Origin: Tetrahymena thermophila SB210
Lineage: Eukaryota > Ciliophora > Oligohymenophorea > Hymenostomatida > Tetrahymenidae
Direction of reading: 5' to 3'
Length of the DNA: 64,000 nucleotides
Assembly: GCF_000189635.1 (NCBI RefSeq)
Contig: NW_002476364.1
Span: 615,972-679,971 of the forward strand
The translations under genes and the position numbers were made by a program. Of this stretch, positions 1 to 64,000 are shown piece by piece (within the stretch, counting starts at the first letter, position 1; every line of letters begins with the position of its first letter). The notes below the pieces were generated by a model. The model was not told the DNA's origin. It searched no databases and saw only the letters and a program-made list of their open reading frames with translations.

Positions 1-1279
1 AAATTGATTTTTATAAGTTTTGCTATTAAACATCATCTCATAATTATGTTAATAATTTGAAATCTTTATCTTTTTTGATTATCTATTTAAGTATAAATTC
101 AATAATCTTTAATCAAATATGATTGAAATTACTTTATTAGATGTTATTTATTCTTATTGAATTCACTTTATTAAATATTGTTATTTCTTAGCTAATTTTA
201 CTTTTGTAAGTATTTTTATTAAAAATATGTTGATAAAATTTAATAAATAATATGATTTTATTTTCTTACTTAAATTTATTAAATGACTACTTTTCATTTC
301 AAATAAAATTTAAATAAAACTTAATAATTCCAATTATACTTTTTATAATATTTTTATGTTCAAATGGAAAATTTGCCCTATTTTAATTTTTAGATTAGCT
401 GAATAACGTTGAAAAATAATTTACTTTTTGCAAAAACTTTTATATACATCATTTTATCCTCAATTAATAATTATACTTTACTTTACATTTTCACATTTTC
501 ATGAAAGCCATCTCATTCAAGAGACTGAATACAAATAAATTTTACTCTGAATAACTTTTGCTTGAATACCTAGTAAAAAAATATAAATTGATAACTTAGC
601 TTACATGTATGGAATATTTATGCAGAAGTCCTATTTTAATAAAATATGTTATTTGATTATTAATTATATTAATCAGTAATGAATAGTAATGAATGATGGT
701 TAAGAAGGAAAGGTATTTGTAAATTAAATTCAATTAATAACACAAGAATGATGTAATTACATATAAATCAATATTATAAATTTGTTAATTATTAGATTGT
801 TCTTTAATATAAAGTGAAATAAGTAAACTTGCTAAGAGAAAGTAATAAATAGATAATTATTCATGAAAATAAGGGAAATATCGCTAATTAGCTTAAATTT
901 TAGCAGTAAAAATCTTGAAGAAGACTTCGGAAGGCATTATGCTTCAATAGTAAATAAAAATATTTAATTTATATTTATAATTATGCTCATTATGTTCAAT
1001 ATCTTATCAAATATTTTTCATTAATTTATCAATTATTAATATCAATCTAGCTAAAGATCTAGTTTCATGTTTTTACTGCAGTAAGCTTATTGATATTCTT
1101 CCTTGTACTAATCTAGAATTAAATATCTTATCGGGGAGGAATATATATTTGTGTGTGCCTCTTTGCATCTATAATTTTTACTCAAATACTTCTGAATTAT
1201 GTCTAAAAAAATTATTATTATCTTATGATGCCAATTAACTCTTTGTTTATTTCCTTAATGCTTTTTAAAATATACTCAT
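1..1279. other. AT-rich stretch with a possible upstream exon
   Basis: Mostly very AT-rich sequence without a convincing start codon. From about 1035 to 1280 the plus strand holds an open ciliate-code frame with a Cys-x2-Cys pattern and several further cysteines (near 1068, 1077, 1101, 1158 and 1170), ending at TGA 1281-1283. It could be an ectodomain exon of the gene that follows, which uses another frame, but I could not find a phase-consistent splice. Nothing else is recognisable. Confidence 0.4.
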
Positions 1280-4226
1280 ATGATCAAATATAAATGCAAG
1301 CAAATTTCATAAAGGAGGTAATATTTACTTTTTTTTTTCTTTCTTTTTTTAAATAACGCAGCTTTTAATTTAATACCAATCTTAAGTATTTGTAACCAAA
1401 TTTGGTAATTTAAAATCTTATTGAATAATATTTTAAGATAAATGAATCTTACATCTTTTTTAAATTTAATATCATAGTTTGCACTAATTTCTTTACTTCT
1501 TGTGAATACTCACAAGCTCTATATTAATTTTCTCAATTTAACTGCTATTAAAATTTCTGAGTGCTTGATACTCAACAACAAAGACAGTAATCAGGTTTTA
1601 TATTCAGTGCAGTTCACATGCTCCATCATATTAATCATGGTTATAATGTACGCAAAACTTTATTTTTTAAGACATCTCTATATTGACAGTCAGGTTGGAA
1701 AATGTTGGAGTGATATCGTAAACTAAAATTTAAATTAAAAGGTTTTTACTACTACTTACAACAAGTAAACAGGAAAATTAGAACTCTACAATTATAATTA
1801 AGCATGCTTAAAAGATATAAATAAAGACTCAACCACCTCTCAATCTAAATTCTAAGAAATATTTAATAGATATTTATAAAATTTTAGATTCAACATTAGT
1901 GATTGTCTTGTTTACAGGCCTCGAAGCGAAATAGCAGATAAGTGCTAAATGATAGACTTGAAATAATATTTAGTTAATCGCCATATTCATCAATTGAATT
2001 AACAAAATGACAAATAAACATCATTTACGAAATTATCTGAAAATAATTCTACTAATAAAAATTCTGTCTAACTTAAATAGATCTAAAATTAAGATTTATC
2101 TTTTCAGAAAAACAACAGCAGCACTAACAACAATAACAACAACAAAAGCAGTTAAAACCATGGAAAACAGGTTGAGTAAATTTAGGCATAATTTTATGAT
2201 ATGAAATCAAATACCAATAAAACTTGTAGAATTAAAATAATACAAAACTCCCTTTATTCTTCATCTCAGCTTTTAGTGATTATTGAAGATGAGTCTTATT
2301 TACAAGATCTTAGTAGATATAAATAAGAAAAATAAACTATTGAAAGATTTCTCTTTTCGTTGATGCAGAATTTTTAAGTAGATTAATTTATTTATTTTTT
2401 CATTGATTCTAAAATATTAATTGACAATTTTCAAAATACTTTGAATTAGTTTTTTTCCCCTTAAAATATCTTTTAATTTTGTTTAAAAAAATTATTAATA
2501 GGAAAAATTAAGGTACATAATTTGGGGTTTAGAAAATAGTGATTAATAAATCTCTAAAATAGAAAGTTATATTCTGATAAATTAAGTTTATTGTATCTTT
2601 GATTACTTTATTATTAAGTCTAAGAAGCTTAGAAACAAATTCAATCAACAAATTTCTAAAAAAATATCTAAAATTTTAAATGTGGAAAACTTTACTTGGT
2701 AAAGCTTAATGAAAGAGCTTGTATCACTATTTTGTGATATGACCATTGTAAGTGATATAGACTTTGAAGCTGAAGAAATAAGCCTTTTTTAAGATCGTAG
2801 AAAACTTAAATAAGTTCTTATTGCTCTTCTTTCCTTGGCTTAATGTCGAGCAGTTGAAACATACGAGCTCAAAATATCCAGAATAAAAAAGAAAGAGTGG
2901 AATGCTATTCTTCTAATGGTTATCTTTCAGACAAACGATAAACCAAGCGATTATAAAAAGAAATTTTATGAATTTCTAAATGGAAATTCTATCAGCGCAT
3001 TAAATGAAGTTGAATATGAAGTTCTTAAAGAAACTGTGATGATAATAGGACCTTATTAGATCAATGAAGAAATTTCAGATAATGGATTAGTTTAAATTTC
3101 TTTTGCTTTTTTTGAGGATTTAGAAGTAATTTATGAATCAATTTCGTCACAGGTTCGTAAAACAGAAAATTAACCAAGAGAAGACGCAATGATTAGAAAT
3201 TTAATGAGCCCAAAAAACTAAGAACTCTTAGCTGCTACTTATGATTAATATGTAAGTAAAATAAAAGAAAGATAAAGAAAATCTAAAAAAAGAATTGCAA
3301 TTATGGAAGTTTCTTCCAAATCAAAGAATAACTGTGATGAAATTAGTAGCTCTAGTGAAGATGAAATATCTCAAGATATGGAAATTAAGAGCATTGATGA
3401 TAAGTTTTTTTGTTTAACTTCTTTATCTGAAAACCATGAAAAAGTTTAAGCCATACCTGATGTATAATCGTTCAAGAAAATGAACAAATTTAAAAAAACA
3501 TAATCTAACTTATAGCTCACAACTATTGAACAATAACTAGCTCTAAATTCCCCTACACTTCCAACAGAAGAGTAAATTATGAAATAACCAAATACAAAGA
3601 CAGATTTTAAATACAACTAGAAACGTTCAAGTACTTTGTTAATCAATGCTAAATTTAGTTAGAATTATTAACTAAATAATGGATTTAAAAGTTTCTTAAA
3701 AAACTCTAAAATTTCATAGTATTTTAATCATGGAAATTAAAATAAATCTAAAATTGATTAAGAGAATATAGATTTAACTCTAAAAATGTAATCTTCTATT
3801 TACAATCAACATATTTCTTAATATAGTAGCAAAGTTCCATATCACCAAAACTTTGGATAAAAATCGCCTATAAAATAATCCTCTATTAATTAATAAATCC
3901 AGATAGGAAATTCTATTAATATTGATAGGACTAGTTTAAATTTATGTAGACAACTAACAGAAAACAAAATAGAATCTTTTTCACCTAGAATGTAACATTT
4001 TTCCAGCTTCAAACAGTAAGGAACTCGAAATTCAATCAATTCTTAAAGATTGTCCAAATTCAAAACCTAAGAAATAAATGGAAATTACTACCCTAAGGAC
4101 AATTCTATTGATTTTAAAAAACAATCAATTAATTCCTTGCTTAAAGAATTCAATAAAAACTTTGAATAATAATCACATAATTAAGATAAATGTGATAACT
4201 TTAGTCTTTATCTACAGAAAAATTGA
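1280..4226 (+). CDS. Membrane protein with degenerate histidine-kinase-like core
   Basis: Two exons, 1280-2512 and 2619-4226, give 946 residues with the ciliate code. The 106 nt intron begins GTACAT and ends TTAAG, and phase 0 is kept. The N-terminal 130 residues hold two or three hydrophobic segments. A region near residues 340-380 has the spacing of a histidine-kinase dimerisation helix (IERFLFSLMQNF), but the phospho-acceptor His of the usual H-E-L-R-T-P motif is absent. Around residue 468, DRRKLKQVLIALLSLAQ matches the N-box region of HATPase_c domains, with the catalytic Asn positions replaced. The last 300 residues are rich in Q, N, S and K. I infer a two-component-derived membrane sensor that has lost phosphotransfer chemistry. 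The start is uncertain: the frame is open from 1229 and ATG 1280 is the first Met. It could instead be an unrelated ciliate membrane protein. Confidence 0.55.
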
Positions 4227-4890
4227 ATCGTGAATGAAACTAATTATGGAAAGACAATTAAATCAAAGAAAATAAAATGATTATAATAAATTAGAAAATT
4301 AGTGATTACTTTCGCCTGAAATAAATAATCAAATAACCTTTAGATCACATTTTAATTAATTTTTTAATAAAAAAGAAAATTTAAAATTGATAGATTAGAA
4401 ATTTTATTAAATTATTATTAATTAATTTAATTACATTATTTGAAAATATTTTAAAAAAGCAAAAATGTATTATTAATTTTATTAAATTTAAATAATTTAA
4501 TTAACCATTTTTATTATTTAAAAAATTCCTCAAGTATATAAAAATGAATATTTTGTTTATATATTTTATAGATTTTGTAAATAAGCTTTAATATTTTTTT
4601 TTTAATACATTTTTCTGAAATTATTAAAAAAATATTTTATGATTTTAAGAAATAAAATTAGCTTTCTTTAAATATAATATGAATTTTATAATTGGTAAAT
4701 TGTCTATCTAATTTGATGTATCATTTTGAGTATCTTTATATATATCATTTATTACATAATTTGCTTTATTAATTTTTTATTTGTTTAAAATCAAAATATA
4801 TCTATCTTTATTAATATTAATTAACTAATTGTTTTTAATATTATCCCTAATCATATCAATCAATCAATCAATCAATCAATTAATCATTCT
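4227..4890. other. Intergenic spacer with TCAA repeat
   Basis: AT-rich spacer between two plus-strand genes. It ends in a short tetranucleotide repeat immediately before the INTS9 start codon. No RNA gene or coding frame is seen. Confidence 0.7.
4856..4880. repeat. (TCAA)n microsatellite
   Basis: About six perfect tetranucleotide copies, ending about 10 bp upstream of the INTS9 ATG, so probably in its 5' leader. Confidence 0.9.
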
Positions 4891-7134
4891 ATGAACTTCT
4901 ACTCACTTTATGGATCTAATCAAGAATATTCCTTGAATATTTTAGAATTAAACTCCACTAAGTTTTTATTTCTTCGCCATTTTCCTTAAGATAAGCTGCT
5001 TTACTATTTGCCTTAGTGTGAGTTTGGGGAAGAGGAAGAAGAAACTATTGATGAATTAAAAAAAAAAGTTAAAATTGATGAAGAAACCAGATTATTTATT
5101 TCTAATTAATCAGTTAATATATCTAAAAACAACAATTTAATGGAAATAGAATAATAGGAAGATAATCAAAAGTCACCATTCTATACAAAGATAAAAGATA
5201 AACACTATATAAAAGGAGCTATGAAGTTCGATTTAACTTTTTTAAATAATATTGACTAAAATTCTATTGATTTTATCTTAATAACATCAATTGATGACAT
5301 CTTCCTTTTACCATTCCTATTTTAACAAAATAAACTAAAAGCCAAGGTTTATGCTACTGTCCCTGTAGCTTAGATAGGATAGCATGTGCTTCAAGAATAT
5401 TACAAACTAGTTTAGAATAGAAATAGAAATATTGATTTATCTTCTTCTGAAAATAAAAATGGATAATATTTTTAAAATTCATAAAATTCATATTTTTAAG
5501 AGAGTGAATTTTTGGATTTATTTGAAACACAATATGATTTGGAAATCAATTAGTGGGCAGATATTTTTAGTTATGAAGATATTCAAAATGCTTTAAGCAA
5601 AATTACAACAATGAACTTTGGATAAAAGCTACAATTAGAGGGAGTAGATACTATTATTGAACCTGTTAGCAGTGGTTATTCTATTGGAAGTTGTGTCTGG
5701 ATTTTAGAATATCATTCTAATAGACTAGCTGTTTTTAACAATGCTTGTAAACATAACATCAGACACACCCTTAACCTTGATTAAAGCTCTAAGTTAAAGG
5801 ATTCTTTAGATTTTTTGTTTGTCACTCCCTTCTTGAACACATCAAAAGAATTAACTGCTTTGACAAAATAATTTAATACTTCATATCTTAGTGAGGCATA
5901 TCTTATCAAATTTTTCTAGCTAGCTTAGTAATTACTACAATAAAAACAAAATTTAATTATTCCTATCAGAGACGGTGGTATTATTTTAGACTTATTAGAT
6001 ATATTAGAAAAGAAGCTTGCTTCTTTTATTAGACATTTTTATATTATTTGTGAAAGTGCTTTACCATATATCCATTTTGGTAATAGTAACGTTGAATTTT
6101 TAAATGAAATCCTCTAAAAAAAGATATTTTGTGAAAACCCTGAGAATCCCTTCTCAGCTTATGACTAATTTGTATAAAAAAATTAAAATATAAGCATATT
6201 GCCAGATTTTATAGCTTTTTAGTAATTAAGCAAGTCATAGCCTTTGTAGTCATTGATAATAAATAGAACACCATCTATATTTTTTGTTGTTGATTCTAGC
6301 TTGAGACTTGGAAATACGATGCAGTTGCTCAAATTAATAAATGAATCAATTCCAAATTAAGAGGAATTCTCTTCTTCAATTTTACTTGTTGACCCTTATA
6401 TGCAGAGTCCTCATGTGGTAGCTCCTATCTTAGGCCTTTTTAGAAACCAAATATTTTATACTCCACTTGATAACAGAATGCATGTTTAAGAATTTTGTGA
6501 ATATGTTAAATAAATTAACCCCAAAAATTTGATATATCCTCGTAAATATTAAGATATTTAAATATTTTTAGAATAGCAAAGAGAGTAAAGCGGTTAAAGA
6601 ATATTAACCTCAGTATATGGTAACGATGAAGCTATTTCTCTTAATCTATACCAGCATGAATAAGGTGCACTGACAATTAACAAAAATGAGCTTAAAAATA
6701 TAAAGTTCTCTAAATTTGAAAGGATACCTTTTTTACCCTAAATTGGCTAAATTAAGGGAATTTTGAACAGTGAGACAGGATAAATTTCTACAAGAATTAG
6801 CATTTCCAATCAAATGGAGTTTGATGATAAACTGAACGAAGAAACCAAATAAATTATTATTTTGAGATATAAAAACTTAATTTAAAGGAATTAAGGCTAC
6901 ATCAATTTGTAAAATTTCATAATATAAGAGATGAATCAGCTTGGTTATTAATAAACATCCACACAAACAAATAGCGAGGGACTTAAAATCTATCTAAAGA
7001 ACCAAACTACTAATGATATAGCTTATGTGGAGCATGACAAAGAAAAAACTTCAGTTTTTTGCTCGAATAAAGATAACACATTAAGTATTCTAAATTTCAT
7101 TAAACAAAAAATCAACATAGTTGAGTTAAAATGA
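4891..7134 (+). CDS. INTS9: Integrator complex subunit 9 homologue
   Basis: A single exon of 747 residues with many TAA and TAG glutamine codons, ending at TGA 7132-7134. INTS9 is the catalytically inactive metallo-beta-lactamase/beta-CASP partner of the INTS11 endonuclease in the nuclear Integrator complex, which cleaves snRNA 3' ends. The order of conserved blocks matches the family: an N-terminal MBL fold beginning MNFYSLYGSNQEYSLNILEL, the AKVYATVPVAQIGQ block, the PVSSGYSIGSCVWILEYHS block (around residue 260), a LIIPIRDGGIILDLLDIL block that matches the start of beta-CASP, and VDSSLRLGNTMQLLKLI followed by SILLVDPYMQSPHV. No HxHxDH zinc motif is visible, as expected for INTS9 and unlike INTS11. 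It is somewhat longer than the human protein (658 residues). The start is the first ATG after the TCAA repeat and no intron is needed. Confidence 0.85.
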
Positions 7135-7826
7135 ATTTTTTTTTATTAAATAAAATAAATTAACTTGAAAAGGATTAATAAAAAATATTATTTGTATGAT
7201 AAAATTAAAATAAAGAAATAATTAAATTTATTATAATCATTAAAATAATTCTGAAAAGTATTTGGCTTACTTTAAATTCATAAAATCTTATTTAACAATA
7301 ATTTTATTTTATATTTCAGCTTTTTTATATTTTAAAATAAATTTTATAACTATTATCAAGTAATCCTTAAAAAGTTAAACTTTATCAAAAATAAATATTT
7401 GATTTTATTTAACATATTTTTAATAAATTTTCATTAAAATTTTCATTTATAATTTAAGTAATATCTTCTATCTAATGTTAATACGTATAGCTTTCCTTAA
7501 ATAATTAGCTTAAATTTGTTTCCTAATGTAAATTAATTTATTATATAAATTAAATACTCTTATGTTAAAATTATTATAATCAATTTATTTGCTTAAAAAT
7601 GTCTTGCAATTCTATAAAAATAAATAATTACTTAATTTTTAAGCAAATATTTTTTATCTCTTCATTAAAATTATTGATAAATAAATTTTCTATTTTTTAT
7701 CTCTAAGATAAAATTAAAAAAAAAATTATTATTATTATTATTATTAAATAAATTAATATTTTTTAATTTAATTTTAAAAATAGAATTTTCGATAATTATT
7801 TATACTAATTATTCTTTATTAATTTT
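7135..7826. other. AT-rich spacer upstream of the 5S gene
   Basis: More than 85 percent A+T by eye, with homopolymer runs and a short ATT repeat near 7725-7745. No gene seen. Confidence 0.7.
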
Positions 7827-7946
7827 GTTGTCGGCCATACTAAGGTGAAAACACCGGATCCCATTCGAACTCCGAAGTTAAGCGCCTTAAGGCTGGGTTA
7901 GTACTAAGGTGGGGGACCGCTTGGGAAGTCCCAGTGTCGACAACCT
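7827..7946 (+). rRNA. 5S ribosomal RNA
   Basis: A 120 nt GC-rich island in AT-rich DNA. It starts GTTGTCGGCCATAC and ends GTGTCGACAACCT, and these ends pair as helix I. The central CATTCGAACTCCGAAGTTAAG block is the universal loop B/helix III region and carries the internal RNA polymerase III control region. The sequence agrees with what I recall of Tetrahymena 5S rRNA. It is a solitary copy in this window, not a tandem array. Confidence 0.97.
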
Positions 7947-7950
7947 TTTT
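7946..7950 (+). terminator. Pol III T5 terminator of 5S rRNA
   Basis: A run of five T directly after the last paired bases of the 5S gene, the standard RNA polymerase III stop signal. Confidence 0.85.
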
Positions 7951-10900
7951 AAAAATTTTTTAAATAAAATTTTGTTTTTAATTTTTTAAAGCTTTATAAT
8001 AATATGATAAAATTTTTAAAACTATAAAAATAATTTTTCATTATAATGAATTCAATTAAAAATAAAATTAATGAATTATTTTAAATTGCATTATGAATTT
8101 ACCAACATATTTGTTAAAAATTAAAAAAATAAAATATATTTTTCAAATAAATTACAGATAAATTTTGAAGAAGATTTGAACAAAATATCTAAAAATGTAA
8201 AGTAAAATTATTTTTTGTAATAATTTAGGAATTTATTGATAAATTAGTAAATAAATTTAATGGAACAAGAAAAAGCCAAATCAAATATATTTATTTATAG
8301 ATTTCCTTCTTAAAAAGTTGAAACTGTTGATTACTAAATTAAATGATAGATTTATCTATCAATCTATATGTTTAGATTTTATTTGCTTATCTGTGAAATA
8401 AATTCAATCTATTTTTAGCCAAAATCGAATTTTTAACTTAATTTACAGCTTTTATTAGAGCTTCTCGAAATTAATTAATTTGAAAAGATCAATTTAAATT
8501 ATAAATATTAGATTACAATAACTAAAGTTACAAATTTTATCAATAAACTTATAATTTTATTTCAGATCATTATTATTTTTTTTGATGAGCAAATCCAAAT
8601 TTAAGATTTTAATTTCTTTTTTCATTTACTCTACTATGAAGTTAAAAAAAATAGATTCCTATTAATTTATATTTAAAATATTAAGATATGTAATTTATAA
8701 TTAAACAATAAGTAAAATTATTAAAAAAAAATAGTTTTAATGCTTTTGCTTTATTATTATTCTAAAAAATAATTTGTTTTATTTATATATCTAAATAAAA
8801 AAATTCACATTTATTGTATGTGAATTTGAAAATAAGAAAAAATAAATAACTTTTTATAATATTTTACTATTGCCAAAGTAAATTTTACCAAAGTTTTAAA
8901 ACAAATATGATATTTAAAACTTTCTAATGACTTTAGTTTGATTAGATCTTTATAAAATATAAATTTTAAATAAATAGGAAAATGATGAATGAATTATTTT
9001 GTCTATGTGTTCATAACTGTCTATATTAACAGGTTTTACAGATAAAATTTCTATTCGGATTTAAGAAATTGTGTGGTTTGATTTCTTAAAAATCTACAAT
9101 CTATTTTCTCAAAGTAATTACTATCAAAATTCATTCATAGAGTGTTTTATATTTATAATATTTTATCAGAATTTTTTATGAAAGTGTAATTGATTATAAA
9201 CAAAATTTAATTTTAAATTCGAATAAAATGAAAAATTAATTATTGTAACTTCAAAAACTAAAAAATTATTAATTCTTATATATTTATTAAATTTAGCTGA
9301 TCTGTAATTTTTTGAAATAAAATTTTTTCTACCTTAATTTATTTTCATTAACCTGTAAATAAATAAATTGTATATAGATATTTATAATTCTCTCTATTAG
9401 CATGACCCAACTGTTGGTTTGTTAATTAGTTCTAATAAACTTTATCAGAATTTTTATAAAAAGTGTAATATAAACATTCTTTTTTTTTTTGATTTAATTT
9501 TACACAAAAAGTAAAAAAATCTAAAAAATAAAAATAAAATATTAAATTAAATATTTTATTAATGAGTATTATAAGTTTCATGTTATCATAAAGAATACAT
9601 TTGTAATTATATTTTGTAAGAATTTTTTATGAATGTGTAATTGATCATAAACACAATTTATTTTAAATTCGAAGAAAATGAAAAATTAATTGTAACTTCA
9701 AAAACTAAATTAATTATTAATTCATATATATATATATTATATATTTATTAAATTGAATGTATCAGTAATTTTTTAATAAAATTCTTTCTACCTCTATTTA
9801 TTTACATTAAACTGTAAATAAATAAATTTCATATAGATATTTTTAATTATTTCTGTTATTATGACCCAAATATTGGTTTGTAACTAAATTCGAATATACT
9901 TTATCAGAATTTTTATAAAAAGTGTAATATATATAAACAATCTTTTCTTTGATTTAATTTTATACAAAAGAAAAAAAAATTAAAAAAATAAAAATAAAAT
10001 ATTAATTTAAATATTGTATATATTTAATTAATTTGTACTGTAAGTTGAATATTATCATAAAGAATACATTTATAAAAATAATTTTAATTCTTTTTGAAAA
10101 ACAACTTACATTGATTACTTTTATTTTTCTTAAAATATAAAGTATTGAAATACGAAATAATGATTAATTAATTTTCAATATTTTTCTTTCCCACTAATCA
10201 ATTTCGAACTCCTAGAAAAATATAACTTTCTATACTAAAATTATTAAGATTTCTTATTTTATTAAAGTAGTTATATTGATTTTATCAACTTAAACTTAAA
10301 ATAATCAAATCAAAAAATTTAAGACTTCTTCCTTAAAACCTAAAATTATATTTATAGTAATCCCCTCTATATTTATCAAAAAAATATTCTGTAATTTCTC
10401 ATATATAAATGTCATATTCAGATAAAAACTTTTGAACAAATTTATTCCTTTTTTACATTTAAATGGGTGCTAGTATTACTTACATAAATTGTGGTAAATT
10501 ATTATGCATTATGGTGTATATTAAAATGAAAATTTAAAATGCATCATAAAATTGTAAATTTATTTTCATAATTTAAATTTTTCATTATACGCTGTTTTAT
10601 TAATTAATTAATATTTTGATGACTCTATCTATATAAGCTTACTACTTTTTTCAAGTTTTATTGAATTAAATAAATTAAATGTTCTCTATTCCTTCAAATA
10701 AATTTGTATTTTTGATTGTTTTCTAGATAAATATATTCAATTTATTTTCTTGATCAAAAAATATGCACATTTAAATAGCATTGTAAAGAAAATCATTTTA
10801 TTGAAATTGCAAAATTTAATAAAATCATATAATACTTTATAAAATAATTAAATTCTATTATATTGGTTAAGTTACACATTAAGTTTCAAAAATCTGAAAA

Positions 10901-11408
10901 TTTATTTGATTAAAAAATGAATTTTTAGATGGCTTTTATTACTTTAAGTCTAATTTTCTTTTTTAAAGATCAAATAAACTATTGTATTTTTTAATTTCGA
11001 ATAATTTCTGCTTGTTAAGTTTTTAACCAAAATTTTCAATATTAGTTTATTATTTTACTTCCATAAAAATTAATTTTCTTATTTACTTATATCATACACT
11101 TTATGAATTAGTAATTAATCCAAAAATTATTATAAATAGCATAAAAAATTATTTTATTTTTGAGAAGATAAAATAATAAATAAATTTGAATTGAAAAGTT
11201 ACTATTTTTATTTTTGTCAGATTACTTTTTTCTGATTAATTTTGATTAATTATATAAACTATATATTCAATTAATTATATTTAATCAGAAAATAATATGG
11301 GCTTGCACAAAATAAAGCTTAATTTAAATAGAAAGAATTTTGAATTTTAAAATAAAAAATATTAAACTAAAATATAAAATAACAAAAAAAACATTAAAAT
11401 TAAAAAAA
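7951..11408. other. Long AT-rich intergenic region
   Basis: About 3.4 kb without a convincing coding frame on either strand. Its only structure is an imperfect 450 bp tandem duplication at about 9168-10075, listed separately, and the flank of the first small secreted-protein gene. Confidence 0.6.
9168..10075. repeat. Imperfect tandem duplication, about 450-470 bp unit
   Basis: Copy 1 (about 9168-9600) and copy 2 (about 9619-10075) share in order: an AGAATTTTTTATGA block, a TGTAATTGAT block, AACTTCAAAAACTAAA, GACCCAA plus TTGGTTTGT, TTTATCAGAATTTTTATAAA, and ATCATAAAGAATACATTT. The offset grows from 451 to 469 bp through small indels. The repeated AAGTGTAAT word also occurs upstream of the second and third paralogues downstream (12624, 14774). 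Confidence 0.75.
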
Positions 11409-11747
11409 ATGAGATTTATTGCTGTTTGCTTATTTGCCTTAGTTGCCTTAAGCTCTGTATATGCTGATGATATCGAAAAGATGAAATGTTTGGGTCAAGT
11501 TCCTAAACCTTGTGGTGATGGTTCAGATTCTGCCTGTTTAACCGCTTACAACACTGATGGCAACTGTGTTAATAGAGATTGTGCTGCTAAACTCATCGAC
11601 TTGAACGACTACGCTACTTGCATCAAGAAATGCAAATCTAATAACGATAAAGTTTAAAAATGGATTGATGCTAATGTTAGTTGTGTTGGAAGTGGTTTAT
11701 TAAGCTTTGCTGCTTTAATGATTGCTTTTGTTGCTTTCATGTTCTGA
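11409..11747 (+). CDS. Small secreted cysteine-rich protein, GPI-anchor-like, copy 1
   Basis: 112 residues; ATG 11409 and TGA 11745-11747. Visible parts: an N-terminal signal peptide (residues 1-19, ending SSVYA), a mature domain with eight cysteines at 27, 35, 43, 53, 58, 71, 75 and 92, and a hydrophobic C-terminal tail (residues 97-112) with no charged residue after it, preceded by small residues (GSG at 94-96). That architecture is typical of a GPI-anchored surface protein. The TAA at residue 83 is read as Gln, so standard-code calls stop 30 residues early and wrongly start at a TTG upstream. I recognise no named family. It is one of three tandem, nearly identical genes. An AAATTAAAAAAAATG-like context precedes each start. 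Confidence 0.9.
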
Positions 11748-13467
11748 GTTATTAAATAATATTAAAAAGAATTTTTAAATTAAATATTTTGATGTTTGTA
11801 TATGTCTTGATGTATTTAGTTTATAAATTTTATTTGAAATCAATTTCATTCTCTTTAAATTTTACACATTTATCTTCTTTTTATTTCACTGTGTTAATCT
11901 GTATATAATCGAATTATACTTTAAATTCTCATGTATTAAAGTTCTGTCTGTCATATTAATGTATTTTTTCTAAAAAATAATTGTACTATACAAAAAAATA
12001 TAAATAGTGAAAATTTAATGAAGTGAGAATTAATAGGATTTATGGCATATCTATTTTTATATACTTTATTAAATATGTACCTATAATATTATTGTTTATA
12101 CTAATAAATATTAATATTAAAGTTAGAACTTTACTATAAAGATAATCAAATTCAAATTTTTAAACTACCATCTCAGATTTTTTTAAACTTGAATAATTGT
12201 ACAAAATGTGAATTTGGGGCTATTTTTATGTTAATATAAAATAGTTTTTATCTATAAATAATCTAAAATGTATCTTTGTTTATCTTATTTCTTGATATTT
12301 TTTACTAAATTATAATAAAATATACGGAAAGAGAAAAAATATAACACATTAAACTAAATAGTTAAAAAAATAAAGTTTTCTCGATTGTTAAACAATAAAA
12401 GAAATATTTCGTCTTTAAAACTCTTTAATTTTACAAACCTATGATAAAAGTTAGTTAATAAATAATAAGAATATTTATATTTTTAAAAATATCTTAATTA
12501 TTATTTTTAAGAAGTTATGTTTTTTGCTTTAAAAGTAATTCTTAAGAATTTTAGAAGGAATCTAAACTTAATTAAAATCTTTGTGGTTTTTCTCTTTAAG
12601 CTTAAATTCGAAAAAATTAAGAAAAGTGTAATTAATAAAAATAAACTATAATAAAATTAAGAAATATCACTATTGTTTAGAGTGTAATCTTAGATTAGCA
12701 ATATCAATTATTACATTTTCTGAGCGATCTCTAATTTTTTTAACTTAACATACAGTATATTTATTTAAATAAAATTCGCTTACAAACAAACTATCATCTA
12801 TCTATCTTGCAAAGATCATAAAAATATTTTATCAACTATTACCATCATAAAAGATCTGAATGGTATAAGTATAAAAAGCGGGGGGAATATCTTTCTTTTT
12901 TTCTACAAATATTGTTTATCCTTAACATATGACGCAACATGTAAATGAAGTGTTCGAATATTTATTAATTAAAAAATTAGATTTTGAGAGTTACAATTTT
13001 TAGAATTATATCTTTTTAGTAGATCAAATAATAATAATAATACATACTTTTAATTTCGAAAGATATTTTTTAGTTAATTAAACTGTATGCATGTAATTTA
13101 GCTTATCTGTCAATTTACTTGTAAAAAGCATTTAAAGTCATTTAGTTTTTTTTATTTCTAAAAGAAGCGAGTAGTAAGTAATTATTAATGAACATTAAAA
13201 TAATTTATTGTTTTAATATTTTATAAGTTTTAATATTAATTTTTAGAACTTTCGTTTTTACTGATTTTATTTGATGAATTTCGCTTAGTTGCTAAAGAGA
13301 ATGATTTTTATTAATTAATTTAATAAATAAATTCAAGAAAATTGATAAGATAATATTGAACATAAACTTCACTATAAATATCTAGCATTTTGGATTTTAA
13401 GATATAATAAATATTAACTAAAAACATACATAATTCTAAACAAATAACTAAATTAAAATTAAAAAAA
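11748..13467. other. Spacer between secreted-protein copies 1 and 2
   Basis: AT-rich DNA. It holds the copy 1 3' flank (a TTGATGTATTTAGTTTA block shared by all copies), an AAGTGTAAT word at 12624, a short G run at about 12880-12886 and a GAGAGTTACAATTTTTAG block near 12985 that recurs near 15280. Confidence 0.6.
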
Positions 13468-13806
13468 ATGAGATTCATTGCTGTTTGCTTATTTGCCTTA
13501 GTTGCCTTAAGCTCTGTATATGCTGATGATATCGAAAAGATGAAATGTTTGGGTCAAATTCCTAAACCTTGCGGTGATGGTTCAGATTCTGCCTGTTTAA
13601 CCGCTTACAACACTGATGGTAACTGTGTTAATAGAGATTGTGCTGCTAAACTCATTGACTTGAACGACTATGCTACTTGTATCAAGAAATGCAAATCTAA
13701 TAACGATAAAGTTTAAAAATGGATTGATGCTAATATTAGTTGTGTTGGAAGTGGTTTATTAAGCTTTGCTGCTTTAATGATTGCTTTATTTGCTTTCATG
13801 TTCTGA
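13468..13806 (+). CDS. Small secreted cysteine-rich protein, GPI-anchor-like, copy 2
   Basis: 112 residues, the same length and the same eight mature cysteines as copy 1. Only a few residues differ: Val31 to Ile, Val90 to Ile, and a FV to LF change in the hydrophobic tail. Most nucleotide differences are at silent third positions. It ends at TGA 13804-13806, and residue 83 is again a TAA glutamine. Copy 2 starts 2059 bp after copy 1. The near identity of the coding part, against clearly diverged flanks, points to purifying selection or gene conversion. Confidence 0.9.
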
Positions 13807-15689
13807 GCTATTAAATTTTATTAAAAAATATTTTTAAATTAAATATTTGGATGTTTTTTATATGTCTTGATGTATTTAGTTTATTAATTTCACTTTTATT
13901 ATTTCAATAGAGATTTTAGTTATTATTTTTCTCATAAGATAAAATATATTTATTATTAATAATAATCTATTCAAAGAATTTTTACTTAAATACTATAAAA
14001 TAGATTAATTTTATTCTTGATATTCTATTGAATACATTTATTTCACAAGCTTTATTATTTTATTGTTAATTTATGAAAAATTATAATTATATAATAGTGA
14101 TTTAAACCAAATTCGAATATGCAAATAAAAGGAAAAAATATGAAATGATTCTATTAAGTCAACAAAAAGCTCAATAGTAACTAAAAAAGACAAAATAAAA
14201 TAAATGAAAAAACTATATTATAAATTAAATTAATATCACAAATATGCTTATTAGTTTAATTTTAAAAAGGCTCATAATAAATTTATTAGGTTCAATGTTT
14301 TTTACTTTTTAAATCATAAAAATATGTTTCAATTTATCATTTAATCCAATTTTTTGAATAATAAGTTTATTTTTTTTCAATCTTAAATTTCATCTATTTT
14401 AGACAATCTTATAGATAATTATATCTAGTGAAACTTGTTAAATGAACTATGATATACTTTTAATTATTAATAAGATAATAATATGTTAAAAAAGAGTAAA
14501 TCCCTTCTTTAATAATATAAAAAAAATGAAAGATAATCATTTGATTAAATTGTTATTGGGAATTTTTGTATTGGATTTGTTTATTTATTTCTTTGAGAAA
14601 TAAAAGAATAAACTTAATTTTATCAAATGTTTATTTTAGTCAAAAAATTAAAAATGGTTGCTTTGCAGAAATCTATGATTATTTATGATTAACATAATTA
14701 CTCAGAATATTTAATAAATAAAATACCTATCAAATCTACTATTTTTTCTATCATCTCTTATTTCGTAATAATTAAGAAAAGTGTAATAAATTGAAATCAA
14801 AAAAATTATAAAATTGTGACGTATTACTTTTATTTAATATGAACTGTAAACTTATATCAGAAATAGAGTTTTTATTTACTTAAAGCCAAATTCAACTAAT
14901 TTTGGTAACCATAAATGAATTTTTTTATTTTGAATAAAAATATTAATAAGTCAATTAACAAAATCATTTTTAAATCTAAATTCCCTAAATTATTAATGCC
15001 TCATGATAAAAATATGCTTCTATGATGTAAGCTATTAATTTTGTTCAGTTTAGATTTGTATACAGTTATTTATATGTATATATTGCTGTACCTTGAAAAT
15101 ATATTATTTTCTATCACTGCCTTATACAATTTAAAGAATATTAATTTCAAAAAAAAAAGGAAGGAAGGAAGGAAGGAAGGAAGGAAGAAAAATTCTAGTA
15201 ATTATTCAATTTCGACTATGCTAATTAACAAAAAGTTACAAAATTCGAAAATTAATTAATTAAATTTTAAAGTTCAGAGAGTTACAATTTTTAGATCTAA
15301 ATCTTTTTACATAATTAAATAAAAATTATTGAATTTCGAATAATATTTATTAATTAAATTTTACTCACTAATTTTAGTGTAACTTATTTTAGAGCTAAAA
15401 AGCTTTTATCCAAGAAATTCAAAAAATAATAGACATTTTTTTCAAATCTAAAATACCAAAAGCAGATTAAATTTTCTAGAACTTAAGTTCTATTTTATTT
15501 TATTATTATGAGTCATATTTGATAAATTTTAATTAATTGTAAAAGCTGATTGATTAATATTTTTGAATGAAATTAATAAAGAATATTACAAAAGCAAACC
15601 TCACTTTAAATATAGAGCCATTTGAATTTTTAAAATTTTATAAATGTTAAATAAATAAAAATAAATAAATAAAATCAACATAAAAAAAA
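13807..15689. other. Spacer between secreted-protein copies 2 and 3
   Basis: AT-rich. It holds the shared 3' block after copy 2, an AAGTGTAAT word at 14774, the GGAA microsatellite at 15159-15186 and the GAGAGTTACAATTTTTAG block near 15280. The frame at 15041-15259 is low-complexity and not a gene. Confidence 0.6.
15159..15186. repeat. (GGAA)7 microsatellite
   Basis: Seven perfect copies of GGAA in the spacer upstream of secreted-protein copy 3. It follows a run of about ten A. Confidence 0.95.
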
Positions 15690-16028
15690 ATGAAATTCAT
15701 CTCTGTTTGCTTGCTTGCTTTAGTTGCCTTAAGTTTTGTATATGCTGATGATATCGAAAAGATGAAATGTTTGGGTCAAGTTCCTAAACCTTGTGGTGAT
15801 GGTTCAGATTCTGCCTGTTTAACTGCTTACAACACTGATGGAAACTGTGTTAATAGAGATTGTGCTGCTAAACTCATCGACTTGAACGACTATGCCACTT
15901 GCATCAAGAAATGCAAATCTAATAACGATAAAGTTTAAAAATGGATTGATGCTAATGTTAGTTGTGTTGGAAGTGGTTTATTAAGCTTTGCTGCTTTAAT
16001 GATTGCCTTATTTGCTTTCATGTTCTGA
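15690..16028 (+). CDS. Small secreted cysteine-rich protein, GPI-anchor-like, copy 3
   Basis: 112 residues. The mature part is identical to copy 1 apart from the C-terminal tail, which has LF like copy 2. The signal peptide differs more (MKFISVCLLALVALSFVYA). It ends at TGA 16026-16028 and starts 2222 bp after copy 2. The signal peptide has drifted while the cysteine domain has not, which suggests that the mature domain is what selection or conversion preserves. The product probably sits on the cell surface through a lipid anchor. Confidence 0.9.
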
Positions 16029-17320
16029 GCTATTAAATAATATTAAAAAATATTTTTAAATTAAATATTTGGATGTTTTTTACATGTCTTGATGTATTTA
16101 GTTTAAGAATATTGTTGAAAGTACTTTAAAAAGAACTTCATTTTATTTGTAATTAAAAACATTTTATTTTTTAAATAGTTTTCTATTAAAGAATGATAGT
16201 AAAAAGGATTACTGCTATGTTATTAATATTTTTGATTTTAGTTAAATAAATAGTTTTATAAATGATAATTATTTCGATAATTTCATTTATTATATTTATT
16301 TTAAGTAGGAATAAAGATAAGAACTTAATTTTTTGAAAATTATTTTGTGAAAAGCCTAAAAATGAAGACTGATTATAGATAAAATAATTAAAAAAGAAAC
16401 TAATTTGCATTATAAATATTAAATATTTTTATAAACTAAAAATTTATGATTAAATTTAATCTTTGAATAAAAATTATTTACAAAAATTGAAAAGTTTGAA
16501 TTCCAACATTTATCAAAACTTATGATTTATTTGAGATCTACCCATTGATATTCATTATGGCTAGTAGTTTCAAATACATTAGTAACAAACTGTTCCATAT
16601 GTTTTATTGTAAAATAATGATCAAATATTTCTTATTCTAAAAAAAATAATAATAGTGAGTAGAACTTGTTATTATTTTTATATTTTTTGATTAATTTTGA
16701 TTTATACTTTCTCCAAAAATTTTTTTATTTTATCAACATTTCTTTCTTACACAGAAATACATTTAAATTTTTTATTTAGTTTTGTGCTATTCTCCATTTT
16801 CACAATTCTACTCTTTGAAAGTTAGAATATTGAACTTAATATTGAGACAATTTAGAAATAAAATATTTAAATTAAATATATTCTAGTATTTTGAAGATTT
16901 AAAAAAGTAAGTTTCCATAAAAAGTAAAAAAATTAAATTATAAATATTTTAATATATATTAAAATATTTAAAGTTTATTTTAAAAGGAAAGATTTATTTT
17001 TGAAACTAAATTTGCATTAAATAAATGAAAAATAAATATGCAAAAAGCCTATTAATTTAAATATTTTGTGTTTCATTAAATTATATATTATTGTTTTACA
17101 AATTGAATTATGATGATCTTTAAAAAAACTTTTGATTAATTAGATATTATAAAAATAATGATCAAAATTAAAACAATATTTATTATCAATAATTTTTATT
17201 GACCCAATATATATTTGTATATTTCATAAAAAGATATATTTGTTGTTTTGAAAAGATATAGAAAAATAATAATTAATAATAAAAATTTTAAAAATAATTG
17301 AAGGTATTATTTTTTATTTT
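16029..17320. other. Spacer between copy 3 and the decayed copy
   Basis: AT-rich, no gene. The minus-strand frame at 16186-16410 is low-complexity (F, I, N, K) and has no supporting features. Confidence 0.6.
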
Positions 17321-17592
17321 CAGTTATTGCTCTGTTTAATTGTAAACTTTGGTATTGTCATAAATATCTACAAGAATTTACAACAAACCATGCGATAGTT
17401 CAGATTTTACAAGCATAACCTCTTACAACACTAACAGCAACTAAGTTAATAAAAATTGCTTTGCTAAGCTCATCTAACGACAAAGTTACACGCATTAAGA
17501 AATATAAATCTAAAAATGATAAAATTTAAAAATTGATGTTATGCTGCTTTAGTAATATATTTGTTTGCTTGGTTAAATATTTTGAATTATGA
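17321..17592 (+). pseudogene. Decayed fourth copy of the secreted cysteine-rich gene
   Basis: Nucleotide blocks of the paralogues survive in order: the signal-peptide region (TTATTGCTCTGTTTAATTG), GATAGTTCAGATTTTACAAG, CCTCTTACAACACTAACAGC, TTGCTTTGCTAAGCTCATC, ATTAAGAAATATAAATCTAA and AATGATAAAATTTAAAAATT. Several indels break the frame, there is no start codon, and most cysteine codons are lost (TGC to TAT or TAC types). The downstream block also persists (TAAATATTTGG, then CTGATGTATTTATTTTA near 17650). The spacing from copy 3 (about 1.6 kb) fits a fourth tandem unit that has decayed. Confidence 0.85.
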
Positions 17593-18074
17593 GAAAATTA
17601 AATTAAATTTTAAATAAATATTTGGATTTCTTTAACTATCTATCTCTTTACTGATGTATTTATTTTATTTTAAAATTTTTAATTGATATTCTTTGATTAG
17701 ATTTCTTTATAAATATGAAATCATATTAATCAAAAAGTTATGTAAAGAAATATTAATTTTATTAATCAGTTTTAATGAAGTTTTTAGTAATGAAATTAAT
17801 GATAGATATGTATAATATACATAATAATTATTAATATGAACATTAAACAATGTATTCTATTTATTTTCTTTAATATCAAACATTTTTTAACTTTTAGTTT
17901 ATTAATTATCTTTATATATTGTAGATTTTTCATCAAAATAATGATTTAATTAAAATTGTAATTTGTTTAAATAATTTATTTACTTACCTTAAAAATAAAT
18001 TGTTTAAGTTAAATATTTTTTTGAAATCTAAGAAAATAAGGTTTATCAGCTAATTTTCGATTTAATTTTTTAAC
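17593..18074. other. Spacer, 3' ends of the decayed copy and the coiled-coil gene
   Basis: Convergent AT-rich spacer. It contains the 3' block of the decayed copy and nothing else recognisable. Confidence 0.6.
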
Positions 18075-21000
18075 TCAATTTAAATTGTAATCCTAATTTT
18101 CTTATTCAATTTTTATTGAAGTTTTAGTTCTTGGCCTTGAATAATCTTTCCTTACATCTTTTTTAGGAATATTTATTGATTTACTCATATTATTTGTAGA
18201 AATATCATTCTCACTAGTTTAATTCTTCTTATCATTTTCTTAATTTCTGTTATTCGTTTTAAATGCAGTTATATCATAATTAATTTTTTATTAGTTAGTT
18301 GGAAAATCACTACTTGTTCTTAGTTGGCTTTCAAAAACTAATCCTTAAGTTGTGCTAATAATTTTAAATTAAATAATATTTTATAAATGCAAAATAAATA
18401 TTTTAAATTTACCTATGTTTACTATTGTTTATATTCATAATTTAGTTTTTAAGCTACTTAATTTCAATATTGAGCCTTGCAATTATCTAATTTAAATTTT
18501 CTATTTCTCTTAAATCTTTTGGAAGAGATTCTCTGTTTTCCCACATCTAACATAACTCTTCCTTTTCTTTTTAAACCATATTCACAATATTTTAATTTTT
18601 TAAATCTAATTCTAGGAATTATTATTTCATTTTTTCAGTAAATTTAACTTAACTCTCAAGTTACTATGCTGATTCTTCTACATATTTTTGTAATTCTGCT
18701 ATTTTTGTAGCATATTTTTCGATCAAAATGTCCTTTTCAAAAACTTATTATATTTTTATTTAATTTATAGAATCAAACTCTTTTTATAAATTTTTCTTTT
18801 CTAGTTTATGCTATTCATTTAATTCGTATTCTTTTTTTATGAACTGGTCTTATAATTCTTAATTTTTAAGTTTTTGAGAATAAAGTTATTCTCTTAATTC
18901 TTTTACCTATTTAGCAAGCTATAAATCTTTTAAATCGTTTTCATCTAAGTAAATATCTTTTTGAAATTACTCATTCATTATTTAGTTCAAATTGTCATAA
19001 TCTTTTTTAAATGTTTAAGTATCATTTAGCTAAATGTTCTATGATTCTATAGCAGAGCCTCCAATGTATTGTTATTTTAATAAAGCATTAGCTCTCTTTT
19101 ATTATGTATCTAACTAAGCTCTTAAATTATCTATTTTATTTTGTTACTATTCAAAAGCTGCAGCACACTTTATCAAATATTTTAAAAATTGTAAGTTAAA
19201 TAAAAATACAAAAAATTTTACTCTGGCAATAACCTAAAATCTAACTTTTAAAGCATCTGCATAATTTACTTATTAATTTTGTATTGTTTTAGCAGATATG
19301 GGAATTTTTTTTTTTAAAGGTGTAGCTTCTTTATTGTTAGATTCTTCACTATTAATTGATTTATAAGAATACTTTTCTTCTCTTATCTGTCTGCTCTTTT
19401 TCCAAAATTTCGATTATCTATTATACACAGCTAAATCTTCACATATAGTAGCTTCAATTTCTATCTTTTGTTCATCTAATTCATTCTACAAAAATGAGAT
19501 TCTTTTTTGCATATCTTTTATCATATCTTTGTACTGACTTTCTAGCTAATCTTTTATTTTTTACTTTTCTTCATATAACTTTTTTTTAAAAATTATGAAC
19601 AATTTTCATTTAAAAGTAAAATTTTTACTTTATTTTTAAGGAATTCGATCTCAGTTTCTTTACCCTCCATTTCTTGGTTGTAATTATTTTTCATGGCTTA
19701 GTACTGTCTTTTTGCATCATTTGCACTAGATGAGCATTCTTTTACTCGATCATCATATTCTTTCTTTATTTTTTCTATTTCTACTTCATAGTATAGCTTA
19801 AGCTCTTTGAATTTAAAAGTAAGAGATTTATTTTCATCTTGCTTTGTTTGGAATAGTTTATTCATTTCTTTTTCGTGTTCTTCTTTCATTTTCTGTTTAG
19901 ACAAAGCTTGCTGCTCTAGCTATTTTTAAAGTTCGACAATTCTATTACTTTTTTAAGATATTTCCTTTAACTTTGTTTCAATCTAAATAAATATTTAATA
20001 TAAAATGTCAATTTTTTTCTTAAAAATAAGTTTTTACAATCTGCTTTTTTTCTTCTAAAAATCTCTCTAAGCTTTCTATTTTTTTGATTAATTCTGCTGT
20101 TTAATTAATTGTATCTACTTTATATCCATCGAATTATTCTCGTATTGATTATATTTAATTTCTTAAACCCTATTCTCTCTCTTAAAAGTTTTATTCTTGG
20201 CCAGAGATTTGACTTCTCAAGTTCGAAATGGTTTCTTGTAGTTCTTTAATATCTTAAACATACTAACTTTCTTATTTTTAATACTTAAGGTTCAATTAGT
20301 GTAAATCGAGCTCTTTTTATTACAACTATCTTTCATAATCACTACATTTATCTTAAATACTATTTAAATTTTATTCTTAGATATATTTAATTTAACTTTC
20401 CAATTATTTTATGTTCTCTTTTAGCCCATAAATTTCCCTTTCTTTTTCTGTCTGTTTGCTTGATAATGCTTTATATCTTTCTTCTGATTTATCTAGTGCA
20501 TTAAGGTATTTTTTAGTATCCTCTTAAATTTTATCCATCAAATCTTTAATTGTTTTCTCAAGTAAAACAATCTTCCTGTTTTCTTTGTTTAAATAATCTA
20601 CTCTCTCTATAAAATCTTTGATCTATTACTTATATTAATTATCTATTTCCAAAAGATCTTATTATTTCTATGTATCATAATTTGCAATTTAAAAATTTAA
20701 ACTATCAATTTCTTAGTCTTTTTTAACAATAATTTACTCTAATTCAGCTATTTTATTATTCTTCTACAATATAATTTCAGTTTAATTATGGCACAATTTA
20801 GACAAATCTGCTAGTTTTTAAACATGCTTTTAGTATAAACTTTTTCTATCTAGATTATCATGATAGTCTTTAAATTTTGCATATTCATTTAACATTTCTA
20901 TGATTTAAATAAAAAAATTAAAAATTATAAGATTAAAGTAAAGAAAATTAAAGGAATCTCTTTATAAATTGAAAGCTCAAGCAAAGATAATTTTATCTGC

Positions 21001-22224
21001 TGCTAATTTCTGATGAATTTTGTTTGTTGTTTTTAATAAAAAGGACATTTCTTTCATATCTTTACCTTTAAATTTAGAGGAGAGATGAAGGTTATGGCAT
21101 TTTATTTCTTTATTTTCTTGCTCTAGTATTTGTAATCTTATAATGAGAGATTCCTTATCCATTCTTGACAATAGCTGAGCCTCTGTATATACCTTAAAAT
21201 CCTCATAATCCATGTTCCCAATATAATAAGAAATATTTTTAACTTCATTTTCATCAAAAAACTCCATTTTAGTATGAGTTTTCTTATTTTCATCTTCTTA
21301 AATATTTTCTTTCTGTTCTTTTTTATTGCTTTGATTTTCTAAATTTGTTAATTTTGGTTTTGACTGTTCTTAATGACTTAAATGTGATTCGGCAGTTTTT
21401 GCCTCTTCTTAAATAGAGTTTATTTGATCTCTACTGTTAGATATAATAATCTTTCTATTGTTTTTCTTATTAGATTAGCTTGGTAAAAGTTTTTTATATT
21501 AGCTTCGCTGCTCATAATTAGATTTTTAATAATTTTCAGATAAAATTTTACTACTATCAAAATCTTCTTTTGTAAAGAAGCTATCATCTTATCGAATTTC
21601 TTATGCTTTATCAAAATAGTTGTTCTTTTGTGCTGATCCTTCTGTTTAGAAATTTTTTTACATATTTTTTGTGCTGCTGCTATTGAAATCGAGGATAGAG
21701 CTTGTATCAAGTAGATTATCGCTTTTATTCAATAATTTACTAACATTATAAAATTGATTATAATAACTATTGTTAGTAGACTGCTGATCTTTAGCTGTAT
21801 AACTAAAATCATTTAATTTTTAATTATTCTACTTGCTATCAGTTGTTTTTAATATGCTAACTCCTGATTAAATAATTCTAGCTTATTAATTTGTAGATTT
21901 TGGTCTTTTCATCTACTGTATTTCTTATTGGCTGCCATAGGATTAACGCAATTCAGTGCTTAAATCTTATTTTTTATCAATGTTGATCTAGATATTTGAT
22001 AAATTCCTTTTTTTTAAGTTTGATTATTTGTTATCAATAAACTTATGTTCCAAATAAATAGGCTCAAAATTATTAGGAGAGACTGATCTAGATTGATGAT
22101 TTTTAAATAGCCTTGTTGCATTCTTTTAATTTATGTATGTACTTCTTGGTCGACTGTTATGATTTGTGCTTATAGAAGATGAAGATTTAAAATTATAAAT
22201 TTCATCTCTAGTAATATCTTCCAT
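18075..22224 (-). CDS. Long coiled-coil protein, six exons
   Basis: Exons in transcript order: 22224-21066, 20897-20038, 19982-19629, 19578-19222, 19167-18413 and 18354-18075. Every junction is GT..AG and every phase is consistent, giving 1254 residues. Introns are 168, 55, 50, 54 and 58 nt. Residues 1-330 are polar and low-complexity (S, N, Q, K), resembling a disordered head. From about residue 340 to 1150 there is nearly continuous heptad-rich coiled coil dominated by E, K, L, I and Q. A short block near residue 1130 (MWENRESLPKDLREIENLNQ) is less repetitive and may be a conserved motif. The C-terminus is disordered and basic. The composition suggests a structural or cytoskeletal (basal body or cortical) component, but that is inference and I recognise no named family. 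Confidence 0.8.
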
Positions 22225-23737
22225 AGTAGGTAGTATTGAATAATAACAATAATATTCAAACTAATATTAATCTTATAAATTACTTAATCAAAATTTAACT
22301 ATAACCTTAAATACAAATCAAATTGTATAAATTAATTACATATTTTCATTAATCCATATCAAATCATGGCTAACAGTAAATTTTTATAGACTAATTATTT
22401 AAAAAACAAAATATTTAACTTATAAATACTTCATATAGAAAATTATTTATATTTTTAATTTTATTATTCTAACTAAGTAGGTGCTTTTCTCTAAATATTT
22501 TACAAATTCTAACAATAATAAGCATTACAATCAAAAATTGTAAATATTTTTATAAGATAATGCAAAATATTGAATGAAATTTACTTAAGAAACAATAACA
22601 TTCAAACTAATATTTATCTTATAAGTTACTTAATCAATATTTAACTATAACCTTAAATACAAATCAAGTTGTATAATAAATTAATTACATATTTTCATTT
22701 ATCCATATCATATAAAATTAGGATTAACAGTAAAATTTTAAAGACTAAAAGTAAGTACTTTTCTCTAAATATATTACTAATTCTAACAACAATAAACTTT
22801 AGTACAATAATTTTTGTAAAAATTTTTACAACATAATTCAAAATATTAAATAAAATTTTTTCAAGAATGATGTAGTTAGTATTTTCATTTTAAAAATATT
22901 GGTTAAAAATATTTTGGTTATTCGAATTAAAAATATTGATCTTTATTTAAAACTAAAAAAAATTATAGATTCTTAATAATTATTTTCTGTAGTAGGAAAT
23001 AAATATTTAGTAGAATAATAAATATTATTTAAAAAATTTAATTTAAAATTTTAGTACTTTAATTACTAGAATTTTTTCAAGATATAATTACCCCTCTCTA
23101 ACTAATTCCTACTATATTTTTAAGTATGTGTTTTAAATAGAAATATTAAGATTTAATAATGTATATTGTGCTAATTTTTTTTGAGATACTTCTTCCGAAA
23201 AGTAAATTTATCAATACAAATTTGATAATTATAAAATATTTGTTATTTTTTAAAAAATAATATGAAATGAAAGTAAATTAATTTTTTAATAAATCAATAA
23301 TTTATTACGTTTTCATAAATTGTTTTTCAATTTTTTTGAGAAAAAAAAATAAATGATTTAAGAGAAAAAATATTTTAACAATCTAGAAGAAGTAAATATT
23401 AATTTTTTATTAATATACTTTAAATTTATTTTTATTTATAAAAAAAGTTTTTAAACTCTTCTCTTTAATTTCATTAGATTATTCATATTGCTCTAAAAAG
23501 GTATATTTAATTTATTCCTATTATTATTATTATTATAATGTTTTTTTATATTTAATATTCAAGTTAATTACAATATTAACTTTCTAATAGAAATTCTCAT
23601 TAATTATCATTCATTTTTTGAAACAAATATTTTTTTAATTATTTAACATAATTTTCTTCAATTTTTATTTTAATTATTAATTATTCATTTTTTCTTTCTA
23701 ACTATTATAATTCATTTTTTCTTCAATATTTAAAAAG
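22225..23737. other. Divergent upstream region with tandem duplication
   Basis: Lies between the minus-strand coiled-coil gene and the plus-strand LRR gene. The first half holds a duplicated segment, listed separately. The second half must contain the 5' exon or exons of the LRR gene, since the first visible LRR exon has no in-frame ATG. I could not identify a start exon with the required phase. Confidence 0.5.
22238..22860. repeat. Imperfect tandem duplication, about 345 bp unit
   Basis: The segment about 22238-22560 recurs at about 22590-22860. Shared blocks include AACAATAA, TATTCAAACTAATATT, AACTATAACCTTAAATACAA, AATTACATATTTTCATT and TCTCTAAATAT. It lies directly upstream of the coiled-coil gene, so it may duplicate promoter elements. 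Confidence 0.8.
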
Positions 23738-26700
23738 TGACAATTATAGCGGTGATGAATATGCATCGCTCTTAGGTTCTGCTTTAGCAAATTGTATTAA
23801 TCTCTAAAATTTGACACTTGATTTTGGGTAAAAATTGCTTATTTGTTTTGGATAATTAAATCATTTAAAAAAAAAAAAAATTTAAAACAATAAAGCTAAC
23901 TTTTTTAATTTATTTATTAACTTATTATTTGATTTATTTTTCTCTTTTTTTATTCTACTTGTGTTTTTTTTTTCTTTGTTTCTTTGTTAATTTAACTCAT
24001 TTTTTATTTTCAACTCTTTCTTTTATTATTGATTTATTTTTTTCTTATTATTTATTATTTTTTCTTTATTTTTTCCTTATATCTAACTAATTAATTATAT
24101 ATTTTTTCTTAAATATTTAAAAAGGTACAATAAAATTGGTGCAAATAGTGCACTAGGATTAGGTTCTGCTTTAACAAATTGTACTAATCTCTCAAATTTG
24201 ACACTTAAACTTTAGTAAAAACAGTTTATTAGTTTTGGATTGTGACACTTAAAAAAAAATTAATTTAAAACATTATTACTCTATTAATTTATTTATTTAT
24301 TTATTAGCTTTTTAATTAATTTATTTGTTTTTATTTTTATTCTCTTAATTTAACTCATTTTTTCATTTTAAATTCTTTCTTTTACTATTGATTAAGAGTT
24401 TTCATTTTATTTCATAATTCTTCTTCATTTTTTCCTTATAACTATCTAACTAATTAATTCTATATTTTTCTTGAATATTAAAAAGTTAAAATTAAATTGG
24501 TGCAATTGGTACATCAGGCTTAGGTTCCGCTTTATCAAATTACGTTAATATCTCAAATTTGACACTTGAACTTTAGTAAAAACAGTTTATTAGTTTTGGA
24601 TTGCGACTTTATTTATTAGCTTTTTTTTTAACTTATTTTTCTTTTTTTTTATTCTACTTTTGTTTTTTTATAATATTTATTTTGCTTATTTTAATCATTT
24701 ATTTTTTTATTTTCAACTTTTGATTTTATTATTAATTTATTAATTTCTTATTATTACATATTTTTTCTTCTTTTATTCCTTTATTCCTAACTAATTGATT
24801 ATATATTCTTTCTACAATAATTAAAAAGATGCAATTAAGTTGGAGCAATAGGTGCATTTGACTTAGGCTCTGCTATAGCAAATTGCACTAATCTCTCAAA
24901 TTTAAAACTTGATCTTAGGTAAATCCAGTTTATTTGTTTTGGATAGTGATATTTTAAAATTAAAAATTAATTTAAAACAAAATAACTAACTCTTTTAATT
25001 AATTAATTTATTATAAATTTATTTGATTTATTTTTCTTTATTTATTATTATGTGTTTTTTTTCTTTTCTTACTGCTAATTTAACTCATTCATTTTTTAAT
25101 TTTAAACTTTTGCTTATTATTTCATATTTTTTTTATAACGAAATAACTAATTAATTATAAATTTTTTCTTCTATAATTAAAAAGTTAAAATTAAATTGGT
25201 GACGAAGGTGTATCAGGCTTAGTTTCTGCTTTATCAAATTGCACTAATCTCTCAAATTTCACACTTGGACTTTAGTAAAAACAATTTTTTACTTTTGGAT
25301 TATGAGATTTAAAAAAAAAATAATTTAAAACATGAAAACTCTATTAATTAATTTATTTATTAGATTTTTTAAATCATTTATTTATTTTTTCTTTTCTTTT
25401 TTTTACATTTATTTTTTTCTTTTATTATATGCTAATTTAACTCAATTTTTTACTTTCAACTCTTGTTTTTATTATTAATTATTTCGCTTCTCATTATTTC
25501 ATATTTTTTCTTCTTTTATTCCTTTTAGTTAGCTGATTGGTTATACATTTTTTTCAATATTTAAAAAGTTAAAATTAAATTGGTGCAATCGGTGCATCAT
25601 CCTTAGGTACTAGTTTATCAAACTGCACTAATCTCTCAAATTTGATACTTTATCTTGAGTAAAAACAGTTCATTTGTTTTGGATAGTGATATTTTTTAAT
25701 ATAAAAATAAATTTAAAACAATAAAACTAATTTTAATTTATTTATTTATTTATTTATTAGAAATTTATTATATTTATTTTTCTTTTTTCTTATCTTACTT
25801 TGTTAATTTAACTCATTTTTTTTTTCATTTTCAACTTTTGCTTTTATTATTTATTTATTACATCACATTTTCAATTTATAATAATAATTATTTATTTTTT
25901 CTTCAATATTTAAAAAGTTAAAATTAAATTAGTGACGAAGGTGTATCAGCCTTAAGTTCTGGTTTAGCAAATTGCACTAATCTCTCCAATTTGGAACTTT
26001 GTATTAGGTAAAAATAATTTATTTGTTTTGGATTATGGCATTTTTTACAAAATAATGATTAAAAAAAATAAAATTCTTGTAATTGATTTTTTTTATTTTA
26101 CTTGTGTCTTTATTTCTTAATTTTTAATTTATCTTATTTTACATTTTCAATATTGCTTTTACCCTAAATTAATTTCTTATTATTTGATATTTTTTCCTTA
26201 AATTAACTAGTTTATTATATGTTTTTTCATCAATTTTTAAAAAGTTTAAATTAAATTGGTTCAATAGGCGCATCACGCTTAGGCTCTTATTTAGCATATT
26301 GCTACAATCTATCGAATTTGACTCTTGAACTTTAGTAAAAACAGTTTATTTATTTTGGATAATATTTTTTATATGAAAATGAATTTAAAACTATATAATT
26401 GATTTATTTGTCTTTTTCTTTATTCTGCATTTTAATTTTTTTTACATTTTTTATTTAACTAATTTTTTTATTTTCAACTTTTATTATTATTAATAAATTA
26501 ATTTCTTATTATTCCATATTTTTCTTCATTTTTTACTAAAAACTAACTAACTGATTAATATTTTTTCTTCAATATTTAAAAAGATACAATTAGATTGGTG
26601 CAATTGGTGCATCAGGCTTAGGATTTGCTTTAGCAAATTGCACTGATCTCTCAAATTTATCACTTTATCTTAAGTAAAGATAGTTTATTTGTATTAGATT

Positions 26701-28089
26701 GTTATATTTTTTATTATAAAAATGAAATAAAACAATATTATTCTATTTATTTTTTTTTAATAGCTATTTTTTATTTTGCTTATTTTTTTTATTCTACTTG
26801 TGTTTTTTTTTCTTTCTTAATTAATGAAACTCATTTATTCATTACAAACATTTTCTTTTATTATTAATTAATTTATTATTATTTCATATTTTTCCTTCAA
26901 ATAATGATTTATTATAAATTTTTTCTTCAATATTTAAAAAGTTAAAATTTAATTTGTGATGAAGGTACATCGAACTTAGGTTCTGCTTTAGCAAATTTTA
27001 CTAATCTCTCAAATTTAACACTTGAACTTTAGTAAAAATAGTTTATTTGCTTTACATTATGAAAATTTTTAATTCAAAAATTAATTCAAAAAAATATGAT
27101 TCTTTTAATTTATTTATTAGCTTTTTATTTGGTTTATTTTTCTTTTTTTATTCTTCTGATTGTATTTTTTTCTTCTTCTTCTTCTTTATTTTTTAATTTA
27201 AATAATTTATTTATTTTCTTTTTGTTTTAATTATTAATTAATTTATTTATTATTTCATATTTTTTTTCACTTCTCCTTATGACTAACCAATCGATTTTTA
27301 TATTTTTCTTCAATAATTAAATAGACATAATTAAATTGGCTCACTTGGAGCATCAGGCTTAGGTTCTGCTTTAGCAAATTGTATTAATCTCTCAAATTTG
27401 AGACTTTATCTTGGGTAAAAATTGTTTATTTGTTTGGGATAGTGATATAACTCATTTATTCATTTTCAACTTTTGGTTTTATTTTTAATTAATTCATTTC
27501 TTATTAATTGATTTTTTTTCTTCATTTTATCATTCTAACTTATGATTTATGATAAATTTTTTCTCCAATACTTAAAAAGTTTAAATTAAATTTGTGATGA
27601 AGGTACATCAAGCTTAGGTTCTGCTTTGGCAAATTGCATTAATCTCTCAAATTTGGCACTTGAACTTTAGTAAAAACAGTTTATTTGTTTTGGTTAGTGA
27701 TATTTTTAATATAAAAAATAATTTAAAATAATATAACTAACTATGCAATTTGATTTATTAGCTTTTTTTAAATTCTAATTGTGTTATTTTTTCTTACTTT
27801 GCTAATTTAGCTCATAATTTTCATTTTAAACTTTTGTTAATTCATTTCTTATGATTTCATATTTTTTCTTCAATATTTATAAAGACACAATTAAATTAGT
27901 GCCTTTGGTGCATCAAGCTTAGGTTCTGCTTTAAAAAATTGCACTAATCTTTCAGATTTGAAACTTCATCTTAGGTAAAAGCAGTTTGTTTATTTTGGAT
28001 AGTGATATTTTTTAATATTAAATGAATGTAATTATTGAAAACTCATTTTATTGATTTATTAGATTTTTATTTGATTTATTTTAATTTTT

Positions 28090-28165
<76 letters not shown>

Positions 28166-29067
28166 TGTTAATTTAACTCCTTCATTATTTAATTTTCAAC
28201 TTTTTATTTTATTTTTAATTAATTTCTTCTTTTTTAATTTTTTTTCTTCATTTTTTCCTGATTACTAATTAATTGATTTTATATTTTTTCTTCATTATTT
28301 AAATAGCTAAAATTATATTGGTGATAAAGGTACATCAAGCTTAGGTTCTGGTTTAGCAAATTGCACTAACCTCTCAAATTTAACACTTGAACTTTAGTAA
28401 AAATAGTTTATTTTTTTTTGGATAGTGATACTTTTTAATATATAAATGAATTTAAAACAATATAACTAACTCTATTAATTTTTTTATTAGCTTTTTATTT
28501 GCTTAATTCTTTTTTTATTCTGCTTAAGTTTTTTTCTTCTTCTTACTTTTTTAATTTAACTCATTTATTAATTATCAACTTTTGGCTTAATTTTAATTTG
28601 TTAATTTCTTATAAATTCATATTTTAACTTCACATTTTCCTTATAACTAACTAACTAACTAGTTAATAATATATTTTTTCTTCAACATTTAAAAAGATAC
28701 AATTAAATTAGTGAAATTGGTTTATCAAGCTTAGCTTCTGCTTTAGTAAATTGCAATAATCTCTCAAATTTGAAACTTTATCTTAGGTAAAAACAGCTTA
28801 TTGTTTTTGATAGTGATATTTTTTAATATAAAAATGAATTTAAAACAATATATAATTCTATTAATTAATTTATTAGCTCTTTATTGATTTATTTTTCTTT
28901 TTTTTTATTTTGTTATTGCTATTGTTTTTTTATTTTATTTGTTTATTTATTTATTAATTTAATAGATCATTTTTAATTTAATAATTTTAATCTATTTACT
29001 TTTTTTTAGTAATTTACATTAATTTATACTAAAAGTAAAAGCGAAATCAAGAAATCATAAAAATTGA
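23738..29067 (+). CDS. Leucine-rich-repeat protein with one-exon-per-repeat array (5' end missing)
   Basis: Fifteen consecutive exons, each exactly 90 nt: 23738, 24125, 24486, 24829, 25185, 25569, 25918, 26245, 26584, 26942, 27325, 27580, 27885, 28307 and 28697 (starts). A last exon (29010-29067) follows, with TGA at 29065-29067. All introns start GTAAA, end AG (usually in TTTAAAAAG) and sit after the second base of a codon, so each exon is one symmetric 30-residue unit. The repeat reads roughly N-Q-I-G-A-x-G-A-S-G-L-G-S-A-L-A-N-C-T-N-L-S-N-L-T-L-x-L, the RNI-like LRR type common in Tetrahymena. No TGA interrupts any exon. Exon ends alternate between a TA class and an AG/GA/AA/GG class from the third to the fifteenth exon, which implies amplification as two-exon pairs. 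Introns (165-332 nt) are also similar to each other. No start exon was found. Such proteins often carry another domain upstream; none is visible. Function is probably protein binding. Confidence 0.8.
28088..28166. repeat. (TTTC)n microsatellite in an LRR intron
   Basis: About 19 perfect copies of TTTC within the pyrimidine-rich part of the intron between LRR exons 13 and 14. It explains why that intron is the longest (332 nt). The frame across it is not a gene. Confidence 0.95.
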
Positions 29068-30320
29068 AATTAGAAAGCAAGTGTCTTAAATTAAATAGAT
29101 TAGTTGTCTTTAGAATATATTTATAATGATAATAAAAAGAATTTAAAAAACTATCACTAAAAATAAAAATATTTGGATAATAGAATATACTGTAAATGCT
29201 CGTTAATTTAGGCATATTTTAATTAAGGCATTTTTTTCTTAAATTTTGTTTTTAAATTTGTTAAAAATCCATTATTTTTTATGCAAGAGATACTTTATTC
29301 TAACTATCTGTAATTTTTAAAAAATGAAAAATAATAACTTTCAAACAAAATTGTATTTTTAATTTCTTCTTCTACTCTAAACAAATTTCTAATCAAAAAT
29401 TAAATTTTAAATTAAAAATGCCTATAATTTCTTTTATATATTTAATGGATATATTTAAGCTTCTAGCAGCTATTTTCTTGTTTTAATAAGTTAAATAAGT
29501 TAATCATAGAATTTAAAAAAGAATAAAAAGTTTATATTACTTTTAAAGTTAAAACTATTATTATTTTTATTATTCTATTCAAATAATCTTTAAAATTTAT
29601 TTGATAACTAGCTTTGAGTTTTTTTTATTTATTTTCTTTATCTTATTAATAAATAAAATAGTTTGATTATTTAGTTTCTATCTTTCTTAATAAATAATTT
29701 CGATCCTTTTTAATAAATATTTTTGATAATTTCTAATAGATAGTTTCGATCCTTACTAATAAATATTTTTGATCATTTCTAACTTTTATAAATAGTTTCG
29801 ATCCTCTTTATAAAAATTTTAATATTTCTATATAAATAGTTTCGAACCTTGATTTTTAATAATAAATATCTTCTAAATATATAGTTTAGGTTATCATTAT
29901 TAAAATTTTTTATCTTTATTAGTGAATAATTTAAATCCTTCTTTGTTAAGTTAAAATTTTATAAATAGCTTATACTTAATTCCATTATATTTTCGATTAA
30001 TTAGAATGAATTCTTTCTAATTTTCCTAATAAGAAGCTTCTATTTCTTTTTTGGTTTGATCATATTTAATAAGATTTAGTTTTTTTAATAATTAATTTAA
30101 TAAAAACTTTAAATGTTATTTCCCAGTTTTTTTTTTAACTCAATATGATTTATAGTTTCGATCTTATTTGATGGTTATAATAATATTTAATAAATAGTTT
30201 CGATCCTGTTCATATTTCGAATATTTTAAAAGCTACAAAACTTATAAAATTATTAATTTTTAAATACAAAAAAGAAGCTAAAAAACTATCTGCAAATTAT
30301 ATACATTTTTAATTTGTATT
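29068..30320. other. Spacer with iterated TAGTTTCGATCCT motif
   Basis: AT-rich spacer between the LRR gene and a membrane-protein gene. The only pattern is the dispersed TTTCGATCC word, listed separately. The minus-strand frame at 29024-29215 is low-complexity and partly overlaps the LRR 3' exon. Confidence 0.6.
29693..30210. repeat. Six dispersed copies of an AATAGTTTCGATCCT motif
   Basis: Copies start near 29693, 29740, 29791, 29835, 30151 and 30193. The first four are spaced by 44-51 bp and contain a near-invariant TTTCGA. In an AT-rich spacer the repeated CG and GATC stand out. The array ends about 110 bp before the next start codon. It may be a decayed minisatellite or an iterated binding site. 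Confidence 0.7.
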
Positions 30321-32345
30321 ATGAGCTAGCCAGTGGTGAGAAAAAATGCGCCTGTTTTTGAATTTAAAGATGACTAGAATGAAATAGAAAGTATTGGGGT
30401 AATTATGTAGGAAGAAGAAAACTTCTAAGAAAAAGCTAAAAGAGCATCACTTAATTTTTAAAGTGCAAGCTATTTGTCTAGTCTCCAAGAAGTCAACACA
30501 AATTATACTTCTATGTATGGTATTAATATGTAGAGCTAATAAAACCTAAAAACACCAAAGCAATCAAGATTATAAAGTAAGACCAAAATAGTGGAAGGGA
30601 CTTCAACAGTAGTTTTAACTGTTATTCTCTCATTGATAACAAATATTATTTTCACATATCCATTAATCATTTTAAAAAGTATCTATACTCTACTGACAGC
30701 GTTTATTTACCCTTTTAGAAAACCATGTTCAATACGTGCATTTGTTAAAAAATGTTTGAATCCAATAGTTTAGATAATATTTGCTAGTAGTGTTCTATGT
30801 ATAGTTTACTATGCGTTTGTAAATATGTCTTTGAAAAAAAGAGACTTTTATGGTATACTGTTTTTTGATGCTTTCTTTTTGTTTTTTACAAAGATCTCAA
30901 TCTTTAGCATCTTAAAGCTAACAAAGTAAAAAGACTTAAAGTTAACATGGAAAAATGTATGTTCTATTATTGATCCTGGTAGCCAAAATGGCCTTGTTTT
31001 GGACCTTATTGATAAATAGAAAGATAGTGATATTTATATGGACATATCATGTAATGAAGATTCATGGAAGGAAGAATATCTTAAAATTATAAATTCAAAC
31101 TTAGAAGTTGACCTAAATATATAAAGATTCAACACAATTTAGACAGACATCAAGAATCCCCTTTCACTTGAGCTGATTGGTTATCAGTTTTTATAAGGTT
31201 AAAACTAGAAACTTGGACCTAACTTTGCATAACTTTTAATTACTTAATTAATGACTATAGCAAAAATTTTATGCAGTTTAGCATTCATATATGTTAATAT
31301 ACCATTTAATACAGATGATATTTTCTAACTTTTAGCAATATCCTTATTCTATATTAACGAAACATATTGTTTCAACATTCTACTAAGTAATTAAGACTTG
31401 CGCAGAAAGATCATTATGTCTAAAGGAATTAATGAATGCATTAAATTTACTGATATAGAAATAGAAAATGATTACTCAAAGAGACTAGATGTCACCTCAT
31501 GCATTAGTCTTGAAACTTGGGACAATTCCAGAAGAGCGATTTACCTTTTTTTCCAAGACTATTATAAAACTTTTGAAATGTGCTACTGCTGCATCTTCAT
31601 ATACTATTTGTTTATTTTTAATATTTTACTTTCCAAGTTTTTTAAAATTTATATCCTCTTTGAAGAATTCTCGATTTTTTAAAATCCTATGATCGTTATA
31701 TCATCTATCTTTAGTTTTATGATCTTAAGCGTTTTCCTTTTGTTCAGGTTCTACTTTGGAGATAAATATAATGAAACTATTGACGAAGCTGGAGAAAATA
31801 TAGATACTTTAATCGGAATTTATTAGGATCTTATCTAAATGTATGATTACAATTTTTAGTAAAAAACTATTTCATAGGCTACCATCTCAATAGTTTCAAA
31901 AAATAAATAGCAATTAATACCTTAGAGGTCTTAAATTATTCAAAATGACCCTGAAGACATGCAAATAATGTCAAGATAGTTAGGTTAAGATCCTAAACGC
32001 GCACATATGATAACTTGCTATGATTTAATAATAGCTAAAATTAAATTTCTTTCTCGTTTTTACATAAATAGAGGATTAGAATTTTAAGGTAAAACTTACA
32101 ATATTGCAGAAGAAAAAACTTTACATCAAAAGATGTTAAAAAATCTATTAAAAAGCTTTTAAAGAATAAAATCTTAGATAGAAATAGACTCTAAACAACT
32201 TTGTTATAAAGTGCTTAATTTATTAAAACTTGAATTCAAAGAATCTCTTCTCACTTTATCAATTGGTTTAATATCAATTTTACCAAATGTTATCCCAAAT
32301 ATAAAAACCCTATATAAGGAGAATATTTTTGACTATTAAAAATGA
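30321..32345 (+). CDS. Multi-pass membrane protein, ciliate type
   Basis: A single exon of 674 residues with TGA at 32343-32345. The first 90 residues are polar. Hydrophobic segments follow at about residues 95-125, 150-175 and 180-200, then a soluble loop of about 110 residues, then more segments at about 310-350, 415-440 and 450-480. A final hydrophobic stretch lies near residue 650. Between the last segments is a charged cytosolic-looking region (480-640). I recognise no family motif. Lone ciliate membrane proteins of this length and layout are numerous. The TTTCGATCC motif array lies just upstream. The same general composition recurs in the gene next to the telomere, but I see no clear residue-level similarity between them. 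Confidence 0.7.
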
Positions 32346-33615
32346 AATACTTTTATATATTAGTATTTATCAATTATATATTCAATCATTTTATGCATAT
32401 TTTTAAAATTTAACTTTATATTGGTAACTGTTTAATTAAAAAGGTTTTTATTATATAAAATAATAAAATTTAGACTTAGCTTTAAAATTTATAAATATTA
32501 AGAATGAATTAATGAATGATATCATGTAATTTTAATTATTTCAAGCATACATAACAAATAAATTTTTATTTATTTATAATATAGTAAAAATTATAATAAA
32601 AAATTTAAATGTACGTCTATATCGTACGTACACTGTTAATCCTCATATAGAATTTTACATAAAATTTTTTTCTATCAAGTACCAAGGAAAATACTATTAA
32701 CAATTAAAATGATAAAAAAAGTAAAATTCTTTTTAAAATAAATCTCATATTTATTTTAAAATTAAATTAATTTTCAAGTATTTCTTTTATTCATTTTTGA
32801 GTGGAAGAAAAAGATAAATTACTATTAAAAGTAATTTTAAAAATATCATAGAATAACAAATGAATTAATATATAATGAAAATAAAAATTGAATTTGAAAA
32901 TTGAGTTATTTTAGAAAAAAAAACAAAAAAAAGTCATATAAAAAGCTAGTAAATAAATTGAAAGTGTATAATTTTTTTAAATTTATTTTTATATTAAAAA
33001 ATACCTTAACCCAATAATTTATAATTTTTTATTAATTATTTCTATAAACTCCTAAATGCATTAGCATATGGACACTTCTAAATGAATAAAATAAGATATT
33101 ATATGTAAATAATAACAAAATATGCTCGATATCGTTTGTCAGAAATAGTAAGAAAAATTTTAACTATATTGAAGACAGAACTTTTTATTACTGAGTTATA
33201 TTTTGAGATTAAGATTAAAAATAATATTTTTTACTTTATTAATATTTTACTTTAAACTTAATCAAATTTCTGAAAAAAAAGAAAATTTTTAAAAGTATTA
33301 ATTAATTTTTTGTTTTATTTACTTTAATATAATTATATTTAAAATATATATTAATTATTTATATTTCTATTAAATTTTAATTAATGCTTTTCAATTATTA
33401 ATGACTTGTGCTTTTTATTTCTAAAAGATTAGGTTTTATTGGTAAAAGGTTGACAAAACAGTCACTTTGTTAAGTTATTTTTTAAAATTAATCAATTCAA
33501 ATAAATTTAATTTTTAATTCAAATATAAGATAGAAATTTTATTTAAATAAAAATCAATAATAACAATTTAGCTTTCAACATATTAAATTAAATTTATAAA
33601 TACAAATTAAATGTA
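32346..33615. other. AT-rich convergent spacer
   Basis: The 3' flanks of two converging genes. Nothing is recognisable apart from a short inverted pair near 32612-32631 (GTACGTC..ATCGTACGTAC). Confidence 0.6.
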
Positions 33616-35082
33616 TCATAGAATGTATTTATTTAAATAGATATTCAGTTATTTGATAAATTGTTTTAGTTTAGTTATCTCTAAATTCTTGTTTCTGTTC
33701 TGCTTGCAAAAAATTGATCAACTTAATTAATATCGTGAGTAAATTTTCCAATAAAATTTTTCTTAATTTAATCATAATATGGAAGATCATTCTCAGCAAC
33801 TTTACTTACTAATTATAAAAATGTATTTTATTTTATTATTATTTCTTTTTAAGATGTTTACTTATTTCTTTTTTTTTATTTTTTTGCTTGAAATATTCGT
33901 TTGAAGCTTCTTTAAGTTCATTTATTCCTAAAAATTCTATCTTTTAATAATGAAGAAAATTGAATTCAATAACTTTAAAAAAAAATAATACGAGTTATTC
34001 TGGATCTGAATAATTAGTTTTTTGTTAATTTGACCTTTCTTCTTCGTCATCATCATCATCCTCTTCATCATCATCTTCGTCTTCGCTTTAATAAAATATA
34101 TTTATCTCTTAAATTTATTTTGAAAAATTAAATACCTCATTTAAACATTTCTATCCCTCATCTCTATTTCCATATTCTAAGATACTTGGCTAAATCCACA
34201 TATGTTTTCTGCTCTTATATTTATTTTTATTATTATTTAGTATTGCTAAAAATTAGTTAAACAGATTTTACTCATAAAAAGCATTTTTTTTTAAAGGATA
34301 CCCAAATTTATCAAGAATTATAGTTTTAATTCCTCGCTTTTAAGCTTAAAGTAGAACAAATGATTAAAAGATATATTAATTTTATTATAAGTTACTAATT
34401 ATAAAGGCTTCTTTTGTAAATAACATCTTGAGAATGTCAGCACCTTGCGTTTGAGATTTTTGAATGCTACTTGAGAAGTATGCTTTTAACTTCTACATAG
34501 AGTCTATGTCTAGATTAATTCTTTCTCTATCAGATTCGCTTTGAGTCTAAAATAATGTGAAAATACCCATCAAGCAAACCGTTTATACATTGAAGTTATT
34601 TGACTAAATAAGTTTATCTTTAAGAGAATGAAATTAAATAAAAATATTCAACTAAGAAAATTTTATTTACTCAGAAGGACTCCATAGAATAGCTAAATAA
34701 ATTCTTTCTTATCCTCTTTCTTATGAAGACACTTATTTTATCAAAATCAATTTTGTTGTAGCAGCATTAAACGAATAACTAAGTAAGTAAGTAAGTATTT
34801 ACTGAAGTCAAATATTGTAAGCGATAATCTTTCCAAAGGGATTTAAACAGAGGAAAAGTAATTTCTGATTCTATAGACTAAAAAAGAGAATTTATTACCA
34901 TTAAAATGATATTTATAATTCAAATGCAGGCAGATAATAATTGAATAAACTTAAATACTTACTTCTGCTTATGTGAATAATGGAATAACATCATTAATTA
35001 AAGCCTTAAGTCTATCATCAAGGAGACAATTTGGATGATATATTTGCATGAAATCTTTTTATTAGCTACCAACATCCATCAT
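33616..35082 (-). CDS. Probable snRNA-activating complex subunit 1 (SNAPC1-like)
   Basis: Starts at ATG 35082 and ends at TGA 33616-33618. The first exon (MMDVGSQQKDFMQIYHPN...) is followed by a GTAAGT intron. Two stretches resemble the SNAPC1 N-terminal domain: SIESEITFPLFKSLWKDYRL, in the position of the F-x2-F-x3-W block, and SNNFNVQTVCLMGIFTLFQT, followed by a charged helix. A KRGIKTIILDKFGYPLK block follows, then a strongly acidic run (E and D, about 34029-34081) and a basic, glutamine-rich C-terminus ending near LNIYLNKYIL. SNAPC1 is part of the factor that binds the proximal sequence element of snRNA genes. The exon structure at about 34670-34800, where an AAGT repeat sits at a splice site, and near the C-terminus is not fully resolved. 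Homology is by motif only. Confidence 0.5.
34780..34797. repeat. (AAGT)n microsatellite at a splice donor
   Basis: Four to five copies of AAGT (TTAC on the coding strand) directly inside the putative second intron of the SNAPC1-like gene. Confidence 0.85.
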
Positions 35083-35776
35083 ATTTAATTGTAATTAAAA
35101 TTATACTTTGTTAGTCAGATAATAACTAAAAATTTAATGTTTTTGATAAATTTTAATACTTAAAAAAAAGTAAATGATATCAAAATTTGTTATAAAATAT
35201 TGTAAAATTTATAAAAATAACCTAAGCAACTATCTCTCAAAATAAATCAAGACTAAAATATTTTTTAATTTAATATTTTGAGTAAACAATTAGAAATTTA
35301 TATAAAATATCAAAATCCATTTTAAATTATAAATTATTTTATCAATTATTAATTTATATTAATGAATAACCTTATTATTTTTTAAGGATTGAATGAAGCA
35401 ATTGCTAATTGATGAATTAACAAAAATATCTTGTGATTAAAAATTTTTTATATTTATTTAATTTATATAATAGTGAAGATTTCCAATAAAGTGTATTCAT
35501 ATTAGTATCTATTTATCTTGCTTTTATTAATAGGCTTTTGCTTGTTTATTTATTTGTTTGTTTGTTTGTTTGTGATTTTGAAGGGGAATAAATCTTAATG
35601 AAAAGAGAGATTGATTCTTATTACTTTTTTCCTTGCTTGATTTAATGAATATTTTGATTTTATTAAGAATTATCAATAATAAATTAATAAAGAATAAAAT
35701 AAAGAGGATTTCTATCTTTTTAAAAAGAATTAGAAAAAGGAGGTAGCAATTACTAATAAAATAAATATAGCTAGAA
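35083..35776. other. Divergent spacer with (GTTT)n
   Basis: Shared upstream region of the SNAPC1-like and NDUFA5 genes. It contains TTTG/GTTT repeats at about 35541-35573. The long minus-strand frame at 35527-35946 overlaps the NDUFA5 start and is antisense noise. Confidence 0.6.
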
Positions 35777-36397
35777 ATGTTGCAAAGAGGCTTAGCTAAA
35801 TTTTTGTTACGCAATACAAGATAAACTTTTGGTGTTGTTAGAAATGGTTTTTCTTCTACATAAATTGAAAAGGCAGCAGAAAAGAGCGATGAAGTTCCCA
35901 TCCATTTAAGACCATATAATAAGGAAAAGTACGAAGTACCTTCCACTAAGCTGAAATATTCTACAGGTTACGCATTGCTTGATGTTGAACCTATGCCTCG
36001 TGCCAAAATTATGAAGATCAGCTACAATATTTTACATAAATTAAAGGAAATTCCTGAAACTGCTATGTATCGTATTTATACAGAAGAAAAGGTCAAATAC
36101 ATCATGAAGCTCACTGATGAAATTGAAGATGTTCGCTAATTAGAAGAAGAATTCGGCCAAGATTCCATTGAATTGTTCATTTATTCTTATGGTAAAGAAC
36201 TTGAACTTGTTGAATATATGAAGCACTCCAAGCCTTGGGAATCCCGTCCTGGTGATGAAGAATAAAACGAAATGATTCGTATTGCTTCATAAAAGCGTGT
36301 TTATCTTAAGCACTAAAGAGTTGATCGTCCTGCTCGTTAAGAAGCTGCTTTCATTTCTTCAAATGCTAAGCCTCAATTAGAAGCTGGCAAGCAATGA
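35777..36397 (+). CDS. NDUFA5: Mitochondrial complex I subunit NDUFA5 (B13)
   Basis: A single exon of 206 residues, TGA 36395-36397. NDUFA5 is a supernumerary subunit of the matrix arm of NADH:ubiquinone oxidoreductase. The N-terminus (MLQRGLAKFLLRNTRQTF) is a basic amphipathic mitochondrial targeting sequence. The family domain spans about residues 55-160: KYSTGYALLDVEPMPRAKIM, then ETAMYRIYTEEKVKYIMKL, a helix ending VRQLEEEFG, and the diagnostic KPWE after the helix ELELVEYMKHS. A C-terminal extension of about 50 residues, rich in R, K and Q, goes beyond the animal protein (about 115 residues). GC content and codon use are higher than in neighbouring genes, fitting strong expression. The start is the first in-frame ATG giving a presequence. 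Confidence 0.9.
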
Positions 36398-37109
36398 AAT
36401 AGTTAATTACAAAATGAAAAGAAGGATAGTATAGAAAAGCATTAATGAGCAAATAAATATATTGAATATATAAGGAATGTTAAAATGGAACCTTATCTAA
36501 TCTATCTTCGATATTTCAAACCTAAGCAAGGCTTTTATAAAAAGCAATAATAAATAAATAAAAACTAATTAATATTGCTGATTGAATAAAAGATGTATTA
36601 AGTATAAGTAGTCAAAATATCTATCTATCTATCTTTATTTCAAATTCAATATAATAATAGTTTACGATTTAACAGAATACTCATTGAATTTTAGCCATTT
36701 TCTATTATTAAATTCTATAATATTCATAAAACAAACCCATTTGATTAAGCAATAAAATAAATTTGTTTAATTTTCTATTTTAAAACAATAATTCATTCAA
36801 TATAAAAGCTATTTATTTATTTACTTTTTATCAAAATCAATTCATATTTTATTTAGACTTTTTAATTTGACAATTTATAAAATATTTTTTTCATTTAAAT
36901 TAGATATTTTAATTATTTTTAATTTAAAACTGTTAAGAACTGAAAAATTATTGAAACTTAAATGGTTGAAATTTTTAAGAATACTTTAAAAAATATAATG
37001 TGCAATAATAAAGTAATTTTTTACAAAAGAAATTAAAGATTTTTTTGTTAATTAAAATAAATTGAGTTAAAAAATGAATTTATTTTTAATTTTTAAATAG
37101 CTTTTTAGT
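36398..37109. other. Convergent AT-rich spacer
   Basis: The 3' flanks of NDUFA5 and the GNAT gene. It contains a short ATCT repeat (about 36619-36634) and no gene. Confidence 0.6.
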
Positions 37110-38087
37110 TCAAAATTTATTTTTTTCATAAATTCTGTAATGCCCAAGTTCCAAACCTGCCTCAACTAAAGTATTTTTAAAGGGGCAAAGTTCATCAATC
37201 ATCCATCTTATATTTGTTAAACGTATCTTTGGATTGTAAATCTTTTTAAGGAAATACATAAAACTAGAAGCCAAATCAACTAAATTAGTTTTTTATTTGA
37301 GTTCTGACAATATTCTGAGATCATAAATGTAGATCTAAATTCCGTTTCTCCAATCTGACATTTCATAGAAAACAGGCAAATAGCCTATTATTTAAGAAGT
37401 TTCAGAGCTTTTAACTACAAAAATACCTCCAAAATCGCTTTGTTACATAATAAAATCTATACTTTTTAATGTATTTTCAATCGATGTCATTTTTTTATTC
37501 ATAAGTGTTTCCAGAGAAGAATTTTTTAAGTCATTCTTTAATTGCTCAGCTTCTTAAATAGAAGCGAGTGAAAAAACAAATTAGTCTGTGTGTTTGTAAA
37601 CTTTTTTATCATTAAAATAAAAATCATCTTCTACAAATATCTCGTTTGAGTCAAACATTCCTAATCTCTGGTAAACCTATTGAGCTCTCGTGTTATCATT
37701 TTCTACATATAATCTCAAAGGATATTAATTGTCCTTGTTTATTTTTTCAACTTCGTGAAACATTCCTTTAAAAACTCCTGATCCTCTAAATTGTTTCTCA
37801 ACAAAGACGCTCTAAAACCACCATACATTTATTGATCTATAAATATCGTGGCTGAATGTTATCAGTTCTGATGAAATAGCTTTATCTTCTTCAGCTGTTG
37901 CTCCAACTAAAAAGAATCCTAAATTTGGATTCTTATATATTGTGTCAATTGCTTCTGTTACTTCTTACTAATTTAACTCTTTTCCTTCAGTTTCTTTAGC
38001 CATATCATACTAAAATCTTGCTACTAAACTTGATTCTTCGAATTTAACTTTTCTAAATGTAATTTCTTATGTTTAGGTGCTATTCAT
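37110..38087 (-). CDS. GNAT-family N-acetyltransferase
   Basis: A single exon of 325 residues; ATG at 38087, TGA 37110-37112. GNAT enzymes transfer an acetyl group from acetyl-CoA to an amine. Visible features: beta-strand NVWWFQSVFVEKQFRGSGVF (residues 87-106), with the Q-x-x-G-x-G/A acetyl-CoA pyrophosphate loop as QFRGSG (99-104), and the typical motif B, RLYVENDNTRAQQVYQRLGM, about 20 residues later. The C-terminal half (about 190-325) has a second GNAT-like outline ending VEAGLELGHYRIYEKN but lacks an obvious acetyl-CoA loop. It may be a degenerate second domain, as in tandem GNATs. The substrate cannot be told from the sequence. No targeting signal is seen. Confidence 0.85.
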
Positions 38088-38929
38088 TTTTAATAGTTAA
38101 GTATTTATTTTCAAACAAGATTTTTATTTATGAATTATTTATTTTATATTTTGATTTACCAAATTAAAAACTCATCAAAAATTAATAAATCTTAATTTTA
38201 ACAAGCGCAATTTTATAAAATTTACTTTTTACATAATTTAATTATCTGCGAAGTAATAATTACTTTGTTTAACAATTCAGAATAATTTAAAATAAAATAA
38301 AGATATTACATCTTATTTAGATATTTGTTTGTAGTAGATATAATTTTTTTTTCCAGTATTCAATTATAAAATTAAAAAAATTTATTTTTAATAATTAACT
38401 TAGATTTTAAATAAAAAGGAAAAATTATTTCAAATAAATTGATAAAGAAAGAGAAAATATAAATAAAAATAATTTATTTCAATACAATTGTTTTGAATAA
38501 AAATTTTTTATTCCAATAATTTCATTTTGCTTCAAATAAAAAGCCTAATTTTCTTCTCTTTTTAATTTTAAAATCTTTAATTTAACGTTTATTTGATTTA
38601 AATAAAGAAAATAAAAAATATTTACAAAGATGAAAGTAAGTTGGGTAGAGTAAATTGCTAAATAAAATTTGCAATAAATATGCACAATATAAAATATAAA
38701 TATTTCTAATTATTTTATAATTTTTTTTTATTTACAAAAATTTATGAATAATTTTTTCATCTCCTAAAAATTATTATTAATTTGTATGTTGAAATATATA
38801 TATTTATAAATACTTAAGGCTAAAATTTTTTGGATGAGATACCTGAAAATAAATTATATAAATATCAATAATTTTGAAGAGAGTCTTAGTATATTGGATA
38901 ATAGTTATAAATTTTATTAGAAAGTTTAT
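38088..38929. other. AT-rich spacer
   Basis: The GNAT 5' flank and the TTC39-like 3' flank. No gene, RNA or clear repeat. Confidence 0.6.
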
Positions 38930-41900
38930 TCATTCTTTCATATTTTTAATGATAGCTGAAAGATTGAATTCTATCCTTTAATTCAAATTAAATAGATTGG
39001 TTTTAAATTATTTACTGAGTTCAAAAAAATGTTTGGCTTGTTGGTGCATGTAGTTTTTTTTGTAAGACATGCCAAGCCAGTAGTAAGTATGATGAGAAAT
39101 GTATTAGTATTTTTTATTAATTTAATTTAAAAATTATTTTATATTAGGTTAAATGGCAATTTCGTTAATATCATGAAACTTATCTTTAATGTAAGAAATT
39201 CCTATTATTAGCAAATAAGCACTGCATATTTCTACTAAGTTTTCTTAGCTTTACATTTAGTTAAACTGTTAAATATGTTATTCTTAGTATTGTTTTATAT
39301 CGATTAATGCTTTGTCAAGATTTTCGTCTGACACTTTGGAAAGTTCTTTTACAAAATATAGTAATTCAAATTTTATTAAGTAGGTATAAGTTCTGGTTGA
39401 AAATAGCTTAGCAATTTTTCTGAATTCAATATCTAATATCGTTTTACTGTCTCCAAGCTTATCGTATATTTCAACAGAGAGATTACACCAAAGATAAAAT
39501 AGCTCTTTGTAGTTAGGTTCTTCTTCTTTTTCTTAATTTAATTTGTAGTTTTATTGCAGCTTCATTTGTTACTAGTTCTGTGCTGTAGATTTATTTACTT
39601 CAGTTTTATTTGTTAAATATTACTAATCATTTTAGCTGATTGGAGATAATATTTAGTGTATTAAATTATTTGATTCATCATCAAACAGGGATTATTTGCT
39701 TGAGTTACTGATCTTTTATCCTGAATTCTAATCCTTAGTTTTAGCTAAAAAAATAATTAATTAATTTTTTACATTTAAATAAATTTATTTTGTAAAAAGA
39801 AATTACAATTTTTTTGTTCTGCAGAAGATATATAGCATATTCCAATTATAAAGGCAATACAGCATTTATGCATTATCTTAACTTTTGATCCGAAGGCATT
39901 TTTCTCAAATTTGTAAAGAAAGTCTTTTAGGTATTCCTTAGATGAGTTACTCACATTAAAATTATTTGATTTTAACTTTTTAAAAAATTTTTAATCATCA
40001 ATTTATTTAAAATCAAATCCTTGTATAATCATATTCTCAAAAAGTGATGTAGCTTGGCTCCATTTAAGTTGCGATAAATAAAACCACCCAAGCTCAAAAT
40101 AAAAGAAATGAGGGTGATGATTCCACTTTTCACTTTAATCGATAGCTTGCTTGATGAATTTAACAGCATTTTAGCTCTTTATAATTTAAAAAATAATAAA
40201 TAAAATTTAAAATAAATAAAAAAATGTTTAAATCAAAATATAACAAATCAATTAATAAAATAAATATTTTACAGATGCAATTTTCCAATAATAGAGTGAA
40301 GCTAGCCAGTTAAATATAGGGGATGTAGATTATATAGCAAGAGAAGATTTAATCATATTTGATGACTATAGAATATTATTTTCAGATTCTAGGTAGTACA
40401 GAAAAAGGATAATTCTAGCATAATTAGATTTAATTTGTTTCATTTCCATGCATTCAGTGAGTTGACTGATGCCTTTTTTTAAATCTGCTTCAATACCTAG
40501 CAGATTACAAATTCTTGAAAAGAAACTTGGCATGAGACTTAAACCTGTAAATTAATTAATTATAAAGCTAAGATTAAATTTTATTTAATTTTTATTTTTA
40601 CCAACTTAAAATAAGCCATCAGCAAGAAGGTATCTATTTTTATTTTCATCAGATATTTGTACAATTTTTTTGGTATTTTCAATTTATTTTTTGACTTAAA
40701 GTAAGTAATTATGTGCTGTGTTTATAGAACTCAATGCACTTAATTTTTTATCTTAAAGGACTTTCAATAAAGCTATTCCTGTATGAGCTTCACATAAAAT
40801 AATTTTCTTATCTACCTCAGAGAGTTGGCTTAATGATTTATCTTTTTTGTCTATACATTATATAATATGATAATATTCAGCTAAGCTGCTCTCTAAATAC
40901 CTAATTTAATTTTTATGTTAAACGATAAGTAATCTGAATAATCTAGTAGATTTTGTTTGATAAATTAATGAAATATATAAAATATTTACCTTATTTATCC
41001 AGTTATAAGTAAGAGATTAAGAGAAATTTCTACTTTATACAAAAATGAATCAGGGAAAAATTGTAAAATGTAATTTGCTTCTTCGACTTAGCTATTCCAA
41101 ATATAGTGGCAAGCCATCAAAATAAAATAAGATTTATTATCAGTTATTTGCTCTTTTTTTACATCAAATATTTTATTTATATTGAGGATATTTTATCTTT
41201 CTTAGTTTTTAAATATATTTTTTGAGAATATGCCATTCGATTGATAATTATTCATCTAATTTCCTATATTATTTTTTTCAGATATTAAAGAAAGACAATC
41301 TTCAGTATCAGTAAATGTTAGATATTATTAAGATATTTCATCTGAAATTTTCATTAACGAAGCTTAAACACGTATTTTATTATCCAACTGAACAAAATTT
41401 TTTGTTGCAAAAGGTTAATCCTCTAAAAGCTGTAATTGAGTTATAGATTTATGATTAGAATCATCACCATTCTGCTGTTTTTCCTAATTTTATTCATTTT
41501 ACTAAGCATTTATATCATAAAAATCATCCTCTAAATCATTTATATCATATCCTGGTATACTCATAGCGCTGCTACACTCCTGCAGTCTACTCTCATGAAG
41601 ATTTGATATTATTTAATTTTTTTTAAACATCTCCTTTAACTGAATCAAATGTTTCGAAGATGAAAGCCCATAACTCTCTGTTTTCAATGTGCTTGTTAAC
41701 TCAGCTTCTTCTGAATAGCAGAAATCAGGTCTTATATCCTTTGCTTTAGTTAGCTTTCTATTCATTCTAACTTTCTTATATTAATCTATGCAACTAGCAT
41801 TATTTTAAAATTATGATAAGCTGTTTCTAACAAATTCTTTTTTAAATTCTAGCTGCTGAAATAGCAAAGGAGATTCTTTAGCAAGTCCTGGAGGAGTATC

Positions 41901-41996
41901 ATCAATATCTTCATCTTAATCTTTTTAAAAATTAGGTATTTTTAATACTAATATTATTTTCTCAATAAAAATATTTTCATTAAAATAGCTAGCCAT
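38930..41996 (-). CDS. TTC39/IML2-type tetratricopeptide protein
   Basis: Five exons in transcript order: 41996-40990, 40900-40602, 40544-40273, 40176-39807 and 39744-38930. Phases are consistent throughout, giving 920 residues. Introns are 89, 57, 96 and 62 nt. The first 300 residues are polar and partly acidic. The family part follows: NKSYFILMACHYIWNSQVEE, a helix ILCEAHTGIALLKVL, then LLADGLFQVGLSLMPSFFSR and NLLGIEADLKKGISQLTEC. These correspond to the G-L-F-x-L-x-x-S-L-L-P and G-F-x-x-D-x-x-x-G-L signature of TTC39 and yeast Iml2 (outer membrane protein Iml2/TTC39 family). The C-terminal TPR-like helices end YYWLGMSYKKNYMHQQAKHF. Iml2 acts in inclusion-body and lipid-droplet handling in yeast, but the role here is inferred only from family. 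A 110-residue glutamine-rich insert interrupts the last helices. Confidence 0.75.
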
Positions 41997-42115
41997 TCCT
42001 TGTACAAAATAACAAATTTAATTATTAATATTAAATTTACATTAATTGTTTTAAATTAATTAAATTAAATTTAAATATTATAGACTTCCAAGCATGAAAT
42101 AATGTAAATAAGGGA

Positions 42116-43821
42116 TCAGTTGAGTGTTAATAATAATAAACTTAGAGTTGGAAGCTGCTTTGCTTAAAATATTTAAAATAGTAAAAGTAAATTAAAATAA
42201 GTTTTACAATTATCAAATGATAATATATCATCGTTTTTTTTCTTTTAGTAACTCGTTTAGTAGTTAGATTTGATGGATTTTTTTGTTGTAAAATTTTTAT
42301 TTTGTTTCTAATGAATAACTTCATCATTGCAAATTTCTCCAATTTCAAATTCTAGAAGACTCTTTCTTGTGGGATATAATTATTCTTAATCAAAATCTAC
42401 AGATGAAGATGAAGCTTCTCCATTGTATTCTAAAAATTCACTATATTCCAGTTAATTATGGTTTTCATCTCCTCCAAAAGGTTTTGTATATTTTAAATTT
42501 CTCTAATTATTTTATCAATTTAATTTAAAGCATCATTAATTACTCATTCCTAAAAATTACTTCAAATTATCTGTTGATATATTCTTTCCTTGAAGATTTA
42601 GATCTTCTAGTATCGAATTTAGTCATATTTATCCTTTTCTATGGTCCTACTGAGCTCGAATTTCTTAATTATTTATTGATTGATAAATTATTTTACAAAA
42701 AATTAATTTAAAAAATACTAAAAATAATTAACAAAGTAAAAAATTAATTTAGTGTTTTTTCTTCAATTATTATTTACTTTGTAGAAACTAAAAACATTTT
42801 AAATCTAAATAATTCTTAATAATAAAATAATAGCACTAAAATATTATACTCTGAATAATTAATTTATATTTTAAAAAAGCAAATTTTTGAAATTATACCT
42901 ACAAGATACAGGAATTTGGTGATTATGAGGAACTTTGTTATCTAATCTATAATAAGAAAATTCATATTGATTCATGAAGCTTGTATTTGGTACGTCATCA
43001 GTAGTTTCTACATTACAATCTTCTAACCTTAAACCACTCTTATTTCTATCATATTTTTCTATAGTGTTAACTATATTAATTGGTTTTTACGTTGAAGGTT
43101 GTTAACTAATTTATTTATATTGAATTTAGCTTTTAACAGTTTGACCGTTCAACATTTTACTATTATTTAATTTTTCAATTCTCTCTTCTCTCAAAATATT
43201 TTGATTATTTTTTTAAAAAGCTTGAATATCATTTATATTTAACTCGCTTTGTATAATGCTTTGATTATTGTTCAGGTTAGAAGCCACTTCTTATATTATT
43301 TATTTCTACTCCTTTTTTTGAATAATTAAACTCCCATTAGCTGTGTCATTAAAATGGAATGATTTCATAATTTACTAGCTTCCAACTAATGAACCTGCTA
43401 TCCTTGATTCATTAGCAAGGTTAGATTTTTATGGACTATTTGAAAACTGCTCTAATTAGTTAGAATCAAATTTTCCATTCTAAGCTAAACTTAAATAATA
43501 TAAATAGAATTACAATTCCTCTTTATTTTATGGGATAAGCCATATTTCATAAGCATTTTTTTATCCTAATACTTTTATTCCATCTTTCCCTTTCTTGTCT
43601 TTTTCAATTTAATAAGTGCAGTTAACTAGATTTACAATTCCTCTTATTTTTTGAGATGTTTTTTCTTTGTAATACACCAATTGATTCGAATTAATAGTAA
43701 AATATCTCTATGAAATCATTTTAAATGTCTTTCCTTACTTTAAAAACCTACCTTTGTCATTCTAAATGGCAAGGTAAGTATTTAGAAATTCTTCTCTTTT
43801 TTATGCAGGTATAGTCGACAT
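42116..43821 (-). CDS. PH-domain protein
   Basis: Exon 1 is 43821-42903 (ATG 43821). A 296 nt intron (GTAGGT..CTAG) follows, then coding to TGA 42116-42118, probably with one or two more introns (candidate 72 nt starting at 42545, candidate 45 nt near 42170-42215). Residues 8-115 form a pleckstrin-homology domain: GRFLKQGKTFKMISQRYFTI, then NQLVYYKEKTSQKIRGIVNL, and an amphipathic C-terminal helix after the conserved Trp (AYEIWLIPQNKEELQFYLYY). The rest is low-complexity, rich in N, Q, S and K. PH domains bind phosphoinositides or proteins at membranes. Basic residues in the first loop (K23, K26, K30 region) would allow lipid binding, but that is inference. The C-terminal exon boundaries are uncertain because two frames stay open there. 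Confidence 0.7.
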
Positions 43822-44898
43822 TTCTTTTAACACTATGCTAATTTTTACTCACCTGCAATATAAAAACACTAATAAAAGACTATTACTTTAATTTTTATAA
43901 CAATTTGTTAATAATTGATGTTTAATTATTCTTTTAATTGCCAAAAATAAGTTAATATTACTGCTAAAATTCTAATGCCTACAATCAATCAATCAATGAA
44001 TAAATAAATAAATTATTAGTTCATTCGATATTTTTTTGTTATAGTTATTACTGAAATTTTTACAAAAATATTTGATGTTTAGTTTTGTTTATTTATCATG
44101 TTATTGAAATTATATTTTATGTTAAAAATGAAAAAGTCGTTACTCCTAAAAAATTTTGATTCTGATTTGATATTTTGAATCTTTTGTTTTTCTAAATATT
44201 TTCTAGTTGGCATAATACTATTTAATATTTATGAGAAATATATTTTTTTATAAGAAAAATAATATTTAATTTAAAATAACAAATAATTTAAAAAAATATA
44301 TTAATTACCTTTAATTTTTAACCCTCTTTACTTTATACACTAAAATTTTAGTTAAAACATCATATTATTCCTAAACTGATGAGGGTATAACCTCTTAATT
44401 ATTTAATTATCAAATGAGAAAACACAGTATTTTGAGAAATTTTCATCTCAAAATTATTTTTTTAATAATTATTGCTTCATATTTTCATCAGCTGATTTAA
44501 AATGATTTAATATTCAAATATTTCATTTTAAAGCTAAGTAATAATATTTAAAAATAGAAGCAATTACTGTTGCTATTTATCATGAAAAAATTTACGTTTC
44601 AATTTCAGAATTAATAATTTAAAGTTACTATTGTAAATAAATTTTAAAATTCATTTAATTTAATTTATAATAATACTTATAATTTTATGCATCAAATTGA
44701 CTAAATAATAAGATACGAGGACGGAGGATACAGCTAATTTATATTTTATTTTATTTGATATTCTTTTCAATTAAATTTGTTTAATCAGATAAGATATATG
44801 TTTGATAAATTAATTACTAAATCTTGAAAAAATAACATCAAAATTAATAAAATAAAGATAGAAGTTTTCAATTTTACAATATAGTTTGAATAAATATC
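43822..44898. other. Divergent spacer, PH gene to amidase gene
   Basis: An AT-rich shared upstream region with a short CAAT repeat at about 43983-43998. A GACGGAGGA spot near 44720 is the only GC-rich word. No gene seen. Confidence 0.6.
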
Positions 44899-45753
44899 AT
44901 GAATCAAATTAGAAAATGCTTAGTAGGTGTTGTTTAGATGTGTTCTACTCACAATAAAAAATAAAATATGGAATTTATTCTTTAAAATTTAAAATAAGCT
45001 CATGAAAAATAAGCGAAAATATGCTTTTTTCCTGAAGCCTTTGCAATGATTTCTAGAAGTTTTGCAGAAACATTTGAAAACGCAGAATATATTGATGGTG
45101 AAATGATAAATTGCTTAAGAGATCATGCTAAAAAGTATAATTTGTGGCTATCGCTTGGAGGCTTTTAGGAAAGATTAAAAGAAAATGATAAAAAGATGGG
45201 AAATACTCATATCATTATTGATAATTTAGGAAACATAGTATAAACTTATAAGAAGCTTCATCTTTTTGATATAAGCATCGACACAAAAAACACAATATCT
45301 GAAAGTAGTGGTTATGTATTTGGCGACTAAGTTCCAAATGTTGTTGACTCTCCTGCAGGCAGGTTAGGATTATCTATTTGCTATGACTTGAGATTCCCTG
45401 AGCTTTTTAGACTTCTCGCAGTTCAACAGAAAGCTGAAATATTATTAGTTCCAAGTGCTTTTTTTAAAAAGACTGGCTAAGCTCACTGGCATACTCTACT
45501 AAAAGCTAGAGCCATAGAAAATTAATGCTTCGTTATTGCAGCTGCATAAGCAGGATAGCATAATGATAAAAGAGAAAGCTATGGACACTCTTTAGTTATA
45601 GATCCTTGGGGTGAAGTATTATTGGATATGGGACCAGAAAAGCTTGGTATTGATTTTGTAGAAATAGATTTGGAAAAAATTGATACAGTCAGAAAAGGTT
45701 TACCAGCTATAAATCATATTAGAAACGATATTTACAAGCTATCTAAAATTTGA
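44899..45753 (+). CDS. NIT1: Nitrilase-family amidase, NIT1 type
   Basis: A single exon of 284 residues; ATG 44899, TGA 45751-45753. NIT1 enzymes hydrolyse deaminated glutathione, a repair reaction for a transaminase side product. The Glu-Lys-Cys catalytic triad of the nitrilase superfamily is complete: E46 in FFPEAF, K119 in YKKLHLFD and C161 in SICYDLRFPEL. Other family blocks are present: [20 protein letters not shown] and GHSLVIDPWGEVL. Length fits NIT1 or NIT2 enzymes (about 280 residues). The pattern of the catalytic blocks, especially YDLRFPELFR, favours NIT1. No mitochondrial presequence is evident, so it is probably cytosolic. The FHIT fusion seen in flies and worms is absent. Confidence 0.9.
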
Positions 45754-45946
45754 TAAAAAATATTTATTTGGATTTTTATAAGCAAGCAACAAATATAAAT
45801 AATTATATTGTAATTTATTTGATATTAAATATATTTATTTATTTATTTTACTTTAACTAATTAATAAAATTTATAAAATTAATTTATTTATTTACAATAT
45901 TTTTCTTATTTTATGAATTATATAAACTAAAATTTTGATTTATGAT

Positions 45947-48080
45947 TCAAACCCAAATTTTAATTGTGTGATCATCGCATCCAGTTAGGATTGCACGTTA
46001 ATTGTACTTAATCAAACAAAGAATTCCTGATTGATTACCAGAAACTGTCCCTATACATTTTCCATTATTAAAATTCCATATTTTTATTTATTTATCGTAA
46101 GAGCCAGTAGCTATTTCATTGGGAGATAATATATCTATGGCATAAATGGCGGCAGTGTGTCCTTAAAAAGATCTAATTTGCTGTCCAATTTGCCAATCCC
46201 AAAGAATGACTTAAGAGTCATCAGACCCTGAGAATAGTAAATTAGTCCTAATACCAACACAAAGAGATCTTACAGCTTATTTATGACCACTTAAATCTTT
46301 TATATGTAAAATTTCTTGCTTTTCAGATTAAAAAAGCCATATTTTAATCATTTTATCATAACTTGCAGTAGCAAAAACGCTCTACTCTTAAATGCAAGTA
46401 ATTTAAAGAATTTCTTTTTCATGTGCGTTCTCTTTTAGTTACTTTAATTACAAAAGATTACCACTTATTGTTTCTTTTTTTTCGTCGTCCACTAAATATA
46501 AATGCTTAATACTACCCAAAAGAATATACCTTTCAGCTAATACTTCTAAGCATAATATACTTTTATTAACATCTCTTATATCTTTTTAATATCTATCAAC
46601 ATCTAACCAAACAAGTTTATTGTCTCTTCCACAACTTATAAATGTGTTTTCTCTCAACATTTTTATATCCAATATCTGTCTTTGATGCAAACCTTAAAAA
46701 TTCTTTTTAAAAATCTTAAAATAATTTTAAAATAGAGAAAGTAATTTACAGCTATGCACTGGTTGTATGTGAAATTCCATAGCTTGATCGTAGAATCATC
46801 AGAAATAGATAAAAATGTCTCATCATCTACCTTTACCAATTTTCTTATGAAATCAGTGTGACCATCATATTAAAAGCTTATTTTACCCTCAAAGTGATCT
46901 GTATCAAAAAAACTCACCGGATTTTCATACTACTAAAATTTCTTGTTAGCTTGAGGTTATTATTTAATCTATGAGTTTTTTTAATGTTCTTATTCTTAAA
47001 AGTTAGGTTAATGAGAAATGTTAGAAGGCATTTGATTGTTTTTAAGATTTGAAGGCATTTCTTATGAGCCTCTTACTCCTTAATTAGGAGTTAGCTGCTT
47101 CTAAAATATCGTTCCTTCATCTTTTGCGTCTTCTTTAAACATATTTTTAGCTATTTTAGGCGATTGAGATATACTTGATCCTTATTGTTTCTATTCCTCT
47201 TTTTTTTTATTCAACTTTGGTGAATTGCTTTGTTTTGCTGGACTCTTGCCTTATTATTTCTTTTTTTCTAAATGCTCTGCATAATTTGGATGATCTACTT
47301 CCATCCTGCTTGATCCTCCTTCATAAAAATCATCGCTATCTTCGCCATTATTTTCTGTCTCAAAGAAATTCTCTCCTCTTTTAGATTTGCCATGATAAAA
47401 ATCAGCTTATGTAAATATTTTGAAGTTGCTATCTAAAAAAAGTTTAACTTGCAATAAAAACTCTTTCATTTTTTTATTAACTCTTTTAACTATAAATTAA
47501 TTATGTTAGATAACCTATTTCACTTTTTCATTCATAATTTTATCTGAATTTAAATGCAACAAAGCGAAAGCTAGCTCCTGATTAAGTTTTTCAGAAGGCC
47601 AATCATTAGAGTTCAAAAATGTCTTCAATTTTTCTTGCTATTCTTAATTTGTATAATCAATGTCAGAAGATCCTTTCTATGTGTCCACCTAATATAATAT
47701 TTTTTATTTATATTCGTCTATCGCCTTGTTTATTCCTAATTTCATATTTTCTAATATCTCCTCTACTTCTGGCCTAATATTTAAGTACTTTTCACAGCCT
47801 TCATAATATCTTAGCGCATGGATAGCGCCATCTTATAATCTTTAAACAGCTTCTCTTCTCGATTTATATTCATGTTCTCTATGCTCACCTTTAATAACAA
47901 TAATGTTAAATAGTATTACTCTTAATTTTATTACTTATTACCGTCAACAAGACATTCTGCACAGCAATCTCTTTGCTCTGAGTCACATTCTATATCTACA
48001 CAAATATATTTTAGCTGGCAATTATGAATTTTGCAATTTTGATAGCTTTCTTCTGCTCCTTCTATTTTGTTTTTCTTCAT
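45947..48080 (-). CDS. B-box zinc finger plus WD40 repeat protein
   Basis: Three exons in transcript order: 48080-47942, 47888-46750 and 46702-45947, phase consistent, 677 residues. Introns are 53 and 47 nt. Residues 16-52 have a B-box-type zinc-binding pattern: C16, H19, C27, C32, C39, C40, C43, H49 and H52. A helical region follows (about 60-230), then a polar linker rich in Q, S, N and K (230-380). From about 385 to the end there are WD40 repeats with recognisable D-x-x-IKLWNF, ASYDKMIKIW, SGSDDSQVILWDW, TGSYDKQIKIWNF and CDDHTIKIWV endings. The layout B-box, helices, WD40 propeller resembles a TRIM-like scaffold lacking the RING. The function is unknown. Plus-strand frames at 47175-47384 and 47903-48094 are antisense shadows. 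Confidence 0.85.
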
Positions 48081-48518
48081 GCTTTTCTTTTTGATTTTAA
48101 TAATTTTTAATAAAATAACAAAATGATTCTCTTAAACTTTAGAGTGTTTTTCAGTTGAATTAATTCAATGGTATTTATTTTCAGCTAAAAATTATTAGCT
48201 AATTGATCAATAAACAATCACAAATAATTATGATTAATAATTTAATATTTTTTAAATATCTTTTGATGAAATCTCCAAACAAATTAGATCATTCCTTACC
48301 CGTTAATCAAACATAAATAACTAATTAATTAACATTCTACTAAATTGTAGCTTAAAAGTTAGCTAAAACATATTGATTTGATTAGCCTAAACCATCTAAA
48401 AAGATTTTTTTTGCTAATTAAATTTACTTTAAAAAGTAGAACTCTGCTCAAGTAAATTTCTAATAATTCTAATAAATAAATAAAAAATAATCAAAAAAAA
48501 GCGATATAATTAACATCC
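48081..48518. other. Divergent spacer upstream of the Piwi gene
   Basis: About 440 bp AT-rich, shared by the B-box/WD40 and Piwi genes. It probably holds both promoters. No motif is recognised. Confidence 0.6.
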
Positions 48519-51197
48519 ATGTCTAACAAAGGCCTTGTCTAAAACAATCCTAGGTTGAGATTCTTGTGCAACTATTACTAGGTTATGCTCCACAACGAGA
48601 AGATCTACAGCTATTAATTTTCTGTGGAAGGGATGGAAGCTGCAGAAGTGATGAAAAGAACTGGTGAAATCCTAAAAGCTTGCATCAACAAACTAAGAGA
48701 AGTTTTTACTAATAAATTCTTGTTTTAGCACTCTGTCTTATACTCTCCTGTACAACTACAAGCTAACTAAATGACAGAAATAGGAACTGTTGATACTAAG
48801 ACTGTGAGCCTCAAACTTTTGGGAGAGGCAAATAACGAAAGAGAAGTTTAAAACATTTTTGGACGTCTTATCAAAACAGTATTTGCTAAGATTAAGCTCA
48901 ATAAACTAGGAAGAAAGTACTTCGATCCAGCTTCTCGTAAAGAGTATAACGAATATGATTTAGCTGTTTTCAGTGGGTATGAGAGCTCATTAGAAAAATA
49001 CTCATTTAATCAAAAACTTCTGAATATAGATAGTTGCTTTAAAGTCTAAAGAACCTCAAATCTATTGCAAGCTCTTCAATAAGTAAAAGATAGAAATGAC
49101 CTTTCAGGATTTGTAGGTAATACTGTTATCACCTCTTACAATGGTAAATTTCACCGTATAGAATCTATTGAAAAAGATATGTCTCCTAATGATGCATTTG
49201 AAGATAGAAAAGGAACTAAAAAAACATATATGCAATACTACAAAGAAGCCTATAATATTGGTAACATCGACCCAAACTAGCCTCTTGTGAAATGTGTTGA
49301 GCTAAAAGGTAAGACTAAGACTCCTTTCACTTACTATTTGATTCCTTCACTATGCCAAGTCACAGGTAAAAAAATAATTATAATTTTTATGAAAGTAGAA
49401 CTTAATTTATTCAAATAAATTTATTCACTTATAAATAAGGATTGACTGATTAACAGAGAAATGATTTCAATTTAATGAAAAAGCTTGCTGAAGTAACCAA
49501 ACCAAAAGCCGGAGAAAGAATTGCTTAAGCAAGCAAATTTATTTAAAGAATAAAATAAGATGCAGATAAAACATTGAAAGATTGGTCAGTTGAAATATGT
49601 GAAAAACCTTAAACTATTGACTACAAGCAACTTGATGCAGGTAATATGGAAATGCAACAAGGAAAAAAAAAGATAAATGTTGCTACAGGTAATTTAGATC
49701 GTGACACCTAAACTTAAATGTTTGAACAACCTTCTCTCAATATGTGGGCTATTATTTACAGTGATCGTGACTAAAAAACATTTGACAGTCTTCTAAGAAC
49801 ATTTTAAGAGTGCTTAAAATTCTACAATTATCCATGCAAACCTCCTAATTGCATCAGTGTCTAAAGCAGAGGAGCCTAAGATTGGATAAATGCTCTAAAG
49901 AATGCTCCTGATAATGTTTAAATGGCTGTTTTCTTACTCCCAGGAAAGAAAAAAGCAGGAATGTATTATGATGAAATCAAAAGATATTTCACAAATGTTA
50001 AACCTATTCCAACATAAGTTATTCTTGCAAGCACCGCAATGAAAGATAAAGGGGTAAATATTGATTTAATATATAATGCTTAAACGTATTTTTTTATTTA
50101 TATTAATTTTATTTTTTATTAAATTTTAAGCTGAGAAGTGTTGTAAATAAACTTTTGATGCAAATTTGTGCAAAAACCGGTGGTGTTCCTTGGGTTATGG
50201 ATAATTTACCCTTTTAGAACTTACCAACAATGGTGGTAGGAATGGATGTTTTCCACAATACTCCTGGAAAAAAAGAATCAATTTTCGGATTTGTTTCAAC
50301 AGTAGATAGGAATTTCTCAAAATACTACTCTCACTCCCACGTGCTACCAACTGGTTAAGAAATCACTCCTTTCCTTTAGCAAGTTTATGAATAAGCTCTT
50401 AAGGAGTTTAAGGATTCAAATGGAGTTTATCCTTAGCAGGTTTTAAATTTAATAATGAATTATTTAAATTTATCTGTATTTTATATTATTACAGATCATC
50501 ATTTTCAGAGACGGTGTTGGTGAAGGCTAATTTAATGCTGTAAAAGACATTGAAATGCCTCAGTTAAAACAAGCTTGCCAAAAAATAAATGGTTGTGAAA
50601 ATATTAAATTCACTCTCATTATAGTCAACAAGGTATTTTAATTAATGAAGATAAAATATATTTTATTTATTAAAGTAATCATATAATTAATAATTAGAAA
50701 GTTGGAGCTAAGTTTTACTAAAGCCAAGATGGGAATGTGGGTTCAGCTGAAAACCCACCACAAGGAGCTCTAATTGAAGATAGAGTTACGAAGGGAGTTA
50801 ATGACTTCTTTATTGTCAGCTAAAAGACAAATCAAGGTACTTAAATTCATATTTTAAATATTAAGAAAACCTGATAAAATTTGTTATATATTGAAATAAA
50901 GGTACTGCTTCTCCTACTCACTACACTATTATCTATAACGATATGATTGATGAGGCTTTGCAAAAAGATAACTCTCCTTAATACAGAGAATTTAAGAGAG
51001 ACCTTTAAGTTCTAGCTTTCAAGCTTTGCTTCTTGTACTATAACTGGACTGGAGCCATTAAAACTCCATCTGCAGTTAGGTATGCTCACACCCTTTCCAA
51101 CTTTGTAGGAGACAGATACAATCCTAGAAAGAACGATGACACTTTGATCCAAGCTCACCCTAAATATGATAAATTTAGATCTCTCTACTTCATTTGA
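48519..51197 (+). CDS. Piwi-family Argonaute protein (Tetrahymena Twi type)
   Basis: Six exons: 48519-49365, 49440-50053, 50131-50439, 50495-50632, 50698-50836 and 50902-51197, phase consistent, 780 residues. Introns are 74, 77, 55, 65 and 65 nt. It binds small RNAs and uses them as guides. In Tetrahymena, family members act in scan-RNA-guided DNA elimination and in other small-RNA pathways. A PAZ-like region spans about residues 170-290 (NTVITSYNGKFHRIESIE). The PIWI domain runs from about 370 to the C-terminus. Slicer residues are present: D526 in VVGMDVF, D596 in FRDGVGEGQ and H689 in SPTHYTII. The C-terminus ends in the expected YFI with a preceding SAVRYAHTLSNFV block. Which Twi paralogue it is cannot be told here. 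It is shorter at the N-terminus than many Argonautes. Confidence 0.92.
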
Positions 51198-52176
51198 AGA
51201 TTTTATTTTAGCTATTTATTTTAGTTGAAATTAATATTATTTTTTTGTATTCATTTATTTTCTTTTCTATAAATATATTTTGTAGTTCATTTTATAAAAT
51301 TTTCTTTTGATAAAATTATTTGTCTCTAAAATCACTTTTTATTAAAAAATTTAAATTATTATCAATTGAAATTAAAATAAATTATTTAGATTTTATAAAA
51401 TTAAAAAAAAATGTTTTATTTTTTTTGTTTTTAATAAACTTTCAAATTTTAAAATAAAATAAATTAAATTAAATAATTGATTCTTTTTTTTATTTTTACA
51501 GAGACAAAAACAATTTTTAAGCTTACTGATATCTAAAAATATTTCATTGAAATTACTTAATAATATTTTTTTTTATTTAAAAAACTTTTAAAGATGAAAT
51601 GAAATGAGAAATCCTAGTTTTTTCATATTTATCGATTAGCTTTAAGAATCAACGATTAATTAACTATTTTTCTTTTTAATTAATTAATTGATTTAAATTT
51701 CAATTTTAAATATTAAATTTTTTTTCTTGGGAGTTTTCAGTAAATTTTAAGAAATAAAAAGGTAAAGCAAAGCGCGCCGCAGTATGATAAATTCATAATT
51801 AATATTAGGAAAATAAATTTTATGATTATAAATTAATGTTTATAATAAATCTTTGAAGATATTGACAAAAGAGGGACATTTAAATGTAATACAAAATACT
51901 ATAATAGAATATAAACAAAAAAATATAAAATATAATTTAAAATATCCAAAATTTATAAAATTAAGAAGAATGTTATTATTATTTATCTAACCTTGATTTT
52001 AGTTTATACATATTTGATATTTAGTTGGTTTGGTTGTTGTTGTTGTTGTTATTGTTAGTCGTTTTTTTATTGGTTGTTTTATTTATTTATTTTTATATAA
52101 ATTAGGTAAGTTTCTTTAATACCATCTATCATTATTTGGTTCATACACTTGTTCTATCTATATTTAGCTCGCTTCC
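51198..52176. other. Convergent spacer with a GC-rich spot
   Basis: AT-rich 3' flanks. At 51765-51785 an AAAGCAAAGCGCGCCGCAGT word stands out as the only CpG-rich spot in the spacer. A TTG/GTT triplet run lies at about 52030-52050. A ciliate-code frame stays open across much of this region on the minus strand only because TGA is rare. I do not regard it as coding. Confidence 0.55.
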
Positions 52177-53069
52177 TCATTTACAAAAGCAGTTTTTATA
52201 TTTCCAAATTACCTTATTAGATATACTAGTTGTTACTTCTATATCATTGCACTTATCCCTTAATTTCCATACCTTATTATTTTTAAACAAAAATTTGCAT
52301 TTTCATTAACTTAATAGCCAAATTCCAATTTTTTTATTATAAAAATTTAAATTTAAAATTTCATGAACCATTTTAGTTAAAGAAAGTATTTTTAATTTTA
52401 CATCTCGAAAGTATTTTTGTTTTAATTTCCAAATACTTCCTTCAAATATATTAGAAAGTAAAAGAAAGTTACCTTTTTTTTAATTATATAGCTATCGTTT
52501 TATGTGAATTTATGATCAAAATATTATTCTATAACTTCTTCTTCCATCCAAACCACTTGCTTTAGCTGTTCAACTATCATATTGAAGTACTTTTCAGCTT
52601 TTTTATGTTAAAAAAAATTATAGTCATCAAATCTTTTCAAATGCTAATTTTTTTAGAAATTACCTAGCAAATCCCAATAAAAGTATTTTCCCACAGCAGA
52701 CTCTTCATAGCTCTTGATATAATTAACTTTAACTGGATCAAAAAGTTTTTCGATACTGTGTTTATCAATAGGTATAGGGACTATTGCGTTTTAATTACAA
52801 GAAGGTCTTTAATGATAATAGATGAAGGACAAAGCAGATATTGTGAAAAAAATAATAGTTAAAACTATGAAAACGTTCAATTTTGTATTTTATGATATTT
52901 TGCTTTCTACGATTTCCTTTGGCAAAACTTCTGGCATTTATTTAGTATAGTCAAGTCTCTGCTAAACAGATTCTAAAGAATATTAACAACGAGATCTGAA
53001 ATCAAATTTAGTATCACTATCCAATGATGCTGAGCCAGAATCTTAAGTTGATTGGCTAATCATGCTCAT
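52177..53069 (-). CDS. Single-pass membrane protein, unknown
   Basis: Starts at ATG 53069. The N-terminal 75 residues are polar (MSMISQSTQDSGSASLDSD). One strong transmembrane segment follows (VFIVLTIIFFTISALSFIYY), then a soluble domain with aromatic and charged residues (GKYFYWDLLGNFQ, VEQLKQVVWMEEEVIEQYF). At least one intron begins GTAACT near 52473. After it two frames compete. The more protein-like one reads KVWKLRDKCNDIEV and ISNKVIWKYKNC and ends at TGA 52177-52179. The C-terminal exon boundaries are uncertain. No signal peptide is visible, so a type II orientation is likely. I recognise no family. Confidence 0.55.
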
Positions 53070-54123
53070 TTTGAATGCACTATTCCTCACTTTATTAGAA
53101 TATAATGTAGAAAATGTATTATTCTTATTTCTAACTAGCTTGCTAAATAATAAATGATTGTTTACTTGAAAATTATGGTTTATAAATTCTTTAAGAATTG
53201 TTGAAATGATTTATTATTATATATTAAATTCTTTTGTTTTTTGTCTATATTTTTCTTAATAGCTTAAAATTGATAAAAATTATTGATATTAATAAGGATT
53301 TTGATTATAATTCAGTGATGATTAATTCATTCACAATTAAATAATAAAATTTATGTATATCCACTTTTTTTATCTTATATCACTAATAATTTTCATTTGT
53401 GGATATAGAATTGTCTTAAACAGCTTGTAGGTTGCATGTTCATATCAATAAGAAAAATATTAGAATATATTTTTACATTTTGTAATCAACTTAAATTAAT
53501 TGCTTCATATTACTATTCAATTTCCTTTTTTTATACAAATACTAATGATTAGAATAAGATTTCACTAAAAAAATTGAAATTAAATTAAAAAATATTAAAT
53601 CTAATAAATCATCTCCTTCTTAAATTTTAAAATGAATATTCTTTTCTTTGAAATTTTTATTTTTCTTACTAAAGTTAACATGCCATCAAAAATATATTTA
53701 TAATTCTTTATTAAGATTAATTCGCTGTAATAATATTTATTCTAAAATAATTTAGAGTTATAAATGATACAAATTAATAAATGAGTATTTATTTTGACTA
53801 TTCAATACTATTTTAAACTTTATATTAAAATCAAAATCAAAAAATTTTTGCATTTTTTGTTAAAATGAAGAGATAGAAAAATTATTAAATTCACAAATAT
53901 TTATTTTTATAATTATATAATAACAATCAATACTAAATCAAAAATTAGAATATTATTTTTTTTAATAAAAAATATTTAAATATGCTTTCAGCTAGAAAAT
54001 AAAATTTTTTTTGTTGAGATTTATTTAATGAGAACATATAATAGATAGATAGCTTAAAAAATAAATTTTACTTTTAATGATAATTAAATTTTTTAGTTTA
54101 ATTTAAAATTGAATTAAAAATAT
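53070..54123. other. AT-rich spacer, left edge of the 2.75 kb duplication
   Basis: No gene. The first duplicated unit begins at about 53992. Confidence 0.6.
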
Positions 54124-56025
54124 TCAACTCAATTTTACTTTTTAAGATTAATTTAGTTCCTACTTTACCTTTAAAATTTCATCTCTGCATGATTCAAGTT
54201 AATAAAGGTCATAGCATAACTAATAATAGTTGATTGATTTGTTATAATCTTATAGAGTAGTATCTAATTAATAAAATAAACCCAGGTACAATAAGCAATA
54301 TGCATTATTGGGCGAATTATTTAAACACTAATCCATAATTTAGATTGCTTCATTATATTTGAATTGGTGTTAATAGTAATTAGCCAAGTGCACATAACAG
54401 AAACCTTAACTTTTTGTTTTATGAAAGCACATATTAATGTAATTTCTTGAATCAGATAGAGGTTATTTTGAGTAAAAAATAGTTAAAATACTTTCATTTA
54501 AATGCATCTTTAAAATAGAATCTGCAACTCCAGTACTACAAATATATCCTACTTTCTCTGAATCTAAGCATCCTTTAAAAAAATGGTATTACGCAATATA
54601 AAAACCTTAAAGATCATCATGCACTTAAGCATAGCAAGCTTCAATTTATTGACTACAAGCTTAAATTGAAGCATGGGCTGTTAAGAAGGCTAGTAAATTG
54701 GCCATGATTATTAAAATGGCATCATAGAAAATCACTATTAAAATTACAATTAATCTAAACGAGAGACGACTTTTTTTAACTTCCTTAGAGTTATATGTAA
54801 ATTCATGGCATAGATTTATAAAAGGATTGCCTTTCTCAATGCACACTTCAATTAGTTTATCTTTTTATAATTATTCTTAAGTTGATTTAAATCGATAAAC
54901 TTCTAATAAACTATCTTAGCAAATTTAATTTTCTTTACCTTCTTATAAACACTTTTTGTAAGCTTAAGCTGAATCGTCATATTTCTAAATACTTTTATAA
55001 AAATCGCCAACAGCTTAGTAATATTGTTGATCTTTAGGATGTTGCTCAATACAAAGAAGTAATAAATCAATAGCAGCTTTAGGCTTTTCTTTCATATTCT
55101 AAGCACTTTTAAATAACTTTTTTGCTAATTGGCATCCATCCCAAATATCTGATTTTACTTTTTTTATACCTTTTAGGATGTCTTTAAGTAGAGGAGGACT
55201 TTAATTTTTGCTTTCAAAAATAGTCAAAAAAGTAGAAATAAGCTGTTCATCTAAATTATCGACAAGAAGTTCTCTATTAAATCTATCAACTAAATTAGCT
55301 CCTCCGAGTTGGTATATTACTTAAATTGAGGCTAATACATCAATTTATTTCAACTTTGTCTTATCTACTTTCAAAATATTCTATGTCACGTCAATCTCAT
55401 TTTCACTTATCTACTAATTTACATTGTAAAGCAATGATATCTTATTCTTTTAATTTTATATTTGCAGACTTTAAACTCTTCTAAAAATATTTGCGTTAAA
55501 ATATCCATTGCAAACAACCTTTAATTAATTGTTTTTATCTATCATTATTGTTGATAAATCAATATCCCTTGCTTCTTTTTTTTTAGAATGAATATGTTCC
55601 AAAGCTTAAAAGAGCTAATCACTAAAGCTTATAATTTATGGGAGAAATAATTGATTTGTTTGTCTACTTCTTAACCACTACTCTAAGCTAGATTCATACC
55701 TCTCTGTGACTATCAAAAAATAGTAACCTATTTCAAAGTAGTCAACGACTTTAAGTACATTTTTATGATTAAATGTTTTCATAACTTTTACTTCCTGCTA
55801 TGCATTTTAATAAATAGTTTTATCTATGTTATTAACTCCGTCAAACATGTTTATGATTTTCAAGTTATACTCATTGTTTTTATCATCTGAAACTACTGCC
55901 CTGGATATATATGATTGATCATACAAAGTCATCTATAAAGTTTTATACCTTTATTCATGATACAATTTTTCTGCTAAATCTTTTATTTAAAAAAACTCTC
56001 TTTCTCTATTTTTATTTGAACTCAT
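54124..56025 (-). CDS. Pseudokinase-TPR membrane protein, copy 1
   Basis: A single exon of 633 residues; ATG 56025, TGA 54124-54126. Residues 30-250 follow a protein-kinase plan: K56 in NEYNLKII (VAIK lysine), E78 in the alpha-C helix, and a hinge near LIVTERYESSLEQWL. The catalytic loop is A-R-D-I-D-L-S-T (152-159) instead of HRDxKxxN, and the DFG position reads CNG (172-174). Essential catalytic residues are therefore missing and it is a probable pseudokinase. Residues 290-400 have TPR-like pairs (KAAIDLLLLCIEQHPKDQQY, then YDDSAQAYKKCLQEGKENQI). A hydrophobic segment follows (LIVILIVIFYDAILIIMANLL). C-terminal TPR-like helices include YNEAIQIMDQCLNNSPNNAY. No glycine-rich loop is clear. 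It has a near-identical neighbour in tandem. The role is unknown; scaffolding at a membrane is my inference. Confidence 0.75.
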
Positions 56026-56875
56026 ATTTATTTCTTTGTATGTTTGTTTTTATGTTTAGATTTAATAAACACTTAATCTATTTTTTTGTATAAATTCAAT
56101 CAAGTATTTTTTAAAACAATCTAAATTCACTATATTTCAACATTTGGATATTCATTATTAAGAGATGAGTAGATATTCATAATTAATAATTATAATAATT
56201 CATATTAGCTAAATCCATCCATTTATTTGATAAAAAATATCTAACAAAAATAAAAATTTCATAAGGATTTTTTAATCCAAATTATTTTATTTTTTAAAGA
56301 AATGCTAATAAAAATAACATATTTTTGTGTTTAATAAATTCTAAATAAATAAAAACAATTTTTAGAAGCATTAAATTAAAAATGATAAATATTTTCTATT
56401 GATTGATAATAGAAAAAATATTAAAATCAAATAAATAACTTTTAAAGATAAAAATAATTTCAGGATAAAATATTTATGATAAAAGATATAAAATATATTT
56501 TTTTAATGACAATTTTTAAAAAAGCAAGCATAGTAAAAATTAAAATTTGCATAAAATTTTAAATGAACAAATGAGTAAATAATTAAATAAATAAAAATCT
56601 ATAAAAAATTTTAATATATATACATTAATAAATATCAATTATATATATACTTAGTAATTTTTAATTTTATACATTGTAATGCTATATAAATATATAATTT
56701 ATTTTATTATCATATTTATTAAATATTAGGATATTCAAGGTCCATATTATTAGAAAATAAAATCTTTTTTGTTGAGATTTATTTAATGAGAACATATAAT
56801 AGATAGATAGCTTAAAAAATAAATTTTAATGATAATTAAATTTTTTATTTTAATTTAAAATTGAATTAAAAATAT
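56026..56875. other. Spacer between the two pseudokinase copies
   Basis: 5' flank of copy 1 and 3' flank of copy 2. It contains the junction of the tandem duplication at about 56746. The plus-strand frame at 55911-56093 is antisense to the copy 1 start. Confidence 0.7.
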
Positions 56876-58810
56876 TCAACTCAATTTTACTTTTTAAGAT
56901 TAATTTAGTTCCTATTTTACTTTTTAAGGTTAATTTAGTTGCTATTTTACCTTTAAAATCTCATCTCTGCATGATTCAAGTTAATAAAGATCATAGCATA
57001 ACTAATAATAGTTGATTGATTTGTTATAATCTTATAGAGTAGTATCTAATTAATAAAATAAACCCAGGTACATTAAGCAATATGCATTATTGGGCAAAGA
57101 TTTTAAACACTTATCCATAATTTAGATTGCTTCATTATATTTGAATTGGTGTTAATAGTAATTAGCCAAGTGCACATAACAGAAACCTTAACTTTTTGAT
57201 GTTTTATGAAAGCACTATTGAATGTAAATTCTTGAATCATATAGAGGTTATTTTGAGTAAAAAATAATTGAAACACAATCATTTAAATACATCTTTAAAA
57301 TAGAATCTGCAACTCCAGTACTACAAATATATCCTACTTTCTCTGAATCTAAACATCCTTTAAAAAAATGGTATTACGCAATATAAAAACCTTAAAGATC
57401 ATCATGCACTTAAGCATAGCAAGCTTCAATTTATTGACTACAAGCTTAAATTGAAGCATGGGCTGATATGAAGGCTAGTAAATTGGCCATGATTACTAAA
57501 ATGACATCTTTGAAAATCACTATTAAAATTACAATTAATTTAAACGAGATACGACTTTTTTTAACTTCCTTAGAGTTATATGTAAATTCATGACATAGAT
57601 TTATAAAAGGATTGCCTTTCTCAATGCACACTTCAATTAGTTTATCTTTTTATAATTATTCTTAAGTTGATTTAAATTGATAAACTTCTAATAAACTATC
57701 TTAGCAAATTTAATTTTCTTTACCTTCTTATAAACACTTTTTGTAAGCTTAAGCCGAATCGTCATATTTCTAAATACTTTTATAAAAATCGCCAACAGCT
57801 TAGTAATATTGTGGATCTTTAGGATGTTGCTCAATACAAAGAAGTAATAGATCAATAGCAGCTTAAGGCTTTTCTTTCATATTCTAAGCACTTTTAAATA
57901 ACTTTTTTGCGAATTGGCATCCATCCCAAATATCTGATTTTACTTTTTTTATACTTTTTAGGATATCTTTAAGTAGAGGAGGATTTTAATTTTTGCTTTC
58001 AAAAATAGTCAAAAAAGTAGAAATAAGCTGTTCATCTAAATTATCAACAAGAAGTTCTCTATTAAATCTATCAACTAAATTAGCTCCTCCGAGTTGGTAT
58101 ATTACTTAAATTGAGGCTAATACATCAATTTATTTCAACTTTGTCTTATCTACTTTCAAAATATTCTATGTCATGTCAATCTCATTTTCACTTATCTGCT
58201 AATTTACATTGTAAAGCAATGATATCTTATTCTTTTAATTTTATATTTGCAGACTTTAAACTCTTCTAAAAATATTTGCGTTAAAATATCCATTGCAAAC
58301 AACCTTTAATTAATTGTTTTTATCTATCATTATTGTTGATAAATCAATATCCCTTGCTTCTTTTTTTTTAGAATGAATATGTTCCAAAGCTTAAAAGAGC
58401 TAATCACTAAAGCTTATAATTTATGGGAGAAATAATTGATTTGTTTGTCTACTTCTTAACCACTACTCTAAGCTAGATTCATACCTCTCTGTGACTATTA
58501 AAAAATAGTAACCTATTTCAAAGTAGTCAACGACTTTAAGTACATTTTTATGATTAAATGTTTTCATAACTTTTACTTCCTGCTATGCATTTTAATAAAT
58601 AGTTTTATCTATGTTATTAACTCCGTCAAACATGTTTATGATTTTCAAGTTATACTCATTGTTTTTATCATCTGAAACTACTGCCCTGGATATATATGAT
58701 TGATCATACAAAATCATCTATAAAGTTTTATACCTTTATTCATGATACAATTTTTCTGCTAAATCTTTTATTTAAAAAAACTCTCTTTCTCTATTTTTAT
58801 TTGATCTCAT
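56876..58810 (-). CDS. Pseudokinase-TPR membrane protein, copy 2
   Basis: A single exon of 644 residues; ATG 58810, TGA 56876-56878. It has the same layout as copy 1, including the A-R-D catalytic loop and CNG in place of DFG, so the kinase core was already inactive before the duplication. It is 11 residues longer than copy 1. One codon is gained near residue 570, and ten codons come from a 30 bp direct repeat at about 56885-56945, which duplicates a K-Q-E-L-N-Q-x-Q-K-V unit at the C-terminus. The transmembrane region differs by a handful of residues (FKDVILVIMANLLAFISAH). Both copies keep an intact frame, so both may be expressed. Confidence 0.75.
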
Positions 58811-58904
58811 ATTTATTTCTTTGTATGTTTGTTTTTATGTTTAGATTTAATAAACACTTAATCTATTTTTTTGTATAAATTCAATAAAGTATTTTTTAAA
58901 ACAA

Positions 58905-59068
58905 TCTAAATTCACTATATTTCAACATTTGGAGATTCATTATGACGAGATAAGTAGATATTCGTAATTAATAATTATAATCAATGAAATTCACTATATT
59001 TCAACATTTGGATATTCATTATTAAGAGATGAGTAGATATTCATAATTAATAATTATAATAATTCATA
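58905..59068. repeat. Direct repeat, about 80 bp unit
   Basis: AATTCACTATATTTCAACAT and the following 60 bp, including GTAGATATTC and TAATTAATAATTATAAT, occur twice in tandem. The first copy carries a GACGAG variant, the second AAGAGATGAG. Unit 1 of the large duplication has a single copy (about 56125-56200). Confidence 0.85.
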
Positions 59069-59962
59069 TAAGCTAAATCCATCCATTTATTTGATAAAAA
59101 ATATCTAACAAAAATAAAAATTTCATAAGGATTTTTTAATCCTAATTATTTTATTTTTTAAACAAATGCTAATAAAAATAACATGTTTTTGTGTTTAATA
59201 AATTCTAAATAAATAAAAACAATTTTTAGAAGCATTAAATTAAAAATGATAAATATTTTCTATTGATTGATAATAGAAAAAATATTAAAATCAAATAAAT
59301 AACTTTTAAAGATAAAAATAATTTCAGGATAAAATATTTATGATAAAAGATATAAAATATATTTTTTTAATGACAATTTTTAAAAAAGCAACCATAGTAA
59401 AAATTAAAATTTGCATAAAATTTTAAATGAACAAATGAGTAAATAATTAAATAAATAAAAATCTATAAAAAATTTAAATATATATACATTAATAAATATC
59501 AATTACATATAAACTTAGTAATTTTTAATTTTATACATTGTAATACTATATAAATATATAATTTATTTTATTATCATATTTATCAAATATTAGGATATTC
59601 AAATGCACAAAAAAATTGTTTGAGTATTAATTTATTAGAGTGCTAATTTAGAGATTTGCAATATATAATAAAAATTGTATGCAATTTAATTAATTTAAGA
59701 AAATAGAATTTATATTTGACTTAACTTTTGTTTGATTTATATGTCTTAATCTTTCAAAGTTTTCCCTAATATTATGATTAACAATATAATTCCAGTAATT
59801 TTAAAGACAAGTGATAAGTTAATTAAAAACGAATTAAGATATTTATTAATTATTTCTTAAAAATTAATACAAGGACAAAAGATACATTTTTATAGGGAAA
59901 TAATATACTTTTTTTTTTAAAAAAATTATATATATTTTATAATGGGAATTATTTATTTATTT

Positions 59963-59984
59963 ATGAATGAATGAATGAATGAAT
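59963..59984. repeat. (GAAT)n microsatellite
   Basis: Five copies of GAAT within 10 bp of the cystatin stop codon, in its 3' flank. Confidence 0.9.
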
Positions 59985-59992
59985 ATTCATTT

Positions 59993-60322
59993 TCAAGCCT
60001 TTTAATAACTAACAGCTTATAATGTATTTGTCCAGGATTAGTAAAATACATCAACACTCCAGTTTTAGTTACCTACTTTTAAAACAAATCTGTACTTAAC
60101 ACCTGAGACAACTTGTGAATAGACACCAGTGAGTTGAGGATTTGAGTTAGAATTAATGACATTTTTTTATTACAAGTAATTGAGACCTACTTAGTATGCT
60201 TATAACAAACTTAAATCAACGTCAACCTTATTAAATCCACCTACGATCTATTTGTTTGTAACTTTAGCGTATGCAAAGCTTAGACATATAACTAATATGC
60301 ACAAAATTAGTATTTTTCTCAT
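59993..60322 (-). CDS. Secreted cystatin-like cysteine protease inhibitor
   Basis: A single exon of 109 residues; ATG 60322, TGA 59993-59995. A signal peptide (residues 1-19: a basic start, a hydrophobic core ILCILVICLSF, and an AYA cleavage site) is followed by a cystatin fold. The N-terminal Gly of the inhibitory wedge is in VGGF (27-30). The first hairpin loop has the family signature Q-x-V-x-G as QVVSG (70-74), followed by the strand VKYRFVLKVG. A C-terminal Trp lies in the second-loop region. Cystatins block papain-type proteases. It lacks the disulfides of type 2 cystatins, so it resembles a stefin-type domain with a secretion signal. It may regulate phagosomal or secreted cathepsins. 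It is a lone gene in this window. Confidence 0.88.
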
Positions 60323-61401
60323 TGTTTTTTTAATTTGTATTTGTTTTTTAATATTTTTTAAATATTTATTTATTATGTTTTTAAATTAAATTTGTTTAAT
60401 TTTAAATAAATTCTTAACAAAGGTTGATAAATAAATATAATCCAGTTTAATTGAGGTATAATTTGAAGCGTTTTTGATTTCTTCATTTTTTGTTTTGAAT
60501 TTAGAAAACAATTTTATTTTTTGAGAGTATGCTTCGTATTTAAATTTTTGTTAGTAGTCGTGAATCAATAAATAGAATATTAGAAAAAAATTAAAGCCTA
60601 AACCTGCATAAATTCTCTATGATCCATTTTTTCGTTTTTAAGCATCAGCGTTTTTAAATTTTCTTAGATAAATTATTTAATAGATCTTAAAGATTTTATT
60701 CTATTTAATTTTTTTGTTGCTTTTATTAAATAAAGTAAAAACTTTAAAATGTGTGCTTATATTACCTAAAGCAGATAAATAAATCAATTTTAGAATCTAT
60801 ATTAACTTTAAATCGCTTAAGAATGCTTTTTTAACCTCAAAATTAGTTTATGAAAATAATATTTACAAACCGTTTTGAATTTTAATTTATTTTCAGTTCG
60901 AACATAATTTTCTTTTAGCTGATATCTTATTTTTTTCCAGAAAAATTAGAAAACAAATGAATTATTATCCAATGATTAATTTACGTCATTAAAGTGATCA
61001 AATAATTAACAAAAAAGAATTTATTTCAAATCAAAAAGATTTAGATATATCTTAATTTCTCAATTTTCACTTTATAAATATTGTTTCATATATTTTATTT
61101 TAAAATCATTATTTTGAGATTTTTAAAGAAAAATTATTTTTAGATTTTTTTTTTTTAAAACAGAAAATATATTATATAAATAGAAATAAGAAAATAGTTA
61201 AAATTTAAATTTTATAATAGTACTATTTTTCATAGTTTCTAAGAATTTTTCATGAATCAACCATACTGAGTTCAATTTTGTGAGTATAATATCTATCACT
61301 CTAATTCAATAATTAGCTTGTCAGGTTTTATTAAGTTTTTTATATTGTAAATTAATCATTAAATAATAATTTTTATTTTTATTTACTTTATCTACAAACA
61401 A
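60323..61401. other. AT-rich spacer
   Basis: 5' flank of the cystatin gene and 3' flank of the membrane-protein gene. No gene, RNA or repeat recognised. Confidence 0.6.
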
Positions 61402-63210
61402 TCAGTCTTCAAATAAATCGTAAAAGATAATAATAGGATGAAAGATCAATTCGTTTGAAATAAATTTCTAAAATGCTAGCTTTTGATGTAAAGTGCTATT
61501 TATTTAACTTAAACGCTAATTATTCAAAAAATGAAGCTACTTTTTGAGATCAGATTCTGTTTCCTAAATATTTTCAATAGCCAAAAATATATCCTTTTCA
61601 AATAACACTTTTATTATTTTATATAAATCAGCTGTTTTTGTGATTTTTGTTTTGAGTAATTTAATCTAAGGAAGTACTGTTTTAATTTACAGAATAAATT
61701 GGAAACTGTTTACTGAAATATCAGCATTTAAAACTACTTCTTGAAAATATTTAGAATTTAAAAATTATTTTCTTTCATAATGAGCTGAACATATTTCAGA
61801 TTTACCAAACGAACAGAGCAAAGTATCTAGAAGATCAGTTTAATTTATAAAAGTTTCTGGATTGATATAAATATCAACTTATTTAACATTATCAAAGTTT
61901 ATCAAATTTTAACTAATTTCTGTTTATTCTTATTATTGAATATATTTTCTTAGCTAGTTAACATTATCTGTTTCAAGAAATGTAGGATTTTTTCCATTAA
62001 TTAGATTCTAATACTCTCTATATTTTACTATCGTTAAAAGCACAGAGAGTCCAATTAAGCTCAAACAAAAGTACTAAAAAGTGATAATATCATCTAAGTT
62101 TATCAAGTAGAATATATATAAAGTTAAAAGAAAAGTTTTTTGGATCAGAGAATATTTAATAGATGAAATTTAACATATAGATTTCAATTGATTTTTTTCA
62201 AGTCTAAATTTTAAACTTTAAGTATCAATATGAAAAATAATTTAAGCTAAGCTAGAATTAGGATGGAAAATATTTGTTTACAAATATTAAAGTCTCTTTC
62301 TTATGCTTAAAAAATAATAGCAAAGCACCATAATTATGAAAAACACAGAGTAAATAAGTAATAACCAATTAGGAAACTACATTAATAATGTCAAACAAGT
62401 CATCATATGAAAAGCTTAGATCATTGATTATTTTAGTAAAAACTTTGGTTATTATAGTAATGAGAAGTCCAGTTGATTTAAAAGGTTTCTCTGTATGTCA
62501 GCGTAGGGTGCCTGATCATTGTATCTGTGAATTAATTTATGAAATAAATCTAATCCGATAGAAAATGTCATCCATAACAAGATAAATTGATTTTCACATA
62601 TTTATTTATGATAGATGAACAAATAAGCTATTTTCAAGAAATAAGTAAAAGAATTTATATAAATTATTTCATAAGAACTTTTAATATTTGAGGGAATATA
62701 AGTTAAAAGATTTTAATATTAATCATCTTCTACTTTGTTTAAATAGTAGTAAGCATCTTCTGATAGAATTAAAGTGCTAACAAAATTAACAAATTTGATA
62801 TTTTTGCGCACATGATAAATAAACGCTGATAAGATTAACCTCTTTATTGAAAACCAGAATATGAGCAAACCATTTGTTAACCAATTAATTTCCTATAAAA
62901 TAATATTTATTAACAAAATTAATAGTAAATGTGAGTTAATCTAAATTTTTACTTAAAAATTTTGAATGAACAGATAAATCATCATCATAAATGATATTTT
63001 TTAAAATACCATTGCAAAAATTAGTAATTAAGCATACTCTTTTTCTCTAGCCATATTCTAAATATTTTTATTATTTTTGGTAGAATATATGAGTTATCTA
63101 TCAACTTGTTAGCAAATAAGTTTCAAGCGTTAAGTGAATTTATCGTTGATTATTTTATCTGTTTCCTTTTTTATGCATATTTTTAAATAGGTTATTTAAA
63201 TAATTTTCAT
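61402..63210 (-). CDS. Multi-pass membrane protein, subtelomeric
   Basis: A single exon of 602 residues with the ciliate code; ATG 63210, TGA 61402-61404. After about 70 basic and polar residues, hydrophobic segments follow at about 75-110, 115-150 and 160-175. Two more lie in the middle (around the FLKIAYLFIYH and FILLWMTFSIGL blocks). Another pair lies near WLLLIYSVFFIIMVLCYYFL and YFCLSLIGLSVLLTIV. The last 190 residues are soluble and charged. There is no family motif I recognise. The soluble C-terminus after many membrane spans is reminiscent of ciliate sensor or transporter-like proteins. It is the last gene before the telomere and is transcribed away from it. Confidence 0.7.
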
Positions 63211-63927
63211 TTTGCAAAATAAGCTAATTCCAAAAATTTAAAATTTTAAATCTAATCATCCAGTAAAATATATGAAGTAACTTAGCTATGGAAAAGGAAA
63301 AATGAAAAAATTGATACCTTCTTTTATTTAGTATTTAAAAATTGAAGTAGCCTTAGTAAATCTTGAAAAATTAAAAGTTAAAAACTCTACTTTTATATTT
63401 AAATATTGCACTTAATTTATTATTATTTTTTTACTTTTTGTTCTTGCTTAAATTAAATGTCATTTGATAAGCAATTAATCTCTAGTTAGTTAATAAAAGG
63501 AATCGAGAATAAAGTAGATGTTTTTTAAATTTTAGTAGAATTAAAAGTTTCAGAGAAATCAATTGGGATATTAATTTATTATACATTAAATAAATTAAAA
63601 CACTATATTCAATTTAAATTCATTATTAATTTTATTTCATAACTATTAATAATAAATTTTTTACATTTAAGAAACCTCCTTTATTTATATATTTAAGTAA
63701 AATTGAAAAGTTATGTGAAATATTTTATAAATTTTATAAGATATTTTTTTAATTTATTAAAAAGATAAATGATAGAAATAAAAAGCTTCTGTTTTACATA
63801 AATTAAAAAATAAAACAAATTCGACAAAGTAAATTTAAAAATAAAACAAATTTCTTTTTATTTTTTTGGTTTTTTATTTTAAATTAAACCTTAAATAATT
63901 TAATTATAAAATTTAAAGTAATTTAGA
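63211..63927. other. Subtelomeric AT-rich DNA
   Basis: About 717 bp of AT-rich sequence between the last start codon and the telomere. No gene and no long subtelomeric repeat are visible. It must contain the promoter of the last gene. Confidence 0.7.
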
Positions 63928-64000
63928 GGGGTTGGGGTTGGGGTTGGGGTTGGGGTTGGGGTTGGGGTTGGGGTTGGGGTTGGGGTTGGGGTTGGGGTTG
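63928..64000 (+). repeat. Macronuclear telomere, (GGGGTT)12
   Basis: Twelve perfect GGGGTT repeats plus one G run to the window end. This is the G-rich 3' strand of a Tetrahymena-type telomere, so the window's right edge is a real chromosome end made by developmental chromosome breakage and telomerase addition. Confidence 0.99.

What the first reader, a model, noticed from the sequence alone, without database searches (positions are those of the whole stretch)
23738..29067. Fifteen consecutive 90 nt exons, one leucine-rich repeat each
Every exon of the array is exactly 90 nt, every intron has the same phase (after codon position 2), and introns share 3' ends and internal blocks. Each exon is thus a symmetric module that can be gained, lost or skipped without frame change. 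Exon skipping or unequal exchange could generate repeat-number variants, a modular recognition-protein design. The introns (165-332 nt) are several times longer than the 47-106 nt typical of most other introns in this window.
Basis: partly seen in the sequence, partly recalled or inferred. Interest (0 to 1): 0.85.

Follow-up and report, generated by a model that had tools for sequence, protein, structure and literature searches.

The report
Tetrahymena gene built from 90-base exons
This is one complete member of a large, already published family of Tetrahymena genes in which every leucine-rich repeat sits on its own 90-base exon; the added detail is that the residues expected to touch a target vary strongly from repeat to repeat and are cut by the introns.

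Summary
In detail: 15 consecutive 90-nt exons, phase-2 introns of 165-332 nt, one leucine-rich repeat (LRR) each. Two leader exons (23353-23391 with ATG, 23478-23500) precede the array and a terminal exon (29010-29067, TGA) follows: 489 aa with TAA/TAG read as Gln. The genome is Tetrahymena thermophila and the window ends in a macronuclear telomere. The architecture is already known: Xiong et al. 2019 (PMC6564038) describe thousands of such LRR genes, group III introns peaking near 257 bp; here the median is 267. What I add is site-resolved: in 31 arrays (201 exons) the four putative concave-face codons, one of them split by the intron, diverge between repeats at dN/dS 3.6 (bootstrap 2.97-4.45), against 0.30 at structural codons; two loop codons are as variable (3.2). 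This supports, but does not prove, a diversifying recognition surface made by germline exon shuffling. Exon skipping in mRNA is not shown. Two published anomalies (frame-preserving bias of skipped exons; 279-bp introns at cassette exons) would fit if these exons are the skipped ones; that link is untested and could be a read-mapping artefact.

The parts
23353..23391 (+). leader exon 1 (ATG; 13 codons, MIQEKKYFNNLEE); intron after it is phase 0
   Evidence: the nine paralogous upstream regions aligned keep the ATG and a 33- or 39-nt exon (seven by regex, L028 and L029 read from the alignment)
23392..23477 (+). intron 1, 86 nt, phase 0
23478..23500 (+). leader exon 2 (23 nt), ends in phase 2
   Evidence: in the ten aligned sequences its length is 17, 20, 23 or 26 nt, always 2 modulo 3 (L026, L028 and L029 read from the alignment)
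23738..23827 (+). 90-nt LRR exon 1
24125..24214 (+). 90-nt LRR exon 2
24486..24575 (+). 90-nt LRR exon 3
24829..24918 (+). 90-nt LRR exon 4
25185..25274 (+). 90-nt LRR exon 5
25569..25658 (+). 90-nt LRR exon 6
25918..26007 (+). 90-nt LRR exon 7
26245..26334 (+). 90-nt LRR exon 8
26584..26673 (+). 90-nt LRR exon 9
26942..27031 (+). 90-nt LRR exon 10
27325..27414 (+). 90-nt LRR exon 11
27580..27669 (+). 90-nt LRR exon 12
27885..27974 (+). 90-nt LRR exon 13
28307..28396 (+). 90-nt LRR exon 14
28697..28786 (+). 90-nt LRR exon 15
29010..29067 (+). terminal exon (18 codons after the junction codon, then TGA); the least certain exon
   Evidence: of 14 aligned 3' ends including this one, 8 keep the acceptor AG and 3 stop at the same codon
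23010..23352 (+). upstream region shared with other family members (likely promoter/5' module; left border approximate)
   Evidence: 42 other places listed at 70-79% identity with matches beginning at query bases 400-581 (only the best 40 candidates are scored, so a lower bound); alignment
63928..64000 (+). macronuclear telomere, 12 GGGGTT repeats, at the window's right end

Best explanation
A complete T. thermophila group III '90-bp exon' LRR gene. Each exon encodes one 30-residue, ribonuclease-inhibitor-like LRR. The phase-2 intron cuts the concave beta strand at its hypervariable x7 codon, so the left half of a binding strand (x3, x5, part of x7) comes from one exon and the right half (part of x7, x8) from the next. 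Unequal exchange within the long, mutually similar introns in the germline adds, removes and recombines units without frame change; selection keeps the leucine scaffold and diversifies exposed positions. The most likely product is a soluble solenoid that binds variable partners (food bacteria, their products, or other ligands). Shown: anatomy, copy number, conservation pattern, site-class divergence. Inferred: concave-face assignment (by motif register, no structure made), recombination in introns (from the literature and intron similarity), recognition function.
For: Exact 90-nt phase-2 exons and a complete frame. Leader exons conserved in paralogs. T. thermophila identity: 132 of 132 residues of a TERT stretch equal PDB 6d6v_A (the organism of that entry is recalled). 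An exon-core pattern has 3081 matches in the genome with up to 3 mismatches and 0 for the reversed control. LRR_6 E 2e-19. dN/dS at codons 26, 28, junction and 1 = 3.61 (95% 2.97-4.45) over 31 arrays and 3.38 in this gene; structural codons 0.30 and 0.19; 30 of 31 arrays have pN at these codons above overall pS. Neutral yardsticks in this gene are lower: introns 0.247 after gapped alignment, fourfold sites 0.18, against pN 0.52 at the concave codons. Pairs that share the amino acid at codons 26, 28 or 1 differ synonymously at 0.159, little above 0.119 at other codons, so these codons are not simply hypermutable. Published family.
Against: No transcript, protein or ligand evidence. Xiong et al. 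report Ka/Ks below 1 (median about 0.4 for the most species-restricted LRR genes). Local pS is also high at the variable codons (0.535 at codon 1, 0.379 at 28), and their third bases differ nearly as often as the first two (0.382 vs 0.477 over 31 arrays; 0.419 vs 0.429 here), so with a local yardstick the ratio is near 1. Same-amino-acid pairs answer this only in part, being biased to recent copies, and very few in this gene. Ungapped intron flanks differ more than exons on average (0.318 and 0.300 vs 0.207), though misaligned by indels. Loop codons 6 and 7 (3.18) and, codons 9 and 11 (2.05) are also fast, so the excess is not confined to the concave strand. Nei-Gojobori counts are crude; the exon filter lowers the scaffold figure. 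The classes were fixed after seeing residue counts and changed once: codons 1, 3, 26, 28 gave 2.87 (2.35-3.51). Mutual information gives no independent sign of shuffling at introns.
Confidence: 0.82

Rival explanations
1. Exon skipping at the mRNA level is the main use of the architecture: long introns put these exons under exon definition, and whole LRRs are skipped to give isoforms of different repeat number, as in human NLRP3.
For: Symmetric exons in one phase. T. thermophila is named as the only non-animal with a frame-preserving bias akin to animals among skipped exons. Introns at its cassette exons average 279 bp, the longest class, with the determinants called unclear; group III LRR introns peak near 257 bp and here have median 267. 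Human NLR precedent: exon borders at the same place in the beta sheet across most NLRs, skipping shown for NLRP3.
Against: Only 139 cassette events against 832 intron retentions, and 25-33% of events of every type create premature stops; 'leucine' does not occur in that paper's main text and the section read of the other does not name LRR genes. Near-identical tandem exons can create false skipping calls in short-read mapping. Duplication and loss in the germline explain the symmetry without skipping.
Confidence: 0.2
2. Selfish or neutral expansion: the array grew by unequal crossing-over and REP retrotransposon activity, and the protein matters little.
For: Germline expansion near REP elements is published. 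Low expression of species-specific genes in axenic culture is reported (section heading only).
Against: All 15 exons are open, leader exons are conserved in frame, structural codons stand at dN/dS 0.19 in this gene. Xiong et al. state that many such genes are expressed.
Confidence: 0.08
3. The excess at exposed codons comes from mixing of old, distinct exon subfamilies by recombination or gene conversion, or from locally faster change, rather than from selection for diversity.
For: Exons of different genes are known to be scrambled; local pS and third-base differences are also high at these codons; exons two apart are more alike than neighbours in this array.
Against: Mixing alone should raise synonymous and intron differences alike, but overall pS 0.22 and introns 0.25 stay well below pN 0.52 at these codons; same-amino-acid pairs are only slightly more divergent there (0.159 vs 0.119); pN above overall pS in 30 of 31 arrays.
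Confidence: 0.2

Closest known systems
Tetrahymena group III 90-bp exon LRR genes (Xiong et al. 2019, PMC6564038; abstract, sections 9, 10, 11, 27, part 1 of 15 and part 2 of 20 read)
   Same: 90-bp exons in tandem, phase-2 introns, intron length near 257 bp, nucleotide-level repeats, species, very high copy number
   Different: Nothing in kind. In its main text the words concave, hypervariable, solvent, positive selection, alternative splicing and skip do not occur and 'alternat' has one unrelated hit; supplements were not searched
Human NLR (NLRP/NOD) LRR domains (PMC6642158; abstract and section 6 read)
   Same: One LRR per exon (most NOD/NLRC, 28 aa) or two (NLRP, 171 bp); frame-preserving; exon border at the same point of the beta sheet; RI-like repeats
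   Different: No NACHT or other domain found here; 30-residue repeat; very many genes; germline array change inferred rather than splicing
Lamprey/hagfish variable lymphocyte receptors (recalled; jawless-vertebrate LRR segments mentioned)
   Same: Diversity carried by LRR concave-face residues on modular segments
   Different: VLRs are assembled somatically from donor cassettes; nothing here shows somatic assembly
RI-like LRR chains in the PDB (five hits): an unnamed leucine-rich repeat protein (E 4.6e-13), Dynein regulatory complex subunit 5 (1.8e-8), an LRRP (8.3e-7), a 'Kinase domain protein' (1.4e-6), Radial spoke protein 15 (6.7e-6)
   Same: Same LRR class, aligned LxLxxNxIGDxG core
   Different: Weak sequence similarity; at least the dynein-complex and radial-spoke chains are fixed structural parts (from their names)

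Membership tests
Tetrahymena 90-bp exon LRR genes, group III | at least three consecutive exons of exactly 90 bp encoding LRR | tested here: met
   15 of 15
Tetrahymena 90-bp exon LRR genes, group III | phase-2 introns preceding the 90-bp exons | tested here: met
   15 of 15, including the intron after leader exon 2
Tetrahymena 90-bp exon LRR genes, group III | long introns, T. thermophila peak about 257 bp | tested here: met
   median 267, range 165-332
Tetrahymena 90-bp exon LRR genes, group III | repeat units recognisable at nucleotide level (CRS-masked) | tested here: met
   15 copies of a 267-nt unit, 64-77% identical to the reference copy; the CRS sequences themselves were not available
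Tetrahymena 90-bp exon LRR genes, group III | species: Tetrahymena | tested here: met
   TERT stretch 132 of 132 identical to PDB 6d6v_A (its organism is recalled)
Tetrahymena 90-bp exon LRR genes, group III | pericentromeric or subtelomeric micronuclear location; REP retrotransposon nearby in the micronucleus | not testable with these tools
   the assembly held appears macronuclear (telomere at the window's end)
RI-like LRR proteins | LRR_6 / LxLxxNxIgdxG repeats | tested here: met
   PF13516 E 2e-19; alignments
NLR immune receptors | NACHT/NB-ARC domain with LRR | tested here: not met
   only LRR families pass their cut-offs in the 489-aa protein
NLR-like regulation by LRR exon skipping | isoforms lacking whole LRR exons | not testable with these tools
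   no RNA data; literature indirect

The most novel reading that the evidence does not exclude
The 90-nt LRR exons with about 260-nt introns form an exon-definition enclave in an otherwise intron-definition genome, and their whole-exon skipping is the unrecognised source of two published oddities: T. thermophila as the only non-animal with an animal-like bias to frame-preserving skipped exons, and its unusually long introns at cassette exons. Each cell could then draw many receptor versions with a re-joined hypervariable strand at each skip, on top of germline shuffling and diversifying selection at the same strand.
Probability: 0.2. Interest if true: 0.75.

Novelty: already known. Interest (0 to 1): 0.33.

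Why it matters
The architecture is published, so the locus itself is ordinary for T. thermophila. The site-resolved result, if a codon model bears it out, would be a sequence-level sign in this gene family that the proteins are variable binders rather than structural filler. It makes the proposed recognition role testable: which residues to compare, and where skipping would re-join them.

Tried and rejected
Chance: rejected. Pseudogene or fragment: rejected, the frame is open from a conserved ATG to a TGA, although the terminal exon is weakly conserved (acceptor AG in 8 of 14, same stop in 3 of 14, where the junction letters of this gene were assumed for all).

Two-exon higher-order repeat: exons two apart are more alike than neighbours in this array (lag 2 0.794 vs lag 1 0.746; 0.0004-0.0008 of permutations reach it; protein 0.0038, introns 0.0072), but it is not general: of seven arrays tested only this one is below 0.01, two are near 0.08 and the exons of L040 go the other way (0.98). 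The broader even-versus-odd lag test in this array was not significant (0.158). I treat it as local duplication history.

Linkage by mutual information: codons 6-7 stand out (z 14.3), 1-6 weakly (z 2.7); the other nine pairs lie between z -1.5 and 1.4, both within exons and across introns.

Rows: L028 and L029 were in the wrong orientation and were turned; the regex there did not match them, so they were read from the alignment. For L026 the regex took an earlier AG (32 nt); the aligned boundary gives 23. Dropped for overlap before the 31-array count: L004, L023, L040; L009 and L024 (the window's own gene) were left out; stretches with fewer than four passing exons were not counted. The six regions were chosen because the exon pattern or the array's 3' part had matched there. 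No structure was predicted: the spliced protein is not contiguous in the DNA, so I did not submit it.

Full report
WHAT IS THERE. The window is a macronuclear chromosome end of Tetrahymena thermophila: it is G000:C173:615972-679971, it ends in 12 GGGGTT repeats from 63928, and a TERT stretch from the same genome is 132 of 132 residues identical to PDB 6d6v_A (that this entry is T. thermophila is recalled). With the ciliate code the region holds one gene: leader exons 23353-23391 and 23478-23500, fifteen 90-nt exons from 23738 to 28786, and a terminal exon 29010-29067 ending in TGA, 489 aa in all. Sixteen of 17 introns are phase 2, the first is phase 0. The 14 introns inside the array are 165-332 nt, median 267. 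The strict scan gives 14 full-score exons in the array (exon 1 scores 6 of 7), none elsewhere on either strand, and at most 1 in each of 200 resampled sequences.

THE ENDS OF THE GENE. About 0.7 kb upstream of the array matches 42 other listed places in the genome at 70-79% (a lower bound). In the ten sequences aligned (this one and nine others) the ATG and a first exon of 39 or 33 nt are kept, and the second exon is 17, 20, 23 or 26 nt, always 2 modulo 3 (three of the ten second exons and two of the first read by eye from the alignment). That is good evidence for coding and for the phase. The terminal exon is less sure: 8 of 14 aligned 3' ends keep the acceptor AG and 3 of 14 stop at the same codon.

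WHAT IS KNOWN. Xiong et al. 2019 (PMC6564038; abstract, sections 9, 10, 11, 27, part 1 of section 15 and part 2 of section 20 read) describe exactly this: thousands of LRR genes with tandem 90-bp exons, more than 98% phase-2 introns before them, 1-51 such exons per gene, and in T. thermophila 934 youngest (group III) genes with an intron peak near 257 bp. They explain them by unequal crossing-over and perhaps the REP retrotransposon in the germline nucleus. My own search finds 3081 matches to a 39-base exon core with up to 3 mismatches in this genome, and none for the reversed control; six further regions, chosen for such matches, all hold arrays of 8 to 18 recognised exons. The gene meets each of the five group III criteria that I tested. 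A search for Tetrahymena with 'LRR genes' from 2019 on lists only this paper.

WHAT IS ADDED. I compared the repeats within arrays, codon by codon. In 31 arrays (201 exons), codons that correspond to the exposed x3, x5, x7 and x8 of the LRR strand LxxLxLxxN (codons 26, 28, the junction codon and codon 1) differ at dN/dS 3.61 (bootstrap over arrays 2.97-4.45); structural codons give 0.30, the loop codons 6 and 7 give 3.18, the others 0.92. In this gene alone the figures are 3.38, 0.19, 3.32 and 0.92. In 30 of 31 arrays pN at the exposed codons exceeds overall pS. Introns of this gene differ by 0.247 after gapped alignment and fourfold sites by 0.18, against 0.52 for the exposed codons. The junction codon, which the intron splits, has the highest pN of the 30 (0.61 over all arrays; 0.67 in this gene, the ranking being over all arrays). 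So the exon border lies inside the putative binding strand, as in most human NLRs, where it sits at the same place in the beta sheet (PMC6642158, section 6). Xiong et al. report Ka/Ks below 1; the words concave, hypervariable, solvent, positive selection and alternative splicing do not occur in their main text. A search for papers with Tetrahymena, leucine-rich repeat, positive selection and exon gave two unrelated titles (listing only).

RESULTS AGAINST AND CAVEATS. Local pS is high at the variable codons too (0.535 at codon 1, 0.379 at codon 28), and their third bases differ nearly as often as their first two (0.382 vs 0.477 over 31 arrays, 0.419 vs 0.429 here); with a local yardstick the ratio would be near 1. 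A control run for this: pairs with the same amino acid at codons 26, 28 or 1 differ synonymously at 0.159, against 0.119 at other codons and 0.099 at structural ones, so these codons are at most mildly faster apart from amino-acid change; the control favours recent copies and has very few pairs in this gene. Ungapped intron flanks differ more than exons on average (0.318 and 0.300 vs 0.207), a figure raised by indels. The excess is not confined to the concave strand (codons 6, 7, 9 and 11 are fast). The counts are Nei-Gojobori, not a codon model; the exon filter favours hydrophobic scaffold residues; the classes were fixed after I had seen residue counts, and a first grouping (codons 1, 3, 26, 28) gave 2.87 (2.35-3.51). 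No structure was made, so the concave assignment rests on motif register and on alignments to RI-like LRR chains.

EXON SKIPPING. No RNA was available. The literature offers two facts that fit: T. thermophila is the only non-animal in one survey with an animal-like frame-preserving bias among skipped exons (PMC6142364, section 6), and introns at its 139 cassette-exon events average 279 bp, a length the authors leave unexplained (PMC3274533, section 9). The 90-nt exons with introns near 260 bp would explain both. Against this, intron retention is six times commoner and 25-33% of events of every type create premature stops, neither paper names LRR genes in what I read, and tandem near-identical exons invite false junctions from short reads. 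A search for Tetrahymena with leucine-rich repeat and exon skipping gave one Paramecium paper (listing only), so I found no one who has made the link within that library.

VERDICT. Observation confirmed; architecture already known; recognition reading strengthened by site-resolved divergence but not proven; skipping open.

Noticed in passing
window 29692-30207: A 16-base motif, AAATAGTTTCGATCCT, occurs five times (up to 1 mismatch) within about 520 bases just downstream of the gene, at spacings of 46, 52, 44 and 358; 0.12 matches (up to 2 mismatches) are expected in the whole window. Meaning unknown.
   Followed up: partly
window 54124-56136 and 56876-58921, - strand: Two neighbouring genes whose products look very similar by eye, each with a protein-kinase-like domain and a TPR match, 5-10 kb from the telomere.
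   Followed up: partly
window 11190-11747 and 15567-16028, + strand: Two open frames with closely similar short cysteine-rich proteins, each with a hydrophobic start and tail (list); look like a surface-antigen pair, by eye only.
   Followed up: no
window 22254-22394 vs 22600-22748: Local duplication of sequence upstream of the LRR gene, 87% identical.
   Followed up: no
G000:C268:26419-27632, C60:1389499-1390675, C148:175472-176742: The LRR-gene upstream module occurs as divergent, head-to-head pairs in these three places, suggesting shared bidirectional promoters.
   Followed up: no
window 28088-28167: A long TTTC microsatellite inside the intron after 90-nt exon 13.
   Followed up: no
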